This document shows positions 1-64,000 of a stretch of DNA of 64,000 nt, one piece after another. This DNA is from Anaerotruncus sp. G3(2012). Its GTDB lineage: Bacteria > Bacillota > Clostridia > Oscillospirales > Ruminococcaceae. Each line of letters begins with the position of its first letter. The first letter of the stretch is position 1. The notes beneath the pieces were generated by a model. That model saw nothing but the letters and a program-made list of their open reading frames with translations. It was not told the origin of the DNA and ran no database searches. The stretch is from positions 1 to 64,000 of the forward strand of contig NZ_KE159668.1 in NCBI RefSeq assembly GCF_000403395.2. The letters run 5' to 3'. The translations under genes and the position numbers were made by a program.

Positions 1-2010
<2,010 letters not shown>

Positions 2011-2144
2011 AAGCGAAGAAGAATGGTTGAGGATATGAGTTTTCATTGTTCGATTTTGAGGGTGCGTAAAGCATCTTAGAGAAGATCCGGCGCGGAAGCG
2101 GTGAGAGAACAGCTTCCAATCAGGGAAACCTGAGAAAGCTACAC

Positions 2145-2206
<62 letters not shown>

Positions 2207-2220
<14 letters not shown>

Positions 2221-2385
2221 TTAAGGGCGGCATCGTAACCGAAGCAGGAATGCTCGGTTAGAAGTCCGACAGGAGGAGATAAACCGCCAATCGCACAGCG
2301 CAGGCTTGTGCTCTTGGACAGGGATTCCTCACTGATCAAATTGCCACTGGCAAATTGATCGGGCGCTCGGACTGATGGCGCACCA
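2207..2385. repeat. Direct repeat of tRNA-Lys 3' end bracketing a spacer
   Basis: The 14-base string CTGATGGCGCACCA occurs at the 3' end of tRNA-Lys (2207-2220) and again at 2372-2385. It brackets about 150 bases with no readable tRNA or ORF. This looks like the footprint of a duplicated and decayed tRNA, or of a site-specific integration into the tRNA 3' end. The sequence alone does not decide between them. Confidence 0.6.
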
Positions 2386-2389
2386 AAGC

Positions 2390-2464
2390 GGCCCGTTGGT
2401 CAAGCGGTCAAGACACCGGCCTCTCACGCCGGTAACGCGGGTTCGATTCCCGCACGGGTCACCA
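2390..2464 (+). tRNA. tRNA-Glu (CTC)
   Basis: Acceptor GGCCCGT pairs with ACGGGTC, the anticodon stem CCGGC/GCCGG encloses a loop with CTC, and an ACCA end is encoded. It lies between tRNA-Lys and the 5S rRNA gene. Confidence 0.93.
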
Positions 2465-2466
2465 AA

Positions 2467-2585
<119 letters not shown>

Positions 2586-2590
2586 TATAT

Positions 2591-2666
2591 TCCTCAATAG
2601 CTCAGTCGGTAGAGCATGCGGCTGTTAACCGCAGGGTCGTTGGTTCGAGTCCAACTTGGGGAGCCA
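2591..2666 (+). tRNA. tRNA-Asn (GTT)
   Basis: Acceptor TCCTCAA pairs with TTGGGGA, anticodon stem TGCGG/CCGCA encloses a loop with GTT, and GCCA is encoded at the end. It starts five bases after the 5S gene. Confidence 0.94.
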
Positions 2667-2705
2667 AATGTACCGCCGTCACTTCGGTGGCGGCACAACT
2701 TTTAT

Positions 2706-2782
2706 GGGCCATTAGCTCAGTTGGTCAGAGCCACCGGCTCATAACCGGTTGGTCCGGGGTTCGAGTCCCTGATGGCCCACCA
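2706..2782 (+). tRNA. tRNA-Met (CAT), probably elongator
   Basis: Acceptor GGGCCAT/ATGGCCC, anticodon stem ACCGG/CCGGT around CAT, and encoded ACCA. A CAT anticodon can also belong to a lysidine-modified tRNA-Ile. The elongator Met reading is the simpler one but is not proven from sequence. Confidence 0.85.
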
Positions 2783-2829
2783 TCAAGTTGAGTCATCAAT
2801 CGGGTTCTTCCCCTTGATTGTTTATAAAT

Positions 2830-2905
2830 AGGGGTATAGCTCAGCTGGTAGAGCAGTGGTCTCCAAAACCACGTGCCGAGGGTTCGAATCCTTCTGCCCC
2901 TGCCA
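2830..2905 (+). tRNA. tRNA-Trp (CCA)
   Basis: Acceptor AGGGGTA pairs with TGCCCCT, anticodon stem GTGGT/ACCAC holds CCA, discriminator G, and CCA is encoded. All arms fold. Confidence 0.95.
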
Positions 2906-2936
2906 CTTTCTCTAACAGGTTGGGCGACCTGTAAAC

Positions 2937-3012
2937 GCTGATATAGCTCAGCAGGCAGAGCACATCCTTGGTAAGGATGAGGTCATCGGTTCGAATCCGA
3001 TTATCAGCTCCA
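2937..3012 (+). tRNA. tRNA-Thr (GGT)
   Basis: Acceptor GCTGATA/TATCAGC, anticodon stem CATCC/GGATG around GGT, discriminator T, and encoded CCA. It is the last gene of the rRNA-tRNA operon and is followed by a terminator. Confidence 0.95.
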
Positions 3013-3015
3013 TAA

Positions 3016-3060
3016 GAAACCTTGTAAAGTCACTCTGGTGATTTACAAGGTTTCTTTTTC
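3016..3060 (+). terminator. Terminator of the rRNA-tRNA operon
   Basis: A 13-bp perfect stem (GAAACCTTGTAAA with TTTACAAGGTTTC) around a short loop is followed by a run of Ts, four bases after tRNA-Thr. Confidence 0.9.
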
Positions 3061-3210
3061 TAATGTAAAATATTAAAAGAGATTGGATTATCGGTATGGT
3101 TTGCGTTGTATGTAGTGCTGTGCGATTTGGACTCAGACAGAGGAGTTGTTTTGCAAAGGAAATCATGGCGATAGTGAAAAAGCATGCATTTTGACGCATG
3201 CTTTTTCACT

Positions 3211-3519
3211 CTAATCCTCTTTTGATCCTTTTGTGTAATTCCGAAATTCATCTTTTAATTCTTTTGGATAGTCTCCGTGTAAAATCTGATCCCGACCAAT
3301 TTCAATGTAAAGCCAATCCTTGAATTTTTGGGGAGAGGGACGCAAACGAAATAAGCCAGGATCCATCTCATAATGAGAATCAATTCCTGTTTTTTCTGTA
3401 AATTCCCGCTCAATACGCAATATCTCTTGACGGCGATACTGATTGATCAAAAAGATGCTTCCAATCACCAGAAAAAATAGGATGAAAAGTGCACCGAGCG
3501 CCATACAAGCTTTTTTCAT
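3211..3519 (-). CDS. Small membrane-anchored protein, unknown function
   Basis: A 102-residue protein starting MKKACMALG has one hydrophobic segment (about residues 5-25) followed by a charged, soluble C-terminal part, so it is probably anchored by its N-terminus with the rest outside the membrane. I chose the ATG at 3519 over an upstream TTG because a G-rich ribosome site sits just before it. It lies 23 bases after the secreted-protein gene at 3543-4154 on the same strand, so the two are probably co-transcribed. I do not recognise a family. The pair is AT-richer than the surroundings. Confidence 0.7.
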   Translation of the reverse strand: MKKACMALGALFILFFLVIGSIFLINQYRRQEILRIEREFTEKTGIDSHYEMDPGLFRLRPSPQKFKDWLYIEIGRDQILHGDYPKELKDEFRNYTKGSKED

Positions 3520-3542
3520 CACTGCGCCCCCAATTCTTGATG

Positions 3543-4154
3543 TTAGAATGGCCAATAAAATTCAACGGTTACGCTTTTAGAACTCCATGTAATCCCTTGT
3601 CTATCATCAAACTTTACACTACCGGTTTGATAAGTTTTTAAAGTAATGCCTTGGTCTAAATATGCATATCGGGGCTGGCTTGTCGAAGTCCATGTTGTAG
3701 AATTATTGCCAGAAATCGTTTTTATAGAAGTAACAGACTTCCATCTTCTGTCACTATCTAAGATAGCTTTTAAAGTCTGCTTAATGAGCACTGATCTCAA
3801 CGAATCTGTTATTTCTTTTTCCCAAAGCTGAGATTTCTCATATGCCATATCGAGCTCTGGATTGGCACGATATGACAATTCCCCTATTGTGTAGGTTTTA
3901 ATATTCTCCAGTTCCGTTTTAATTCGATACTGATCTTCTGCAAATTCCTCTAGAAACTCGATCGTTTCATCATACTGACGGGCATCCACAGAATGCCCAT
4001 ATATATCTATGACTATATCTGTTTCATACATTGCGTTAATACGGTCAACCGCAATCTTCGCTTGCGTATTGTAATCTACTGGGGAAGCAAACGAGGACAC
4101 CCCTAAATTCATAATCATAACAACTGCTAAAATTCTACTAAATATTTTTTTCAT
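3543..4154 (-). CDS. Secreted protein, unknown function
   Basis: A 203-residue protein has a clear signal peptide (MKKIFSRILAVVMIMNLGVSSFAS, predicted cleavage after about residue 24). The mature part is polar, with no lipobox and no further membrane segment. AAGGAG lies eight bases before the ATG at 4154; the in-frame TTG two codons upstream overlaps the spacer and is unlikely. It is followed closely by the membrane protein at 3211-3519. No conserved domain is recognised. The low GC of the pair suggests acquisition, which is inference only. Confidence 0.75.
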   Translation of the reverse strand: MKKIFSRILAVVMIMNLGVSSFASPVDYNTQAKIAVDRINAMYETDIVIDIYGHSVDARQYDETIEFLEEFAEDQYRIKTELENIKTYTIGELSYRANPELDMAYEKSQLWEKEITDSLRSVLIKQTLKAILDSDRRWKSVTSIKTISGNNSTTWTSTSQPRYAYLDQGITLKTYQTGSVKFDDRQGITWSSKSVTVEFYWPF

Positions 4155-4330
4155 TGTCAATACTCCTTAAACATTACTTCTTGATACGATTGGTGGACCT
4201 TAACTCCCATTTTACAACAAAACGATCACCTCCATTTTTAATTTATAATTAACTATATCATAATATATATAATTTCAATATATTAAAAAATATAAATTTT
4301 ATATTTCATTTTCTACATTTATTTTCTTAC

Positions 4331-4359
4331 TTGTCAATTTTGTTTGACTGCGGTATACT
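4331..4359 (+). promoter_or_regulatory. Sigma-A type promoter for the nitrilase-fold pair
   Basis: TTGTCA (4331-4336) and TATACT (4354-4359) are separated by 17 bases, placing a start near 4366. A ribosome site AAGGAGA follows before the TTG start at 4394. Confidence 0.75.
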
Positions 4360-4393
4360 AAAACTATGACACTCACGCAAAGGAGAATTCCTC

Positions 4394-5107
4394 TTGGAGA
4401 GCTTTATCACTGAAATTTTGCCGCCGTTCCAAGCGCCCTCACGGGACGCCCGCCTCGTACTTTTCACTGACGAGGCCATTCGGCGGGATCGCGCTGAGGT
4501 TGCCCGTCAGCTTCACCAATATACCCAATATACCGCAAAATACGGAGTCTACCTCATCAGCGGCCTGCTCGAGCTGGACGGAAATCTCTGTCTCTGTATG
4601 TTCGGCCCAAAAGGGGAACCGGTGCTGCGCCAACCTGCGCTGCACCTCTCCTTGCCGCTGCGCACCGCTGGACTGGCAGCGGCGAGTGAGATCGAACTGG
4701 CCCGTACCGAACTCGGCAGCTTCTATCTCTGTGTGGATACCGACATCCTCCACCCGCAGACAGTACGGACGGCAGCGCTCAAGGGCGCGGATGTGGTTTT
4801 TTCAGTGCAGCATATTGACCCGGTGACAGAAACCTCTGGGCGGATTATGGAATCCGTCTGGAATGCGGCGCAGACCAATAATCTATATGTTGTCAACCTG
4901 TCGGGAGGGGCGCGCACTGTTTGCTGCCCCGCGCCGGTCACCCGGGCGGGAGACGGATATCTTGTCCGGCACACCGGGAATTCCCCTTGCCGGTTTGGAT
5001 TAAATCTAGAACGTCTCGATCAGGTGCGCGAAGGGTTTCCGGTCATGGAGCGGATGAATGCCAGCTTGATCCAAAACTATGCAGAAGAACTTGGATTGGG
5101 GAGGTGA
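4394..5107 (+). CDS. Nitrilase-superfamily-like protein, divergent
   Basis: This 237-residue protein starts at TTG behind AAGGAGA. Around residues 111-130 it has the nucleophile region of carbon-nitrogen hydrolases: Cys113 in YLCVDTDILHP followed by a TVRTAALKGADVV stretch, like the usual CxDxxFPE-RxLALxGA pattern. The glutamate and lysine of the normal E-K-C triad are not evident, and the protein is shorter than typical members (about 260-300). It precedes a second nitrilase-fold gene by six bases. The two may act together or may be regulatory or degenerate. Substrate unknown. Confidence 0.65.
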   Translation: MESFITEILPPFQAPSRDARLVLFTDEAIRRDRAEVARQLHQYTQYTAKYGVYLISGLLELDGNLCLCMFGPKGEPVLRQPALHLSLPLRTAGLAAASEIELARTELGSFYLCVDTDILHPQTVRTAALKGADVVFSVQHIDPVTETSGRIMESVWNAAQTNNLYVVNLSGGARTVCCPAPVTRAGDGYLVRHTGNSPCRFGLNLERLDQVREGFPVMERMNASLIQNYAEELGLGR

Positions 5108-5113
5108 GCAGGG

Positions 5114-6169
5114 ATGTCAGGCATCTATCTTGAGCTGCTTTCGTTTTTGATGACCTACCGCGTCACTCCAAAGAAAATCCTGCGGGTGGTTGAGGAGGCG
5201 GGGGAATATCCCAAAAACAATCTGGAATATATCGCGCCTGAAACGGTGCGGGTGGCAGCGGTCCAGCTCAATATTCATCCCTATACCGGTGTACGGGAAT
5301 ATGTGGGCGAGATGCTGGGACATGCGCGTGCTGCCGCGGAAGCGGGCGCACAGATGGTCGTTTACCCGGAATATGTTGGTCTGCTCGCGGGCACGATGAT
5401 CCCGGGGTTTGACCGTCTGCTCAACAAGGTGGTCGCCGAGCGGTTCTCCAAGGACGGCCGGATCGTTTTGCATCCTGACCAGGTTGCTGCCTATGCGGAG
5501 GCGTTTGGGGAGTATCTCCAGGAGGCATATTTTTATACCTTCAGTGCGATTGCACGCTCCCAGCATCTCTATGTAGTGGCGGGGAGCTGCCCCTACTACG
5601 AGGAGGGGCAGATCTATAACCGTTCGATGGTATTTGACCCGCTGGGCAATACGGCCGGGACACAGGACAAGACTTCAGCGCTTGGGCTGGATGAAGCTCT
5701 TGGAGTGACAGTTTCCGATCAGATGGAGATCGTCGAGACCCCTATGGGAAAGGTCGCGGTGGTGCTGGGATCGGATGCTTACTACTTCGAATGTTTCCGG
5801 ATCGCGCGGCAGAAGGGGGCAAGGATTGTCGCGGTGCCGGATGCAGGTGGAGGCCCTGTGATGCACGATCTGCTTCGCTGCCGTGCCCAGCAGGAGGGGC
5901 TTTATCTGCTCCATGCCTGCCTGACCGGAGAACAGCAGAAGTCGCGTGCAGCGATCCTCGCGCCGTTCGACATCACCCCCGACCGGAATGGAATCCTTTC
6001 GATGCTCGAAACCCATGAGCCAAACATGACTGCGTCGCGGATCAATCTGCAAAAGCTGGAAAACCTTTTCCACGAGAGCGAGCCGAACCGCGCCTTCCTC
6101 ACAGGGGATTACCTGCGCAGCTACCGCTATAGCGGAATGGTACTCACCCCGCCTGAACTGCCGGGATAA
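5114..6169 (+). CDS. Nitrilase/carbon-nitrogen hydrolase family protein with altered nucleophile
   Basis: The 351-residue protein has the nitrilase fold pattern: VAAVQLNIHPYTG near residue 47, Glu86 in VVYPEY, and Lys186 in TQDKTSA. At the expected nucleophile site the sequence is VVLGSDAYYFECFRIARQKGA, with Ser220 in place of Cys. In the family the cysteine attacks the amide or nitrile, so classic activity is doubtful here. The upstream partner (4394-5107) keeps the cysteine but not the other two residues. The ATG follows GGGAGGTGAGCAGGG. Operon with the upstream gene is near certain. Confidence 0.75.
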   Translation: MSGIYLELLSFLMTYRVTPKKILRVVEEAGEYPKNNLEYIAPETVRVAAVQLNIHPYTGVREYVGEMLGHARAAAEAGAQMVVYPEYVGLLAGTMIPGFDRLLNKVVAERFSKDGRIVLHPDQVAAYAEAFGEYLQEAYFYTFSAIARSQHLYVVAGSCPYYEEGQIYNRSMVFDPLGNTAGTQDKTSALGLDEALGVTVSDQMEIVETPMGKVAVVLGSDAYYFECFRIARQKGARIVAVPDAGGGPVMHDLLRCRAQQEGLYLLHACLTGEQQKSRAAILAPFDITPDRNGILSMLETHEPNMTASRINLQKLENLFHESEPNRAFLTGDYLRSYRYSGMVLTPPELPG

Positions 6170-6255
6170 CCTGCAACGTTCCTTCTATAAGGAACTGGCC
6201 GAAAATCCGCAGGACAGCCGCGCCTGGTTTGGGCGGAATTTTGCATAGAATATAG

Positions 6256-6284
6256 TTGCATGGATTCGGTGAAGATGATATAGT
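6256..6284 (+). promoter_or_regulatory. Probable promoter of prfC
   Basis: TTGCAT (6256-6261) and TATAGT (6279-6284) with a 17-base spacer lie upstream of the prfC ribosome site. Confidence 0.55.
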
Positions 6285-6318
6285 AATAGAAGCATTTTGA
6301 GTACGCGGAGGAATCAGT

Positions 6319-7914
6319 TTGTCAAACTATCAAAAAGAGATTGAACGCCGCCGGACGTTCGCAATCATCTCGCATCCGGATGCGGGAAAAACCACCCTGA
6401 CTGAAAAATTCCTGCTTTATGGGGGAGCGATCCAGCTTGCAGGTTCGGTCAAGGGGAAAAAAACGGCGCGTCACGCGGTTTCCGACTGGATGGAGATTGA
6501 AAAGCAGCGCGGGATTTCGGTCACCTCGTCGGTTATGCAGTTCAATTACAACGGCTTCTGTATCAACATCCTCGATACCCCTGGGCATCAGGATTTTTCG
6601 GAGGACACCTACCGCACCCTGATGGCGGCGGATTCGGCTGTTATGGTGATCGACGCGGCAAAAGGGGTAGAGCCGCAAACCCGCAAGCTTTTCAAGGTCT
6701 GCGTCATGCGAAATATCCCAATTTTTACCTTCATCAATAAGATGGACCGCGAGTCCCGCAACCCGTTTGACCTGATGGAGCAGATCGAGCAGGAGCTGGG
6801 CATCCAGACCTATCCGGTCAACTGGCCGATCGGATGCAGCAAGGAATTCAAAGGGGTGTTCGACCGCGGCAAACGGGAGATCATCAAGTTTACTTCGGAT
6901 GGGTTGGCCAACGGAGTCCGGCAGGTGGAGAAGGAGAAGCTCGAGCTGGACGATCCCCGTCTCGCCGAACTGATCGGGCCAGCCCTGCATGAGACACTGG
7001 TTGATGACATTGAGCTGCTCGACGGCGCAAGCTACGAATTTGACATGGAAAAGGTGCAGAGCGGCAGGCTCTCACCGGTCTTTTTCGGGTCTGCGCTCAC
7101 CAACTTCGGCGTGGAACCGTTTCTGGAGGAGTTCCTCTGGATGACCCCGCCGCCGCTTGCGCGGGAGTCCAGTGAAGGGCGGATAGACCCGTTCAGCCCG
7201 GATTTTTCGGCGTTTGTCTTTAAAATTCAGGCGAATATGAACAAGGCCCACCGCGACAGGATCGCGTTTATGCGCATCTGCTCGGGCGCGTTCGACAAAG
7301 GCATGGAGGTCCTGCATGTGCAGGGGGGCAAAAAGATCAAGCTGGCCCAGCCCCAGCAGCTGATGGCGCAGGAGCGCGAGATCATCGAAAAGGCGTATGC
7401 AGGGGACATTATCGGCGTGTTCGACCCGGGCATCTTTTCGATTGGGGACACCCTCTGCGCGCCGGGCAGAAAGTTCACATTCGGCGGCATCCCTACCTTT
7501 GCCCCCGAGCATTTCTGCCGGGTGCGCCAGCTCGACAGCCTCAAACGCAAACAGTTTGTCAAAGGCACCACCCAGATCGCGCAGGAAGGCGCCATCCAGA
7601 TCTTCCACGAACCGCTTACCGGTATGGAAGAGGTCATTGTCGGGGTGGTGGGGACCCTACAGTTTGAGGTTTTTGAATACCGTCTGAAAAATGAGTACAA
7701 TGTTGATATCCGGATGGAGGGGCTGCCTTACCAGTATATCCGCTGGATTGAAAATGAGGAGGTCGACCCCAAAAAGCTCGACTTAAGTTCAGATACCAAG
7801 GTGGTGCAGGACTTCCGCGACCGGTATCTGCTGCTCTTCACCGATGAGTGGAATATCCGCTGGGCGACCGACCGCAACCCTGGGCTGATCCTGTCTGAAT
7901 TTGGCAGGGTGTGA
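6319..7914 (+). CDS. prfC: Peptide chain release factor 3
   Basis: The 531-residue protein is a full-length class II release factor: a translational GTPase that recycles RF1 and RF2 from the ribosome after termination. It shows the P-loop SHPDAGKTT, the switch region ending RGISVTSSV, DTPGHQDFS and NKMDR, followed by domain II and a C-terminal domain III. Length matches the family (about 525-530). The start is TTG behind a GGAGGA site. It appears monocistronic, with its own promoter and terminator. Confidence 0.96.
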   Translation: MSNYQKEIERRRTFAIISHPDAGKTTLTEKFLLYGGAIQLAGSVKGKKTARHAVSDWMEIEKQRGISVTSSVMQFNYNGFCINILDTPGHQDFSEDTYRTLMAADSAVMVIDAAKGVEPQTRKLFKVCVMRNIPIFTFINKMDRESRNPFDLMEQIEQELGIQTYPVNWPIGCSKEFKGVFDRGKREIIKFTSDGLANGVRQVEKEKLELDDPRLAELIGPALHETLVDDIELLDGASYEFDMEKVQSGRLSPVFFGSALTNFGVEPFLEEFLWMTPPPLARESSEGRIDPFSPDFSAFVFKIQANMNKAHRDRIAFMRICSGAFDKGMEVLHVQGGKKIKLAQPQQLMAQEREIIEKAYAGDIIGVFDPGIFSIGDTLCAPGRKFTFGGIPTFAPEHFCRVRQLDSLKRKQFVKGTTQIAQEGAIQIFHEPLTGMEEVIVGVVGTLQFEVFEYRLKNEYNVDIRMEGLPYQYIRWIENEEVDPKKLDLSSDTKVVQDFRDRYLLLFTDEWNIRWATDRNPGLILSEFGRV

Positions 7915-7933
7915 GCGCTGCATGGATTCCAAA

Positions 7934-7977
7934 AAAAGAAGCGTGCTTTTGGTTCAAAGCACGCTTCTTTTATTTTC
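7934..7977. terminator. Bidirectional terminator between prfC and the P-loop gene
   Basis: A perfect 15-bp stem (AAAGAAGCGTGCTTT with its complement) is flanked by T runs on both strands. It can end prfC on the plus strand and the gene ending at 8019 on the minus strand. Confidence 0.9.
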
Positions 7978-8018
7978 CCCAATCGGCGCTGGGAAGGAAC
8001 CCTGCGGCAAATCCAGTA

Positions 8019-8531
8019 TTATAAATCAATATCAACCTGATAACAGTCATCAATCAAGAGATAGTTGCAGCCGTATTTTTGGCACAGTTCAGAATAATGT
8101 GCGTTTTCCGCGAGGACAGACGTGATGGTACACCCTGTATCATCCAGGCGCTGCTCGATTTCGTTCGCGTGTTCTTTTATGTCAGAAAAATGCTGCTCAA
8201 TATAGTTTCGGCTCATCAAAAGACAGTAGTAGTGAATGTCATTGAGATATTCCTCGGCAAACTCTTCTTTCCAGGTAAAAGGAATGTAGCAGCCCTCAAC
8301 GATGAGATTTTGCTTATTTTCAATAGCGGTCTTTATAATTTCCCGAACAATAGGCCACAAATAGGCCTGCAATTTGTCGTCATCCTCAGGGGTTAGTCCG
8401 GTATTCCCGCTTCGGATCAGCCCCATTTTTAAATGGTCGATGGATAGATACGGATACTTGTATTTTTCAAGCAGCTTTTGTGACAATACGGTTTTGCCTG
8501 TATGAGAAGCACCGGTAATTAAAAGAACCAT
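8019..8531 (-). CDS. P-loop kinase-like NTPase
   Basis: The 170-residue protein opens with a Walker A motif GASHTGKT at residues 7-14, followed by LSIDHLKMGLIR, where the Asp is typical of small AAA_33/zeta-toxin-like or nucleoside kinases. LIVEGCYIP in the middle is the second conserved strand. The substrate cannot be told from sequence. GAGGG precedes the ATG. No partner gene is adjacent on the same strand within an obvious operon. Confidence 0.8.
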   Translation of the reverse strand: MVLLITGASHTGKTVLSQKLLEKYKYPYLSIDHLKMGLIRSGNTGLTPEDDDKLQAYLWPIVREIIKTAIENKQNLIVEGCYIPFTWKEEFAEEYLNDIHYYCLLMSRNYIEQHFSDIKEHANEIEQRLDDTGCTITSVLAENAHYSELCQKYGCNYLLIDDCYQVDIDL

Positions 8532-8594
8532 GGTTTTCCCTCGTCGATTTTAGGTCACTTTATCGTTTTGATTCCACCATTCTGGATATCATCT

Positions 8595-9464
8595 TTATGA
8601 TTTCCCGTTCCTGGCCTTCTCCAGAATATCAGCGAGAGACAGGTCGTGCGGCCGGTTAAAGCGGTTCAGATGGTAAAGCTGTTCCGGGTCACCCGTCAGA
8701 TAGTTGAGCTTTTCCTGGCAGGTGAGGGCGGCCGAGAAGCCCATCTGTTTGAGGACCGGGAGTGCTTCCGGGCTGATCTGCCCGAACGGGTAGGTAAAGG
8801 TGGTGGGCGTCCAGCCGCGCAGGTTCTCCTGACAGGCTTTCTGCATCTGGGAGAGGTCCTCCGAGAGCAGCTTCTGGTAGAGGACTGGGCTTTCCCCACG
8901 CTTCATCTTTGCTCCATGACGTCCGTTCTCGTTGAGATGGAGATTATAAGAGTGGTTCTGTACCTCCACCAGCCCGCTCTCCTGAAGCAGCGCAAGCTGG
9001 TTCCATGTGCAGTGGGAATACCGGATGTGGTGGTCGTCTACCCGGGTATACTGGTCGGCATAGGTGCCGACCACCGAAAAGACCGCCTTGAAGCCGAACT
9101 CTTTCAGAATCGGATAAGCGTATTCATGGAAACTCTCATATCCGTCGTCAAAGGTAATCATGACCGGTTTGTCGGGCAGCGGCACCCCCTCCTGCACGAA
9201 CAGGAGCAGGTCCTGCATCAATACCGGGGTATAGCCATTGTCCTGAAGGTACTGCATGTCGCGCCGGAATTCATCGGGCGATATGGTGTATTTGTTCAGC
9301 CGGGACTGATCCTTCAGGATGTGATGGTACATCACAATCGGCAGTTCAATCCCCTCCGGCTGGGCCGAGGCATTGGCGGCGACCGCTACACGCGCGACGA
9401 TCCCGGCGACCGAGACGATCAGCGCCAGCGCAACCGGCAGGATCAGTTTATCTATCAGCTTCAT
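8595..9464 (-). CDS. Polysaccharide deacetylase, membrane-anchored or secreted
   Basis: About 289 residues. An N-terminal hydrophobic segment (roughly residues 5-28) exports or anchors the protein. The NodB domain follows with its motifs: ITFDDGYE (metal and base aspartates), the H-S-x-N-L-H stretch (metal histidines), TYPFG, and a conserved LTC strand near the end. Members remove N-acetyl groups from cell-wall or capsule polysaccharide. The IVMYHHI stretch before the domain resembles IcaB/PgaB-like enzymes. The start is taken at the ATG eight bases after AGGAAG; GTG and ATG codons nine and six bases earlier are alternatives. Confidence 0.88.
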   Translation of the reverse strand: MKLIDKLILPVALALIVSVAGIVARVAVAANASAQPEGIELPIVMYHHILKDQSRLNKYTISPDEFRRDMQYLQDNGYTPVLMQDLLLFVQEGVPLPDKPVMITFDDGYESFHEYAYPILKEFGFKAVFSVVGTYADQYTRVDDHHIRYSHCTWNQLALLQESGLVEVQNHSYNLHLNENGRHGAKMKRGESPVLYQKLLSEDLSQMQKACQENLRGWTPTTFTYPFGQISPEALPVLKQMGFSAALTCQEKLNYLTGDPEQLYHLNRFNRPHDLSLADILEKARNGKS

Positions 9465-9604
9465 CTGCATCACTTCCTGAAACGCATTGTTGGTTTCAGT
9501 CTATGTTGCGGACAAACCGTCTTATACCGCTTTTGCCGGGCCTGCACAGGTTTTGCAGGCAGGCGTGCGGCACCCCGGCCCCAAAAGCGGGATGCCTGCT
9601 TCCA

Positions 9605-11356
9605 TCATCGTTTTACAGCAGCCCGATACCCGCCGGGGGCGGAATGGCTGTGTTCCCGGTCTGTTTGTCGGAGACGGAACCCCTCAACCAGCTCTTTCAG
9701 CATCTGCGCCTGATCCGAAAGGCCCTCGCTTGCCGCTGCGGATTGCTCGGCGGTCGACGAGTTGGTCTGTACGACACCGGAAATCTGGTCGATTTCGAGG
9801 GTGATCTGGGAGATTGCTTCCGCCTGGGAACTGCTTGCTTCCGAGATCAGGTCGACGGTTTCAGCAACTTTTTTTGCACCTTTTACTGCCTGCTGGAGTG
9901 ACTGCGCAGTTTCATCCGAAATCTGCGAACCATTTTGTACGGCATGGATCGCGCTTTCGATCAGCTGTGCCGTATTTTTAGAGGCTTCGGCCGATTTGCC
10001 CGCCAGATTGCGCACCTCGTCCGCCACGACGGCGAATCCCTTGCCTGCCGAACCGGCCCGCGCCGCTTCCACGGCGGCGTTCAGCGCCAGAATATCGGTC
10101 TGGAACGCGATGTCCTCGATCACCTTGAGAATCTTGCCGATCTCGTTTGAACTGCGGGTGATCTCATCCATCGCCTGCGTCACGCGCTGCATCCTGCCGT
10201 TACATTCTTCCATGTAATCGCCAACCTGGTTGGCGATTGAGCGCGCCCGCTGCGCGTGTTCGGCGGTCTGGGAGATCTGCGCAGAGATGCCAGCCGCTGT
10301 GGCGGAAAGCGTTTCGACCGAGCTGGCCTGCTGGCTTGCCCCAAGTGCCAGCGCGTGTGCGCCCTCCGCGACCTGGCCTGAACCGGTTGCCACCTGATCC
10401 GCGCTCCGGCTGATCCGGGACATGGTCTGGTTCAACTGCCCGGCGATTGAGCGGATGGAGGCCAGCAGCGGCTGGAACCCACCGGTATATTCCAGTTCAC
10501 AGGAGGAATCGACGGTAAAATCCCCTGCCGCCATGCCAGCGAGAAACGCGTTTTCATCCTCAATGATCGCCCGCAGCTTTCGGACCAGTTCCCGTACCTG
10601 GTCCGAAAGCACTCCAAGTTCGTCCCTTGATTGGTAGCGGATTTCAATATCGAGGTTTCCCTTGGCCATCTCGATTGCGGCCCTTTCGATCTCTGCAACC
10701 GGCGCCTGCACCCCTCGGGTGACTGCCATTGCCAGAAGGATGCCGATCACTGCTAGCGCCACGATCAACACTGCCATAATGCAGATCATATACTGATAAA
10801 CCCGCTCCGAGGACAGCTTCGCCTGCTCCGCATTCATGGTGCTGGCGTCGGTCATCTCCTGAAAGGTCGCGCTCAGGATGTCGTAAGCGGGCTTGCCTTC
10901 CTCATCCAGCACGCTGCGTGCCTCATAAAACCGGCCCTGCTGCCCGAGGCGGAGCAGATGGCTGTGAATCTCCAGATAGTTTCCCCATTCTTTTTTTGCC
11001 TGCTCCAGACTGGTTCGGTCGGTTCCCTCCATCAGTGTTTTTTCATAGTCCAGCAGCAGTGCATCCATCTCCGATTGAAGCTGCGCCATGTTGGCACTGC
11101 TCGCCTCCCGCTTTTCGTCCGAGGTTGCGGTGACATACCGCAGCTCGTTCAGACAGAAATCAGCGATGATGGTATTCATCATGCGGGATTCGTTGACCCC
11201 GTTCAGCCAGACATCGGAGATTTCCGCAGTCTCGTCGTTCATCCGCCCAATCATCAGCAGGGAAAGCACCCCGACAGCCAGCATCCCTACCAGCATCAAC
11301 CCTGCAAGAAGATAAAGTTTTGCTCTGATCTTCAGATTCCGAATCAACCAACGCAT
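9605..11356 (-). CDS. Methyl-accepting chemotaxis protein
   Basis: The 583-residue receptor has a short cytoplasmic tip, TM1 (about 12-33), an extracellular four-helix-bundle region with MMNTIIADF and periodic heptads, TM2 (about 190-215), a HAMP linker, and a long signalling coiled coil. The hairpin tip is conserved, including [20 protein letters not shown] and [12 protein letters not shown]. It senses a ligand outside the cell and controls CheA. No other chemotaxis genes lie nearby. The start is the ATG at 11356 behind GAGGGGG, not the longer open frame. Confidence 0.95.
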
Positions 11357-11465
11357 GGTATCGCCCCCTCTGTACAATGTTCCATGTACCTCTTGCCATT
11401 GCTCTCAGTATAGCGCAATACGCATCGAAAATCCACAGTTTTCTAACGCCTGTTTGTGAAAAATC

Positions 11466-11509
11466 CAAAAAAACCGCTCCGGATGCAGCTTTTGCACCCG
11501 GAACGGTTT
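11466..11509 (-). terminator. Terminator after the GH25 lysozyme gene
   Basis: On the minus strand a long stem (AAACCGTTCCGGGTGCA with its near complement) is followed by seven Ts, just after the lysozyme stop codon. Confidence 0.85.
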
Positions 11510-11512
11510 CGG

Positions 11513-12562
11513 TCAGGCTTGGCTGTAGTCGTAGAAAAAGAGGTTCAGGTCAACGCTGTTTGGGATGCCTGCCACCCGTCCTTTTGGACTGTACTGCCAT
11601 ATTTTGAAATCATACGGGAAAAACGGAACCTGATAATACTGTGCCATCCAGAGCGGGTATCCCTCCAACTGGGCCATGTCCAGATTTTCGATCAGAAATT
11701 TGCTGTAGGAATAATACATGGAGTCATAGCCGGCGGACCGGATGGTGTCACAAAATGCTTTGACGATATTGGTGGCGGTCTGTACCCCCATCCGGTAGGT
11801 GCGGTAGGCGGTCGTCTGGGCGCCCTCGATATCGAATACAATCGGCAGGCTGAGCTGATAGTCCCCCAGATTGTCCAGTACGAATTCCGCCTCCTCGATG
11901 GCCTCAGCCCGGCTGACCGCCTGCGAATAGAAGTAGACCCCGACCTGCACCCCCGCATTGGCCGCGCCGCGCATATTCTGGTGGAATTTGCTGTCAACAT
12001 GGAGTTTCCCTTCGGTATACCCCCGGTAGCCCAGCCGGATAAAAGCATAGTTTACACCGTCGTTTTTGACGGCATTCCAGTTGATATCCCCCTGGAATGC
12101 GGATACGTCGATCATTTTGATCCCAGTGAATAGCCCGTCGTCATACCGCTTGTCCCGGCTGCTGTCCTTCAGATAGTCCCAGTCATAGCTGTTTTTGCGC
12201 AGCGAAGGGTCAACCGGTATGTACTCGTATCCGTTCCCTTTTTTAAAGACGAACATGTTGTCCACAAAACGCTGGACATACTGCGCAGGCAGCTGGTATT
12301 CAACCGCCAGGCTTGTCAGCTCCCGCTGGGTCAGCCCGTCCAGGTCTGCAATCTCCCGGAGAAAATCCTCGTCAATGTCATAGTCTTCCGCCAGATTCCA
12401 CAGGCTGGTCACCGGGATCAGGCTGGCGGCTTCCTGCGCGATCCCCTGCTGCACAGGCTCCAGCCCCTCCGGATAGGCGGCGCCGGTCTGCAAAATCCCT
12501 GCGCATACCGCTGCTGCGCACAGCAGTGCCCGCATCCGCTTCGTGCCTCTGTTCCAATTCAT
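11513..12562 (-). CDS. Secreted GH25-family lysozyme
   Basis: The 349-residue protein has an N-terminal signal peptide (about residues 10-29) and about 115 residues of linker before the catalytic domain. GH25 motifs are clear: DVSAFQGDINW (catalytic Asp), VYFYSQA, FDIEG (catalytic Glu), IWQYS and VDLN near the C-terminus. Family enzymes cleave the beta-1,4 bond between MurNAc and GlcNAc. No wall-binding repeats are seen. A good promoter lies at 12601-12629 and a terminator follows, so the gene is monocistronic. Confidence 0.93.
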   Translation of the reverse strand: MNWNRGTKRMRALLCAAAVCAGILQTGAAYPEGLEPVQQGIAQEAASLIPVTSLWNLAEDYDIDEDFLREIADLDGLTQRELTSLAVEYQLPAQYVQRFVDNMFVFKKGNGYEYIPVDPSLRKNSYDWDYLKDSSRDKRYDDGLFTGIKMIDVSAFQGDINWNAVKNDGVNYAFIRLGYRGYTEGKLHVDSKFHQNMRGAANAGVQVGVYFYSQAVSRAEAIEEAEFVLDNLGDYQLSLPIVFDIEGAQTTAYRTYRMGVQTATNIVKAFCDTIRSAGYDSMYYSYSKFLIENLDMAQLEGYPLWMAQYYQVPFFPYDFKIWQYSPKGRVAGIPNSVDLNLFFYDYSQA

Positions 12563-12600
12563 GTTTGCAATTTCCCCTTTTTTCGACAGAATTCCTCTCC

Positions 12601-12629
12601 ATTATAATGTATCCGGCGCAAAGCTGCAA
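12601..12629 (-). promoter_or_regulatory. Promoter of the GH25 lysozyme gene
   Basis: On the minus strand TTGCAG (12629-12624) and TATAAT (12606-12601) are 17 bases apart, just upstream of the lysozyme start. Confidence 0.7.
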
Positions 12630-12735
12630 GCTTTATCCTGTGGAAAATGCAGGGCTTCTGACTGCCGGTTGCTGGCAGAGGGGCCTTGCTCGGAACAGAG
12701 ACGGGAAATGGCTTCACAAAAAGTTTAGGAGACAA

Positions 12736-12777
12736 ATAAAAAACCTGCAAATCAGCTTCTAAACTGATCAACAGGTC
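12736..12777 (-). terminator. Terminator of the tRNA-Gln/tRNA-Pro unit
   Basis: On the minus strand ACCTGTTGATCAGTT pairs with the following AGCTGATTTGCAGGT and runs into TTTTTT, eight bases after tRNA-Pro. Confidence 0.8.
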
Positions 12778-12785
12778 TTTCAGGA

Positions 12786-12862
12786 TGGTCGAGGTGACAA
12801 GACTTGAACTTGCGGCCTCTGCGTCCCGAACGCAGCGCTCTACCAAACTGAGCCACACCTCG
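12786..12862 (-). tRNA. tRNA-Pro (CGG)
   Basis: Acceptor CGAGGTG/CACCTCG, anticodon stem CTGCG/CGCAG around CGG, T-loop GTTCAAGTC, and encoded CCA. It is read on the minus strand after tRNA-Gln. Confidence 0.93.
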
Positions 12863-12884
12863 AAGAGAAGTGACTGAAACATAG

Positions 12885-12958
12885 TGGCTGCCCGACTAGG
12901 ATTTGAACCCAGACAAACAGAGTCAGAGTCTGTCGTGCTACCATTACACAATCGGGCA
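12885..12958 (-). tRNA. tRNA-Gln (CTG)
   Basis: Acceptor TGCCCGA/TCGGGCA, anticodon stem ACAGA/TCTGT around CTG, discriminator G and encoded CCA. It is the first gene of a two-tRNA unit. Confidence 0.93.
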
Positions 12959-12980
12959 ATATGTTTCAGTCACAAGTCAT

Positions 12981-13008
12981 ATTATACTTCAACTTTTCAA
13001 AAAGTCAA
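12981..13008 (-). promoter_or_regulatory. Promoter of the tRNA-Gln/tRNA-Pro unit
   Basis: On the minus strand TTGACT (13008-13003) and TATAAT (12986-12981) are separated by 16 bases and lie about 25 bases before tRNA-Gln. Confidence 0.75.
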
Positions 13009-13155
13009 TACCTTTTCTGACAATTTCGAGAAAAAGATGAAAATTTTTTGGGCTGTGCTGGAATGCCTTTTCCTTTTGGACGGATGGGTGCTGCAAAAGA
13101 TACCGATACTATTTTCGAGCCCAAAAGGATAAAATAGAAAAAAACAAAAAAAGAC

Positions 13156-13183
13156 TTGATTATATACTTTTTTGGTGTATAAT
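13156..13183 (+). promoter_or_regulatory. Promoter of the thioredoxin gene
   Basis: TTGATT (13156-13161) and a perfect TATAAT (13178-13183) with a 16-base spacer precede the AGGAGG ribosome site at about 13209. Confidence 0.75.
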
Positions 13184-13223
13184 AAAGGCAGTAAAACATT
13201 ATGGGTACAGGAGGAATTTCCAG

Positions 13224-13541
13224 ATGTCAGTTCAACATTTTACGAAAGATACCTTTCAGGCCAGCGTACTTGAGAGCACAGGTGTCGTGCTTGTAGATTT
13301 CTGGGCGCAGTGGTGCGGCCCCTGCCAGATGCTTGGCCCGGTGATCGAGCAGCTCGGCAGCGAGATGGATGGCAAAGCGGTGGTTGGAAAGGTAGACATC
13401 GACGAGCAGCCCGAATTGCGCGACCAGTACGGGATCATGTCGATCCCGACCCTGATCGTTTTTAAAGACGGGAAAGAAGTCAGCCGCGTATTGGGTGTAC
13501 AGCCCAAGCAGGCGCTGGTCCAGATGATCGAAAACGCATAG
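13224..13541 (+). CDS. trxA: Thioredoxin
   Basis: The 105-residue protein has the canonical FWAQWCGPCQM active site at about residues 28-38, the cis-proline segment SIPTLIVF, and the usual full length. It reduces protein disulfides in the cytoplasm using electrons from thioredoxin reductase, which is not in this window. A consensus promoter and AGGAGG precede the ATG, and a strong hairpin follows. Confidence 0.97.
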   Translation: MSVQHFTKDTFQASVLESTGVVLVDFWAQWCGPCQMLGPVIEQLGSEMDGKAVVGKVDIDEQPELRDQYGIMSIPTLIVFKDGKEVSRVLGVQPKQALVQMIENA

Positions 13542-13601
13542 GAGCCTGTTTCGTTTGCCGGGATCGGGAAGGACAATCCCGGCCCGGTTTTCCCCGGACA
13601 A

Positions 13602-13650
13602 AAAACTCCCCCTGCTGCGCCTGAACCGGCAGCAGGGGGAGTTTCGTTTT
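13602..13650. terminator. Bidirectional terminator between trxA and the ABC transporter operon
   Basis: ACTCCCCCTGCTGC pairs perfectly with GCAGCAGGGGGAGT, with T-rich flanks on both strands. It can serve both converging transcripts. Confidence 0.88.
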
Positions 13651-14445
13651 TCAGCCCAACAGCAGTTTGTCATCCGCTTCGTCCGAACCGGTTGCCTGCC
13701 CGAACTTTGCAAGCAGGTCTTCCACTGTGAGTTTCTTTTTCGCTTCACCGGAAATATCCAGAGCGATTTTTCCTTCATGCATCATGATGAGACGGTTGCC
13801 ATGAACGATGGCGTCCCGCATGTTGTGCGTAATCATCAGCGTTGTCAGATGGTCCTTTTGGACAATCCGTTCGGTCGTATCCAGGACCTTTGCCGCTGTT
13901 TTGGGGTCCAGCGCAGCGGTATGCTCATCCAGCAGCAGCAAACGCGGCTTTTGCAGGGTCGCCATCAAAAGGGTCAGCGCCTGTCGCTGACCGCCGGAGA
14001 GCAGCCCCACCTTGGAAGTCAGCCGCTCCTCCAGCCCCAAATCCAGGATTTTCAGCAGTTCGTAATATTCCTCCCGTTCCTTTTTGGTGATGCCGGTGCG
14101 CAGGGTACGGGCCTTTCCGCGGCGTGCAGCCAGCGCCAGGTTTTCCTCGATCTGCATGGTGGCGGCGGTCCCCATCATCGGGTCCTGAAAGACACGTCCG
14201 ATATAGCGGGCACGTTTATGCTCAGGCAGGCTGGTGACATCGGTATCCCCAATCGAGATACTGCCCGAATCGACCATCCATACGCCGGCAACCGCGTTCA
14301 GCAGGGTGGACTTGCCTGCGCCGTTCCCGCCGATCACAGTGGCAAAGTCGCCGTCCTTCAGGCACAGGGAAACGTCATTCAGAGCAGTTTTTTCGTTGAC
14401 GGTGCCGGCGTTGAAGGTCTTGAAGATATTTTTGATGTCAAGCAT
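13651..14445 (-). CDS. ABC transporter ATP-binding protein (TrpZ-like)
   Basis: The 264-residue ATPase has Walker A GGNGAGKST (about 39-47), Q-loop VFQDPMMG, signature LLSGGQRQAL, Walker B LLLLDEHTA and the switch His in MITHN. It is the last gene of a three-gene importer with a permease (overlapping by eight bases) and a lipoprotein receptor. The gene set matches the TrpXYZ / PF04392 class, thought to import aromatic amino acids or related small molecules. The substrate here is inferred only from that resemblance. Confidence 0.9.
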   Translation of the reverse strand: MLDIKNIFKTFNAGTVNEKTALNDVSLCLKDGDFATVIGGNGAGKSTLLNAVAGVWMVDSGSISIGDTDVTSLPEHKRARYIGRVFQDPMMGTAATMQIEENLALAARRGKARTLRTGITKKEREEYYELLKILDLGLEERLTSKVGLLSGGQRQALTLLMATLQKPRLLLLDEHTAALDPKTAAKVLDTTERIVQKDHLTTLMITHNMRDAIVHGNRLIMMHEGKIALDISGEAKKKLTVEDLLAKFGQATGSDEADDKLLLG

Positions 14446-15391
14446 GGACTTTGCCTCCTTTCTTTACGGGTTTGGAAAAGGAGCGGGCTTTCCAATAGGG
14501 GATTGCCAGGAAAATGGCTACGATAACAGCTGAAATCAGCTTTAAATAGTTGGTGTCAATTCCGCTCAGGCTTACCACCGCCTGTATGACGACATAATAG
14601 ATCATTGAGCCGATCGAGACCGCCAGCAGCCGCAGGGCAAAGTTGTGGAACAGTTTCGAGAACAGTACCTGCCCGATAATGACCGCAGCCAGCCCGATCA
14701 CGATTGCGCCCTTGCCCATGCTGGCATCAGCGAAGCTCTGGTATTGGGACAGCAGCGCCCCGGAAAATGCAACCAGCCCGTTGGAAAGCATCAATCCCAG
14801 GACCTTGTTGCGCTCGGTATGGATGCCCTGTGCGCGGGCCATGTTCTGGTTTGCACCAGTCGCACGCAGGGAGGCGCCCAGTTCGGTGCCAAAGAACCAA
14901 TACAGGACCGCGATCGTTGCGATAGTAAACAGGCCCACCACAAAGATCGGGTGGCGGGTGAAAGGTCGTGTGCCCTTGGCCACATCCTGCACAAAACGCA
15001 GGGAGACCAGCAGTTTATCCAGATTTTCGGGATTGGTGACATTGATCGCAACATTGGCTTTCATCCCCATGATGGCCAGATTGATCGACCACAGGCCGAG
15101 CTGTGTCAGGATCCCTGCCAGAATCGCGGGAATTCCACAGACCGTGTGCAGGAGACCGGTTGCTATGCCGGTTGCCATTCCCGCCAGCAGCGCGGCAAAA
15201 AGCGCCAGCCAGACATTTGCACCAGAGCCGAACAATACCACGAAGACAGCGCCCCCGGTACAGAACGACCCATCCACCGTCAGGTCCGCAATATCCAGAA
15301 TCTGGTATGTGATATATACGCCAATCGCCATGATTCCCCAGATCAATCCCTGGGATATGGCCCCTGGCAGCGTACCAATAAAAGAGATCAT
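14438..15391 (-). CDS. ABC transporter permease (TrpY-like)
   Basis: A 317-residue integral membrane protein with about eight hydrophobic segments and the branched-chain-type permease pattern (LDIADLTVDGSF near the N-terminus, ATGANQNMARAQGI in the middle). The ATG at 15391 follows GGAGGAGGAGA; an upstream in-frame extension of 30 residues lacks such a site and is rejected. It lies between receptor and ATPase genes of the same operon. Confidence 0.9.
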   Translation of the reverse strand: MISFIGTLPGAISQGLIWGIMAIGVYITYQILDIADLTVDGSFCTGGAVFVVLFGSGANVWLALFAALLAGMATGIATGLLHTVCGIPAILAGILTQLGLWSINLAIMGMKANVAINVTNPENLDKLLVSLRFVQDVAKGTRPFTRHPIFVVGLFTIATIAVLYWFFGTELGASLRATGANQNMARAQGIHTERNKVLGLMLSNGLVAFSGALLSQYQSFADASMGKGAIVIGLAAVIIGQVLFSKLFHNFALRLLAVSIGSMIYYVVIQAVVSLSGIDTNYLKLISAVIVAIFLAIPYWKARSFSKPVKKGGKVHA

Positions 15392-15507
15392 CGGAATCTC
15401 CTCCTCCATATGATTGATGCCGCTTTCAGGCAAACCCGCGTTATACACAATAGCGGAAAAGGGGAACCCCTTTTCCGCCATGGGTCAGCAGCTTTCGCCG
15501 GTTGACA

Positions 15508-16560
15508 TTATGCAGCAGCTTCGATTGCAACGTAGCCTTCCGGCGGTGTAAGGCCCAGAGCCTCGCACATCGGAGGGTTATATTTCTTCACAAATTCCGG
15601 CGCATACGCGATCGGCATGGTAGAGATGTCATCTTCGCCCGTCAGGATTTTTGCGGCCATTTCACCGGTCTTGTAGCCGATATCATAGTAGCTGATGGAA
15701 AGGGTTGCAACACCGCACCCGGCGGCAAGCCCTTCCTCGCCGGCAAACACCGGTATCGAGCCATGGCAGATGTTATCGATAATCGGGGTGTTGGAGGCAG
15801 CGGTATTGTCGGTAGGTACATAGAGCAGATCGCTGTTGTCGGCTGCGGTCTGGACAACAGCCGCAATATCGTTCGAGTCGGAGAAGGGGTATTGGGTGCA
15901 GGTGTAGCCCAGGCTTTCCAGCTCTGCCTGGACGGTGTCTACCTGATACTGGCTGTTTGCCTCGTTGGAACAGTAGACCAGGCCGACGTTCTTTGCATCC
16001 GGACACCACTCTTTGATCATGGCCGCCTGTTGATCCAGCGGGGCCAGATCAGAGGTGCCGGAGATGTTGCCGCCCACTGTGCCGGAAAAATCTGTAATCC
16101 CAAACGCGACGCCGTACTCGGTGACCGAGGTGCCCAGAATCGGGATATCTGCGGTCGCGGTTGCAGCTGCCTGCAACGCCGGGGTTGCGTTCGCCATGAT
16201 AAGGTCCACATTTTTGGACACAAAGGAATTGGCGATCGTCGCGCAGGTAGCGGGGTCATTGGCCGCATTCTGGTAATCAAAGGTCACCTGGCCGGGGAGC
16301 CATTTGTTAAGCGCATCCTGAAAGCCTTCAGTGGCTGCATCCAGTGCGGGATGTGTAACCAGCTGTGAGATACCGACTACATAGGCGTCTTTTTTTTCGG
16401 TCGGATCAGCAGGCGCTGCCTGGCTGGAAGCCTGAGACGGGTTGTTCTCCGTACCGGCAGAGGAAGCCGCCGGCTGGCTGCTGGTGCCGCCACAGGCGCC
16501 CAGAGATACCGCCAGAGCCAGCGCAAGCACCAGCATGAAGGGTTTAGAAGTCTTTCTCAT
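15508..16560 (-). CDS. ABC transporter substrate-binding lipoprotein (TrpX-like)
   Basis: The 350-residue protein has a lipoprotein signal (hydrophobic 9-20, lipobox LGAC, Cys at about residue 23) followed by a Ser/Ala/Gln-rich linker and a periplasmic-binding-protein fold of the PF04392 type (VGISQLVTHPALDAATEGFQ, LIMANATPALQAA, FAGEEGLAAGCGVATLSISYYDIG). It presents the substrate to the permease from the outer face of the membrane. It is the first gene of the operon and follows a consensus promoter. Confidence 0.92.
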   Translation of the reverse strand: MRKTSKPFMLVLALALAVSLGACGGTSSQPAASSAGTENNPSQASSQAAPADPTEKKDAYVVGISQLVTHPALDAATEGFQDALNKWLPGQVTFDYQNAANDPATCATIANSFVSKNVDLIMANATPALQAAATATADIPILGTSVTEYGVAFGITDFSGTVGGNISGTSDLAPLDQQAAMIKEWCPDAKNVGLVYCSNEANSQYQVDTVQAELESLGYTCTQYPFSDSNDIAAVVQTAADNSDLLYVPTDNTAASNTPIIDNICHGSIPVFAGEEGLAAGCGVATLSISYYDIGYKTGEMAAKILTGEDDISTMPIAYAPEFVKKYNPPMCEALGLTPPEGYVAIEAAA

Positions 16561-16654
16561 TCAAAATTCCTCCAGTTTTTACAATTCAACGCTTTACCGC
16601 TTTTTGTTATAAAAGCAACAGCGCAAAAAAAGAATGTGATTTCTCACGCGAATA

Positions 16655-16683
16655 AGTATAGCGCGTTCTGCCGCTGCTGTCAA
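16655..16683 (-). promoter_or_regulatory. Promoter of the TrpXYZ-like operon
   Basis: On the minus strand a perfect TTGACA (16683-16678) and TATACT (16660-16655) are separated by 17 bases. The leader to the first gene is about 90 bases. No T-box specifier structure was recognised in it. Confidence 0.85.
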
Positions 16684-16721
16684 GAAAAACATTCCGGCCC
16701 ACGCAGGCTGCCGCCCCAAGA

Positions 16722-16844
16722 ATCTGTTGCGTATTTTATTGATGCAAGGGGGCTTTTTCACTTGCAAAAAGCCCCCTCTTGCCGCTTCGCGGAAATTCAC
16801 CAAATTATGGAAAACAGGAGCAAAAAAATTGAGTAAAACTTTAG
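16722..16844. repeat. Dispersed intergenic hairpin repeat, copy A
   Basis: A core at 16744-16802 contains a strong hairpin (GGGGGCTTTTT ... AAAAAGCCCCC) followed by a smaller GCCGC-TTCG-CGG hairpin. About 20 bases later comes an AAAAATTGAGTAAAACTTTAG block at 16822-16844. The same two blocks, with different spacing, occur at 59660-59839. A divergent relative of the hairpin part lies at 44849-44905. On the minus strand copy A can also act as a terminator for the operon ending at 16916. Confidence 0.75.
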
Positions 16845-16915
16845 GGCTTGTTTGAAAATAGAGAAAAAGACGGTCGTTTCGGTTTTTCAAACAACCCCTA
16901 GATGCTGAACAGGCT

Positions 16916-17281
16916 CTAAGGCGACGGGGCCTCCTCGCGGGCATAACAGACCAGGGCGGTCCGATTAGGCATACAGACCGCGCGTTCCCCCGGGCGCGCA
17001 ACCCATCCAGCTTGTATGCAGACCTGGTCCGGGCAGTCAGACGAGAGAAACCGGATCGCGCCATCCTGTATCTCGAACGCTACAGCCTTGCCGGTTTCGG
17101 GCTGGATGCTGAAAACACCGTCTGAAGCCCGGGTGAGGTCGATGGTACGCAGGGTCTGCCCGTCGACCGAGAGTACTGCCACCGGCTCACCCGACCGGGG
17201 GAGGTAGAGCAGTGCGCCCCAGATGCCACATCCGAGAAGCAGCGCCGCGACAATCCAAAGTTCCAGTTTACGAAGGTTCAT
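16916..17281 (-). CDS. NusG_II domain protein, membrane-anchored
   Basis: A 121-residue protein with one N-terminal membrane segment (about 9-28) and a NusG domain II fold. The cysteines in SSDCPDQVC and RAVCMPNRTALVC are typical of this small family in Clostridia. Its role is not established. It overlaps the PHP gene stop by four bases and closes the hydrogenase-associated operon, a neighbourhood often seen for the family. Confidence 0.8.
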   Translation of the reverse strand: MNLRKLELWIVAALLLGCGIWGALLYLPRSGEPVAVLSVDGQTLRTIDLTRASDGVFSIQPETGKAVAFEIQDGAIRFLSSDCPDQVCIQAGWVARPGERAVCMPNRTALVCYAREEAPSP

Positions 17282-17988
17282 AACATCCGCCCTGCCAATC
17301 CATGAAAATCGGTTGTCTCCAGATGGATACAGTGGTCCCGCTCGGAGATGTTTTCGAGGTAGTGCGCGTCCGAACTGACCACGACCGTATACTGTTCCCG
17401 GATTTCGGCGTGCTGCCCGTCCGCAAAAAAACGGGCCGGATCAGCAACCTCGACCGCCCGGAATCCACACTCGGGCGGAAGGGCCCCCAGATTGGAAAGG
17501 ACGCTGTAACTCCCCCGGTCGATATGGGCAGGGAAGCACAGCCCCCCGTACTCCCGCATCAGGCTGGGCAGCGAGGAAATCCCAATCGAGGTTGCGTTGA
17601 CCAGCAGTTTCTCCAGCGTCCCGACCGGCTGGTCCTCCGCATCAAGGATGGTCTGTTCCCCGAAAATCTGCGGACGGTTTGCGAACGGCGGCAGGCAGTC
17701 GTAGACATACCGGTCAAACGCCATCGCGTTTTCCAGGGCAGGGAACAGGCAGACCACATGCACCTCCTCGGCTGTCGAAAGCTCCATCCCGGGTACCACG
17801 ACCAGACCGGTCCCTTCGGCGGCCTGCATCAGCGCGGGGCAGTTGCGGCAGGTGTTGTGGTCGGTCAGCGCGATCATCTCCAGCTCCTTGAGCAGAGACA
17901 TGTTCAAGATGTTGTTCACTGTCATATCGGCATCCCCACAGGGGGAAAGGCAGGAATGGATATGCAGGTCATAAAATACCGGCCTCAT
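17278..17988 (-). CDS. PHP-domain metal-dependent phosphoesterase
   Basis: The 236-residue protein shows the PHP metal ligands: DLHIHSCLSP (residues 8-17), ALTDHNTC, PGMELST, PAHIDR and VSSDAHYL. Such domains hydrolyse phosphoesters with a three-metal centre; the natural substrate is unknown. It sits between the DRTGG gene (overlapping by four bases) and the NusG_II gene of the sensory hydrogenase operon. Confidence 0.88.
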   Translation of the reverse strand: MRPVFYDLHIHSCLSPCGDADMTVNNILNMSLLKELEMIALTDHNTCRNCPALMQAAEGTGLVVVPGMELSTAEEVHVVCLFPALENAMAFDRYVYDCLPPFANRPQIFGEQTILDAEDQPVGTLEKLLVNATSIGISSLPSLMREYGGLCFPAHIDRGSYSVLSNLGALPPECGFRAVEVADPARFFADGQHAEIREQYTVVVSSDAHYLENISERDHCIHLETTDFHGLAGRML

Positions 17989-18320
17989 CCGCGGATCAGC
18001 TGGTCGATGGCCCGGGCGGCCTCGTAGACCGGCTGTTTGCTTCCAAGCACCGCAATCCCGTTCTGGTCAGCTTTCTCTTTTGCCTGCGCATCAAGCGCCG
18101 CACCTTCGGCAAGTACGATGCAGGCGGTATCTGCCAGCGTTGAAACCGCCATCGCGTTGACGTTGCCCATCACAGTCACCCACGCGCTGTCCGCAGGCGC
18201 CCGGCCCATCACAAAGCTGAGAAGGTCGCAGCAGTAGACGCTTTCAACCTCCCGCCCGTACGACTCCTCCCCAGCCAGAAGGGAGAACCCCAGCCGCTCT
18301 GCAACCTCTTTTACTGTCAT
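17985..18320 (-). CDS. DRTGG-domain regulatory protein
   Basis: The 111-residue protein begins MTVKEVAERLGF and continues with the DRTGG-type fold seen in the N-terminal regulatory domain of HPr kinase (YCCDLLSFVMGRA, VTVMGNVNAMAVSTL, ACIVLAEG). No catalytic site is visible, so a sensing or scaffold role is inferred. It overlaps both neighbours by four bases, and a second DRTGG-like gene opens the same operon. Confidence 0.78.
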   Translation of the reverse strand: MTVKEVAERLGFSLLAGEESYGREVESVYCCDLLSFVMGRAPADSAWVTVMGNVNAMAVSTLADTACIVLAEGAALDAQAKEKADQNGIAVLGSKQPVYEAARAIDQLIRG

Positions 18321-19663
18321 CGGCTTTTCTCCTTTTCACTATTTTCGCGGCTGTCCTCGCTGTTCGACGCTCTGGGCAGCGCCCGCGCGAGCCGGGTCAG
18401 CCCGTCGGCCATCGCGCGCATCTCGTCCCGCAGCTTAAAGATGCAGGCGTTCTCCTCCGCAAAGCCCCTCACCACATCCTCGGCAAGCGCCTTGCAGGAG
18501 GGCGCGCCGCAGCTTCCGCAGTCCATCCCGTAGAGCCGTTCCTCAATCTCATGCATCTGGCGCATCTTTTCCATTGCGGCTTTCAGGTTGGCATCCAGCT
18601 CGAGTACCGGCTCATACTGTACGGCGAGGTCCCATTGGTAGGGGGAGAGGTCGTCGTCCGGCAGGCGGTTGCAGGAAACCGGGCGGTATTTCCGGATCCG
18701 CTTGAGCTTGGCCCGCGCTACATACGGGTTCTCGACGTTGAGCACCCCGCCCACGCAGCCGCCCGAGCAGGCGTTCAGCTCCACAAAGTCCAGGTCATAA
18801 AACTTCTCATCCTCGAGGTCCTCGAGCACCCGGATCACATTTTCAATCCCGTCGGCAGCGAGATAGCGTTCCCGCAGGGCAGCGGCAGCTTCCCCGCCGC
18901 TGCTTCCCCAGCCGATTCCCATCCGGCCCGCGCCTGAAAGCTCGCCCGCGGAGACGGGGACGTCCTTCATCAGGCTGATCAAACGGGGATACACCTCCCG
19001 GATCGCCAGAACACCGTCCACGCTGCTCTTCTCGGTGCCCAGCGGCATCTTGACTGCGGTCACCTTAGCGGGACAGGGGCTGATAAAAAATGCGCCGATC
19101 TGTTCAGGGGGCAGGCCCGTTTTGGCAGCGGCCTCCCGCTTGGCGAGCCGCGCGGCAACCTCGATCGGGGCGTGCATCGGCAGGATGTTATCGAGCAGCT
19201 CTGGAAACCGTACCCGGATCAGCCGCAGTACTGCCGGACAGGCCGAGCTGATCACCGGCCGCCGCACCTGGAAGCCTGCCATATACCGGCGGGTTGCATC
19301 CGAAACCAGCTCCGCCGCGCGCGCCACCTCGAACACCTCGTCGAACCCCATCAGCTCGAGTGCGCCGATCACCGGGTCCACATCATCGAGGTTATTGAAC
19401 TGCCCGTAAAGCGCGGGCGCAGGCAGAGCAACCTTATAGGGAAACCGGTCGATCGCCGAAAAAGAGTCAAAGGTCGCCTGTTTCGCATGATGTGGGCAGA
19501 CCCGGATGCATTCTCCACAGTCGATACATCGTTCGGTGATGATCTGTGCCTTGCCGTTGCGCACCCGGATCGCCTCGGTGGGGCACCGCTTGACACAGTT
19601 GATGCAGCCGTGACACTTCTCCCGGTCGAGCGTCACCGAGTGGAAAAACGTTCCTCGCTCCAT
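18317..19663 (-). CDS. Sensory-type [FeFe]-hydrogenase-like iron-sulfur protein
   Basis: About 448 residues. Two 4Fe-4S ferredoxin motifs lie at the N-terminus (CHGCINCVKRCP and CIDCGECIRVCP). The H-cluster domain follows with ISSACPAV (L1), ISPCPAK (L2) and ELNACSGGCVGG (L3). A C-terminal Fe-S domain has CGSCGAPSC and a distal Cys. In catalytic hydrogenases L1 reads TSCCP; here the proton-relay Cys is Ala, as known for the putative sensory HydS class. A role in redox or H2 signalling is therefore likelier than bulk turnover. The ATG at 19663 follows GGAGGAATTCAGG. Confidence 0.85.
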   Translation of the reverse strand: MERGTFFHSVTLDREKCHGCINCVKRCPTEAIRVRNGKAQIITERCIDCGECIRVCPHHAKQATFDSFSAIDRFPYKVALPAPALYGQFNNLDDVDPVIGALELMGFDEVFEVARAAELVSDATRRYMAGFQVRRPVISSACPAVLRLIRVRFPELLDNILPMHAPIEVAARLAKREAAAKTGLPPEQIGAFFISPCPAKVTAVKMPLGTEKSSVDGVLAIREVYPRLISLMKDVPVSAGELSGAGRMGIGWGSSGGEAAAALRERYLAADGIENVIRVLEDLEDEKFYDLDFVELNACSGGCVGGVLNVENPYVARAKLKRIRKYRPVSCNRLPDDDLSPYQWDLAVQYEPVLELDANLKAAMEKMRQMHEIEERLYGMDCGSCGAPSCKALAEDVVRGFAEENACIFKLRDEMRAMADGLTRLARALPRASNSEDSRENSEKEKSR

Positions 19664-19843
19664 CCTGAATTCCTCCATTCCATAAAAATCCACACATACA
19701 TTCACTTTGGGGTCCTGCCCAGTTCGTTTGCAGGGAACGCCCTCTCTTCTTGCCGTTCAAGCCCGAAGTGTGAAACCCGCTGCCGCAGACGGCTCTTAAG
19801 CTGGGACAAAAGCGAGTAAAACCTGAACGAAAAAACAGGATTT

Positions 19844-20269
19844 TTAGCCGACCTGCACCTTCATCCGCACCGTTGTGCCCACGCCAACCTCACTCTCGAT
19901 CGTCATTTCGTCGGCATTCCGTTTCATATTCGGCAGACCCATGCCTGCCCCGAACCCCAGGTTGCGCACACTGTCCGGGGCGGTGGACCAGCCCTCCTGC
20001 ATCGCCAGATCAATATTGGGGATGCCGGGCCCATGGTCAGAGAGCACCATGGAGACCTCCTCGGGTGAAACTTCCACCACGATCTGCCCGCCGCCGCCGT
20101 GGATGGCGAGATTGATCTCCCCTTCGTAGAGCGCGATTGCCACCCGGCGCACCGCCCCCGGCGCTACGCCCAGCTTTTTCAGCAGCCGCTTGACATCGCT
20201 CGAAGCCTCTCCTGCCCGGGTAAAATCGTCCCCGGGAACCTCATATTCCAGACGGATTGCATCAGACAT
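19844..20269 (-). CDS. ATP-binding (HATPase_c) anti-sigma/RsbW-like protein
   Basis: The 141-residue protein is a stand-alone GHKL ATPase domain: N-box region ALYEGEINLAIHG, G1 box SDHGPGIPNI, and G2 box GAGMGLPNMKR. It resembles SpoIIAB/RsbW kinases that act on anti-sigma partners. It overlaps the preceding DRTGG gene by eight bases and precedes the hydrogenase-like gene, so it probably relays the redox signal. That role is inferred from position. Confidence 0.85.
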   Translation of the reverse strand: MSDAIRLEYEVPGDDFTRAGEASSDVKRLLKKLGVAPGAVRRVAIALYEGEINLAIHGGGGQIVVEVSPEEVSMVLSDHGPGIPNIDLAMQEGWSTAPDSVRNLGFGAGMGLPNMKRNADEMTIESEVGVGTTVRMKVQVG

Positions 20270-20618
20270 CCGTGTCCTCCCCCCCTTTCAGGCCCTTTTC
20301 GTACAGTTTGCCGCAGGCAGCGAACATCGGGTATCTGGTGCTCATGACAGCGATTCCCCGTTCCTGCGCAAGCCGGACGATCGACTCGTCCGGGCATTTT
20401 CCCCGTACAAAGACGATGCAGAGCATATCCATCATTTCGGCAGTGCGCACCGCCTGCGAGTTGAGCAGGCCGGTGAGCAGGACGCTCTGGTCCTTCACAT
20501 AGGCGAGCACATCGCTCATCATGTCGCTGCCGCATGCGGTCTTTACCGCAGCATCGAACGATGCACCTTCACAGTAGACGGTCGCATCCAGAATCGGCTG
20601 AATCTCTCTGACAGTCAT
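20262..20618 (-). CDS. DRTGG-like regulatory protein, first gene of the operon
   Basis: The 118-residue protein (start MTVREIQPIL behind AAGGGGA) has the same fold pattern as the protein at 17985-18320: a CGSDMMSDVLAYVK segment, LLTGLLNSQAVRTAEMMD, and VRGKCPDESIVRLAQERGIAV. A longer upstream reading frame lacks a ribosome site. The operon reads DRTGG, HATPase, hydrogenase-like, DRTGG, PHP, NusG_II. Confidence 0.78.
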   Translation of the reverse strand: MTVREIQPILDATVYCEGASFDAAVKTACGSDMMSDVLAYVKDQSVLLTGLLNSQAVRTAEMMDMLCIVFVRGKCPDESIVRLAQERGIAVMSTRYPMFAACGKLYEKGLKGGEDTDV

Positions 20619-20776
20619 AATGAATCCCCTTTCATTGGCCTCTTTCAGTGTTCCTTTTTCATATTGTAACATCTTTAGGAGGGTTGGCGCAATCCGCTTT
20701 TGGAGATTTTGTTCGGAAGAGCTGCCGGCCTTTCCTTCAGGGCAGCTTTTGAGGCAGGCTGCCAAAAAGAAACCTG

Positions 20777-20820
20777 AAAAAGCCCGGAGCAGGGGGATAC
20801 CCGCTCCGGACTTCTTTGGT
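20777..20820 (-). terminator. Terminator of the rfb operon
   Basis: On the minus strand TCCGGAGCGGG pairs with CCTGCTCCGGG and is followed by CTTTTT, seven bases after the rfbD stop codon. Confidence 0.8.
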
Positions 20821-20826
20821 GAAAAG

Positions 20827-21666
20827 TCAGGCCCGACTGAAAAATACGTTTAATGCGTCCTTCCAATGCGGCAGGGGCTGGAACCCTGCTTTTCGCAGTG
20901 CGCTCTGATCCAATCTTGAGTTCATCGGCCGGACGGCCTTGGATGGATATTCCGCTGTCGATACCGGGAGCACCCTCGCCGGCAGGCCAGCCATCCGGAA
21001 AATCTCCCGGGCAAACTCAGCCCAGGAGCAGAACCCCGCATTTGCCGCATGGTAGGTCCCATATTTGTCACCCGCAGCCATGTCGCAGAGCAGCTTTGCC
21101 AGATCACCCGTATAGGTGGGGGAGCCGACCTGGTCATCCACCACGCGCACTTCCTCCCGCTCCGCCCCGAGACGGAGCATGGTTTTCACAAAATTGCTGC
21201 CATGGTTCCCAAAGACCCAGGAAGTACGGACAATCCAGTGGTGCTCCAGCAGTTCCCTGACCGCCTGTTCCCCGGCAAGTTTGGTCTCACCGTACACATT
21301 CAGCGGGCCGGTGGGATCGTCCACCCGATGCGGCTGGTCCCCCTCGCCGGAAAAGACATAATCGGTGCTGATGTAGAGCAGCTTCGCGTCGGTCCTGCGG
21401 CAGGCCAGCGCAAGGCTGCGTGTACCGTCCGCATTGACCTGCCAGCAGCGCTCCCGCTCGGATTCCGCCTTTTCTACAGCGGTATAGGCGGCGCAGTGGA
21501 TCACGGCATCCGGGCGGCAGGACTCCAAAAGGGCATCCACTGCTTTTGCATCCGTTATATCACATTCTCTGGTCGAAACGCCGCAATATGGGATTCCACG
21601 TGTTTCCAGTTCTTTGCAGACATCGCTACCCAGCTGTCCGCGGGAACCGGTCACCAGCACCTTCAA
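20827..21666 (-). CDS. rfbD: dTDP-4-dehydrorhamnose reductase
   Basis: The 279-residue short-chain reductase catalyses the last step of dTDP-L-rhamnose synthesis, reducing dTDP-4-keto-rhamnose with NAD(P)H. It shows VTGSRGQLGSDV at the N-terminus, STDYVFSG, and the catalytic Tyr-Lys in NVYGETKLAGE. The start is TTG at 21666 behind GGAGGGG, so that TTGA overlaps the rfbB stop codon. Translational coupling to rfbB is likely. Confidence 0.94.
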   Translation of the reverse strand: MKVLVTGSRGQLGSDVCKELETRGIPYCGVSTRECDITDAKAVDALLESCRPDAVIHCAAYTAVEKAESERERCWQVNADGTRSLALACRRTDAKLLYISTDYVFSGEGDQPHRVDDPTGPLNVYGETKLAGEQAVRELLEHHWIVRTSWVFGNHGSNFVKTMLRLGAEREEVRVVDDQVGSPTYTGDLAKLLCDMAAGDKYGTYHAANAGFCSWAEFAREIFRMAGLPARVLPVSTAEYPSKAVRPMNSRLDQSALRKAGFQPLPHWKDALNVFFSRA

Positions 21667-22703
21667 GACAGCCCCTCCCCCATTGGGCGGCCGATATCGG
21701 ATGCCAGGCGTGCCTGCCGGTATTGCCCATTGGCGATATGCTCCCACCAGATTTTATGCTCCAGATACCACCGGATGGTTTTCCGGATGCCGTCGCTGAA
21801 CGCGGTCCTGGGCGCCCACCCGAATGTCTTCTGCATCTTTGCAGGGTCGATCGCATATCTGCGGTCGTGCCCGGGGCGGTCCTGCACAAACTGGATCAGT
21901 TCTTCCGGTTTCCTGACCTCATGCAGGATCGTCCGGACCACCTCCAGATTGGTGCGCTCGTTGTGCCCGCCGATGTTATACAGCTCGCCGGCGGTCCCTT
22001 TCAGCAGAATTTCGTCGATCGCGGAGCAATGGTCCTCCACATACAGCCAGTCCCGGACGTTTTCCCCCTTTCCGTAGACAGGGAGCGGCTGATCCTGAAA
22101 CGCATTCACCACCATCAGTGGGATCAGCTTTTCCGGGAACTGGTAGGGACCATAGTTGTTGGAGCATCTGGAGATCGTGGCCGGGACGCCGAATGTGCGA
22201 TGGTAGGCCTGTACCAGCAGGTCTGCGGACGCTTTGGACGCAGCGTAAGGGCTGCTGGCGCGGACCGGGGAATCTTCGGTAAAGAAGAGGTCCGGGCGGT
22301 CGAGCGGCAGGTCTCCATAGACCTCGTCGGTGGAAACCTGATGGAACCGCTGGATTCCATAAATCCGGCAGGCGTCGAGCAGTACGCTTGTACCGAGGAC
22401 GTTGGTGCGCAAAAATATTTCCGGGTCCTTGATCGACCGGTCAACATGGCTCTCCGCCGCAAAATTGACCACCACATCCGGCTTTTCCGCCTCGAAAAGC
22501 GCGTAGACCGACTGACGGTCTGCAATATCCGCCTTTACAAACCGGAAGCGCGGATTTTTAGCCGCGTCCGCCAGTGTTTCCAGATTGCCCGCATAGGTCA
22601 ATGCATCCATACAAACGACCTGGTCCTCCGGGTGGCGGTCCAGCAGATAGTAGATAAAGTTGCTTCCGATAAATCCGGCTCCGCCTGTTATCAATCGTTT
22701 CAT
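21663..22703 (-). CDS. rfbB: dTDP-glucose 4,6-dehydratase
   Basis: The 346-residue enzyme converts dTDP-glucose to dTDP-4-keto-6-deoxyglucose. It has the NAD-binding GGAGFIGSNFIYYLL start, the active-site STDEVYGDL, catalytic YAASKAS, and RCSNNYGPYQFPEKLIP. Length fits the family. GAGGGG precedes the ATG at 22703. It lies between rfbC and rfbD. Confidence 0.97.
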   Translation of the reverse strand: MKRLITGGAGFIGSNFIYYLLDRHPEDQVVCMDALTYAGNLETLADAAKNPRFRFVKADIADRQSVYALFEAEKPDVVVNFAAESHVDRSIKDPEIFLRTNVLGTSVLLDACRIYGIQRFHQVSTDEVYGDLPLDRPDLFFTEDSPVRASSPYAASKASADLLVQAYHRTFGVPATISRCSNNYGPYQFPEKLIPLMVVNAFQDQPLPVYGKGENVRDWLYVEDHCSAIDEILLKGTAGELYNIGGHNERTNLEVVRTILHEVRKPEELIQFVQDRPGHDRRYAIDPAKMQKTFGWAPRTAFSDGIRKTIRWYLEHKIWWEHIANGQYRQARLASDIGRPMGEGLS

Positions 22704-22713
22704 TGTAAGCCCC

Positions 22714-23268
22714 TCATTCATAGATAAAATCGACGTCGCTTTCGCTCAGGGAGGGAGCGTTCCGGTCCTTCTCGGACAGGACTGGATTCTCACAGCCCCA
22801 CTCAATCCCAATTTCCGGGTCATTCCAACGGATGCCCCGGTCCGCCTCGGGCGTATAAAACCGGTCGGCCTTATACAGGAACTCTACCGAATCGGTCAGC
22901 GTGAGGAATGCGTGGCCGAACCCGCGCGGAATGAGAAGCTGCCGCTTGTTGTCGGCGGAGAGTTCCACCGAAACCCATTTTTTAAAGGTCGGGGAACCCT
23001 TCCGGAGATCGACCGCCACATCCAGAACAGCCCCCCTGTTGCACCGGACGATCTTTGCCTGTGCGGCGTCCCCCTTTTGGAAGTGGATGCCGCGCAGCAC
23101 TCCTTTCTGCGCGGAAAAGGACTGGTTATCCTGCACGAAACGGTAGTGAAGCCCGGCCCGCTCCAGGTCGCGCTCCGACCACGTTTCCATAAACCAACCC
23201 CTGGAATCCCCAAAGACTTTTGGCTCCAGGATATAAACCGAAGGAAGCCCGGTTGGGATCACCTGCAT
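22714..23268 (-). CDS. rfbC: dTDP-4-dehydrorhamnose 3,5-epimerase
   Basis: The 184-residue cupin epimerase shows LEPKVFGDSRGWFMETW, GVLRGIHFQ with the catalytic His, VDLRKGSPTFKKW and PRGFGHAFLTL. It inverts C3 and C5 of the 4-keto sugar between the RfbB and RfbD steps. Its stop lies ten bases from the rfbB start. Confidence 0.96.
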   Translation of the reverse strand: MQVIPTGLPSVYILEPKVFGDSRGWFMETWSERDLERAGLHYRFVQDNQSFSAQKGVLRGIHFQKGDAAQAKIVRCNRGAVLDVAVDLRKGSPTFKKWVSVELSADNKRQLLIPRGFGHAFLTLTDSVEFLYKADRFYTPEADRGIRWNDPEIGIEWGCENPVLSEKDRNAPSLSESDVDFIYE

Positions 23269-23367
23269 ATTGACCGCCTCCTATCGCAAGTCATAGAAAT
23301 CAACGTTTTTTCAACCGGGCAGGCAGATAACCCGCCCAGACGATACACAAACAGCTGGCCAGGGGGC

Positions 23368-24771
23368 CTAACCGTTCCCGCCGCAGGTCACGGGTTCCTG
23401 ACATGGGTGCGCCTGCATCCTGTAACAGGCCCGTCCGTTCTCCTTTGCCTGGTATAATATCTTATCCGTTTCGGTTAAGATATGCTTCACAGTTTGCGGA
23501 AAAACAAACTGGCAGGCGCCGATGCTGCAGCTCGTTTTTTGCTCAGGCAGTATGCCGGAGATCAGGTTCAGGAACCGTTCCAGCCGTTGACCCAGTTCCT
23601 GCGGCGGCATTGGCGTTTCGATGATAACGGCGAATTCATCCCCGCCAAGCCTTCCCACCTTTCCATCCTCTCCAAAAATCACTTGCAGATGCATCGCGAT
23701 CTCTTTCAGGACCTTATCTCCAACCGGATGCCCAAAGGTATCATTGATTTTCTTAAAATAATCTACATCCACAAACAAAAACCAGCCGGTTTTTTGGGTG
23801 GTTGTGCTGCACGTTTTCTGCATTTTATCGCAATGATAAAGGAACATGCGCCTTCCCATTACACCAGTTAGCTCGTCCATCTCTCTCTGGTACCCGTTGT
23901 ACGACATATACTTGTAGATGCAGCTCAAAAGGATCACAGAAATCACATTCAGTGACAGAGAAGCCACCAAGAATTGGATCTGCAAGTGCAGCAGATCAGA
24001 AGAGACCTGATCGGATACCGCGAACCCATGCTGGTTGAGCATATAAGATTCTCTTTGAGAGAAATAGAAGGTTGCACAAATTGCCATAAACAGGATAAAA
24101 AAGGCGAATATCACAAAGAACAGGTTCATTTTTTTGGAGGAGTAGGGGTTGTCGACCGACTGATCAATACAAAAACGGATGTTTTGCATGGTGTTGCTTT
24201 GATAGGCTGTCCACAGAAGTTCAACGGTGACTACGCAGATGAGCGCAAAGACTGCATCATCCCATTCCCAGTGCAGCGCCGAGCTGTAACGGTACCCGAG
24301 TTCTGGAAACAAAGTCCCTATCGCAGCGTAAACAAGCAGCGAATGCACCTTGGGAGAAATCGCAGCAACCACCCCGATCCACAGACGATTGCGCTTTGTT
24401 TTCCTCGCGGCTAAAAACGCGGCCCCAATGATCAGCCCAAACAGCGTCCTTGTCCCGACACTCAACCAAAGGCTGCTGGCCGGGGTTCCGCTTAAAAAGG
24501 GAGAAAATATTGCATCTGCCGGCATCACATAGGATGAGGAGGCTTTATACATACTGGCGATTCCAAAGGTAAACCCAATGACTACAGAGTGCGCAGGGCT
24601 GAGAAGGCAGCCTGCCGCCAGAATGGGGAGATATGCGATGGTAACGGAAATAGGCGGAATATGTAGATACCCCAGAAAGGTAAACGACATCAACAGTTCA
24701 ACCGCAATTAGTATCCCAAAAGCGTAACAGTCGAAGCAGGAATAGTTCCACAGCTTTTTTATTGTTTTCAT
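23368..24771 (-). CDS. Membrane diguanylate cyclase (GGDEF protein)
   Basis: About 467 residues. The N-terminal half has around eight hydrophobic segments with the shape of an ECF/QueT-like or MASE-type sensor, then a further TM pair, then a GGDEF domain with DELTGVMGRRMF and VGRLGGDEFAV. The active-site GGDEF is intact, so c-di-GMP synthesis is plausible. The RxxD inhibition site upstream of it is not present. It interrupts the rfb gene order, between rfbC and the insertion sequence beside rfbA. The ATG at 24771 follows GAGAGGGA. Confidence 0.87.
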   Translation of the reverse strand: MKTIKKLWNYSCFDCYAFGILIAVELLMSFTFLGYLHIPPISVTIAYLPILAAGCLLSPAHSVVIGFTFGIASMYKASSSYVMPADAIFSPFLSGTPASSLWLSVGTRTLFGLIIGAAFLAARKTKRNRLWIGVVAAISPKVHSLLVYAAIGTLFPELGYRYSSALHWEWDDAVFALICVVTVELLWTAYQSNTMQNIRFCIDQSVDNPYSSKKMNLFFVIFAFFILFMAICATFYFSQRESYMLNQHGFAVSDQVSSDLLHLQIQFLVASLSLNVISVILLSCIYKYMSYNGYQREMDELTGVMGRRMFLYHCDKMQKTCSTTTQKTGWFLFVDVDYFKKINDTFGHPVGDKVLKEIAMHLQVIFGEDGKVGRLGGDEFAVIIETPMPPQELGQRLERFLNLISGILPEQKTSCSIGACQFVFPQTVKHILTETDKILYQAKENGRACYRMQAHPCQEPVTCGGNG

Positions 24772-24867
24772 CCCATATCCCTCTCTAATCCTCAACACCG
24801 GTGTCTCCATCCCGTAGGCAGACGAAATCTCTTTCCCCAGAAGCTATGGAGACTGCATCCCCCGCTT

Positions 24868-25679
24868 CTAGGTAGTGTTCACATAAGCACATCGACAATG
24901 AGAGCAAAAAAGACAAAAGCCAAAAAGATAACATCCAGTTTGTCATAGCGGGTAAAAATGCGACGAAATCGCTTGATACGGCGAAAAAGCCTCTCAACTT
25001 GGTTGCGCTGTTTGTACAGCTCTTTATCATAGTCCCAAGGATCTTTGCGATTGCTTTTTGGCGGAACAACAGGGATATAGCCAAGTTCCACTGCCAAAGC
25101 TCTTGTCTCATCCCCTTCGTAGGCCCGATCCATCAGAAGGTAAACCGGGTGATCCGCCGGACCGAGCTGCTGCAAAAGAGTACGGCCTTCAGGGCCATCT
25201 CCACGGTTTCCGGCAGACAGCGAAAAGATCACCCCATCTCGATCAGATGCGGCGACCATATGAAGTTTGGTGTTCCACCCACCACGTGTTCTTCCGACGG
25301 CTTGCGCTCCGTTTTTTTCAGTGCACCCATTCCGTCAGGATGGACCTTGATGCAGGTGGAATCCAAACTGACCACGTTTACTTGGATTTTTATGATTCCC
25401 AGTTGCTGCAAACGCAAAAATGCTTTTTCCAAAACTCCCTTTTTCGCCCAGCGGTTTATCCGGACATAGATCACGTGCCAATCTCCGTATTCTTTGGGCA
25501 GGCTCCTCCATTTGCACCCATTTTCCATTACGTACAGCGCCGCATTCAATACATCCAGATTGCTGATTTTTGCTGGTTTCCGCTGTTTCGGAAAGCACTC
25601 TGCGATTTGTTCGTATTGTTCTTTCTTCAGTTCCATTCCTTTATTATAGCATATCTTTGTTTGTGTGAACAGACCCTAG
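24868..25679. mobile_element. IS5-family (IS427-like) insertion sequence
   Basis: A transposase in two frames occupies nearly the whole element. The ends carry imperfect inverted repeats sharing a GTTCACA core (near 24877 and 25664). Each end abuts a CTAG (24868-24871 and 25676-25679), which I read as the target duplication. The right CTAG contains the rfbA stop codon. Exact ends are uncertain by a few bases. Confidence 0.8.
24879..25636 (-). CDS. IS5-family transposase, two frames joined by -1 frameshift
   Basis: The first frame (25636-25229, 135 residues) carries the N-terminal DUF4096-like DNA-binding part (CKWRSLPKEYGDWHVIY) and the first catalytic Asp (VSLDSTCIKVH). The second (read to 24879) carries NGAQAVGRTRGGWNTKLH, LLMDRAYEGDETR with the second Asp, and a YKQRNQVERLFRRIKRFRRI segment with the Glu. 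The frames join by a -1 slip on seven As (25318-25312), the usual device in this group. The coding parts look intact, so the element may be active. Confidence 0.88.
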
Positions 25680-26554
25680 TACCGGATTTTTCCGTCTGCC
25701 ACCGCCCGCAGGTGTTTTCCATAAGCCGCTTTGCCGTAGCGGTCCGCTGCCGACAGAAGCTGTTCCCTAGAAATCCAGCCGTTGGTGTATGAGATTTCCT
25801 CGAGCGCTGCGATTTTCACCCCCTGATGGTTCTCGATCATACGAACAAAGTCAGACGCCTGTGCAAGCGCGTCCACTGTCCCGGTGTCAAACCAGGTATA
25901 GCCCCGCCCGAGCGTAGTGACCTGTAAGGTCCCCTCCTGCAGATAGGCACAGTTCAGGTCGGTGATCTCCAGCTCCCCGCGCGCGGAGGGCCGGATTTTC
26001 TTGGCCTTTTCGCAGACCGTCTGATCGTAAAAGTAAAGCCCGGTTACACAGTAGTTGGAAACCGGATTTTTTGGTTTTTCCTCGATCGAAACCGCGTTTC
26101 CCGCCGCATCCAGCGTCACGACCCCAAACCGCTCGGGGTCCTCCACATAGTAGCCGAAGATAGTGGCGCCGCTCTGCTGTGCAGCCGCTTTTTTCAGATG
26201 CCGGATCAGGCCGCTCCCGTAAAACAGGTTGTCGCCCAAAACCATTGCGCAGCTATCCCCACCGATGAACCGTTCGCCCAGCAGGAATGCCTGTGCCAAA
26301 CCATCCGGCGAGGGCTGTTCCAAATAGGAAAGCTGGATGCCGAAATCCGAACCATCCCCCAGAAGGCGCTCAAAATTCGGCAGGTCCCGTGGGGTTGACA
26401 GGATCAGGATGTCACGGATGCCCGCCAGCATCAATGTGGACAGCGGATAAAAGATCATCGGTTTATCATAAACCGGCAGGAGCTGCTTGGAGGTCACCAT
26501 GGTGAGCGGATAGAGGCGGGTCCCAGAGCCGCCTGCCAGAACAATTCCTTTCAT
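25676..26554 (-). CDS. rfbA: Glucose-1-phosphate thymidylyltransferase
   Basis: The 292-residue nucleotidyltransferase makes dTDP-glucose, the first step of the rhamnose pathway. It has [13 protein letters not shown] at the N-terminus, [25 protein letters not shown] and EKPKNP. GGGG precedes the ATG at 26554. Its stop codon TAG lies inside the CTAG duplicated by the insertion sequence, so the element landed at the very end of the gene without changing the protein. Confidence 0.96.
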
Positions 26555-26572
26555 AAAAAGCCCCATCCATTT

Positions 26573-27505
26573 CTATACAAATAAGATTTGCGCAAGTTTC
26601 CGTTTGAACCCTTTTTTGAACAGCCGGTACCGCAGCAGGACCCAGACCCGCTTCCATTTCGGATACAGGGGGACGCCGCTGTAGGCATCCAGCAGCCGGA
26701 CCTGCTGTGTGTCCAGCTTTGCGCGGTAAACCTTCAGGAATTCCCCCGCCTGCCGGTAGGTGTCCCGCAGGACCGTCCTTGCGCCGGCCCGGTCCCGGAA
26801 CCGCGCCCAGTTGTAGGAGAGGCTGTGCGCATTTTTGGCGCCGACCTGGTTGCTGCCATGCTGCCGGTAAAGGATGGTGGGTGTCTCCACAAATCCGATC
26901 TTTCCGAACGCTGCCGCGAGTATGGCGAGCCACCAGTCGTGCATAATACAGTTCTGCGCCTCCGGGATCGGGACAAACCGCGCCAGCAGCGCCTGGTTGA
27001 CCATCATCGTGCAGCCGGTCACAATGTTTTGAACGATGAGCTGATGGAGGGCGTCCCGTTTGGCGGACAGGTCCTGAATATACAGGAGCGAACCGGAAAG
27101 CTCGTTCAGCCTGCTGTCCACGACCTTCAGATCAGTATGCACCAGAAGCGGCGTGTCCGCCCCACAGGCGGACTCCAATTCCCGCATCTTTTCCAGCGTG
27201 AGCGCGATTTTCTCCGGAAGCCACACGTCATCCTGATCGCAGGTCATGCAGTAAGGGGTATCTGCCAGCGAGAGCATACTGAAAAAGTTGTTCTTTGCCG
27301 ATCCGGATGGGCTGTCCCGCCGGATCAGGCGGATTTTTTCCGGATACTGCCCCGCGAATTCCTGCGCGACTGCCGCGGTCCGGTCGGTGGAGCAGTCATC
27401 CTGGATAATGAGCTTCCAGCGGGTTTCGGTCTGGCGGAGGATCGACTCGATCTGTTCCGCAAGATAGGATTCCCCGTTGTAGGTTGCCATAAGAATCGTA
27501 ATCAC
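26573..27505 (-). CDS. Family 2 glycosyltransferase, probably rhamnosyltransferase
   Basis: About 310 residues with a GT-A fold: ILMATYNGESYLAEQIESIL at the start, QDDCSTDRT, CDQDDVW (the DxD-like metal site), and MHDWWLAI with the base aspartate. Proteins of this shape often transfer rhamnose to surface polysaccharide, and the next genes make dTDP-rhamnose. The start is taken at GTG 27505 behind GGAAGG; a TTG 18 bases upstream is the alternative. Confidence 0.88.
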   Translation of the reverse strand: MITILMATYNGESYLAEQIESILRQTETRWKLIIQDDCSTDRTAAVAQEFAGQYPEKIRLIRRDSPSGSAKNNFFSMLSLADTPYCMTCDQDDVWLPEKIALTLEKMRELESACGADTPLLVHTDLKVVDSRLNELSGSLLYIQDLSAKRDALHQLIVQNIVTGCTMMVNQALLARFVPIPEAQNCIMHDWWLAILAAAFGKIGFVETPTILYRQHGSNQVGAKNAHSLSYNWARFRDRAGARTVLRDTYRQAGEFLKVYRAKLDTQQVRLLDAYSGVPLYPKWKRVWVLLRYRLFKKGFKRKLAQILFV

Positions 27506-27593
27506 AATATCGGCGCCTTCCAAATCGTTCTGATGATATTACCCTTCATTCTATCACATCCGCCGGAAACTTGCAACCCGTCCCCTCCGCCGG

Positions 27594-28493
27594 CTAGGAT
27601 TCCGCCACAGGGCTTCCCTTGCGTTTTTCCGCCAACGAAAGCAGGGTGACCGCAAGCAGGATCAGACCCGCGCCCAATGCTGTTTTCAGTCCGAATGGCT
27701 CCCGGTAGATCAGGACGCCCAGCGTGATGCTCGTAATCGGTTCGAAGGTGCTTAGAATCGAAGCGTTCTGCGGCCCAATCAGGCTGACGCCGATCTGGAA
27801 AAGGACCACGCCGACAATCGAAGCGGCCACCGCAAGCCCCAGTGTAGCGAACCAGCCGAGCGCAGTCGCAGGGAGGGTGAACTGCCCGGCAAGCAGCAGC
27901 CCGGCGAGCAGCAGCACCGCACTCTCCAGGCACATGTAGAAGCTGAACAGGAACGGGGAAATTTCCCGTAGGCAGCTCCTGTAAAGTGCGATGATATAGG
28001 CCGCGTAGGTGATCCCGGAGATGAAGGCGATCGCCATGCCGAACAGGTTGGCGGATTCCCCGGGCGTATAAAACAGGAGGATACCCGCAGTACAGGAGAG
28101 GACGCAGAGCGCCCGCACCGGGGTGATCCGGTCGCGGAAGAACAGCGCACATCCGAGCAGCACAAATACCGGGTAACTGAAATGAATGGTGGTTGCCATA
28201 CCGGAAGAGATATAGACATAGGATAAAAAAAGCAGGCCAGGGGTAATCAGCCCGCACAAAAGCCCGATCGGGCAGAGCTGAACCGCCTGTCTGCGTGTCA
28301 GACGAAGGGATATTTTTTTCCAGCGGAGGATGCCGAATAACACCGGGACTGCCAGTGCGTTCCTGAAAAAAACAAGGCTGAGCGGGTTCAGCCCCTCCGC
28401 GTAGATCAGTTTTGCGATTGCAGGCAGGCTGCCGAACACCACCGCCGACAGAATGCTGAAAAGATAGCCTTTTACCGTCCGGCTCATCATCAT
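27594..28493 (-). CDS. EamA/DMT-family transporter
   Basis: A 299-residue membrane protein with ten hydrophobic segments in two five-helix repeats, as in drug/metabolite transporters. The N-terminal repeat starts GYLFSILSAVVFGSLPAIAKLIY, and the second carries LGWFATLGLAVAASIVGVVLFQIGVSLIG and STFEPITSITLGVLIYREP. The substrate cannot be inferred. The start is one of three successive ATG codons after GGGGAGGA. Confidence 0.87.
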   Translation of the reverse strand: MMMSRTVKGYLFSILSAVVFGSLPAIAKLIYAEGLNPLSLVFFRNALAVPVLFGILRWKKISLRLTRRQAVQLCPIGLLCGLITPGLLFLSYVYISSGMATTIHFSYPVFVLLGCALFFRDRITPVRALCVLSCTAGILLFYTPGESANLFGMAIAFISGITYAAYIIALYRSCLREISPFLFSFYMCLESAVLLLAGLLLAGQFTLPATALGWFATLGLAVAASIVGVVLFQIGVSLIGPQNASILSTFEPITSITLGVLIYREPFGLKTALGAGLILLAVTLLSLAEKRKGSPVAES

Positions 28494-28510
28494 CTTCCTC
28501 CCCTGAAAAA

Positions 28511-28546
28511 GAGCAGAGACAGCCCGCGAATATGCAGGCTGTCTTT
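28511..28546. terminator. Hairpin between manA and the EamA gene
   Basis: AGACAGCC pairs with GGCTGTCT around a ten-base loop. T-rich sequence follows on both strands. It probably separates manA from the downstream EamA transcription unit. Confidence 0.6.
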
Positions 28547-28651
28547 TGTCTTTGCCGTATCCACAGGGATGAAACGTCCGAAAAGCGGGTTCTTATAAGT
28601 ATGGATACAGCGGTTTTCTTTGTTGTCTTTCTTTTCTGTTTTTATGTATGA

Positions 28652-29620
28652 TTACAGGTAGGTAAACAGATATTCCCCGGTCCCCATGAGGCTGACTTGT
28701 TCGCAGTCGCTGGGCACAAATATGCTGTCCCCTTTTTGCATGGAAAGCGATTCTTCCTTCCAACGTAAGGTTCCGGCCCCCTCGACACAGAGGATCGAAA
28801 CAAACGACGCCGGGTCGACAGGATGGGTATATGCGGCCTCCACCTGAACGAGGTCAACCGAAAACCGGCGGCATCTGACGAGCGGCTTCACCCGGAACTG
28901 CCCGGGCTGTTCCCGGACCGGTCCAGCAGCGGCCTGCTGCTGTGGCTTGGACGGAACCAGCGAGGTGACCGCGAGCGCTTTGTCCAGTTGGAGGGAACGA
29001 GGCTTTCCGTCCGGCCCGAGGCGGTTGAAATCGTGCACACGGTAGGTCAGGTTGGAGTTCTGCTGGATTTCAGCAACGACGATCCCTTCGCCGATCGCAT
29101 GGATGATGCCTGCTTCGATGAAAAAGACATCCCCTTTTTTGACCGGTACGCGGTTGAGCACCTCGGTGATCGTCCCATCCGAGAGCCTGCGCCCAAACTC
29201 CTCCCGGCTGATCTGCTCACGGAACCCAAAATAAAGGGAGGCGCCTTCTTTGCAGTCGAGCAGATACCACATCTCTTCCTTGCCCTGCTGGCCATTTTCA
29301 AATTCCCGCGCGTAATCGTCGTCCGGATGCACCTGGATCGAGAGGACTTTTTCCGCGTCGATCAGCTTGATCAAAAGCGGGAATTCCTGTTTGCCTGCAT
29401 AGGCATGTCCCAACAGTTGCGGGTATTCTGCCGCAAACTGTGAAAACGGCATCCCCGAAAGCTCTCCCGAGGCGATTACGCTCGGGCCGTCGGGATGCGC
29501 CGAAAGTTCCCAGCTTTCAGCGAGCGGGTACAGGTCGGTCTGTTTGTGGTATTCCTGTTTCAGGCGCTCCCCACCCCACAGGTAATCCTGATAGGATGGC
29601 GCCAGCAAAAACGGCTTCAT
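28652..29620 (-). CDS. manA: Mannose-6-phosphate isomerase, class I
   Basis: The 322-residue cupin enzyme interconverts mannose-6-P and fructose-6-P. It begins with YQDYLWGGERLK. The zinc site residues are seen in SIQVHPDDDYA, EMWYLLD and IEAGIIHAIGEG, followed by EIQQNSNLTYRVHDFNR. The ATG at 29620 sits after AAGGGGG. It feeds sugar nucleotides or uses mannose, and its place between rfb and nitrogen-regulator genes gives no stronger hint. Confidence 0.93.
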   Translation of the reverse strand: MKPFLLAPSYQDYLWGGERLKQEYHKQTDLYPLAESWELSAHPDGPSVIASGELSGMPFSQFAAEYPQLLGHAYAGKQEFPLLIKLIDAEKVLSIQVHPDDDYAREFENGQQGKEEMWYLLDCKEGASLYFGFREQISREEFGRRLSDGTITEVLNRVPVKKGDVFFIEAGIIHAIGEGIVVAEIQQNSNLTYRVHDFNRLGPDGKPRSLQLDKALAVTSLVPSKPQQQAAAGPVREQPGQFRVKPLVRCRRFSVDLVQVEAAYTHPVDPASFVSILCVEGAGTLRWKEESLSMQKGDSIFVPSDCEQVSLMGTGEYLFTYL

Positions 29621-29995
29621 GTTTTTCCCCCTTGCTCCCATTTCGGAACGCGGCAGCGACCGCTTTTTTATTTTACTACGCCGGTCCGCAGATTTCAAGG
29701 AATTTCGCGAGAACCAGAGGGCAAATCTGCGCAGATGCCCGGGAATTTGTAAGCCGTATCCAATTCTATGCAGGAATCCCCTGTTTGCCCGAGGAAAATC
29801 AGGGAATCAATGTGAAAAATAGAGGCTGTTTCCAAGGAGGGTTCCGCCTGTCCGGCTTCGGGGCGGGATCAGATGGGACACCCCCGCGGCAAGGCCCGCA
29901 GGTTCAGGCGTGCCCGTTCCTGCAACCTTGGACCGAATAAGGGAGGGCGCTTCCCCTGTGGGAAAGCGCCCTTTTTCCGGTACGATATGACAGGG
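29621..29995. other. Intergenic region with one GC-rich hairpin
   Basis: No plausible gene is seen. A strong hairpin, GGGCGCTTTCCC with its complement, lies at about 29940-29978. T-richness is best on the plus strand, but the hairpin sits where the minus-strand P-II operon should end, so it is probably that operon's terminator. No convincing promoter for manA was found. Confidence 0.5.
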
Positions 29996-30334
29996 TCAGG
30001 CATCTTCAAACATGGCCTCGAAATAAGGGGCGCCAACCACATAATCCACCGGCAGCGCGAAGGAAATCCCGCTGCCGCGGGTCTTCAGCCCGGTTTTTTT
30101 GGCGATCGCCTGCATGATCGGCTTTTTCTGTTTCTCGTCGGTGAGGATCAGGATGACCTCTTTTTCCGGTGTGATCGTGATCCCGAAAAATTTGGCGACC
30201 TCCTTCAGGCCGGTACCGCGTCCATTCAGAACGGTACCGCCGGTCGCGCCGCTGGCCCTCGCCGCTTCCATCGCGGATTCGCTGTGTCCGCGGTTGACAA
30301 TCGTAACGATCAATGCACATTTTCTATCGCTCAT
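29996..30334 (-). CDS. P-II-family regulatory protein (second copy)
   Basis: The 112-residue protein has the P-II-like ferredoxin-fold pattern: CALIVTIVNRGHSESAMEAARASGATGGTVL at the start, ITITPEKEVILILTD in the middle and FALPVDYVVG near the end. It lacks the clear uridylylation T-loop Tyr of GlnB. It overlaps the stop of the first P-II-like gene by 11 bases and follows the DUF1538 membrane protein. Control of that transporter-like protein is likely by analogy to AmtB/GlnK pairs. Confidence 0.8.
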   Translation of the reverse strand: MSDRKCALIVTIVNRGHSESAMEAARASGATGGTVLNGRGTGLKEVAKFFGITITPEKEVILILTDEKQKKPIMQAIAKKTGLKTRGSGISFALPVDYVVGAPYFEAMFEDA

Positions 30335-30698
30335 TCTTTAGCTCCCCCTCTTCGTGTCCCGCCAGAAAGCCCAGCGTCTGCGCCCCCCCTACACTCACGA
30401 TCGGGATTGAAAACGCGATCCCGCCGCCCGCACGTTCCATCGAAAATTCCTGCTTGAGTTTTTGCAGCAGCGGACGGGCGCGTACGGTCTCAATCCCGCC
30501 CAGAATGATGTCTTTTTCGGTCTCGCCCAGCCCGAGATAGTCGAGCAGGGAGGAGTCCGCCGTTCCATGCCCCAACAGGCAGAGGTCGAACCGAACCCCC
30601 TCGTCATGCATCCGCGCAGTCAGCCGCTTCCCTTTCCCACGGTCGACAATCGCGATGATCAGGGAGACCTTTTCCGGAGCGCGCTTGGTATTCTGCAT
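30324..30698 (-). CDS. P-II-family regulatory protein (first copy)
   Basis: The 124-residue protein (start MQNTKRAPEKV) has KVSLIIAIVDRGKGKRLTARMHDEGVRF, GLGETEKDIILGGIE and IAFSIPIVSVGGA, matching the other P-II-like protein strand for strand. The two differ in the central loop, so they probably read different signals or form mixed trimers. It starts 14 bases after the DUF1538 stop. Confidence 0.8.
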   Translation of the reverse strand: MQNTKRAPEKVSLIIAIVDRGKGKRLTARMHDEGVRFDLCLLGHGTADSSLLDYLGLGETEKDIILGGIETVRARPLLQKLKQEFSMERAGGGIAFSIPIVSVGGAQTLGFLAGHEEGELKNER

Positions 30699-30711
30699 CA
30701 AAATCCCCTCC

Positions 30712-32214
30712 TCAAAGCTCGATGATCTCGAGTTCTTCGTCCGCCATGGCAATAGGTGCGGCGAGTATGGTTTTCAGCTTAAAGACGGCGCCCAGCGACT
30801 GGATGGTCACCAGCGGCGTCATCGCCACCATGGCCACGATGCCGAACGCATCGCGCAGCATGTTGCCGCCGAGCGCTTCACACGCTCCCATCGCAAAGGG
30901 GAGCAGGAAGGTGGCGGTCATCGGGCCGGATGCAACACCGCCCGAGTCGAACGCGATTGCGGTGAAGATCTTCGGCACAACAAACGACAGTCCGAGCGCG
31001 ATCGCGTAGCCGCCCAGCAGGAAATACCAGATGCTTACCCCGGTCATGACCCGGACCATTGCCAGCCCCAGCGAGCAGGCAATGCCGATTGAAAGGGCGG
31101 CCATCATCGAATTCCGGGAGATGGCGCCGCCGGTGACCTCCTCGACCTGTTTGTTGAGGACATGGACGGCCGGTTCCGCCGCAACAACAAAGAATCCAAT
31201 CAGCATTGCGATCGGTATGATTACCCAGTTGTAGCTGAGCTGGGAAATCTTCGCGCCAAGCAGGTTTCCGACCGGCATGAACCCGACGTTGACGCCGGTG
31301 AGGAACAGCACCAGCCCGATATAAGTATAGACAAGGCCGACCGAAATTTTGATCATCTGGATTTTGGGCAGATGAAGTGCCGCAAGCTGAAAAACCAGAA
31401 AAAAGAGGACGATCGGCAGCAGTGCAATGAGTACTTCCTTGGCATAATGGGGCAGGGACTCCGCGAACAGGCGGAAGATGTCCCCCGCGTTTTCCACCGC
31501 AGCCGGGGCGGAAGAGGAGGCCGCACCGCCCTCTGCATTGAAAAACATGCCGAGGATCAGAACCGTGAGCACCGGCCCGATCGAACAGAGCGAGATCAGG
31601 CCAAAGCTGTCGTCATGGGAACCGGCGTCGCCGCGCACAGCTGCCACACCGAGCCCCAGTGCGAGGATGAACGGCACAGTGATCGGCCCGGTGGTGACGC
31701 CGCCCGAATCGAACGCGACTGCCAGGAAATCGGGCGAAGTAAACGCGGCGATCGCGAAGACGGCGAGATAAAGCCCGACCAGCATCAGCGAGAGGCTCAC
31801 CTGAAAGAGGATGCGCAGGAGTGCGAGCACCAGAAACACGCCGACGCCAAACGCGACCGCCAGAATCAGGGTCATGTTTGGGACCGACGGCACCTGCTGG
31901 GCAAGCACCTGGAGGTCCGGCTCGGCAATCGTGATCATCACGCCCATAATAAAAGCGATGCAGATCAGAAAGGTCAGCCGCCGGCTTTTGGTGAGCTGTG
32001 CGCCAACCCGCTCCCCCATCATCATCATCGACAGGTCAGCCCCCAGCGTGAAAAGCCCCATGCCAAGAATCAGCAAGGGAGTTCCCACCGCAAAGAGGAT
32101 GAGTGTCCCGAGCGGGAGCGGCGCGATCGTCAGGTGCAGGATCAGTACAACCACGCTGATCGGCAGCACCGAGGAGATCGACTCCTTGATTTTGAGCCAT
32201 AGGTTTTTGTTCAT
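30712..32214 (-). CDS. DUF1538 membrane protein, probable transporter
   Basis: About 500 residues and around twelve membrane segments arranged as an internal duplication. AVAFDSGGVTTGPITVPFILALGLG in the first half is repeated as AIAFDSGGVASGPMTATFLLPFAMG in the second, and AEPDLQVLAQQV corresponds to AEPAVHVLNKQV. This is typical of DUF1538. The two P-II-like genes downstream suggest that transport is gated by a nitrogen or nucleotide signal. Substrate unknown. An AAGGAGG site favours the second of two ATGs. Confidence 0.88.
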   Translation of the reverse strand: MNKNLWLKIKESISSVLPISVVVLILHLTIAPLPLGTLILFAVGTPLLILGMGLFTLGADLSMMMMGERVGAQLTKSRRLTFLICIAFIMGVMITIAEPDLQVLAQQVPSVPNMTLILAVAFGVGVFLVLALLRILFQVSLSLMLVGLYLAVFAIAAFTSPDFLAVAFDSGGVTTGPITVPFILALGLGVAAVRGDAGSHDDSFGLISLCSIGPVLTVLILGMFFNAEGGAASSSAPAAVENAGDIFRLFAESLPHYAKEVLIALLPIVLFFLVFQLAALHLPKIQMIKISVGLVYTYIGLVLFLTGVNVGFMPVGNLLGAKISQLSYNWVIIPIAMLIGFFVVAAEPAVHVLNKQVEEVTGGAISRNSMMAALSIGIACSLGLAMVRVMTGVSIWYFLLGGYAIALGLSFVVPKIFTAIAFDSGGVASGPMTATFLLPFAMGACEALGGNMLRDAFGIVAMVAMTPLVTIQSLGAVFKLKTILAAPIAMADEELEIIEL

Positions 32215-32254
32215 CATAGCCTCCTTCTATCAGAGATTTCGGATATATAAACTT

Positions 32255-32283
32255 AGTATACCAGAAAGAGGGAACAGAGGCAA
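32255..32283 (-). promoter_or_regulatory. Promoter of the DUF1538/P-II operon
   Basis: On the minus strand TTGCCT (32283-32278) and TATACT (32260-32255) are 17 bases apart, about 35 bases before the ribosome site. Confidence 0.75.
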
Positions 32284-32498
32284 TTGAAAAAAAGAAATCC
32301 AATTTTGTGAAAATTGCAGGATAAAACCTCCATTTTGCCGCAAAAAATGTCTGTTTAAAATCCAGAATTTTGCTATGCTGCACAGAATGACAGGTGCCGA
32401 TGCAAGCAGTCAAAAGAGACCGGTGCAGAATTTCCGCATTTTAAAGATTCCGGCCGCGCGATTACGGCACAAATTTCAAAGTTTGCCGTTTCAAGGGG

Positions 32499-32527
32499 TT
32501 GACAAACCGTAAAAAATGAGGTAATAT
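32499..32527 (+). promoter_or_regulatory. Promoter of tRNA-Arg
   Basis: TTGACA (32499-32504) and TAATAT (32522-32527) with a 17-base spacer lie 15 bases before the tRNA. Confidence 0.85.
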
Positions 32528-32542
32528 AGACAACAGTTTCCT

Positions 32543-32619
32543 GCGCTTGTAGCTCAGCTGGATAGAGTGACTGGCTACGAACCAGTAGGTCGGGGGTTCG
32601 AGTCCCTCCAAGCGCGCCA
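32543..32619 (+). tRNA. tRNA-Arg (ACG)
   Basis: Acceptor GCGCTTG/CAAGCGC, anticodon stem ACTGG/CCAGT around ACG, T-loop GTTCGAGTC and encoded CCA. It has its own promoter and terminator. It lies about 400 bases upstream of the injection-system locus, but no matching repeat of its 3' end was found further downstream. Confidence 0.95.
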
Positions 32620-32657
32620 ACCGGAGCAGACTTTTAATAGCCTGCTCCGGTTTTTTT
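32620..32657 (+). terminator. Terminator of tRNA-Arg
   Basis: ACCGGAGCAG pairs with CTGCTCCGGT and is followed by seven Ts, directly after the tRNA. Confidence 0.9.
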
Positions 32658-33010
32658 AACCGAAAGATGTGTTCCTGACAGCAGAGGCCCTGTTTTTTCG
32701 ACCGGGCTTCTGTTGTTTTGCTATTCCCTGAACCCACCAGTTTCATGCTGGTCTCCAGGCCGCGCCCCTCTGATCCGGTTCGGGTCAGAGGGGCATTTTT
32801 TCGTTTGACAGACCAATCGTTCTATCCTGTTGTTTCCATAAAATTGATCGTATTTTCATAGCACCTGTCATTTATTTACCTACATATATATAAGAAAAAC
32901 ATATATCGAGCAAAATTTTAAAATATTATGTTGACAAATGACGAAAAGTATGCTTAACTACTGATAGAATAGTAAAAATATTCAATAAACTATAAACTAG
33001 TCGTCTGGGC
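32658..33010. other. Intergenic region before the injection-system locus
   Basis: A second strong hairpin (GCCCCTCTGATCCG with its complement, about 32763-32795) ends in TTTTTT. The rest is very AT-rich and has no reading frame. TTGACA at 32931-32936 with TTAACT at 32954-32959 (17-base spacer) is the best promoter candidate for the vWA gene. Confidence 0.6.
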
Positions 33011-34825
33011 TTGAAAAATATTTTCCGTCTATCCCACAGACGGGAAACAGGGGTGAGGGATATCAGCAAAAGAATAATCGCCGCCGGTTTTCTTGCTGTT
33101 GTCCTGCTGTTGGGTACAGTTTTGCTGCCCGCAGCGGCGGCAGGTCCCGACAGCTCCCGCGAAGTGATATTTCTGCTGGATGCCAGCAATTCGATGAACC
33201 ATATTCAAAACAATATGGCAACCGACATGATCCGGGAGATGGCGTACAGCCTGCCTGCCGGCTATGATGTCGGGTTTGTCAGCTATGAGACAGACGTACA
33301 GAGCTTCATAGGCCCTCAGGCAGATCTGTCCGAATTTGACCATACTGTTTTGCAGACCAGATACACCGGATATTCCAATGCAGGTGCAGGTCTGGAAACC
33401 GCGCTTTCCCTCTTTTCGGAAACAGCGGAAGCAAAAGAGGTGGTGGTTTTTTCGGACGGAGAAATTGTCATGAGCCATACAGCGGCGACCGAGGAGGCTG
33501 TCGCAAAGTTTGACGCCATGGTCGGGCAGGCAGCCGGTCAGGGCATCACGATCCACACCATCCTGCTGAACACCCCCGCGGCAGAGGAAACGCTCAAAAT
33601 TCTGGACGCCTCCCGGAGAACCGGGGGGAGCGTCTACCATGCAAAAGGCCAGTCTGAGATTGAAGCGGCTGCGGAACAGCTTCTGTTTTCCGATCTCGGG
33701 GTCGGGCAGCTCTCTGTGGGTGCCGGCGGCGCCCGGGATGGGCGTCTGCACATCACCCTGCCGGACACAGATATGGAGTCCGCCAAAATCCTGCTCACCT
33801 CGGATCAGCCGCTGTCCAACATCACCACAGACGCAAGCGCTCAGGACATCCGTGTGGTTACCGGCCGCCATTTTGCGGTGGCAGAGTTGACCCGTCCGGC
33901 ACAGACTTCGGTAGGGCTCTCGTTTACCACAGCTTCTTCGGGGGAAATCCATGCCAGGCTGATTCCGGAATATCAGGTATGCCTACAGGTGGATGCGGCC
34001 TATCGGGAGAAGGAACTGACCGAGTCCCAGCCGGAACCTGCCGGAGCGATCGTCACCATCCATGCCGGAACCGAACGAAACCCGGAGGCCAGCCTGTTTG
34101 CGAGCGAACTGTTTCAAAATCAGGCGATCCCGCTCCGCGTCAACGGGAAGGATTATCGGGCAGCGGTCCGGGATGGCGCCATTCAGGTGGAGGTCCCCTA
34201 CAGCCCGGACGGCAACTATACCGTAGAAGCGGATTTTTCGGGGATTGCAGGGAATTTTTCAGGGCTGACGCCAGTCACTGCACATCAGGATAAACCGGCG
34301 ATGGCGCCGCCGCCCCCGGAACCCGAACCGGATTACCGCCCGCTGATCGCGGTGGTCGCCCTTCTGGGCGGCGTCCTGCTGCTGATCCTCCGCAGAGGAC
34401 GTCAGAAGGCGGGAGGCGCCGGGCTCCAGACCGAAGCATCGCCGGCTCCCCCCTCGGAAGAGTACCACTTTTCTGGGAAGCTGAACCTCTATATTGTCCG
34501 CGCGCCGGATGACCGGGATATTCCGCCGCAGGTGTTCCCGCTTTACCGCCAGTCCCGTAAAAGGGTCCGGCTCCACTACATCCTCTCCTCCTGCGGGATC
34601 GACTTCGGGGATGTGGGCGCCAGGGAAATCGACCTGCTGCCAGGCCCGGACCGTTCCCTGCTCTTTGAGAATAGCTCCGACTGCACAGTGCTCAAAAACC
34701 GGGACCTCATGATGAAGGGCCGCGTTTTTCCGGTGCATTTTGAGGAGAAGGTCTCCATTACCTTTACCGATGACAGCGAACTGATCCTGCAATACAAAAA
34801 CGTGCGGCCAAACGAGAAACGATAA
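33011..34825 (+). CDS. vWA-domain membrane protein, first gene of the injection locus
   Basis: Up to 604 residues. A signal/anchor segment (about 22-43) is followed by a von Willebrand A domain with the MIDAS motif FLLDASNSMN (D-x-S-x-S) and VVVFSDGEI. A beta-rich middle, a proline-rich spacer (PPPPEPEPDYRP) and a second TM (about 440-458) come next. The C-terminal cytoplasmic part (about 150 residues) has an FHA-like strand pattern. The first start is TTG 33011; GTG 33053 behind GGGAAACAGG is also good. It may anchor the machine to the membrane, since no TssJLM genes are seen. Confidence 0.8.
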   Translation: MKNIFRLSHRRETGVRDISKRIIAAGFLAVVLLLGTVLLPAAAAGPDSSREVIFLLDASNSMNHIQNNMATDMIREMAYSLPAGYDVGFVSYETDVQSFIGPQADLSEFDHTVLQTRYTGYSNAGAGLETALSLFSETAEAKEVVVFSDGEIVMSHTAATEEAVAKFDAMVGQAAGQGITIHTILLNTPAAEETLKILDASRRTGGSVYHAKGQSEIEAAAEQLLFSDLGVGQLSVGAGGARDGRLHITLPDTDMESAKILLTSDQPLSNITTDASAQDIRVVTGRHFAVAELTRPAQTSVGLSFTTASSGEIHARLIPEYQVCLQVDAAYREKELTESQPEPAGAIVTIHAGTERNPEASLFASELFQNQAIPLRVNGKDYRAAVRDGAIQVEVPYSPDGNYTVEADFSGIAGNFSGLTPVTAHQDKPAMAPPPPEPEPDYRPLIAVVALLGGVLLLILRRGRQKAGGAGLQTEASPAPPSEEYHFSGKLNLYIVRAPDDRDIPPQVFPLYRQSRKRVRLHYILSSCGIDFGDVGAREIDLLPGPDRSLLFENSSDCTVLKNRDLMMKGRVFPVHFEEKVSITFTDDSELILQYKNVRPNEKR

Positions 34826-34877
34826 AAAAGCGCAGCATTTCTAAGATTACATATGGCATCCTGCGACAAAGAAGGTG

Positions 34878-35347
34878 ATGAACAAATCGAAACTAGGGGA
34901 AATTCTCAATAAATCTTTTGTGATTAGTGGCGGACAAAGTAAGTACATTGAAGCAACAGCTAAAACAGCTTATTTTAAGGCAGGGGCCAAGGTAAATGGA
35001 AATACATTTGATAATGCCTCTGGAACAAAATTATTTAATAAATCTGGGGTTTAAATCTGGGGTTATATATCCTACATATACAAATTCTGACTGTGGTGTC
35101 ACAGTTCCAGAACCGTCTCTAAATTTGGAATAAGACAACGTCAATTAGCTGGACTAGTAGTGATCGTACGAAATATCTGAAATGGTTTGAACAAACTTAT
35201 CTAAACGGAAAAACCCAAAATTGGGATAACTGGCAAGTACATCATATGCGTCCAAGGGCATATGGAGGACAAAATAACTATAGCAATCTAATTCCTATGC
35301 CTGAGACAAAACATAGAGAGTTCACGTCTTGGTTTGCGGGCTACTGA
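34878..35347 (+). pseudogene. Broken HNH-type nuclease toxin fragment
   Basis: The reading starts MNKSKLGEILNKSF behind GAAGGTG and stops at 35052. A 13-base tandem duplication (35040-35052 repeated at 35053-35065) shifts the frame. Reading continues in the next frame (SGVIYPTYTNSDCGV), then needs a second shift near 35126-35131. The last frame gives WQVHHMRPRAYGGQNNYSNL, an HNH-type metal-binding motif of bacterial nuclease toxins, and ends FTSWFAGY. There is no delivery domain, so this looks like a displaced toxin tip. It is AT-rich unlike its neighbours and is followed by an intact SMI1-like gene. Confidence 0.75.
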
Positions 35348-35442
35348 TTTTCTTTTTAGGCAATCGCTCCAGGTTTAAAATAATATTTTTTCTATAAAAG
35401 TTGTCACGGACTCCCGTTATCGCTCACAAGAGGTGAATTAGC

Positions 35443-35958
35443 ATGGACATTAAAAGTCTAATGGCTTGTATAGATATATTAAATGGAAATCATGAAATTT
35501 TTTCAGATGGTGAGGTTTTGGGTCGTTGTTATAGAAAATATCCCGGAGCGGGTGCAGCAGAAATTGAGCGTATATCCCAAAAAAATCAGATCGTATTTGC
35601 GGAAGACCTGAAACGATTTTGGATGGAGTCAAATGGGCTGACCTTTCAGAGCTTCGGTGGTACCCGTTTTTTCTCTGTGGAGGAGGTATCGGACTGTCTT
35701 TCTGCCCTTGAGGGCCTGCTCGTAAAAGGGGTCTATCCGATCGCAATTTTTGATGACGACACCATTTTGATCGACGGAAACCGGCTTGGCAGCGGTCAAT
35801 ACCTGTTTTTCGGAGACATCTCCTGTCTTGAGCTCTTTTATCCTTTGGACTGTTCTTTTGGATTTTTCCTGGAACGGATGATCCAGCTTGCCGGGTGCAA
35901 ATACTGGGAGCCGGTTCCGGATGCCTATGTTAAGCCGGTTTCTTTTCTACAGGATTGA
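35443..35958 (+). CDS. SMI1/KNR4-family immunity protein
   Basis: The 171-residue protein has the SUKH pattern: IERISQKNQIVFAEDLKRFWMESNGLTF near the N-terminus, then FFSVEEVSDCLSALEG, AIFDDDTILIDGN and a C-terminal hydrophobic helix. SUKH proteins neutralise nuclease toxins. It lies 95 bases after the broken HNH toxin and is probably its cognate immunity gene, kept after the toxin decayed. GAGGTG precedes the ATG. Confidence 0.8.
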   Translation: MDIKSLMACIDILNGNHEIFSDGEVLGRCYRKYPGAGAAEIERISQKNQIVFAEDLKRFWMESNGLTFQSFGGTRFFSVEEVSDCLSALEGLLVKGVYPIAIFDDDTILIDGNRLGSGQYLFFGDISCLELFYPLDCSFGFFLERMIQLAGCKYWEPVPDAYVKPVSFLQD

Positions 35959-36063
35959 TTCTGCCGCCGACGGCCCATAAGCCGGCTGTGAAACAACCGT
36001 TATGTTCTGGTTCCTTCAGGAGATTGCGGTATTATATTTACTAAATGAGGACGTGAGGTTATT

Positions 36064-38247
36064 ATGGCCATCATCAACCAGACCAACCGGACCCTGCTGA
36101 TCGAGGAGATCAACCCGGAAAAGCTCGACCTGATTACCCTTGTAGGGGACGTAAAAGGGCTGGACAGCCTGAGCGACGAGGTAATCAAGGAGATCAATGA
36201 GCATCTGCTGGTGCACAGCTTTGACGAATTCCTCGAAAAGTTTGATCCGGTGGTCTACAACTTTTTTAATGCGAACAACCAGAAGGTGATGTACACCCTG
36301 AAAAAGCCGGAGACCATCCCGGCAGAGATGCTGACCGAAATCCATCTCAACCAGCAGAACGATTTCCTCAAGATGCTCATGACCCTGATCGAGACCAAGC
36401 GTGCGCAGGGCATCATCAATGTGGACTTCAAGTTCGAGAACCTGACCGATCTGATCTCCCCCAAAAAGGTGATGGATGACATCCGGCAGGAGCGCAAGGA
36501 GCTGCGGCATGTCTACAAGCAGTACGCCCAGCTTGAGGATGGGGACCCGCACAAGCTGGACATTGCGGATAAACTGAATGTCATGTTTGAGGAAGCGTCG
36601 GTGAACTATAACAATGTTATGGCCATGCTCCCGCTGGCGATCGAGGACATCAAGACCCGTCTGCTGCTCGGGGACGGCTCCCAGCAGCAGGACAATACGC
36701 CCCTTGCGCTTGGCGTGCTGAGCATGGGGGAAAACGGCGAACTCAAGGTGCTGGAAGCGCCCAAAGCCGAGACGACCGCCCTCGCAACGCTCGATGACAA
36801 CATCAACACCGGCCTCATCGCAGCGGTAGAGGAGGATTACGAAGCACTGAACGGGGACAGCAGCAGCACCTATGTCAAAGCGCTGGTATCCCGCACCTTC
36901 TGCCCGCTTCCCTCCACGATGGTTTCCACCATCGACGTGGCACAGGAGGTCGCCAACTACAACTCCTATCTGGAATTCTATAAGGCCGCGAAGGATGATT
37001 TCATCAAGACAGTCAAACCGCTGATCGAGAAAATCCTGGGGGTCTGGGCGTTCTTCGAGCAGACTCCGCGGAAAAAGGTCAAGGACATGCGCCCTTCGAT
37101 GCTGATTGCGAACACCAATAACGAGATGCTTGCCAAGACCACCAACATCGTCCGCCTGCAAACCTACCTCAACTCCACCAACGCCAAAAACGATTTCCAC
37201 AATACGGTCTGGTACTGCATCATCCCGTCGGTTTCCCTGAACCAGAATTCCAAGATGAAGCTCACCCGTGAGCGGTTTAAGGGGAACAAGGAGGTTGAAA
37301 AGACCGGGCTGGTCAGCATGGAGTCCCTCTCCCGCACCCTCCAGGTGCTCAACGACTACAAGGTGCAGTGCTTCTTCTGCTACGAAACGGGAGACAAGAC
37401 CACCTTCAACTATATGGCGACCGAAGGAATCGAAAAGTTCGAGGAGCGATGCGCGCCGCTGATCGGGAAGCCGTACAGCGAGATGGCGATTCCCTGTATC
37501 CCCAATTTTACCATCATCCCCAAGGACAAGTCCGGCGTGATCCTCGACAAGAAGATGCTGGTCACCGAAGACAATGTCGTTGAGCTGTCCAAAGAAAAAG
37601 AGGACATCATGAAGCTCTGGATCGACGGGGTTTACATCGGGGCGGCATTCATTGCGGCCGGCCTGGTTTCGGCCTACCAGTCGGCGGACTACCTCAAGGA
37701 GAAATTCCGCCGCAATGTCAATATGGAGCTGCCGGGGGTGCGGTTCGACATTGAGGCAGAGGACCACGCACTGCGGGTACATACGACGATGGCCAAGGAG
37801 ATCACCGGTTTTACCAACAGCATCAAGGCGGATATCAACCGCAAGAGCTTCGGGTTTGTGTTCAGCTCGGAAAACGCGCTGCTCGACGGGATTGAGGTCA
37901 CCAACATCATGGTTTACAAGGCCCGCAGCCTGCTGCTGGACGGTTCGGTCTACGAGCCAATTTACAAAACGCAGGTTACCACCTATATTGAACGGGTTCT
38001 GCGCCATGCCACCGGCGACTTCAAGCAGGACAACATCATCAGCTTCTTCTCAAACAACCCTGCCAGCCAGAAGAGCCAGTGGGTGAAAAATAAGGAGTAT
38101 ATCAACGCGATCCTTGGGCCTGGGGATGACGTTACCTTCTCGATCGACGAGGCCAACGGCATCTGTACGCTTGACATCACCTTCAACGGGAACGTCAGGA
38201 ATCTGGATGTGGAGATCAACCGCAGCACCGCATCGGAGCGCGCGTAA
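36064..38247 (+). CDS. Sheath-like protein of a contractile injection system (TssB-TssC-like fusion)
   Basis: The 727-residue protein is soluble and acidic. Residues about 1-75 resemble TssB/VipA: a short strand, LVGDVKGLDSL, then a HSFDEFLEKFDPVVYNFF segment like the conserved FDEVLAKMKP. Residues about 250-727 have the arrangement of TssC/VipB: MRPSMLIANTN, a helix LWIDGVYIGAAFIAAGLVSAYQSADYLKEKF, and a final beta handshake strand TLDITFNGNVRNLDVEI. The helical region between (about 90-220) may be an insertion. Position directly before two tube genes supports the sheath role. No homology search was run. Confidence 0.6.
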   Translation: MAIINQTNRTLLIEEINPEKLDLITLVGDVKGLDSLSDEVIKEINEHLLVHSFDEFLEKFDPVVYNFFNANNQKVMYTLKKPETIPAEMLTEIHLNQQNDFLKMLMTLIETKRAQGIINVDFKFENLTDLISPKKVMDDIRQERKELRHVYKQYAQLEDGDPHKLDIADKLNVMFEEASVNYNNVMAMLPLAIEDIKTRLLLGDGSQQQDNTPLALGVLSMGENGELKVLEAPKAETTALATLDDNINTGLIAAVEEDYEALNGDSSSTYVKALVSRTFCPLPSTMVSTIDVAQEVANYNSYLEFYKAAKDDFIKTVKPLIEKILGVWAFFEQTPRKKVKDMRPSMLIANTNNEMLAKTTNIVRLQTYLNSTNAKNDFHNTVWYCIIPSVSLNQNSKMKLTRERFKGNKEVEKTGLVSMESLSRTLQVLNDYKVQCFFCYETGDKTTFNYMATEGIEKFEERCAPLIGKPYSEMAIPCIPNFTIIPKDKSGVILDKKMLVTEDNVVELSKEKEDIMKLWIDGVYIGAAFIAAGLVSAYQSADYLKEKFRRNVNMELPGVRFDIEAEDHALRVHTTMAKEITGFTNSIKADINRKSFGFVFSSENALLDGIEVTNIMVYKARSLLLDGSVYEPIYKTQVTTYIERVLRHATGDFKQDNIISFFSNNPASQKSQWVKNKEYINAILGPGDDVTFSIDEANGICTLDITFNGNVRNLDVEINRSTASERA

Positions 38248-38291
38248 TGCCGGCATTCTGGTGGACAGAGGGTTCACCTTCAGGATCAGAC

Positions 38292-38321
38292 CACCTGGAG
38301 CCAGCCTGTTGTTTCCAGGTG
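38292..38321 (+). other. Hairpin between sheath and tube genes
   Basis: CACCTGGA pairs with TCCAGGTG around a 14-base loop, followed by a T-rich stretch. It may partly stop transcription or protect a processed mRNA end, which would let tube and sheath be made in different amounts. Confidence 0.4.
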
Positions 38322-38361
38322 CTTTGACGATATTATTATTTTTAGAAACGGAGGAAATCTT

Positions 38362-38790
38362 ATGGGTTTTAGACTGGAAGTAACCGGAGGAGACCCGATC
38401 AAGTTCGACGAGCGGGCGATTATCAACGCGGAATTCTCTTCGCTCTCCCCGCACGACAGCAACGCCCGCGCGACCGACTACGGCATGGAACTGAAGATCT
38501 GGGGCAAAATGCTCTTCTCGCTGGGCGGGCAGGAGTCGGACAGCACCCTGAATGTTTCCAAATGGTCGCGGCTGCCGTCTGAGGACGCGCTCTGCTACCG
38601 CAGCGCAAAGCTGGATGTCATCGCGGCAGGCAACGTGGTGCGCCAGTTTGAGCTTCCCCATGCGTTTGTGATGGACTACACCGAGGAGCTGGACGACGAG
38701 ACCGGCGTGGGCACCTTCTATCTGCACATGAAGCAGAAAAAGGATCAGACCCGGCAGGTCAAGCTGGAAGGCGGCTTCGCAGGCGAATAA
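38362..38790 (+). CDS. Hcp-like tube protein 1
   Basis: The 142-residue protein is all-beta with a short helix, as in Hcp or phage tail-tube subunits: RLEVTGGDPIKF, an EFSSLSPHDSNARATDYGMELKIWGKM segment, and a C-terminal VGTFYLHMKQKKDQTRQVKLEGGF. It matches the next protein in length, order of motifs and the shared GTF-L-KQKKD and V-EGG ending. It is expected to stack into the inner tube inside the sheath. GGAGGAAATCTT precedes the ATG. Confidence 0.7.
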   Translation: MGFRLEVTGGDPIKFDERAIINAEFSSLSPHDSNARATDYGMELKIWGKMLFSLGGQESDSTLNVSKWSRLPSEDALCYRSAKLDVIAAGNVVRQFELPHAFVMDYTEELDDETGVGTFYLHMKQKKDQTRQVKLEGGFAGE

Positions 38791-38808
38791 GAAAAGGAGG
38801 AATGGTGA

Positions 38809-39240
38809 ATGTCTCTGAGAGTAACAGTTTCTGGCGGCGGCGGGGATTTTGAGATCGCAAAGGAGTGTGTCCGTTCAGTACGGATGACCACCGACATCCC
38901 GCTGAATTCGGATGCCCGCACAAAAGACGTGGGCAGCACCCTGATTCTGAAGGGCAAGATTCTTTCGGCTGTGGACGGCGACCCGTTCGACAGCACCCGT
39001 CAGATGGCCCTCTGGTCCGCGGTCCCGGCCGAGAAGGCAGCGTGCTACCGCAATGTCACCGTTGAGGTGATCCAGGGCGGAATCATGGAGCGCAAATACA
39101 CCTTCCCGAACGCGTTTGTCGTGGACTATCAGGAGCACTTCGGCGATGTGGAAGGCACCGGCACCTTTACACTGATGCTCAAGCAGAAAAAGGACAAGCT
39201 GAACAATGTAGCAGTGGAAGGCGGATACCCCGCTGTATAA
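38809..39240 (+). CDS. Hcp-like tube protein 2
   Basis: A 143-residue paralogue of the preceding protein: SLRVTVSGGGGDFEIAKECVRSV, TDIPLNSDARTKDVGSTLILKGKIL, PNAFVVDYQEHFGDVEGTGTF and a similar C-terminal strand. Both copies look intact. They may build mixed rings or be used for different cargo. Eighteen bases separate the genes, with AGGAGG before the ATG. Confidence 0.7.
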   Translation: MSLRVTVSGGGGDFEIAKECVRSVRMTTDIPLNSDARTKDVGSTLILKGKILSAVDGDPFDSTRQMALWSAVPAEKAACYRNVTVEVIQGGIMERKYTFPNAFVVDYQEHFGDVEGTGTFTLMLKQKKDKLNNVAVEGGYPAV

Positions 39241-39247
39241 AACGGCA

Positions 39248-39291
39248 AAAAGGGCGTGTCTGGGCAAAATCCGGGCACGCCCCCTTTCTGG
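39248..39291 (+). terminator. Hairpin after the tube genes (possible attenuator)
   Basis: GGGCGTG pairs with CACGCCC across a 16-base loop, followed by a short T run. Because the downstream genes are in the same orientation, partial termination is more likely than a full stop, favouring high tube expression. Confidence 0.5.
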
Positions 39292-39327
39292 CGCTCCAAA
39301 TGAAACAGGAAATGGCGGTACCGCAGT

Positions 39328-39786
39328 ATGAAAGACTATTATGGCATATTGGGAGTAGCAAAAACGGCGACAGCCGATCAGATCAAAAAAGCCTACCGCA
39401 GGCTTGCCAAGGAAAACCACCCGGACCTGCATCCGGGCGACCGGCAGGCTGAAGCGCGTTTCAAGGAGATCAACGAGGCGTATTCGGTCTTGGGGGAGGA
39501 ATCCGCGCGCGGGCGGTACGACGCCGACTGCGCAGCCGAAGCCCGCAAAAAACAGGCGGCAGAAGCTCCGCGGCGTCCGCAGGCGTCCAGGGCGCCGGTG
39601 AACCCGAATTTTGATATTTCCAATATGGCACAATCCATGGGCCGGGGGTTCGAATCCTTCTTCGGGTTCAACCCGGAAACCGGGGAGATCACCAACGAGG
39701 AAAAGCTCAGCGGCAGCGGTTCCAAAAAGAAACAGAACCCGCTGGATATGAGCCAGATGTTCGAGCGTTTTATGGGGTTCAAGTAG
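39328..39786 (+). CDS. J-domain protein (DnaJ-like)
   Basis: The 152-residue protein begins with a complete J domain (about 1-65): [20 protein letters not shown], the HPD tripeptide in [10 protein letters not shown], and [15 protein letters not shown] Gly/Phe/Asn-rich tail follows. There is no zinc-finger or client-binding domain of DnaJ proper. J domains stimulate Hsp70 ATPases. The Hsp70-like protein at 47046-49664 in the same locus is the obvious partner. Confidence 0.88.
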
Positions 39787-39796
39787 GGGTGGGAAG

Positions 39797-40342
39797 ATGA
39801 ACAGGAACTGGATGTTGGACTGGTCGATCGTTGCGACCGCGGCTGCGGCGGGCATCCTTTCATGGTGCTATCTCGAGCCGTCTTCCCTGCGCCAGGCCGC
39901 CCTGCTGGTGTTCGGCCTGACTGCGCTGGGGTACCTCATCCTTGCGGTCCGCAGGGACCACCGCTCTCCTGTTTTGCCATCCCCGAATGGCACCAGCCGC
40001 GGCATCACCGAACTGGCGCTGCTCAGTGAGGAGGGGACCGAGCTGGCGGTGTGGGACCTTTACGGCCGGACCGCCATGCTGATCGGCCGGGATGTCGGGG
40101 AAAACGACGTGGACGTCAACCTTGACAACACCGTCTATGCAGGGATGATCGACGTGGAACACGCTGTGCTCAACTACACCGCTGGAAGCTGGTATGTGGA
40201 GGATCTCAATTCCCGCAACGGGATTGCCGTACAAAAAGCGGCGGACGGGAAAAAGTACCGGCTCTCCGCAGATAAGCCCTGCCGGCTGGAAAAAGGGGAC
40301 ATCCTTTTTGTCGGCGGCCTGACAAGGCTGGCAATCCGGTAA
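39797..40342 (+). CDS. Membrane FHA-domain protein
   Basis: The 181-residue protein has two N-terminal membrane segments (about 9-25 and 31-51) and a cytoplasmic FHA domain with MLIGRDVGENDVDV, HAVLNYTAGSWYVEDLNSRNG and LEKGDILFVGG. FHA domains bind phosphothreonine peptides. Here the conserved GR and the S-RNG core are present. It would tether a phosphorylated partner to the membrane. It lies between the J-domain gene and a second FHA gene. Confidence 0.88.
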   Translation: MNRNWMLDWSIVATAAAAGILSWCYLEPSSLRQAALLVFGLTALGYLILAVRRDHRSPVLPSPNGTSRGITELALLSEEGTELAVWDLYGRTAMLIGRDVGENDVDVNLDNTVYAGMIDVEHAVLNYTAGSWYVEDLNSRNGIAVQKAADGKKYRLSADKPCRLEKGDILFVGGLTRLAIR

Positions 40343-40367
40343 TTTTCAGAAGAGAGGAAGAACATGC

Positions 40368-40880
40368 ATGAGCAACATGATCCGCTGCCAGAACGGGCAT
40401 CTGTTTTCATCGAGAAGATATGGCACCGTCTGCCCTTATTGCAACATTGAAACCGCTACCCCTGAGCGGCAGGAGACCGGTGCGCGCACCGAAGAGGAGA
40501 TCGAGGAAAAGCTGTTCCTGGAGGAGATCGAGCCGGTCTGCGGATGGATCGTCTGTATCTCGGGCGCGCGGCAGGGGAAGGACTACAAGATCAAGACCGG
40601 CAAGAACTTCATCGGCCGGGCGGATGATATGGACATCCAGATCCTTGGGGACAACGCGATCTCCCGGCGCAACCATGGGATCGTGGTGTTCGACCCGAAA
40701 AAGAAGCAGACGGTGCTGCTGCCCGGGGACAGCAACGGGATCGTCTATCTGAACGACGACGCTGTTTATACGCCGCAGGTGCTCAACCCCTATGACATCA
40801 TCGAGCTGGGGAAAAGCAAGTTCCTGTTTATCCCGTTCTGCGGGGAGCATTTTATGTGGGAAGATCAGAAGGACGCATAA
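40368..40880 (+). CDS. FHA-domain protein with zinc-ribbon N-terminus
   Basis: The 170-residue soluble protein starts with a putative zinc ribbon (MIRCQNGHLFSSRRYGTVCP, then YC). The FHA domain follows at about 60-165: FIGRADDMDIQIL, ISRRNHGIVVFD, and NGIVYLNDD. It probably binds a phosphothreonine target. In type VI systems FHA proteins link phosphorylation to assembly. No Ser/Thr kinase gene is visible here, so the writer must lie elsewhere. Confidence 0.87.
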   Translation: MSNMIRCQNGHLFSSRRYGTVCPYCNIETATPERQETGARTEEEIEEKLFLEEIEPVCGWIVCISGARQGKDYKIKTGKNFIGRADDMDIQILGDNAISRRNHGIVVFDPKKKQTVLLPGDSNGIVYLNDDAVYTPQVLNPYDIIELGKSKFLFIPFCGEHFMWEDQKDA

Positions 40881-40984
40881 AGAATCCGGGTTGCGGGAGC
40901 TTTTGCAGGGGCGCCTTGAACAGGCGGACAAAACTTTTGCGTATGACTTTGAAATAGACGCGAATCATTCGGGAGGGAAACAGT

Positions 40985-41812
40985 TTGAATCTGCCGGTCC
41001 ATGCCATCGCGATCCTTGGCCTTACCGCACTTCTGGTCGTTTTGATCGTCCTGCGCGCCCGCCCGAAGAGATATCCGGCGAAGCCGGCTGCCGACATCGG
41101 GAAATGCATGACCATCGGGCACCGGGAGGTGCAGGAGGACAACTGTGCGGCAGAGGTCACCGACGCCGGTATTCTGGCGGTCCTCGCGGATGGTATGGGC
41201 AAACGGTACGGGGGCAGGGTCGCCAGCCGGATCGCAGTGCAGATTTTTTCCGACCTGTTTTTGGACTACAACGCATTTGACAACCCGCAGTACTACTTCC
41301 GCAAGGCGTTCCACGCCGCCAACCGGCAGATTCTAGAAACGGTGGACGAGCAGCGCGGGTCGGCGAGTGTCGCCGCTGCCATGATCCGCAGCGGCAAACT
41401 CTATTACGCGCTGGCCGGGGATGTGCGGATCGCGGTGTTCCACAGGGGGGACCTGGTCCCGGTGAGCGAGGGCCATACGGTGGATGTGCTCGCCCAGCGG
41501 GAGTTCCGGCGCGGCAGGCTCACCCGTCAGGACGCGGTCGCGATGCTGGAACGGCACCGGCTTTACAACTATGTCGGGCAGGATGGGTTCCGGGACATCG
41601 AATTTTTCGATACCCCGCTCACGCTGGATGCACAGGATACGGTTGTCCTGATGAGCGACGGGGTCTACGACTGCCTGGCATGGCGGGAGATCGAGGAGGT
41701 ACTCGAGGGCAAGGGGAGCTGCCAGGACAAGGCGCTGGAGATCATCCAGCGGATCAACCGATGCCCGGTCGAGGATAAGGACAACGCCAGTATCCTGCTG
41801 GTCCGGCCCTGA
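40985..41812 (+). CDS. PP2C-family protein phosphatase, membrane-anchored
   Basis: The 275-residue protein has one N-terminal TM (about 6-24) and a PP2C domain: GHREVQEDNCA, VLADGMGKRYGG (metal Asp), GSASVAAAMI, YYALAGDVRIAVF, VVLMSDGVYDCL and a final DKDNASILLV. All metal-site aspartates look present. It would remove phosphate from Ser/Thr, and so opposes an unseen kinase and controls FHA binding. The start is TTG behind GGAGGG. Confidence 0.9.
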   Translation: MNLPVHAIAILGLTALLVVLIVLRARPKRYPAKPAADIGKCMTIGHREVQEDNCAAEVTDAGILAVLADGMGKRYGGRVASRIAVQIFSDLFLDYNAFDNPQYYFRKAFHAANRQILETVDEQRGSASVAAAMIRSGKLYYALAGDVRIAVFHRGDLVPVSEGHTVDVLAQREFRRGRLTRQDAVAMLERHRLYNYVGQDGFRDIEFFDTPLTLDAQDTVVLMSDGVYDCLAWREIEEVLEGKGSCQDKALEIIQRINRCPVEDKDNASILLVRP

Positions 41813-41908
41813 CCCTGGTGGGGAGCCGGCTTTCAGGGGATAGGATGAACGATGCGCCCTGCCGTTCCCGCAGCAGGGGAGAAAAAGAAACACCGGTGAG
41901 GTAACAAG

Positions 41909-44431
41909 ATGAGGAAGCTCAACAGCGAATTCCATACCGCGTTCATCTCCGAAGCGGGCAGCGAACTGAAAAACAACGATTACTTCGGGTTTGTCGAGCT
42001 GGATAGATTTGCCTGCTATGTGATTGCGGACGGGATCGAGGATTTCCCGGGGGCGGAAAGCGCAAAACTTGCCATCCAGAGCGTGATCCTCAAGTTTCAT
42101 GAGCATCCGTCGATGAAAAAAAGCGCAATCCGAAGCTACCTCTACGCCGCCAACCAGGCGCTCCTCCAGGCGCATAGTAAGAGCCGGCTCAAGGCGTCGA
42201 TCACGGTGGTGGTCACCGACTATGCCAAAATGCGCTATGGTTCCGCCGGGAATACCCGCTTGCGGCTCTACCGTGAAGGGATGCTCTGGCAGCAGTCCTC
42301 CGATATGTCGCTCAGTCAGGACCTTGTCGCGGCCGACCGGCTTGCACAGGACCTGCTTGCCCGGCATGATGAGCGCAACAACCTGTATTCCTATCTGGGG
42401 CAGCCAAGGGAATTCCGGCCCTTTATCTCCAAAAAATTCAAGCTGACCGATACCGACATCATCGTGCTCTATACCCGCGGAATCTGGGAAAACCTCGACT
42501 CCGGCGAGCTGGATGACATCTTTTCCGAGGCGCAGGACGACCCGCAGAAAACCCTCGACGATGCCGAGGATATGCTCATGTCCAAGCAGCCCCGCGAGCT
42601 GGAAAATTACACGCTCGCGGTGGTCTTTGTCGATAAGGTGTTTACCGACCCCAACCACCGGCGGCGGGTCAAACGCTGGATTATCACCGGGGTGGTCGTA
42701 TTCCTGGTGCTTGTGATCATCATTCTGGTGGTCTGGCTGGTGATGCGCAGCCGCGCCCACAAACGGGAGGACATGAACGCCTATCTGGAAAGTATGTCCG
42801 CTTATGTCAAGGATCAAAACTTTACAAAAGCGCAGTCCGAGGCAGAAAAGGCTGGAGAACTGGCCAGAAAGCTCCGGGACAAGGAGAAAAAAGCGGACAT
42901 CGACGCCTGTCAGAAGCTGCTGGACAGCATCATCAACGCGGACGGACTGCTGGCGGAAGGCAAGTATGAGGACGCACAGCAGGCCTATCTGGCCGCGCTC
43001 GACCGGGCGCGGAGCGCCCGCCAGATGGGTAAGGAATACATCGAAAAAAATCTTGCGCAGACAAAGGATTACATAGAAGTATACGACCTGATCTCGGACG
43101 GCGACCTGCTCTCCGACCGGGAAAATTATCAGGCGGCCGAGCAGAAATACAAAGAGGCCAAAAAACTGGCGGCAGACATCTATTTCACGCAGGGCAGGAA
43201 GGACGCTTCCGAAAGCCTGGACAAGGTCTACCAGGCGCTTTCCGATCAGGCGGATGCGGACAAGGAAGCCCAGCAGGAAGCGCAGGAGCAGGCGCAGAAA
43301 AAAGCGGAAGCCAGCACCTCGGCTGCTGAACTGATCGCGCAGGGGGACAAGGCCATGCAGGAGGGGGATGCCGAGGGCGCGGCGGTGGCCTATACGATGG
43401 CCAAGCAGAAGCTGGATGAGATCGAGGATGGCGCGGGCGCCGCCAATGTGGACCAGAAGCTGAACCTCGCCAACAAGCAGGGGCAGGAAAGTGAGATGCT
43501 TCAGGATGTAGCGGATAAATACACCAAGGCGGGCGAACAGGCTCTGGCCAGCGGGGACCCGCAGAAGGCCCAGGAATATTACAACAAGGCCAAAGGGATT
43601 TATGCGGAGCTGGGCATGGAGCAGATGGCCGATCTGATGGAAAACAAGCTGGAGATGGACGATCCGGAAGCGGCACAGGCGGTCGCGGAGGCAAACGGTA
43701 CCGCCAATACCTCTGGAAAGACCACGGCAGGCAACGTCGGGGGAATCAACCGGCTGACGATCGGCGAGCGGCAGGAGCTGCTGCGTACGGCCAAGAGTGC
43801 AGTCAAAAAAGGGGACGAGGCTTATGACGGCGGAGAATACATGAAGGCCAGACGGTACTACCGGGATGCGCGGGACTGCTATGAGGAACTGGGCATGGAC
43901 AAACTGGTGGACCAGATGGAGGACCGGATTTCCGACTGTACCAATGCCTACGATCAAGAGGTCGAAACCGATGTCAGCGACCTGAAAGAGCGGTATGCGC
44001 AGGCGCAGCAGTATGAAGATCAGGGGGACGCGGCCCTGTATGCGGGAGAATACGACAGGGCAATCTCCCTGTATTATCAGGCCCGGACGATCTATTCCGA
44101 GCTGGAGCTCTATCAGCGGGTTTCCGACGTGCAGGCCAAAATCGACCGGGTCCAGCAGGGGATGGCCCAGGCGGACAAAGCGAACGCCTATGCGGCGGAT
44201 GGCGACAACGCCATGGCTGACGGGCAGTATCAGGACGCGATCGACGCCTATCGGAAAGCGCGGGCTATCTATATGGAGCTTGGGCAGCAGACGCTGGTCT
44301 CGAATATGCAGGAGCGGATCGAGACCGCGCGCAAAGCATTGGAGGCAGGCAGTCCGGGAAAACCGCCTGCTTCGGGGGATGGCCCGGATGACGGTACCCC
44401 GGAGGGCACACCGGATGGAAGCCTTTCATAA
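41909..44431 (+). CDS. PP2C-like / transmembrane / TPR protein
   Basis: The 840-residue protein has an N-terminal PP2C-like domain (about 1-250) with NNDYFGFVELD, CYVIADGIED, ASITVVVTDYAKMRYGSAGN and IIVLYTRGIWENL. Several metal-site positions differ from PP2C (IADGIED and YTRG instead of MADGMGG and MSDG), so it may be inactive. One TM (about 257-280) follows, then about 500 residues of Ala/Gln/Glu-rich TPR-like repeats built around AQEYYNKAKGIYAELGMEQM units, and a Pro/Gly tail. The repeats would lie outside the membrane and could form a scaffold. Confidence 0.8.
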   Translation: MRKLNSEFHTAFISEAGSELKNNDYFGFVELDRFACYVIADGIEDFPGAESAKLAIQSVILKFHEHPSMKKSAIRSYLYAANQALLQAHSKSRLKASITVVVTDYAKMRYGSAGNTRLRLYREGMLWQQSSDMSLSQDLVAADRLAQDLLARHDERNNLYSYLGQPREFRPFISKKFKLTDTDIIVLYTRGIWENLDSGELDDIFSEAQDDPQKTLDDAEDMLMSKQPRELENYTLAVVFVDKVFTDPNHRRRVKRWIITGVVVFLVLVIIILVVWLVMRSRAHKREDMNAYLESMSAYVKDQNFTKAQSEAEKAGELARKLRDKEKKADIDACQKLLDSIINADGLLAEGKYEDAQQAYLAALDRARSARQMGKEYIEKNLAQTKDYIEVYDLISDGDLLSDRENYQAAEQKYKEAKKLAADIYFTQGRKDASESLDKVYQALSDQADADKEAQQEAQEQAQKKAEASTSAAELIAQGDKAMQEGDAEGAAVAYTMAKQKLDEIEDGAGAANVDQKLNLANKQGQESEMLQDVADKYTKAGEQALASGDPQKAQEYYNKAKGIYAELGMEQMADLMENKLEMDDPEAAQAVAEANGTANTSGKTTAGNVGGINRLTIGERQELLRTAKSAVKKGDEAYDGGEYMKARRYYRDARDCYEELGMDKLVDQMEDRISDCTNAYDQEVETDVSDLKERYAQAQQYEDQGDAALYAGEYDRAISLYYQARTIYSELELYQRVSDVQAKIDRVQQGMAQADKANAYAADGDNAMADGQYQDAIDAYRKARAIYMELGQQTLVSNMQERIETARKALEAGSPGKPPASGDGPDDGTPEGTPDGSLS

Positions 44432-44629
44432 AAACCAGAACCCATATTCACAAGCGTTTGGCGCTGCCTGGGCAGGTCTTTTACCGGTCTGCTTCGCGGA
44501 AACACCGCGCAGTATGTAAACTGTACTGCCTGCGTTTTTCACCTTGCGGGGCGGCAGAAGTTCCCGTCCACCCGGCTCTCTCGATTCTGAATGAGGATTC
44601 TGAGATCAACAATGTCAGGAGGATTTTTT

Positions 44630-44842
44630 ATGTCGCAGAGATACTACGCGCTGGATTCCATTGAAAACCTGTTGGAGGAATTCGACCGGCTGTATGGAAA
44701 CAAACCGGTCGAAAGGCAGAAGGCGGAACTGAATCAGGCACTGGCAGACATTGCGGTGATCCGCAGCCGGGGTACCACGCTCAAGGGGAATACCCGCAGC
44801 AGCCTCAAGAAGCAGATTGAGGAAAAGCTACGGTATCTTTGA
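44630..44842 (+). CDS. Small helical protein, unknown
   Basis: A 70-residue protein starting MSQRYYALDS behind AGGAGG. It is charged and predicted helical (LEEFDRLYGNKPVERQKAELN), with no membrane segment and no known motif. It sits between the TPR protein and the first candidate baseplate gene and is followed by a hairpin. The 198 bases before it hold no gene. It could be a chaperone or an assembly factor, but nothing in the sequence shows which. Confidence 0.65.
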   Translation: MSQRYYALDSIENLLEEFDRLYGNKPVERQKAELNQALADIAVIRSRGTTLKGNTRSSLKKQIEEKLRYL

Positions 44843-44848
44843 GCGTCC

Positions 44849-44905
44849 AAAAGGGGCTTTTTCTCCTGTAAAAAGCCCCTCGCCGCCCTTTGAGCGGCAG
44901 TTCAT
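44849..44905. repeat. Divergent copy of the intergenic hairpin repeat / terminator
   Basis: AGGGGCTTTTT pairs with AAAAAGCCCCT, followed by a second GCCGC...GCGGC stem and GTTCATCCGG. The two-hairpin layout resembles the repeats at 16722-16844 and 59660-59839. It directly follows the small gene and may attenuate transcription. Confidence 0.55.
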
Positions 44906-45014
44906 CCGGAAAACTGCCGCTGTTGCGGTGTGCATAGGCCAACCGGTGCAATGCGCCGGCTCTTAGGCTGGCGAGACTGTTTCGTCTGGAGAAAAGCGGG
45001 GAGGGGGAATCGGG

Positions 45015-46340
45015 ATGCCGGAACGGGCGGGGACGGACGATGGCCGTTTGTTTGAATATCCGTTCGACTTTGAAGCCTACATACAGGAGCGGATGAAAGA
45101 GATCGACGATTGGGACGAGCGGCGGTTCGCCAAAACGGTCCTGCTCGACGGCCTGCTCCGTGTTATGCGGGTAACCGAGGAAAAATACCGCAGGCTGGAG
45201 GAGCGGGTTTACAGCGAGATTGAAAACGAGATCAGCCGGTATGCGATCCAGTCAACGGTCATCAGCCGCGGGGACTACGATCCCACCAACACCACCCTGT
45301 TCCCGATCTGTATGGACGATCTCGCTCCGCCGGCGCCCGATCTTGCGTCTGTGCTCGAAACGGCGGGCCAGGGGGATGCCTGCCCGCTCGAAACGCGCTA
45401 TTTCCGCTGTGATGCGGCCGCCTGCCGCAGGCTTGGGGAAAGAGCGGTCTTTCGCGGCAGCATCCAAACCGATCAGGGAAGCTGCCCGGCCCGGTTCCGT
45501 CTGACGCGTGCCCGGCGGTATCGGGACGCGCTCTCCCATCTTTACGACCTGTTCCTTTACAATGCGATCCCCTGGACGACGGTCAACTCCTGTTATCTCG
45601 ACAAGTTTTTTGACCTCTCTCTGGAGGCTGTGGAGGAGGAGCCGGGTCCGGACGCAAAATGGCTCGGATTCCAGGTCGATCTGGAGGAATGGGAGCAGTT
45701 TGCACAGCCGGACCAGATTCCGCTCTGGAACCTGGAAGAGATCAGCTTCAGCAGCAAAGATTTTGTCATGCCCTGCATCGACAGCCGGGACTACGAGCAC
45801 GAACTGCCCATCGCAGAGTTCGGGGAGGAGAACGGCTATCTGGTGGAGCGGAACACCGAGATCACCGGCATCCGCCGGGAGCCGGGCAGGATTCTCCTGC
45901 GTTCCCCCAGCGAGACGTTCGAAAACTGGGTCGGCTACCGGGTGGTGCCGGGGCCGTCCACACACTCCCTGCGGTACGCGGACCCGGTTGTGAGCAACCG
46001 GAAAAAACAGACCTTCCTGAGCAGCTGTATCAACCATCTGGGGGGCAGGCTGCACACGCGTGCGGACCTGTTCCGCCGGGTGGAAGAGCTGGAGATACAG
46101 GAGTATATCCGTGTCAAGGGGTTCAGCCTGCTGGATGCGGATGCGGATTGCCCGCCGCTTGACGACATGAACTGGTTCGCCAAGGATGAGCTGTTCCCAC
46201 TGGATAAACGGCGGATTCTGTACATAGAGTTTACGGCGAACGACCCGTCCTGCTATCTCAACGATGCGATGGTGCAGTTTGTGGTTTCCCAGATTCAGCT
46301 GGATGAGGGCGAATACCGCTGTACGGGGGTGCTCGTATGA
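45015..46340 (+). CDS. Candidate baseplate protein 1, unknown family
   Basis: A 441-residue soluble protein starting MPERAGTDDG behind GGGGAGGGGGA. It is mixed alpha/beta with no signal peptide or membrane segment. Recognisable stretches (LFLYNAIPWTTVNSCYLDKF near the middle, and a C-terminal SCYLNDAMVQFVVSQIQLDEG) match no family I can name. It overlaps the next gene by four bases (ATGA), the arrangement usual for TssF/TssG. It is the right size for a wedge component, but the role is inferred from position alone. Confidence 0.6.
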   Translation: MPERAGTDDGRLFEYPFDFEAYIQERMKEIDDWDERRFAKTVLLDGLLRVMRVTEEKYRRLEERVYSEIENEISRYAIQSTVISRGDYDPTNTTLFPICMDDLAPPAPDLASVLETAGQGDACPLETRYFRCDAAACRRLGERAVFRGSIQTDQGSCPARFRLTRARRYRDALSHLYDLFLYNAIPWTTVNSCYLDKFFDLSLEAVEEEPGPDAKWLGFQVDLEEWEQFAQPDQIPLWNLEEISFSSKDFVMPCIDSRDYEHELPIAEFGEENGYLVERNTEITGIRREPGRILLRSPSETFENWVGYRVVPGPSTHSLRYADPVVSNRKKQTFLSSCINHLGGRLHTRADLFRRVEELEIQEYIRVKGFSLLDADADCPPLDDMNWFAKDELFPLDKRRILYIEFTANDPSCYLNDAMVQFVVSQIQLDEGEYRCTGVLV

Positions 46341-47029
46341 ACTATCTCTGGGAGGTTGCGCTCCGGGCGGACCAGCTCGGCGTCCCGCGCGAAAAGCTGC
46401 GGTATACGCCCGCGCGGGTCAGCAGCCCCTATATGGAGGCTGCGTTTGAAAACCTGAACCAGAGCCTGCTGGAGGACCCGGTGGTGGAGGCGAACCCTCT
46501 CTACCGGTTTTCCTCGATCTTCAGCCGGCTGTTCGACATCAACACCGAGGGCCTCGAGCAAACCCGGCAGGTTTTTTTCGATGTGGTCATGCAGTATCTG
46601 GTCCAGCTCGACCTGCGCCAGGGGCTTTGCCGGGAGGAATATTACCTGCGCTTTCTGTTGAAGGATTTTCAGGACGGGGTCTGCGGCGGGCGGTATGCGG
46701 AGGCAATCCGGCAGTTTTCAGGTCCGGAGCTGCGGCCGGTGCTCTCCTGCATCCTGCGTCTGTGCCAGTGCGGCAGCTCGGTCGCCCTGTTTCGCAGGGC
46801 GATGCGGGCGGTCTACCCGAATTCCCTGGTCTACGCCAGCAACGATACGGCGCGGGAGCTGCTGATCTACATCGGACACCCGGAGACCGGCTGTGAACAG
46901 CAGAAGGTGGATTTCCTCATCAATGTGTTCCTGCCGCTGAACTTCACCACCCATCTGTTCTGGGAGCGTCATTTTGGGATCGTGGATGTGGATGTGACAA
47001 TGGAACTCGACGAAATGGTACTATTTTGA
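46337..47029 (+). CDS. Candidate baseplate protein 2, unknown family
   Basis: The 230-residue protein is mostly helical, with NPLYRFSSIFSRLFD and MQYLVQLDLRQGLCREEYYL. Its C-terminal LPLNFTTHLFWERHFGIVDV, followed by a VTMELDEMVLF tail, has the flavour of phage tail or baseplate proteins that end in such a beta hairpin. It is translationally coupled to the preceding gene and precedes the Hsp70-like gene by 16 bases. Assignment as a TssG/gpI-like wedge protein is a guess. Confidence 0.6.
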   Translation: MNYLWEVALRADQLGVPREKLRYTPARVSSPYMEAAFENLNQSLLEDPVVEANPLYRFSSIFSRLFDINTEGLEQTRQVFFDVVMQYLVQLDLRQGLCREEYYLRFLLKDFQDGVCGGRYAEAIRQFSGPELRPVLSCILRLCQCGSSVALFRRAMRAVYPNSLVYASNDTARELLIYIGHPETGCEQQKVDFLINVFLPLNFTTHLFWERHFGIVDVDVTMELDEMVLF

Positions 47030-47045
47030 GAGGGCGGTTGGATTC

Positions 47046-49664
47046 ATGGACCGATATGGATATGTCATCTCCCGGGAGGGGCTTTCGTCCGGGGGGAAAC
47101 CCAGGCGGTATGCGAAACAGGACCTGGAGCTGATGACCACCCATCAGCTCCGGGAGATCTGCCGCACCGAACGGATCATCTCGGGTGTGACCGACCCGCT
47201 CGACAAGGACGACCTGATCCGGGTGATCCTGCGGTATCGCGGCGCGGACGAACATCTGTTGATTACCCGGCACAGTGCGGAAGGGATGGAAGCGCTCCAG
47301 CGGATGGTCTCACGGGTGCATCTGCATCTTCAGACGGATGTGCGACTGACCTGCAACGCCAGTATTGCCGTCTATCAGGGCTGCGCCGTCGGTTATTACG
47401 ACCGGCTCACCATCCCGTATGACGCCCGTCTGGCGGGCACCAATGTGCTGGTGGTGAGCGGCGGGCAGATCTGCGGGATTCTGAACCTTGTCGCCAAGGG
47501 TACGGACACCGATCTGCTCTATCTGACCAAGTCCACAGAACTGCCCTGCCGGGAATCCCCGGTCAGGGATTACAGCCTTTACTGCATGGACCGCGCCCAC
47601 TCGGCGATCCTCTACCGGATTTACAACGGTGACTACGGTTATCTGCCGGAACACCTGAATGTATACCGGATTCCCCTGCTCGATTTTTCTGTGCGGGAGC
47701 CGGTGGAACTGAACATCCCGCTCGCGATCGACTTCGGCACCAGCAGCACGACAGCGGGCGTCTATCTGGATGACCTGTATTTTGAGCGGATCGGGATGCA
47801 GCCCGGCCAGCTCGGGCTTTTGGCCAACCAGCCCAACTATGCGGTGTTTTACGATGTCACACAGGATTTTCGGGAGACGCCGCTGCTGCCCAGTGTGGTG
47901 GGGGTGCGCTCGGTCGGGAACGGTCAGCCCCGGTTCCTTTTCGGATATGAGGCGGTCCGGTTCGCCGGTTCCAGCTATATTGACGAGGGGTTCTGCGTCT
48001 TTTACGATATCAAACGATGGGTCCGCGATCCTGAAAAAAGCGAGGAGATCGCCGACCGGGAGGGCCGCAGGGCATCCATCCCCCGCAAACAGATCCTCCG
48101 CGCCTATTTTGAATACCTGATCCGGGAGGTTTGCAGCCGGTTCAAATGCCGGGTCTCCCGCATCCATCTTTCCAGCCCGGCCAAACAGAAGCATCTGTTC
48201 CAGCAGCTGTTCTCCGACCTTTTGCCCAACTATGCGGTGGAGCAGGACGGGATGCTCGACGAGGGGATGTCGGTGCTTTACAACACCATCTCCGGGATGA
48301 TCGTACAGGGGAAAACACGCGAGGGCGCCGAGTACCGCGCTTTGGTGCTCGACTGCGGCGGGGGGACCACCGACCTCTGCTCCTGCCGGTTCCGGGTGAG
48401 CAACCGCCGGGTATCCTACCGGATCGACCTTCAGGCCGCCTACGAAAACGGGGACACCGATTTCGGCGGGAACAATCTGACCTACCGGATCATGCAGCTC
48501 TTGAAGGTCCGGCTGGCGGAACAGCTCGGGGAGCTTCCCGCCGGACGGTCGGAGGCGCTTCTCGAGGCGTTCGACCTCGACGTGTTCCGGTATGTGGACG
48601 CCAACGGCGCGGAACCGCTCTATCAGGAGCTGGATGCGGCGTACCATGCGGCGGAGCAGGTGGTCCCGACCCGCTTCCGGGAGTACGAGACCCTCAGTCG
48701 GGCGGACTACTACAAGGTGAAAAACAACTTTTACCTGCTCTTCGATGCCGCCGAACGGATCAAAAAGGCGTTCTACAGCCGCCCGATTCTACAGGTAGCG
48801 CTCTCCTCCAGACCGGCGGAGGATACATCCGGCACCTGTCTCCCGGTGGACAGATGGAAACTGACCGTCCGCACCGCGAGCGGGCTTCAGACGGTCCGGG
48901 AGTTCCCGGAGATCGGGTTCAGCATCCATGAGATCAACCGGCTGCTCAAGGGGGATATTTACGGGATTGTCCGCCGGTTTCTTGAGCCGATGTACGAGAG
49001 CGGCGAACTCGAGGACTATGCAATCATCCGGCTGACCGGGCAGTCCTGCCGGATCGAGCTGTTCCGGGACGCGCTCAAGGAGTTTGTCCCCGGTCGGATG
49101 ATCCGTTCGAGGCGCAGCGCGGGCGGCCCGGCCGACGACCTCGAACTCAAGACAGCTTGTGTCAACGGCGCGCTGAACTATCTCAAAGACCGCAAATACG
49201 GCTTTGCGGATGTGTCGGTGCGGAGCGAGCCGCCCGCCCTGCCCTACCGCATCACCGCCTATACCCACACCGGCAGCGAGGTGACGCTGATCCATGGGCT
49301 GCAGCGGTCGGAGGACGCAGGGCATATCTCCCGCAACATGGACGACCTGACCCTCCAGCTCTATCTCAAGGATATGGATGGGCGGGTGCGGCACAGCTTC
49401 TCCTGCCACTGTGGCCTGGAGGAGTTCCGGGAGGTGTCCGACGAGGAGATCCGCGCGCGCTATGAGGGGAAGATTCCCCAGCGGGATACAGACGATATCG
49501 TGGACCGGGAGGTCCGGTTCTTTGTCTGGGCCAGGCCGCTCCGCTGGGGTTATCTGGTGGTTCCGGTCTACCGGAACGCCGAACGGCTGATGCTCGGCAG
49601 GGAACAGTTTTTCCCGTTCGAGCAGGACGGCTGGGTGTTGGATTTCTTTGATGGGGCCAAGTAA
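47046..49664 (+). CDS. Large Hsp70/actin-fold ATPase with N-terminal extension
   Basis: The 872-residue protein has an N-terminal SAP/Rho-N-like helix pair (about 24-66, LELMTTHQLREICR ... DKDDLIRVILRYRG), a beta-rich region (about 90-220), then an Hsp70-type ATPase. The phosphate-1 loop is LAIDFGTSSTTAGVY (about 227-241), phosphate-2 is VLDCGGGTTDLCSC (about 434-447), and the adenosine loop appears as IRLTGQSCRIELF. The last 170 residues are not a standard Hsp70 client domain. With the J-domain protein at 39328 it may assemble, disassemble or power the machine, a job done by ClpV in type VI systems. That is inference. Confidence 0.8.
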   Translation: MDRYGYVISREGLSSGGKPRRYAKQDLELMTTHQLREICRTERIISGVTDPLDKDDLIRVILRYRGADEHLLITRHSAEGMEALQRMVSRVHLHLQTDVRLTCNASIAVYQGCAVGYYDRLTIPYDARLAGTNVLVVSGGQICGILNLVAKGTDTDLLYLTKSTELPCRESPVRDYSLYCMDRAHSAILYRIYNGDYGYLPEHLNVYRIPLLDFSVREPVELNIPLAIDFGTSSTTAGVYLDDLYFERIGMQPGQLGLLANQPNYAVFYDVTQDFRETPLLPSVVGVRSVGNGQPRFLFGYEAVRFAGSSYIDEGFCVFYDIKRWVRDPEKSEEIADREGRRASIPRKQILRAYFEYLIREVCSRFKCRVSRIHLSSPAKQKHLFQQLFSDLLPNYAVEQDGMLDEGMSVLYNTISGMIVQGKTREGAEYRALVLDCGGGTTDLCSCRFRVSNRRVSYRIDLQAAYENGDTDFGGNNLTYRIMQLLKVRLAEQLGELPAGRSEALLEAFDLDVFRYVDANGAEPLYQELDAAYHAAEQVVPTRFREYETLSRADYYKVKNNFYLLFDAAERIKKAFYSRPILQVALSSRPAEDTSGTCLPVDRWKLTVRTASGLQTVREFPEIGFSIHEINRLLKGDIYGIVRRFLEPMYESGELEDYAIIRLTGQSCRIELFRDALKEFVPGRMIRSRRSAGGPADDLELKTACVNGALNYLKDRKYGFADVSVRSEPPALPYRITAYTHTGSEVTLIHGLQRSEDAGHISRNMDDLTLQLYLKDMDGRVRHSFSCHCGLEEFREVSDEEIRARYEGKIPQRDTDDIVDREVRFFVWARPLRWGYLVVPVYRNAERLMLGREQFFPFEQDGWVLDFFDGAK

Positions 49665-49684
49665 CCGCAGGGAGGGAAAACGGC

Positions 49685-50464
49685 TTGATACAGAACATCT
49701 ATCCGCTGTTTGAGCGGTACCGGATTCTAAAAAAGGAGTATCTCTGGTCGCTGCGGGACTGCTCATTCGGATTTATGCAGGTGGAATATGCCGAATATGC
49801 CGACGGATTCCTGACTGGCTGCGGTATCTCAGTGCGCCCCGACTGCATCGAGATTGCGCCCGGTCTGGTGAAGCATCGGGGTTTCCTCTACCTGTTCCCG
49901 GAGATCCAGCAGGTGCCCTACAGCCCTTCGGGACAGTTTGTGAGCCTCAAGTTCCGGCTGAAAAAAAAGCAGGTGTTTCAGGATTACATCGACTATACCG
50001 CCGAGCCGTTTCTGGACAGCAATCTGGAACGCGGGGAGGATGAGCTGGAACTCTGCCGGTTCAAGCTCCAGCCGGGGTTCCGCCTGCGGGATGACTACAA
50101 GGATTTTCAGGACATCGAAACCGAGTTTGACACGGTGAACCTCCTGCACGCCACCTGGGGCGGGCTGGGCGGCCCGACGCTGGCCCCCGCGATCACCCGT
50201 TTTTTCGCGCGGTCGGTCCTGGGGGAACGCGCTGCCGACCCATATGACCTGCAATTCTGCTCCCTCTGTCTCGACCGCCCGACCGCTGTACCGCGGCTGC
50301 TGATCGAGCAGTATGTGCGGGTCAAGCTGGAGCTGGATGGGGAACCGCTCGACAACCAGGCCCTTTTCCGCCATCTGGAACTGATCCTGCGCAATCTGCG
50401 CAGCGGCGGCAGTTTGCGCCCGCCGGGAAAGCACCGGCGCAGCCGGGAAATTTTTGTGGATTGA
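49685..50464 (+). CDS. Candidate baseplate protein 3, unknown family
   Basis: The 259-residue protein starts at TTG behind GGGAGGG. Its first 75 residues (LFERYRILKKEYLWSLRDCS, then FLTGCGISVRPDCIEIAPGL) resemble the N-terminal collar of phage or injection-system baseplate proteins. The rest is alpha/beta with a basic tail. It follows the Hsp70-like gene by 20 bases and precedes the DcrB-like gene. No catalytic motif is seen. Confidence 0.55.
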   Translation: MIQNIYPLFERYRILKKEYLWSLRDCSFGFMQVEYAEYADGFLTGCGISVRPDCIEIAPGLVKHRGFLYLFPEIQQVPYSPSGQFVSLKFRLKKKQVFQDYIDYTAEPFLDSNLERGEDELELCRFKLQPGFRLRDDYKDFQDIETEFDTVNLLHATWGGLGGPTLAPAITRFFARSVLGERAADPYDLQFCSLCLDRPTAVPRLLIEQYVRVKLELDGEPLDNQALFRHLELILRNLRSGGSLRPPGKHRRSREIFVD

Positions 50465-50473
50465 GGTGACAGC

Positions 50474-51055
50474 GTGGAATATATGGACGAAAAGATCATC
50501 GAGCTGCGGCATCTCCGGGAAAAGGAGCTGCACGCCTCGATCGAGACCGGGTTCCTGATCGACCATAAGCTGATCGAATTCGAACCGGTCGAGCTGTTTG
50601 ACGGGAAGGTGGAGATTATGCAGCCGGCGGAGTTCGTACCCATGCCGCCGCATCTGGTCCGGGCGAAGTACCAGTCGGAAAACCGGCCGCAGCTGATCCG
50701 TACCAGCCTGGACACCGAGGTGAACTTTACCTTTAGCCTGTTTCCCGCTCCGCTTTCCGGGGAGGAAGCCGCGCCGACGGCCCGGCAGGCCGCGGACGCG
50801 CTCAAAAAGGTCAATCCGGCGTTCCAGTTCTATGACCGGGAAACGGAACCGCTCGGCAACAGCCAGATCGCCTGGTTCGACTACAAAACCTATGGGCTGG
50901 ACGATCAGCTTTACAACATAATGGCAGTCACCCCGATCGGCGGGAAGCTGTTCCACATCGGGTTCAACTGCCGGTTCCGCCTGATGAACGAATGGAAGCC
51001 TGCGGTGCGTCAGGTGCTGCTGTCGATCCGGGACCTGACCGGTACGGCGGTCTGA
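50474..51055 (+). CDS. Small protein resembling DcrB/EagR-type chaperones
   Basis: The 193-residue protein starts at GTG behind GAGGTG. Its C-terminal half (YNIMAVTPIGGKLFHIGFNC, ending WKPAVRQVLLSIRD) has the strand-helix ending seen in DUF1795 proteins, which in type VI systems load effectors onto VgrG. It is placed directly before the first VgrG gene, as expected for such a chaperone. The similarity is weak by eye, and a structural role is equally possible. Confidence 0.5.
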   Translation: MEYMDEKIIELRHLREKELHASIETGFLIDHKLIEFEPVELFDGKVEIMQPAEFVPMPPHLVRAKYQSENRPQLIRTSLDTEVNFTFSLFPAPLSGEEAAPTARQAADALKKVNPAFQFYDRETEPLGNSQIAWFDYKTYGLDDQLYNIMAVTPIGGKLFHIGFNCRFRLMNEWKPAVRQVLLSIRDLTGTAV

Positions 51056-51307
51056 AAACCGGTTTTATCGTTTCTCTATTTTCAGGCAAGATCTGAAAAT
51101 TCACACGATTTTGCAAAAAATTTTGATTTGCAAAGGCAGCGCTTCACAAAGCGCGGAATGCCCGTCCTGGGAAGGGGATCTGTTGGGTAAGCTGCCGCCC
51201 AAAGGGAGGCAGGCGGTTTTTATGAGGGAAAACCCTCTCTCCCAAAGACGCCGGGCAGTCAAAAAACAGCGGGGCCGCGAGATGCCCCGCGGCAGGAGGA
51301 TGCCGTC
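51056..51307. other. Intergenic region before the first VgrG gene
   Basis: About 250 bases with GC-rich inverted segments (GCAGCGCTTCACAAAGCGC near 51135 and GGGGCCGCGAGATGCCCC near 51270) but no convincing gene or consensus promoter. The last 15 bases hold the AGGAGG ribosome site for VgrG. The hairpins may set spike expression apart from the upstream genes. Confidence 0.45.
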
Positions 51308-52711
51308 ATGCGTGATATGAATATCAGAGTCAAACCGTTTGAGCTTCTGGATGTGCTCACGTTCGAAGGGCTCAAACAGGAAAACGAACATGCTGTCGTC
51401 CGCTTTTCGGGACATATCCCGCCAGAGCTGGAGGACTCCTATGTGGAGATGGCGCTCAACGAACTCTGGGCGCAGGCGGTCGCCATCGACGACAGCGGGG
51501 AAGAAAAAATCCTGTTGAATGGGATCGTATCCAGCCTGAGCGTCACCGCCCAGAACGACGTCCGGCTGTTGACTGCGGAGCTGCGCAGCGGAAGCTACCT
51601 GATGGACACCATGCCGCACATCCGCAGCTATCAGGACCCGGGCATCCAGTATAAGGAGGTCCTTTCCTCGTTCACCACCCCTTATCCGGACGGGAATTTC
51701 ATTATGACCAAGGGCAAGGGGGAAGCCATTCCGCCGCTGGTGCTGCAATATCAGGAGACCGACTGGGAATTCGTCCGGCGCCTGGCCTCCCATTTCCATA
51801 CGGTCGTGATCCCCGACTGCAAAACCCAGGGGGTGCGCTATTTCTTCGGCCTGCCAGACCTGCCCGAGGCCGCGCAGATCGACACCCCCTTCTATTCGAT
51901 GCAGAAGCGGGTGGACGAATATATCCGCAAAAAGAACCAACAGGTGCCAGGCATCCGGGAGAGCGATGCCGTTTATTTCATCGTCAAGACCCGGGAAATC
52001 TATGACCTCGGGAGCCGGGTCAGCCTGAACGGCCGCCGTTTGTATGTCAGCGCGGTGGAAACCCGTCTGGAAGGCAGCGAGCTGTACCACACCTACTACC
52101 TGAAAAGCGAAAACGGCGCACAGCTCCCCAAAGCCTACAACTTCAGGTCGGTTGGGGCGTCCCTCTCCGCCAGCGTTGTGGCGGTGGAAAAAGACCGGGT
52201 GCAGATCGCGATCGACCGGGACGAGAACCAGGAGAATGCGGGCGCAAACTGGTATCCGTACAGTACCGTCTATTCGACGCCGGATGGAACGGGCTGGTAC
52301 TGTATGCCCGAACCGGGGGATGCGGTGCGGTTCTATCTCCCCGGCTGCGACGAATCGGAAGCTTATGTCATCAGCTCTACCCATCTACAGTCCTCCGCGT
52401 CGGACGAGCGGGTGAATCCGGACTGCAAATCCATCATGAATACACATGGGAAGGAAATCCTGTTTACACCGGATTCCCTGACCCTCACCAACAATGCGGG
52501 CATGTCGATCGAGCTGCTCGATAATGAGGGAATCCGTATCCTGAGCAACAAGGCAATCCACATCAAGTCGGATGAGCTGATCGACATTTCCAGCGTAAAC
52601 TCCACCCTCAAGGTGATTGCCCCCAAATCAATCCAGCTGTTGCAGGGGGAGACGCAGACATTCCTGGAGGACAAGGTCGTCTTTAAAGGCGCCCAGATCC
52701 GCATGGACTAG
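51308..52711 (+). CDS. VgrG-like spike protein (no effector extension)
   Basis: The 467-residue protein has the VgrG/gp27-gp5 order. A gp27-like beta-barrel region holds the LVLQYQETDWEFVRRLASHF motif (about 155-174). An OB-fold region has VQIAIDRDENQ and WYCMPEPGDAVRFYLPG. The C-terminal repetitive beta-helix strands (LTNNAGMSIELLDNEGIRIL, AIHIKSDELIDISS) end the protein. It forms the needle that pierces the target. It ends right after the helix, so effectors must be carried by other tip proteins. Confidence 0.9.
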   Translation: MRDMNIRVKPFELLDVLTFEGLKQENEHAVVRFSGHIPPELEDSYVEMALNELWAQAVAIDDSGEEKILLNGIVSSLSVTAQNDVRLLTAELRSGSYLMDTMPHIRSYQDPGIQYKEVLSSFTTPYPDGNFIMTKGKGEAIPPLVLQYQETDWEFVRRLASHFHTVVIPDCKTQGVRYFFGLPDLPEAAQIDTPFYSMQKRVDEYIRKKNQQVPGIRESDAVYFIVKTREIYDLGSRVSLNGRRLYVSAVETRLEGSELYHTYYLKSENGAQLPKAYNFRSVGASLSASVVAVEKDRVQIAIDRDENQENAGANWYPYSTVYSTPDGTGWYCMPEPGDAVRFYLPGCDESEAYVISSTHLQSSASDERVNPDCKSIMNTHGKEILFTPDSLTLTNNAGMSIELLDNEGIRILSNKAIHIKSDELIDISSVNSTLKVIAPKSIQLLQGETQTFLEDKVVFKGAQIRMD

Positions 52712-52720
52712 GAGGAAAAA

Positions 52721-53320
52721 ATGGACAGGCAGGAATTGCTGCGGCAGGCCGCGCAGACCTATCTGACCCCTTGCTATCAAAATGCGGCCAGCCTCGCATT
52801 GGCAGCGTTTACAGAACAGCAGGAGGAGATTTTGGGCGGGCTGTCCCGCAGGGTGTCCGGGCTGGTTGAGACGGTGAGACAGCAGCAGGAGCGCGGGGAA
52901 AAAAAGGCGCTCCGGTATCTGGTGGTTTCCTCCCTGTTCAGCAGCACAGTGACACGCAGCTATGAATATGAGTTTGCACTCTATGACAGCGAGCTGTATC
53001 TGGACCCGACCGAGTCCTGCTTCTACTGGGCGCCGGAATTCCTGTTCCGGCAGGTCGAACAGGATATGGCCTGCTTTGCGGAGCAGGCCGGCAGGGAGCT
53101 GGTGCGGATCCGGGCTTTCGAGCTGGAGGAGGTCCGGCGGATGTACGTCAACGGGTTCCATCCGGCGGCTGGCCTGTTTTTGCAGCAGGTGCTGCCGGGC
53201 ATACTGGAGCAGAATGGGCTGTTTTCGCTCTCGCTGGAACAGGAGTTCAGCGTTCATTTTGGTATCTATATGGAGCAGCTTGTGGAGATTGCCGCGGCCA
53301 GAGGGGGGAAGTTCGAGTGA
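52721..53320 (+). CDS. Unknown helical protein next to VgrG
   Basis: The 199-residue protein starts at ATG behind AGGAGG and is predicted helical, with a Gln/Glu-rich segment (RQQQERGEKKALRYLVVSSL). It has no signal peptide and no known domain. Between the VgrG gene and a presumed accessory gene, it may be an adaptor or a baseplate component. The next gene starts inside its stop codon (GTGA), so the two products are probably made in fixed ratio. Confidence 0.6.
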   Translation: MDRQELLRQAAQTYLTPCYQNAASLALAAFTEQQEEILGGLSRRVSGLVETVRQQQERGEKKALRYLVVSSLFSSTVTRSYEYEFALYDSELYLDPTESCFYWAPEFLFRQVEQDMACFAEQAGRELVRIRAFELEEVRRMYVNGFHPAAGLFLQQVLPGILEQNGLFSLSLEQEFSVHFGIYMEQLVEIAAARGGKFE

Positions 53321-53883
53321 AGTATTTCCTGCTGCATACCGATCCGCAGTATACTACCGCCCCGGACCTGCTGGACTGGCGGGATAAGATCGACCCGCGC
53401 TATATCCGGAAAGGGAGGTCCTACCGGCTGCCCCAGCGGGAACTCCTGCTGATCCGGGAAAATCCGGATACGGTGTTTACAGATGTCCTCTCGTTCCCCT
53501 TCTTCCTGGTGACCCAGCTGGGGAAGGATGTGATCTGCCTGTATGAACCCAAGACCATCTTCAAGGAGCTGGTGCTGCTCGACCGGGCCAACCAGGCAGC
53601 CGAGGTCTACCACCTGCCGATTCTGGATGCGGTGGACTGTCTGTCTGACCAGAGCGAGTGGAACGCAGACCGCAGTGTGCTCCGGCGCGGGGTGCTCCGG
53701 GCGGAAAAACTCGGGAAGCAGGCCCTCTTTTTTCTCGATGGCTCGAAAAACACTTATGTCGCCGCCCGGCTGGACTTGGTGGAAAGCCTGCTGAAACGGG
53801 GTGCGCGCGGCATCGGGCTTACCCCGCTGGAGATCGTTACAGAATCTTTGGAATGCCGACAGGAGGAACAGCATGGACAGTAA
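53317..53883 (+). CDS. Unknown protein, possible adaptor or immunity factor
   Basis: The 188-residue protein starts at GTG overlapping the preceding stop. The N-terminal part (YFLLHTDPQYTTAPDLLDW) and C-terminal LFFLDGSKNTYVAARLDLVE faintly resemble immunity proteins of the DUF1629/Imm11 kind, but the match is by eye only. It overlaps the PAAR-chitinase gene by eleven bases. That position would suit either an adaptor that loads the toxin or its immunity protein. Confidence 0.5.
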   Translation: MKYFLLHTDPQYTTAPDLLDWRDKIDPRYIRKGRSYRLPQRELLLIRENPDTVFTDVLSFPFFLVTQLGKDVICLYEPKTIFKELVLLDRANQAAEVYHLPILDAVDCLSDQSEWNADRSVLRRGVLRAEKLGKQALFFLDGSKNTYVAARLDLVESLLKRGARGIGLTPLEIVTESLECRQEEQHGQ

Positions 53884-55534
53884 AAAAGAAATCGAAGCCA
53901 TCTTGTCAGAAAATACCCTTCAGAGACCCGAGCAGGTGCGGCCCATGCTGGAGGAGCACGTATTTGGGCCCGATGAATCCAAAGAGAACCAACCTGAACA
54001 GGGTAAGCCCAAAGAGGATAAATCGAAAAAAGAGGAATCCAAAGAGAACGCAAAACAGAAGATGGAGGAATACCTGAGCAAAAATACCGGCAGATCATTG
54101 GAATATCTGGTGCGCGGGGCAACCCTTGAATGCCGGATGGGCTCAGTCCCCCGCAAGTTGAACCTCCTACAGGATCACGGGGTCTACATCACCGGCAAAC
54201 CGGTAGTCCACCGGCTCAACTGCGATCCAGGGGAAGGGATGAACATCCCGCCGTTCGGCGTGTGCAAGGTCACTCAAAAACCTTGTATGCCGATCATTGT
54301 CGGGTTCAGATGGTGGGATACCTATTCCCAGACCCGGATTGTGGACAACGGAAGCAAGAACCCGATAGATCGGGCAATTGCGAACATGAAAAGTCCGGAC
54401 GCCCCTGCTCCAACGGGAGAGGATTCCCTGACCACCCTTTCATTCCTGATCTGCTCAATGGGCGGGCTGATCGAGCCGAAGGACTCAGGGCAGGGGCAGA
54501 CTGACGCCCCAGGAGAAGCAGATACCTGTAAAAAGATGCAAGAAAAGGCTGGACGAGGCAGTATGTATGGCTCGATAGAGGATGAGGAAGCATTTTTGAA
54601 GCAGGTCCTGCTGGACATGGGCTGGAAAGAGAAATACCTGACAGATAAAAATATCCGGGATCTGCGCGAAGCGATTCACAGGTTCAACATCACGACCGAG
54701 GACCGTCTAGCCCATTTTCTGGCTCAGATCAGCGTGGAAAGCGGCTACGGCAAGTGGAAAAAGGAACTGGGCGGCGAGGCGTATTTCACCAGGCTCTATT
54801 GGGACAAACAGAAAAAAGCCAAAGAGCTTGGAAACGAAAGCAAAGAGGATGCTATTCGTTACAGCGGCGGAGGGTATATTCAGGTTACCGGAAAAAACAA
54901 TTACCAGAAGTTTTCCGATTATATGGAAAGTCAGGGCGAGGGAGACCCGAGCATCATGGAAAAGGGCAAGGACTGCGTGGGTGAGGACTACCCCTGGACT
55001 GCAGCGGGTCATTGGTGGGAATCCAATGGGATGAACGAATCGGTGGATGACGGGGCATCGGTTCTGGATGTCAGCCGGAAGGTCAATATCGGGCCAAATG
55101 CCAAATCGGGCACCCCAAACCACAAAACCGAACGGGAAGAAGCACATAAAAAAGCGTCTGAAGCTTTGAAGAAGCATCGCTCTGATGAGGGCAGCCCATA
55201 CACTCTGGAGCTTGGGCGGAAAGGGACGGATGCCGCAGAAAATCCAAAGCCCAATCCCCCAAAGGTGGATCAGGCAACGGCTCTGGAACTCGGGCGGGCG
55301 GATATCTGTCCAGACCCCTCGTTGGATAGCGGTTTAGGCCCTTCACATCCCGGATCGGGAATCCCCAACGCTGAAAAGGCGCGGGGGGATGCGCAGAAGC
55401 AGGCAGAAAGCACATTGAAACAGGGTGCCCAGAAGCAGCCGGCCATTCCACGTGCGGATACGGCCGGCAAAGCGGGGCAGAAACCACCGGTAACAGGGGC
55501 AGGAGGCGGAGATGGAAAACAATCCGGGAAATGA
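53873..55534 (+). CDS. DUF4280 (PAAR-like) tip protein fused to GH19 lysozyme/chitinase
   Basis: The 553-residue protein starts at ATG 53873 behind AGGAGG. A charged Lys/Glu-rich leader (about 10-65) precedes a DUF4280 PAAR-like domain (about 75-160) with LVRGATLECRMGS, CDPGEGMNIPPFGVC and CMPIIVGF. A GH19 domain (about 230-450) follows: FLAQISVESGYGKW (catalytic Glu), YSGGGYIQVTGKNNY, WWESNGMNESVDDG and VNIG. A Pro/Gly-rich tail ends it. It probably caps the spike and cleaves peptidoglycan or chitin in the target. Confidence 0.88.
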   Translation: MDSKKEIEAILSENTLQRPEQVRPMLEEHVFGPDESKENQPEQGKPKEDKSKKEESKENAKQKMEEYLSKNTGRSLEYLVRGATLECRMGSVPRKLNLLQDHGVYITGKPVVHRLNCDPGEGMNIPPFGVCKVTQKPCMPIIVGFRWWDTYSQTRIVDNGSKNPIDRAIANMKSPDAPAPTGEDSLTTLSFLICSMGGLIEPKDSGQGQTDAPGEADTCKKMQEKAGRGSMYGSIEDEEAFLKQVLLDMGWKEKYLTDKNIRDLREAIHRFNITTEDRLAHFLAQISVESGYGKWKKELGGEAYFTRLYWDKQKKAKELGNESKEDAIRYSGGGYIQVTGKNNYQKFSDYMESQGEGDPSIMEKGKDCVGEDYPWTAAGHWWESNGMNESVDDGASVLDVSRKVNIGPNAKSGTPNHKTEREEAHKKASEALKKHRSDEGSPYTLELGRKGTDAAENPKPNPPKVDQATALELGRADICPDPSLDSGLGPSHPGSGIPNAEKARGDAQKQAESTLKQGAQKQPAIPRADTAGKAGQKPPVTGAGGGDGKQSGK

Positions 55535-56207
55535 CCGGGCAGTGCGCCCGAAGTTCTATCTGCAAAACCGCAGCAACTGGTGCTGGGCAGCAGCCGCCAA
55601 AACTGTGGGGCTGCACTATAAAAACCAGCATCCCTGCTTTGGATTCACCATCGAGTGCCCTGCGCCAGACCCCGAACAGCGGGCAATGGGGTTTGTCTCT
55701 CCGCCGGAACTGACCGGCGGCGTCCTCACCCGGGACCCGGAGGGGCTTTGCCATCCCTGTGAACGGGAGGATGGGTTTTACATCGACGCATGGCAGCGGG
55801 CAATCGTGATGAATGCCGGGAGCCGCCGCGGGGAAGAGGGCGACTGGCCCGGCGGCGATGAGGAAAAGATGGATGCGCTGCGTTTTGTCGTGACCGGGGA
55901 TCTCAACACCTGTGAAATCCGGGTTGCCAGCCTGGGGCAGTACGACAGCCCCATCCCCCTGCTGGAGGCGCATCCGGAACCGCTCGGCATCCAGATTCAA
56001 AACCAGAACTGGATGATTGGGAACCATCTCCAGGAGTCCGGGCAGACCCATTCGGTTGTTCTGATGCCGGATGAGAAGGGACGGGTGCGGCTGTTCGACC
56101 CATGGGACGGTTTTTCCGAAGTCTATACGCCGGCGCAGCTCTTCCGGTCGGGCTTTCTCAGCAGTCTGGGACGCGGCGTCATTAAATGGATACAGTATAT
56201 CGAGTAG
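55512..56207 (+). CDS. Papain-like cysteine peptidase, candidate effector
   Basis: The 231-residue protein has FYLQNRSNWCWAAAAKTVG (Cys24 in the W-C-W-A context of papain-like bacterial peptidases), QTHSVVLM with the candidate His, and LFDPWDG with an acidic/Asn site. The gene overlaps the PAAR-GH19 gene by 23 bases and is followed by VgrG2. It has no signal peptide, so delivery through the machine is likelier than Sec export. The substrate is unknown, and a processing role instead of toxicity is possible. Confidence 0.75.
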   Translation: MENNPGNDRAVRPKFYLQNRSNWCWAAAAKTVGLHYKNQHPCFGFTIECPAPDPEQRAMGFVSPPELTGGVLTRDPEGLCHPCEREDGFYIDAWQRAIVMNAGSRRGEEGDWPGGDEEKMDALRFVVTGDLNTCEIRVASLGQYDSPIPLLEAHPEPLGIQIQNQNWMIGNHLQESGQTHSVVLMPDEKGRVRLFDPWDGFSEVYTPAQLFRSGFLSSLGRGVIKWIQYIE

Positions 56208-56223
56208 GACAAGGAGTGGGAGC

Positions 56224-58506
56224 ATGGCGGTATATACCTATCAGAATGTGCGGGTAGACGGCGCGGTATCCCTGTCGTCGGTCACCGATCTGGAGCTGGA
56301 CATCCGGCCAAATCACCACGGCAGGGTCCGGATTACCGGGATCGTCCCGGAGGACGCCGCTTTCAGCGGCGTGGAGGCGTCCCTCGAGGGAACCGGGCTT
56401 ACGGTGCTGGCCGAGGATGCGCCGCTTTTTCAGGGGATTATCACCGAGGCGGAAATCAGCCATCGGGACGGTTATTATGAGGCGAGGCTCACGGCGCTTT
56501 CGGGCAGCTGCCAGCTGGATCAGGAGGAGCACAGCCGTTCGTTTCAGGATGTGTCTATGACCTATGCGGATGTTGTGCGCGAGGTGGTGAAAGGAATGCC
56601 GGGGGCGGCGGTGATCTGCACCGAAGGCAAGAACCACCCGATCGGGCGCCCGCTGATCCAGTACCGGGAAACCGACTGGGCGTTCTGCCGGCGGCTTGCG
56701 AGCCATTTCAACAGTGCATTGGTGCCGGAATGCCGGAACGGAAAACCGTGGTTCTGGTTCGGGATGCGGGAAGGCGGGGACCCCTGCACCCTGCCCGAGC
56801 TGGAATACCGCTCGCATGTCAGTTCCAGATTTTACGAGATGGGCGGCAGGGACGCCGGCTGGCGGCGGAGCCAGTTTTTCAGCTACCATGTGAAGGATAC
56901 TGCCAACCACCGGATCGGGGATATTGCATCCTTCCGGGGCGGAAGTTACCTGGTCTGCGGGCAGCGGGCGCGGTTTGAACGCGGGGAGCTGGTTTTCATC
57001 TATACGCTGGGTCAGCCGGCCCTTGTCGGGGAACGGACCTACTATAATGAAAAGATCACCGGGATGAGCCTGGGTGGGACGGTCGAAAAGACCGATCATG
57101 AACAGGTGTGGCTCCGTCTGGATATCGACGGGGCGGGAGGCAAGGCTGCTTATCCATACGACTGGGCTCCCGCAACCGGCAGCCTGATGTACTGTATGCC
57201 CAAAGTGGGGACCCGTGTATCGCTTTATATCCCAGGCAGCGACGAACGGGAGGCGCGCGCGTCCGACAGCCCCAGAACCAACGGGGCAACCTGTCCGGAC
57301 ATGGGGGATTTTAACCAGCGGTATCTGACCACCGAACATGGCAAGCGGCTTTACTGGTTTCCGGAACAGATGGGCCTTGTGGGAACAGGCGGGAAGGATA
57401 CCCCTTTACACATCCTGATGGATGATGTAAACTGTGTACTGATGGAGAGCCCTCTCTCGACCCGGATAACCGCCAAAGGGGATGTGCAGCTGGAAGCCCC
57501 GGTGGTGGTACTGAGCACGCCGAGCGAGCTGCAAACCATCCAGACCCAGAAAGAGGTGCAGGCGCGGGAGTCGATGGTCACACCCAAAGGCACCTGGGGC
57601 GGACCCGGCAACCCACCGACCGGCGGCGGGGGCGCCAGCGTGACCCTGTCCTATCAGTTTGATATCCTGGGCGCACAGGGGGTGCTGTGCGGTTATGAGT
57701 TCCAGACATACGCCATTTTTAACGATGCCCCCAAGCCGTTTGACAAGGGAGGATGGTGGCTGAATATCGCTCTGGGTGCGATCGCAACCGTCGTGGTTGC
57801 GGCAGCAGCGGTGGCTTTGGTCGTGGCGACGGGCGGAGCGGCCGCGGTGGCGATTGGAGTGGGGCTTGGAGCGGTCGCGGCAGGAGGCAGCGCAACTGCG
57901 ATGGCTGCTATGGAAGACAAGGCGGACGGAGAGGTGAGAAGCTGGGGTTCTGCGGTTGGACAGGCGGCGCTTGGCTCGACGATTGGCGCGGTGACCGGCG
58001 GGGTTGTTGCCGTGGCTGCTCCAGCGGCAACTTCCTTGGGAGAAGCAGCCTTGCTCAGCGGAGTTTCAGGGGTAGGTGTGCGCACAGGTGAATCTATGGG
58101 CAGTGAAAACATGACATCGGAAGAAAAGCTGAGGAATATCTACGATCCGACTTCAATCGCCATAGATGTTGTTTTTGGAGCATCATTGTATGGATTGGCT
58201 CGCTCGATAAAGGCGGCCCCCATTCCCCGGCCGCAGCCGTCCGTTCCGAAAAAAGCCTATGATGTCCTGAGACAGATACGGAATAACAAAGGCTCGCCTC
58301 CCAAAGGGTATAAGGGAGGAAGGACTTACCACAACAATCCTACCAACCCTAAAGCGCAGAAGTTGCCAGAGGGTGTATCCTACAAGGAATATGATGTCAA
58401 TCCCAGTGTGAAGGGCCAGAACCGAGGGAGTGAAAGGATGGTCTTGGGAGATGACGGGTCGGCTTGGTACACAGATGACCATTATAATACCTTTACTCGG
58501 ATGTAG
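56224..58506 (+). CDS. VgrG spike with C-terminal RNase toxin (specialised effector)
   Basis: The 760-residue protein starts at ATG 56224. The first 500 residues are VgrG-like: LIQYRETDWAFCRRLASHFN, VWLRLDIDGAGG, and beta-helix strands QLEAPVVVLSTPSEL. A Gly/Ala-rich, membrane-like region (about 515-640) resembles a translocation segment. The last 70 residues are a barnase-type RNase: YKGGRTYHNNPT, LPEGVSYKEYDVNP, RGSERMVLGDDGSAWYTDDH, YNTF. The Glu, Arg and His positions of the family are kept. It should kill by cutting RNA; the SMI1 gene downstream is the expected antidote. Confidence 0.88.
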   Translation: MAVYTYQNVRVDGAVSLSSVTDLELDIRPNHHGRVRITGIVPEDAAFSGVEASLEGTGLTVLAEDAPLFQGIITEAEISHRDGYYEARLTALSGSCQLDQEEHSRSFQDVSMTYADVVREVVKGMPGAAVICTEGKNHPIGRPLIQYRETDWAFCRRLASHFNSALVPECRNGKPWFWFGMREGGDPCTLPELEYRSHVSSRFYEMGGRDAGWRRSQFFSYHVKDTANHRIGDIASFRGGSYLVCGQRARFERGELVFIYTLGQPALVGERTYYNEKITGMSLGGTVEKTDHEQVWLRLDIDGAGGKAAYPYDWAPATGSLMYCMPKVGTRVSLYIPGSDEREARASDSPRTNGATCPDMGDFNQRYLTTEHGKRLYWFPEQMGLVGTGGKDTPLHILMDDVNCVLMESPLSTRITAKGDVQLEAPVVVLSTPSELQTIQTQKEVQARESMVTPKGTWGGPGNPPTGGGGASVTLSYQFDILGAQGVLCGYEFQTYAIFNDAPKPFDKGGWWLNIALGAIATVVVAAAAVALVVATGGAAAVAIGVGLGAVAAGGSATAMAAMEDKADGEVRSWGSAVGQAALGSTIGAVTGGVVAVAAPAATSLGEAALLSGVSGVGVRTGESMGSENMTSEEKLRNIYDPTSIAIDVVFGASLYGLARSIKAAPIPRPQPSVPKKAYDVLRQIRNNKGSPPKGYKGGRTYHNNPTNPKAQKLPEGVSYKEYDVNPSVKGQNRGSERMVLGDDGSAWYTDDHYNTFTRM

Positions 58507-58526
58507 TAGAAAGAGGAGAGTACTTT

Positions 58527-59072
58527 ATGTATGAAAAAGCGATCAGGCTGTTGGAACAAAGGGGGATTCAGCTGACTCGAGGGCTAAACCAAGCGGAACT
58601 GGATCGGATCAGGGAGGTTTACGGAATAGAATTTCCGGAGCCGTTAAAGGTGTTTTTTCAAAGTGTCCTCCCAATGTCAGATGCTTTTTATGATTGGAGA
58701 GATTTCAGTGAAAGCAATATCAGTTTTCTGAAAGAGCTTATGGAGTCACCGTTAAAGAAAATTTATGACTGGGCGGGTGAGGTCTACTGGTGTGACGACT
58801 GGGGAGATGAACCGGAAGATGAGGCGAAACGTGTTGCATTTATTCGGGGAAAAATACCAGATGCTCCAAGACTGATCCCGATCTACTCTCATCGTTATAT
58901 GCCGCTATGTAGCTTGGAAAACTATCCGGTTTTGTCAGTGCATGGGGTTGATGTCATTTACTATGGTGGGAATCTTGAAGAATACTTCAATATAGAGTTT
59001 GGCGATCAAAAGCAATCTTCTTTGGACATCGCTCATATTGAATATGTACCTTTTTGGTCTGATCTCATGTAG
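58527..59072 (+). CDS. SMI1/KNR4-family immunity protein (cognate to the RNase toxin)
   Basis: The 181-residue protein has the SUKH pattern LDRIREVYGIEFPEPLKVFF, then YDWRDFSESNISFLKELM, LIPIYSHRYMPLCSLENYPVLSVHG and a hydrophobic C-terminus. AAGAGGAGAG precedes the ATG. It starts 20 bases after the VgrG-RNase stop, the usual toxin-immunity order. Codon use is AT-richer than in the machine genes, as is common for swapped cassettes. Confidence 0.85.
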   Translation: MYEKAIRLLEQRGIQLTRGLNQAELDRIREVYGIEFPEPLKVFFQSVLPMSDAFYDWRDFSESNISFLKELMESPLKKIYDWAGEVYWCDDWGDEPEDEAKRVAFIRGKIPDAPRLIPIYSHRYMPLCSLENYPVLSVHGVDVIYYGGNLEEYFNIEFGDQKQSSLDIAHIEYVPFWSDLM

Positions 59073-59165
59073 AACCAGCCCCTATCTTTCAGGAGATTTT
59101 TCCGTTTAGGGATGACGGGCGCCCAACGCTTGAAATGCGGAACGGGAGGGGGCGTGAGATCAGAT

Positions 59166-59609
59166 ATGGAGAAAAACAATAGGGAACCGGAGATGCAGGA
59201 AGAGTGGATCAAGCTGGAACAATACGGGATACCGAAGGGGGAATTTATTGTAACAGAGCTGATTCAGGATTGTGAAGGTACGAAAGTTGTGCTCGGGGAT
59301 GAAAAGGACAGCGTTGAAATCTTTTTTGACGGTATCCCTGTGTTGGTAAGGAATACAGTCGAGGGAATGCGGATGGGTACTTGGGGTGCCGTCCAGCAAA
59401 AATATTCTGACCGGTCATTTTTCCGAGACGAAACCTTGTTTGAAGTCAAAAATTCAAAACTGGTACAGTGGTGCGTCGAGGAGAGCTGCGGTTTTTATGA
59501 GGCGGATGAGCTGAAACATTATTGTGTCGTCACTGGCGAAGAGCTGGTTGACATTGTTGCAGCCTTTGAACCAACCGTAAAAATAGGACCGCTGCAAGAC
59601 TCCCTGTGA
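59166..59609 (+). CDS. Orphan immunity-like protein 1
   Basis: A 147-residue acidic protein (start MEKNNREPEMQEEW) with alternating strands (IVTELIQDCEGTKVVLGDEK, SVEIFFDGIPVLVRN) and a WCVEESCGFYE segment. Its size and charge fit an immunity protein, but no family is recognised. It follows the RNase/SMI1 pair on the same strand with no toxin next to it, so it may protect against a toxin of another strain. The frame also extends 18 codons upstream without a clear ribosome site. Confidence 0.55.
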   Translation: MEKNNREPEMQEEWIKLEQYGIPKGEFIVTELIQDCEGTKVVLGDEKDSVEIFFDGIPVLVRNTVEGMRMGTWGAVQQKYSDRSFFRDETLFEVKNSKLVQWCVEESCGFYEADELKHYCVVTGEELVDIVAAFEPTVKIGPLQDSL

Positions 59610-59659
59610 ATATATGTGCTGGGAAGGGTTCGAGTCCACCCTAAAATAGAAAAACTGTT

Positions 59660-59839
59660 TCGTATTTCTTTACGCAAGGGGGCTTTTTCACTTGCAAAAG
59701 GCCCCCTCTTGCCGCTTCGCGGCAATTCACCCGAAAAAAGCGCTTCACAGGATAAAGTATTTCGCTCATTGCGATGAGCGACCAAAGGCTCTGCCTTTGG
59801 AAACCGCAATTTTTTGAAAAAAATTGAGTAAAACTTTAG
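59660..59839. repeat. Dispersed intergenic hairpin repeat, copy B
   Basis: The core at 59674-59731 is almost identical to 16744-16802: GGGGGCTTTTT hairpin, then GCCGC-TTCG-CGG, then AATTCACC. The AAAAATTGAGTAAAACTTTAG block at 59817-59839 is shared too. The two blocks are about 85 bases apart here and about 20 in copy A, with a further GCTCATTGCGATGAGC hairpin in between. It fills the gap between two orphan immunity-like genes. Confidence 0.75.
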
Positions 59840-59889
59840 ATGCGAACCAGGTTTTTAGGAATAGGTTTTTGTCGTGAGAAGATCATGTT

Positions 59890-60291
59890 ATGCTTAAAAC
59901 GATACAGGAAAAGATTGACCAAACAGAATATTGGGATTTACCGGTTTTGGATTTTCAGATCAAATTCTTTGGCGATGAGGTGGATCTGTTCCTCTATCAT
60001 GATGAGGACACAAGTTGGAAACTTTCTTTTTTGACATGCCATCGTGTCGCATATGAAACAGATGCAACCTGGCGAGGCGTTGCCCGCGTGCGGGAGATGA
60101 AGAAGCCTCAGCTTGGTTATTATGGGCAGGATATTACCCTGAATGAAAGCAAAGAGTTTGACGGGTTTTACGATGTGTCCATGGACTTGACCATATTAAC
60201 GGCACAAATCGTCTGCAAAGAGATAACTGTTGAAAAGGTATCCAACGATTCGTGGGACATATTCTGGAAAAAGAATGAAAACGGCAAATAG
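59890..60291 (+). CDS. Orphan immunity-like protein 2
   Basis: A 133-residue acidic protein (start MLKTIQEKID) with strand-rich DFQIKFFGDEVDLFLYHDED, VAYETDATWRGVARV and a Trp-rich end (SWDIFWKK). The pattern resembles small immunity proteins of polymorphic toxin systems, but no family is recognised. No toxin gene is adjacent. Another ATG in a different frame overlaps, and this frame is the longer, better one. Confidence 0.55.
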   Translation: MLKTIQEKIDQTEYWDLPVLDFQIKFFGDEVDLFLYHDEDTSWKLSFLTCHRVAYETDATWRGVARVREMKKPQLGYYGQDITLNESKEFDGFYDVSMDLTILTAQIVCKEITVEKVSNDSWDIFWKKNENGK

Positions 60292-60319
60292 AAATGAAGT
60301 GAAATTTCGATCCAAGTTT

Positions 60320-60363
60320 TCCGGCGGCATCATCTGGCTCTGCCAGGTGGTGCCGGTTTTGCA
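60320..60363 (+). terminator. Terminator after the injection/immunity region
   Basis: GCATCATCTGGC pairs with GCCAGGTGGTGC, extended by CCGGC/GCCGG, and is followed by TTTTG. It closes the block before the yjdF promoter. Confidence 0.75.
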
Positions 60364-60366
60364 ATC

Positions 60367-60395
60367 TTGACATCCCTGGAAAAACCCACTAAGAT
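60367..60395 (+). promoter_or_regulatory. Promoter of the yjdF unit
   Basis: A perfect TTGACA (60367-60372) and TAAGAT (60390-60395) with a 17-base spacer precede the structured leader. Confidence 0.8.
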
Positions 60396-60404
60396 AGAAT
60401 TGAG

Positions 60405-60525
60405 CCAGTCAAAAACGCGGAAATAAAAACACAGCCCGGTCGGTAGTCCGGGCGCGGCCTGTGGGCCGTCAGTAACCTGCCTCCTTGGTTGTCCGTTTTC
60501 CGTGGGAAACATCTTTAAGGAGGAA
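60405..60525 (+). promoter_or_regulatory. Probable yjdF-motif (azaaromatic) riboswitch
   Basis: The leader between the promoter and the yjdF ribosome site is strongly structured: AAAAACACAGCCCGG, a GTAGTCCGGGC stem, CTGTGGGCC pairing back to ACACAG, then CAGTAACC before the AAGGAGG. This matches the layout of yjdF-motif RNAs, which bind aromatic heterocycles and control yjdF genes. Assigned from context and memory of the motif; not checked with a covariance model. Confidence 0.65.
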
Positions 60526-60531
60526 AACAGG

Positions 60532-60951
60532 ATGAACAGCACCGTATCCAGCTTTACCGTTTTTTTCGAAGGCCCGTTCTGGGTGGGCGTTTACGAACGC
60601 TTCACCGATGCCGGGCTTGAGGCGTGCAAGGTCACATTCGGGTCCGAGCCAAAGGACTATGAGGTCTACGCCTTTATGCTCCAGAACTGGGGCAGGCTGC
60701 GGTTTGGCCCGCCGGTTCCGCAGATGGGCCTGCGGACAGGCAGCAGAAATCCCAAACGGATGCAGCGGCAGATTCAAAAACAGCTTCAGGATACCGGAGT
60801 TGGCACCAAAGCCCAGCAGGCCCTTGCACTTCAGCGGGAGCAGCAGAAACAGGAACGGCGGCTGGTTTCCCGCGCAGAGCGGGATGCGGAAAAGGCCCGC
60901 CGGTTTGACCTGCGGCAGCAGAAAAAGCGGGAGAAGCACCGGGGGCATTAG
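60532..60951 (+). CDS. yjdF: YjdF family protein (DUF2992)
   Basis: The 139-residue protein (start MNSTVSSFTVFFEGPFWVG) has the family N-terminal strand region and the KVTFGSEPKDYEVYAFML stretch, followed by a basic Gln/Arg-rich helical tail (QREQQKQERR ... RFDLRQQKKREKHRGH). Function unknown in general. The family is defined by control through an RNA that senses azaaromatic compounds, suggesting a detoxification role. The ATG follows AGGAGG. A GC-rich terminator follows at 60958-60999. Confidence 0.88.
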   Translation: MNSTVSSFTVFFEGPFWVGVYERFTDAGLEACKVTFGSEPKDYEVYAFMLQNWGRLRFGPPVPQMGLRTGSRNPKRMQRQIQKQLQDTGVGTKAQQALALQREQQKQERRLVSRAERDAEKARRFDLRQQKKREKHRGH

Positions 60952-60957
60952 CGGGTT

Positions 60958-60999
60958 CCGGAAGCGGGCCGGGATATTTCCCGGCCCGCTTGCATCTTT
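60958..60999 (+). terminator. Terminator after yjdF
   Basis: AAGCGGGCCGGG pairs with CCCGGCCCGCTT across a short loop, with a T-rich stretch following. Confidence 0.8.
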
Positions 61000-61156
61000 T
61001 ACGCCTTGCTTTTTTGAAAAGATGGAATTTCTCTATTCAAAAAGTTTCGCCCACCTTTTCAAAGGTGGCGGGGCCGAGGGGCGGAGCTCCCGCCGCGCTC
61101 CGCAGAGTGCGGAATACTTCACAGCTTCGGCTGTCAACAGACAGGAGAGACCGCTT

Positions 61157-64000
61157 ATGGTAATCGCAGATCTGCATATCCACTCGCGCTATTCCCGCGC
61201 CACCAGCCGGGACGCGGTTCCCGAACTGCTCGAACTGTGGGCGCGCAGAAAGGGAATCGGGCTGGTTGGAACCGGGGATTTCACCCATCCGGCGTGGAGG
61301 GCCGAACTTGCGGAGAAGCTGGTCCCCAACGGGGAGGGACTTTACACCCTGCGGGAGGGACTGCGGCGTCCGTCCGGCGTCACGGGGGACCAGCAGGTCC
61401 CTCACTTTGTAATCTCGGGAGAGATCAGCTCGATCTACAAAAAAGATGGACGGGTTCGCAAGGTGCATAACCTGATCCTGCTGCCCGGCCTGGAAGCGGC
61501 GGAAACCCTTTCACGCAGGCTGGAGGCGATCGGGAACCTGCATTCGGACGGGCGTCCGATCCTCGGGCTGGACAGCAGGGACCTGCTCGAGATCACGCTC
61601 GAGAGCTGCCCGGATGCGGTCTTTATCCCAGCACACATCTGGACGCCGCATTTTTCCCTGTTTGGGGCATTTTCTGGGTTTGACACGATTGAGGCGTGCT
61701 TTGGGGACCTGACGCCCTATATCCACGCGCTTGAAACCGGCCTTTCCTCTGATCCTCCGATGAATTGGCGGGTCTCCGCGCTGGACGGTTATACGCTGGT
61801 CTCCAACTCGGACGCCCACTCCCCAGCCAAACTGGGCCGGGAAGCAAACCTTCTGGACATCCCGTTTTCCTATGCTGCAATGGCCGATGCGATACAGGGC
61901 AGAACGCCCGAGCGGTTTGGGGGGACGATCGAGTTTTTCCCGGAGGAGGGCAAATACCATTATGACGGCCACCGGAACTGTCACCTTTGCCTGAAACCTT
62001 CCGAGGCAGAGAAGTACGACGGAAAATGCCCGGTCTGCGGCAAAAAGCTGACGATCGGGGTGGAGCATCGGGTGGAGCAGCTCGCTGACCGGGCGGAAGG
62101 CGCGGTCAGAAACGGTGCAAAGCCGTTTGAAAGCCTTGTTCCGCTCCCTGAGACGATCGCTGCATCCACTGGGCTTTCGGTTTCGAGCAAGCGGGTGGAT
62201 GCGCAGTATCTTTCGATGCTCGAAACGCTCGGGGACGAATTTTCCATCCTCCGTCAGATGCCGGTTGAGCGGATCGAACAGGCCGCAGGCCCCTGCATTG
62301 CGGAGGGAATCCGGCGCCTTCGGGAGGGCAGGGTCGAGCGGATTCCGGGGTACGACGGGGAATATGGGATCATCCGGCTGCTTAGCCCCAGTGAGATCGA
62401 GTCTCTGAATGGACAGACCTCGCTCTTTGTGGTCCGGCCGGTGGAAAAGGAGGTGTCCGGCAAGCCGCTGACCGATCATCCCGCCCCTGCTGCCTCCGAA
62501 CAGCAGGCATCTGTGAAACCCGATATGCTGCCCGCTGGTTCGCTGAATCCGGAACAGCAGGAAGCGGTCGAGGCGGTGGAGCCGGCGGTCGCGGTGATCG
62601 CCGGGCCGGGCACCGGCAAGACCAAAACACTGGTGGAACGGATCGCGTTCCTGATCGAGCAGCGCCGGGTCAAGCCGTCTCAGATCACCGCGGTCACCTT
62701 CACCAATAAAGCGGCAGCCGAGATGCGGCAGCGTCTGGAGGTGCGCCTCGGAGGAAAACGGGCGGTTCAGGGGCTGACGGTCGGGACCTTCCATGCGATC
62801 TGTCTGGAACGCCTCTCCCAGCAAGGCCCGGTTCGGCTGGTGGACGAATCCGAAGCAATCGAGCTTGCGCAAACCGTCTTGCGGGAGCTGGGGCTGTCGA
62901 AAAAGAAAAATGCGCCCCGGATGCTTCTGAGCGAGCTTTCCAGACGCAAAAACGGCCTGCCGGAGGAGCATTCAGCGATTCCGGAAGAGGCGTTCACGTG
63001 TTATCAGGAGCGGTTACAGCGGTCGGGCTGTCTGGATTTCGACGACCTTCTGCTGAAAGAGCAGGAGCTTCAGGCATCCGCCGGGAAAACCAAGGGAAAG
63101 TCCAACCCATTTGCCTATCTGCTGGTGGATGAATTTCAGGACATCAACCGGATTCAATACGACCTGATCTGCGCATGGAGCCGGGGGAGCAAAAGCCTGT
63201 TCGTGATCGGGGACCCCGACCAGTCGATCTACGGGTTCCGGGGCGCGGACGCCGGGTGTTTCGACCGGCTGCTGTCCGACCGTCCCGGCTTGCGGAGAAT
63301 ACGCCTGGTGAAAAACTACCGCTCCACCCCCGAAATTCTGGACAGCGCCCTGCTGGTCATCTCTGCCAATCCCGGGGAGGCGCGCGTTTTGGAGGCCCAG
63401 CGTCCGACAGGTGCTGCGGTCCGGGTGGTAACCGCGCCCAGCGAGCTTTCCGAGGGCATCTTTCTGGCAAAGGAGATCAACCGCATGGTGGGCGGGGTCG
63501 ATATGCTGGATGCACAGGGCAGCGCCGCGGTGTCACGGGAACACCCCCGCAGCTTTTCAGAAATTGCGGTACTCTACCGCACCCACCGGCAGTCCGAGCT
63601 GCTCGAGGCCTGCCTGAAAAAAGAGGGCATCCCCTATGTAGTGGCGGGGCGGGAGCCGTTCCTTTCGGACAGGACGGTGCGCGGTGTCATCGACTTTTTC
63701 CGCTTTCTGGAGGGGGGCTGGGACCGTCCCGCGCTGGAAGGGTGCCTGCGGCGGCTGTGGGACTGCCCGCCCGACCTGGCGGAACAGGTTTCTCTTGCAG
63801 TGGGGCGGATGGCGGAGGCCGGGTCAGGCTGGATGACGGCAGGACATCTGGAACAGGTCGCGGCTGGGTTTGACGGTTTACCGCAGCTTGTGCCGTTCTT
63901 CGGGGCGGCGCAGGAATGGATGCCGCAGCTTCCCAAGGGCAAGCCATGGAACCTGCTGGACAGCTTCTGTGCACAGCTTCACCCGCCCAAAACCGGCGCA
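61157..64000 (+). CDS. EndoQ-like PHP nuclease fused to UvrD/PcrA-type helicase (truncated by window end)
   Basis: At least 948 residues, open at the window edge, starting at ATG 61157 behind AGGAGAG. Residues about 1-400 are an EndoQ-type PHP domain: DLHIHSRYSRAT, GTGDFTHPAW, FVISGEISSIY, NLILLPGL, VFIPAHIWTPHFS, SNSDAHSPAKLG, and a zinc finger (CHLC ... CPVC, about 278-296). From about 465 comes an SF1 helicase: LNPEQQEAVE, Walker A AGPGTGKTKT, TFTNKAA, LLVDEFQD, DPDQSIYGFRGA, KNYRSTPEIL. EndoQ cuts next to deaminated bases in DNA, so one polypeptide may nick and unwind. Confidence 0.9.
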   Translation, partial: MVIADLHIHSRYSRATSRDAVPELLELWARRKGIGLVGTGDFTHPAWRAELAEKLVPNGEGLYTLREGLRRPSGVTGDQQVPHFVISGEISSIYKKDGRVRKVHNLILLPGLEAAETLSRRLEAIGNLHSDGRPILGLDSRDLLEITLESCPDAVFIPAHIWTPHFSLFGAFSGFDTIEACFGDLTPYIHALETGLSSDPPMNWRVSALDGYTLVSNSDAHSPAKLGREANLLDIPFSYAAMADAIQGRTPERFGGTIEFFPEEGKYHYDGHRNCHLCLKPSEAEKYDGKCPVCGKKLTIGVEHRVEQLADRAEGAVRNGAKPFESLVPLPETIAASTGLSVSSKRVDAQYLSMLETLGDEFSILRQMPVERIEQAAGPCIAEGIRRLREGRVERIPGYDGEYGIIRLLSPSEIESLNGQTSLFVVRPVEKEVSGKPLTDHPAPAASEQQASVKPDMLPAGSLNPEQQEAVEAVEPAVAVIAGPGTGKTKTLVERIAFLIEQRRVKPSQITAVTFTNKAAAEMRQRLEVRLGGKRAVQGLTVGTFHAICLERLSQQGPVRLVDESEAIELAQTVLRELGLSKKKNAPRMLLSELSRRKNGLPEEHSAIPEEAFTCYQERLQRSGCLDFDDLLLKEQELQASAGKTKGKSNPFAYLLVDEFQDINRIQYDLICAWSRGSKSLFVIGDPDQSIYGFRGADAGCFDRLLSDRPGLRRIRLVKNYRSTPEILDSALLVISANPGEARVLEAQRPTGAAVRVVTAPSELSEGIFLAKEINRMVGGVDMLDAQGSAAVSREHPRSFSEIAVLYRTHRQSELLEACLKKEGIPYVVAGREPFLSDRTVRGVIDFFRFLEGGWDRPALEGCLRRLWDCPPDLAEQVSLAVGRMAEAGSGWMTAGHLEQVAAGFDGLPQLVPFFGAAQEWMPQLPKGKPWNLLDSFCAQLHPPKTGA

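Follow-up and report, generated by a model that had tools for sequence, protein, structure and literature searches.

Tandem nitrilase-fold pseudo-enzymes of Anaerotruncus and their probable origin in an enzyme/pseudo-enzyme heteromer

Background

Proteins of the nitrilase, or carbon-nitrogen hydrolase, superfamily (PF00795), such as mouse Nit2 (2w1v) and the Pyrococcus amidase PH0642 (1j31/6ypa), have a fold that is common to the two adjacent gene products, A and B, described here from Anaerotruncus sp. G3(2012). B belongs to the Pfam family and keeps the Glu and Lys positions of the catalytic triad. However, the catalytic Cys is absent from both proteins, and A, a short protein that matches no Pfam family, also lacks the Lys.

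A heteromer of nitrilase paralogues has been described in plants. NIT4A and NIT4B form a heteromeric nitrilase (Jenrich et al. 2007, described in PMC5154151 and PMC3537687) and, according to one account in these sources, activity derives from the heteromer. As portrayed there, the likeness to A and B lies in the association of two nitrilase paralogues, which for A and B is suggested by tandem order and gene fusion. The system of these accounts is, however, a plant one, whereas the present one is bacterial; one of its partners has at most one triad residue, and in the pair studied here neither has the nucleophile. The missing Cys argues, on sequence grounds, against hydrolysis of a nitrile such as β-cyanoalanine by this pair. 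Another point of reference is the AdoMetDC prozyme of Trypanosoma, a dead paralogue that pairs with the active enzyme (PMC6221367). As outlined in that source, it could serve as a model for ancestral A as the dead partner; however, the enzyme is a different one, and in the present case the nucleophile eventually disappeared from the active-type partner too. Pairs of this kind are known but are hard to trace through time. No precedent for a bacterial nitrilase pseudo-enzyme pair was present among the literature matches listed, and no link between GH125 and nitrilases, or between carbon-nitrogen hydrolases and Anaerotruncus, was found in the literature searched.

Gene organisation

The window is the whole stretch of DNA analysed, 64,000 nucleotides from the start of contig NZ_KE159668.1. 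The list of open reading frames and the letters themselves show a two-gene unit in which A and B are adjacent and co-directional. Its features, in window coordinates, are the following:

4331..4359, plus strand: candidate vegetative (sigma-A type) promoter before A, TTGTCA-N17-TATACT, 10/12 consensus matches
4394..5107, plus strand: gene A, 237 aa, short nitrilase-fold pseudo-enzyme with Asp26 at the Glu position, Ala82 at the Lys position and Asp115 at the Cys position
4730..4732, plus strand: codon of A Cys113, the Cys closest to the elbow, two residues N-terminal of the nucleophile position
4736..4738, plus strand: codon of A Asp115, where the catalytic Cys would be
5114..6169, plus strand: gene B, 351 aa, CN_hydrolase family, with Glu86 and Lys186 kept and Gly219 replacing the nucleophile
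5369..5371, plus strand: codon of B Glu86, catalytic Glu position
5669..5671, plus strand: codon of B Lys186, catalytic Lys position
5768..5770, plus strand: codon of B Gly219, catalytic Cys position (Ser220 is the next codon, 5771-5773)

Gene A starts with TTG, preceded by AAAGGAG, and gene B with ATG. Only 6 bases separate the two, and the stop codon of A falls within GGAGGTGA, which probably serves as the ribosome-binding site of B; translation of the two genes is therefore probably coupled. A scan of the region for the promoter consensus gave three sites against 2.2 expected in shuffled sequences, a number hardly above chance; a similar box pair, TTGCCA-N17-TATACT, precedes A in the close relative L112. 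This locus, from an Anaerotruncus metagenome-assembled genome, is the nearest named relative (90% identity); further named relatives belong to Anaerotruncus species and Marasmitruncus. In the source genome four proteins match CN_hydrolase, and B is the weakest of them.

A cluster of six tRNA genes lies upstream of the pair (2145-3012), and two open reading frames of 114 and 205 aa, neither with a Pfam match, occupy the minus strand at 3211-4160. The open reading frame downstream of the pair is presumably prfC, encoding release factor 3.

Fold and active-site register

B matches Pfam CN_hydrolase above the cut-off (E 7.6e-18) and NCBIfam with sub-threshold scores only. No match to A was found in Pfam or NCBIfam; its membership of the fold emerges from its predicted structure and from a family profile. 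The AlphaFold2 model of A (pLDDT 93.7, from an alignment of 37 sequences) superposes on mouse Nit2 (2w1v) with Z 24.1 and rmsd 2.6 over 224 residues, and a 37-row profile built from A and related proteins retrieves the same structure at E 4.5e-21. The model of B (pLDDT 89.0, 42 sequences) superposes on 6ypa with Z 30.2 and rmsd 3.7 over 246 residues and includes an extra N-terminal helical extension covering approximately residues 1-40. Foldseek also matches both models to nitrilase-superfamily structures. An earlier reading of this DNA from the sequence alone had seen two adjacent nitrilase-fold proteins, and the open reading frames, the Pfam match of B and the model and profile of A bear this out.

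The triad positions read Glu-Lys-Gly in B and Asp-Ala-Asp in A, so that neither carries Glu-Lys-Cys. The alignments agree with the sequence-only reading on the catalytic positions Glu86 and Lys186 of B and on the want of an obvious Glu and Lys in A, where Asp26 and Ala82 occupy these places. Its two statements about the nucleophile have to be corrected. It had placed a Ser at the nucleophile site of B. However, in the phmmer alignment of B with Nit2, which is ungapped around the elbow, the residue opposite the catalytic Cys is Gly219, and Ser220 comes one residue further; two ordinary nitrilases encoded in this genome, when aligned with B, give the same register. Ser220 thus occupies the Cys+1 column, which holds Ser in 6/27 clade rows and Met in all 51 Cys-bearing rows. 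A had been credited with a retained catalytic Cys, but it is Asp115 that falls on this position, both in the alignment to 3ivz and in the profile alignment to Nit2; Cys113 lies in the strand two residues earlier, in a column that is Cys in 15/27 clade A rows and 2/47 other A rows. The models are in keeping with this register, since the elbow helices (115-119 in A, 219-223 in B) each begin at the nucleophile position. The suggestion that the two are pseudo-enzymes therefore appears to hold for both window proteins, the nucleophile being missing in each. A migrated nucleophile at Cys227 of B was considered and rejected because this residue is Cys in only 7/27 clade rows and is not constant within the genus.

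Conservation and selection in the window's clade

The window's clade comprises Anaerotruncus and related genera. Its conservation alignment has 27 B rows; L067 (Gly at the nucleophile) and L070 (partial, Ala) were left out, as were L116, a near copy of L114, and L118, L119, L120, L122 and L135, whose genomes were reached twice. The nucleophile column of B is Gly in 22 of these rows, Glu in 3 and Ala in 2, and never Cys; in the 51 other B rows, a set that excludes the truncated L192 and genomes read afterwards, it is always Cys. The loss extends to the surroundings of the nucleophile: positions 217, 219, 220, 223, 227, 252 and 253 are fixed in triad-bearing B and mostly lost in the clade. Other positions are better maintained (Gln184 and Glu226 in 26 rows each, Asp221 in 24). 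Glu86 is found in only 21 of the 27 and Lys186 in 23, which suggests that the pocket is not strictly held.

In A, the Cys position is Asp in 24/27 clade rows and Gly in 3/27, and Ala82 is present in 25/27; two pocket positions of A have thus changed together. The Asp26 column is Asp in 15 clade rows, Glu in 5 and other residues in the rest (n=27). In the same alignment it is Glu in 2/47 rows outside the clade, so that the Glu counts of A are somewhat alignment-dependent.

Comparison of the window with L112 gave dN/dS values of 0.069 for A and 0.074 for B, indicating purifying selection on both genes; between L114 and L116 the values were 0.076 and 0.155, respectively.

Tandem pairing and gene fusion

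Both genes were found in all 11 genomes of the genus searched, the source genome included, and five further genera of the same family also have them; in G001 they lie as fragments at two contig ends. Within a family sample of 197 genomes, 23 have a strong B match and A adjoins B in 21 of them. One of the remaining two loci is cut by contig ends (L070/L043). The other (L067, genome G183) has a Cys-less B and no A gene within 1.5 kb before it, the sole such clade locus found. Outside the clade, A adjoins B in 72/76 loci and contig ends interrupt the other four; these relatives, from Syntrophomonadaceae, other Bacillota and Chloroflexota, have the two genes nearly always side by side. At L134 the genes are about 0.8 kb apart rather than directly adjacent, and at L137 about 6 kb, with B cut by a contig end.

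In five genomes outside the clade, A and B form one open frame of 734-823 aa. Four of these (G623, G954, G696 and G661) are from one genus and the fifth, G642, from another family; G778, of the same genus as the four, has A and B as separate genes. The fused loci are:

L224:4049-6517 (G642), L170, L171, L173 and L178: A-B fusion, a single open frame in each

The earlier proposal that A and B act together gains support from the tandem order in and outside the clade and from these fusions. Fusion shows a tendency of the two to work together and is not proof of a dimer in the window's species.

Triad-bearing relatives and intermediates

Relatives outside the clade were sampled in 398 genomes of the phylum and 391 of the class. 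The phylum search returned 103/398 genomes at its cut-off, other nitrilases among them, and triads were read in every genome whose B match reached E<=1e-80, 76 in total (69 from the phylum sample and 7 from the class sample). In these, B has the Lys in 76/76, the Glu in all 75 that are readable and the Cys in 75/76. A is quite different: it has the Lys in 0/71, with Gln in 69 and Ala in 2 at this position, the Cys in 9/71 and the Glu in 4/64 readable rows, and no row has more than one triad residue (the 71 omit L162, L166, L192 and L271, at contig ends, and L259, in which A is truncated). A is therefore dead in the relatives too, which points to an old origin of the inactive partner, recognisable by the Gln that replaces its Lys. 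The absence of an intact triad, on which the sequence-only reading had rested, thus stands for both window proteins and fails for 75 of the 76 B relatives read outside the clade, which leads to a revised history: a pair of active-type and dead subunits first, with both dead later.

Two loci, from genomes outside the family, are intermediate. L187 (G1150, of the same class) and L251 (G851, of the same phylum) have a clade-type A, with Ala and Asp at the diagnostic positions, beside a B with intact triad. Their A rows score 208 and 191 bits, respectively, with the clade A profile and 98 and 115 with the other. For their B rows it is the triad-bearing profile, not the clade profile, that gives the higher score. 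In the tree these rows are sister to the Cys-less clade (SH-aLRT 84 for the sister relationship and 100 for the clade), a placement with SH-aLRT support only. A tree of 93 rows brings together the A rows (90/83), the B rows (96/88) and, as one group, the Cys-less clade B (100/99); L073, L074 and L279 are among the long branches of the trees. The intermediates suggest that A was remodelled first and that B lost its Cys later.

The exception among the 76 genomes is G701. Its locus (L279:86-2329), outside the clade, has a B with Gly in place of Cys and a common-type A beside it, and the genome has no GH125-like gene. Judging by its sequence, this is apparently a second, separate loss of the Cys, in a long branch that the tree places elsewhere. 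Because these genomes are related, the counts given here do not represent independent events.

Gene neighbourhood

Distant members of two known families, the GH125 metal-independent α-mannosidases (PF06824) and the GPH sugar symporters (PF13347/TIGR00792), are frequent neighbours of the triad-bearing pair but are not found beside that of the window. A GH125-like gene occurs in 12/29 loci of triad-bearing pairs and a GPH-type symporter in 10/29; the symporters score below the NCBIfam cut-off, and the GH125-like family (L217:2668-4530 and relatives), of about 610 aa, matches approximately half of the Pfam model. By genome, the GH125-like gene is present in 56/76 outside the clade and within 10 kb of B in 42/76, five of these 42 being partial or split (a fragment in G822, G823 and G953, a contig end in G845 and two frames in G911). 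In G830 a single frame of 1078 aa (L230:1325-4558) combines a triad-bearing B domain with a GH125-like domain. That a GH125-like glycosidase and a sugar symporter are so often encoded nearby suggests that the substrate of the triad-bearing system would probably be a sugar-linked amide.

No GH125-like gene was found in the 11 genomes of the window's genus, and one occurs in 3/61 relatives of the window; the only one of these three that also has the Cys-less pair is G021, in which the GH125-like match covers only 188/619 positions. The gene is also missing from 20/76 genomes outside the clade, 19 of which, the intermediate G1150 included, have a Cys-bearing B. Loss of the B nucleophile thus tends to be accompanied by absence of this gene; the genomes are related and do not amount to many independent cases.

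In the clade the gene neighbours vary and point to no ligand. A spoVAD gene is near the pair in 9/26 clade loci (8/24 genomes), and in L112, L115, L117, L122 and L242-L245 (Oscillospirales) spoVA sporulation genes are found close to the pair. A link to sporulation was rejected: SpoVAD is found in 58/61 relatives whether or not the pair is present, and its presence is therefore uninformative. In another group of Oscillospirales loci (L121, L235, L236, L240 and L241) the pair lies near a deaminase gene, which we take to be tadA, and an Rce1-like gene. Each of the two, under its Pfam name, occurs in 10/31 loci compared and provides no functional clue.

Origin and present role of the pair

Since relatives have a B with full triad beside a dead A, in some cases fused to it, the pair looks as if it came from an old enzyme and its helper. 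On balance, an enzyme/pseudo-enzyme heteromer whose catalytic subunit died later, leaving a conserved, non-catalytic complex that probably binds a ligand, appears the likelier account. A and B would together make up an ancient nitrilase-superfamily heteromer, with ancestral B as a catalytically competent, amidase-like subunit (Glu-Lys-Cys) and ancestral A as a dead paralogue that supported it in a prozyme-like manner. Towards the window's lineage, A would have been remodelled first, by replacement of Gln by Ala at position 82 and of Gly by Asp at position 115. B would next have lost the nucleophile and surrounding residues, with Glu86, Lys186, Gln184 and Asp221 mostly staying in place. Today, A and B most likely form a non-catalytic complex whose ligand would be a small molecule akin to the former substrate and which would serve as a sensor, carrier or scaffold; a signalling role, as once suggested for the pair, is possible.

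Other explanations can be weighed against this scheme. A composite active site, in which a Cys from A and the Glu and Lys from B would make the heterodimer an active hydrolase, was the idea of a triad split across the two proteins. The genes are adjacent and in some relatives fused, and A has a Cys close to its elbow. However, this Cys113 is two residues out of register and poorly kept, its rightful place is taken by Asp115, and the triad of the nitrilase superfamily sits inside one subunit. As neither protein supplies a nucleophile in register, the pair does not sum to one triad, and this explanation is very improbable. A thiol-free chemistry, based for example on Asp115 and Asp117 of A or on Glu86 and Lys186 of B, is unlikely but has more to recommend it: the two B residues are mostly kept, and in the clade Asp117 of A is invariant (27/27), beside the well-conserved Asp115 and Ala82. 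Asp117 is, however, also Asp in 47/47 other A rows, being the usual Asp after the nucleophile, and the replaced elbow columns of B (217, 220, 223, 227, 252 and 253) are mostly variable, unlike those of a newly fixed active site.

That A and B are independent proteins, two separate ligand-binding or moonlighting products of an operon shared by descent, with no mutual binding, is a still less likely proposition. B does stand alone in one clade genome (G183), but the tandem persists across two phyla and A-B fusion has occurred in two families of genomes. As for functionless genes in decay, the catalytic residues have indeed gone from both proteins; purifying selection, with dN/dS of about 0.07 in both genes against L112, and the presence of the pair in every genome of the genus contradict this view, which is the least credible of all.

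The enzyme/pseudo-enzyme origin can be extended, more tentatively, into a wider scenario that is possible but not the expected outcome. Bacillota and Chloroflexota would then possess an amidase system, heteromeric and so far undescribed, in which B is the catalytic subunit, A is prozyme-like, and a GH125-like glycosidase and sugar symporter are associated with the two for the use of a sugar-linked amide. In one gut lineage it might have been converted, one subunit after the other, into a wholly non-catalytic heteromer, used to sense or carry what had been its ligand.

Significance

A profile labels the clade B genes carbon-nitrogen hydrolases, yet metabolic models of the gut should not treat them as hydrolases. 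More generally, living genomes display stages of the sequence of events: a triad-bearing B with a dead A, two intermediates, the doubly dead pair and an apparent second loss in G701. Because these stages coexist, the question of what keeps a pseudo-enzyme complex after catalysis has gone becomes testable with related complexes.
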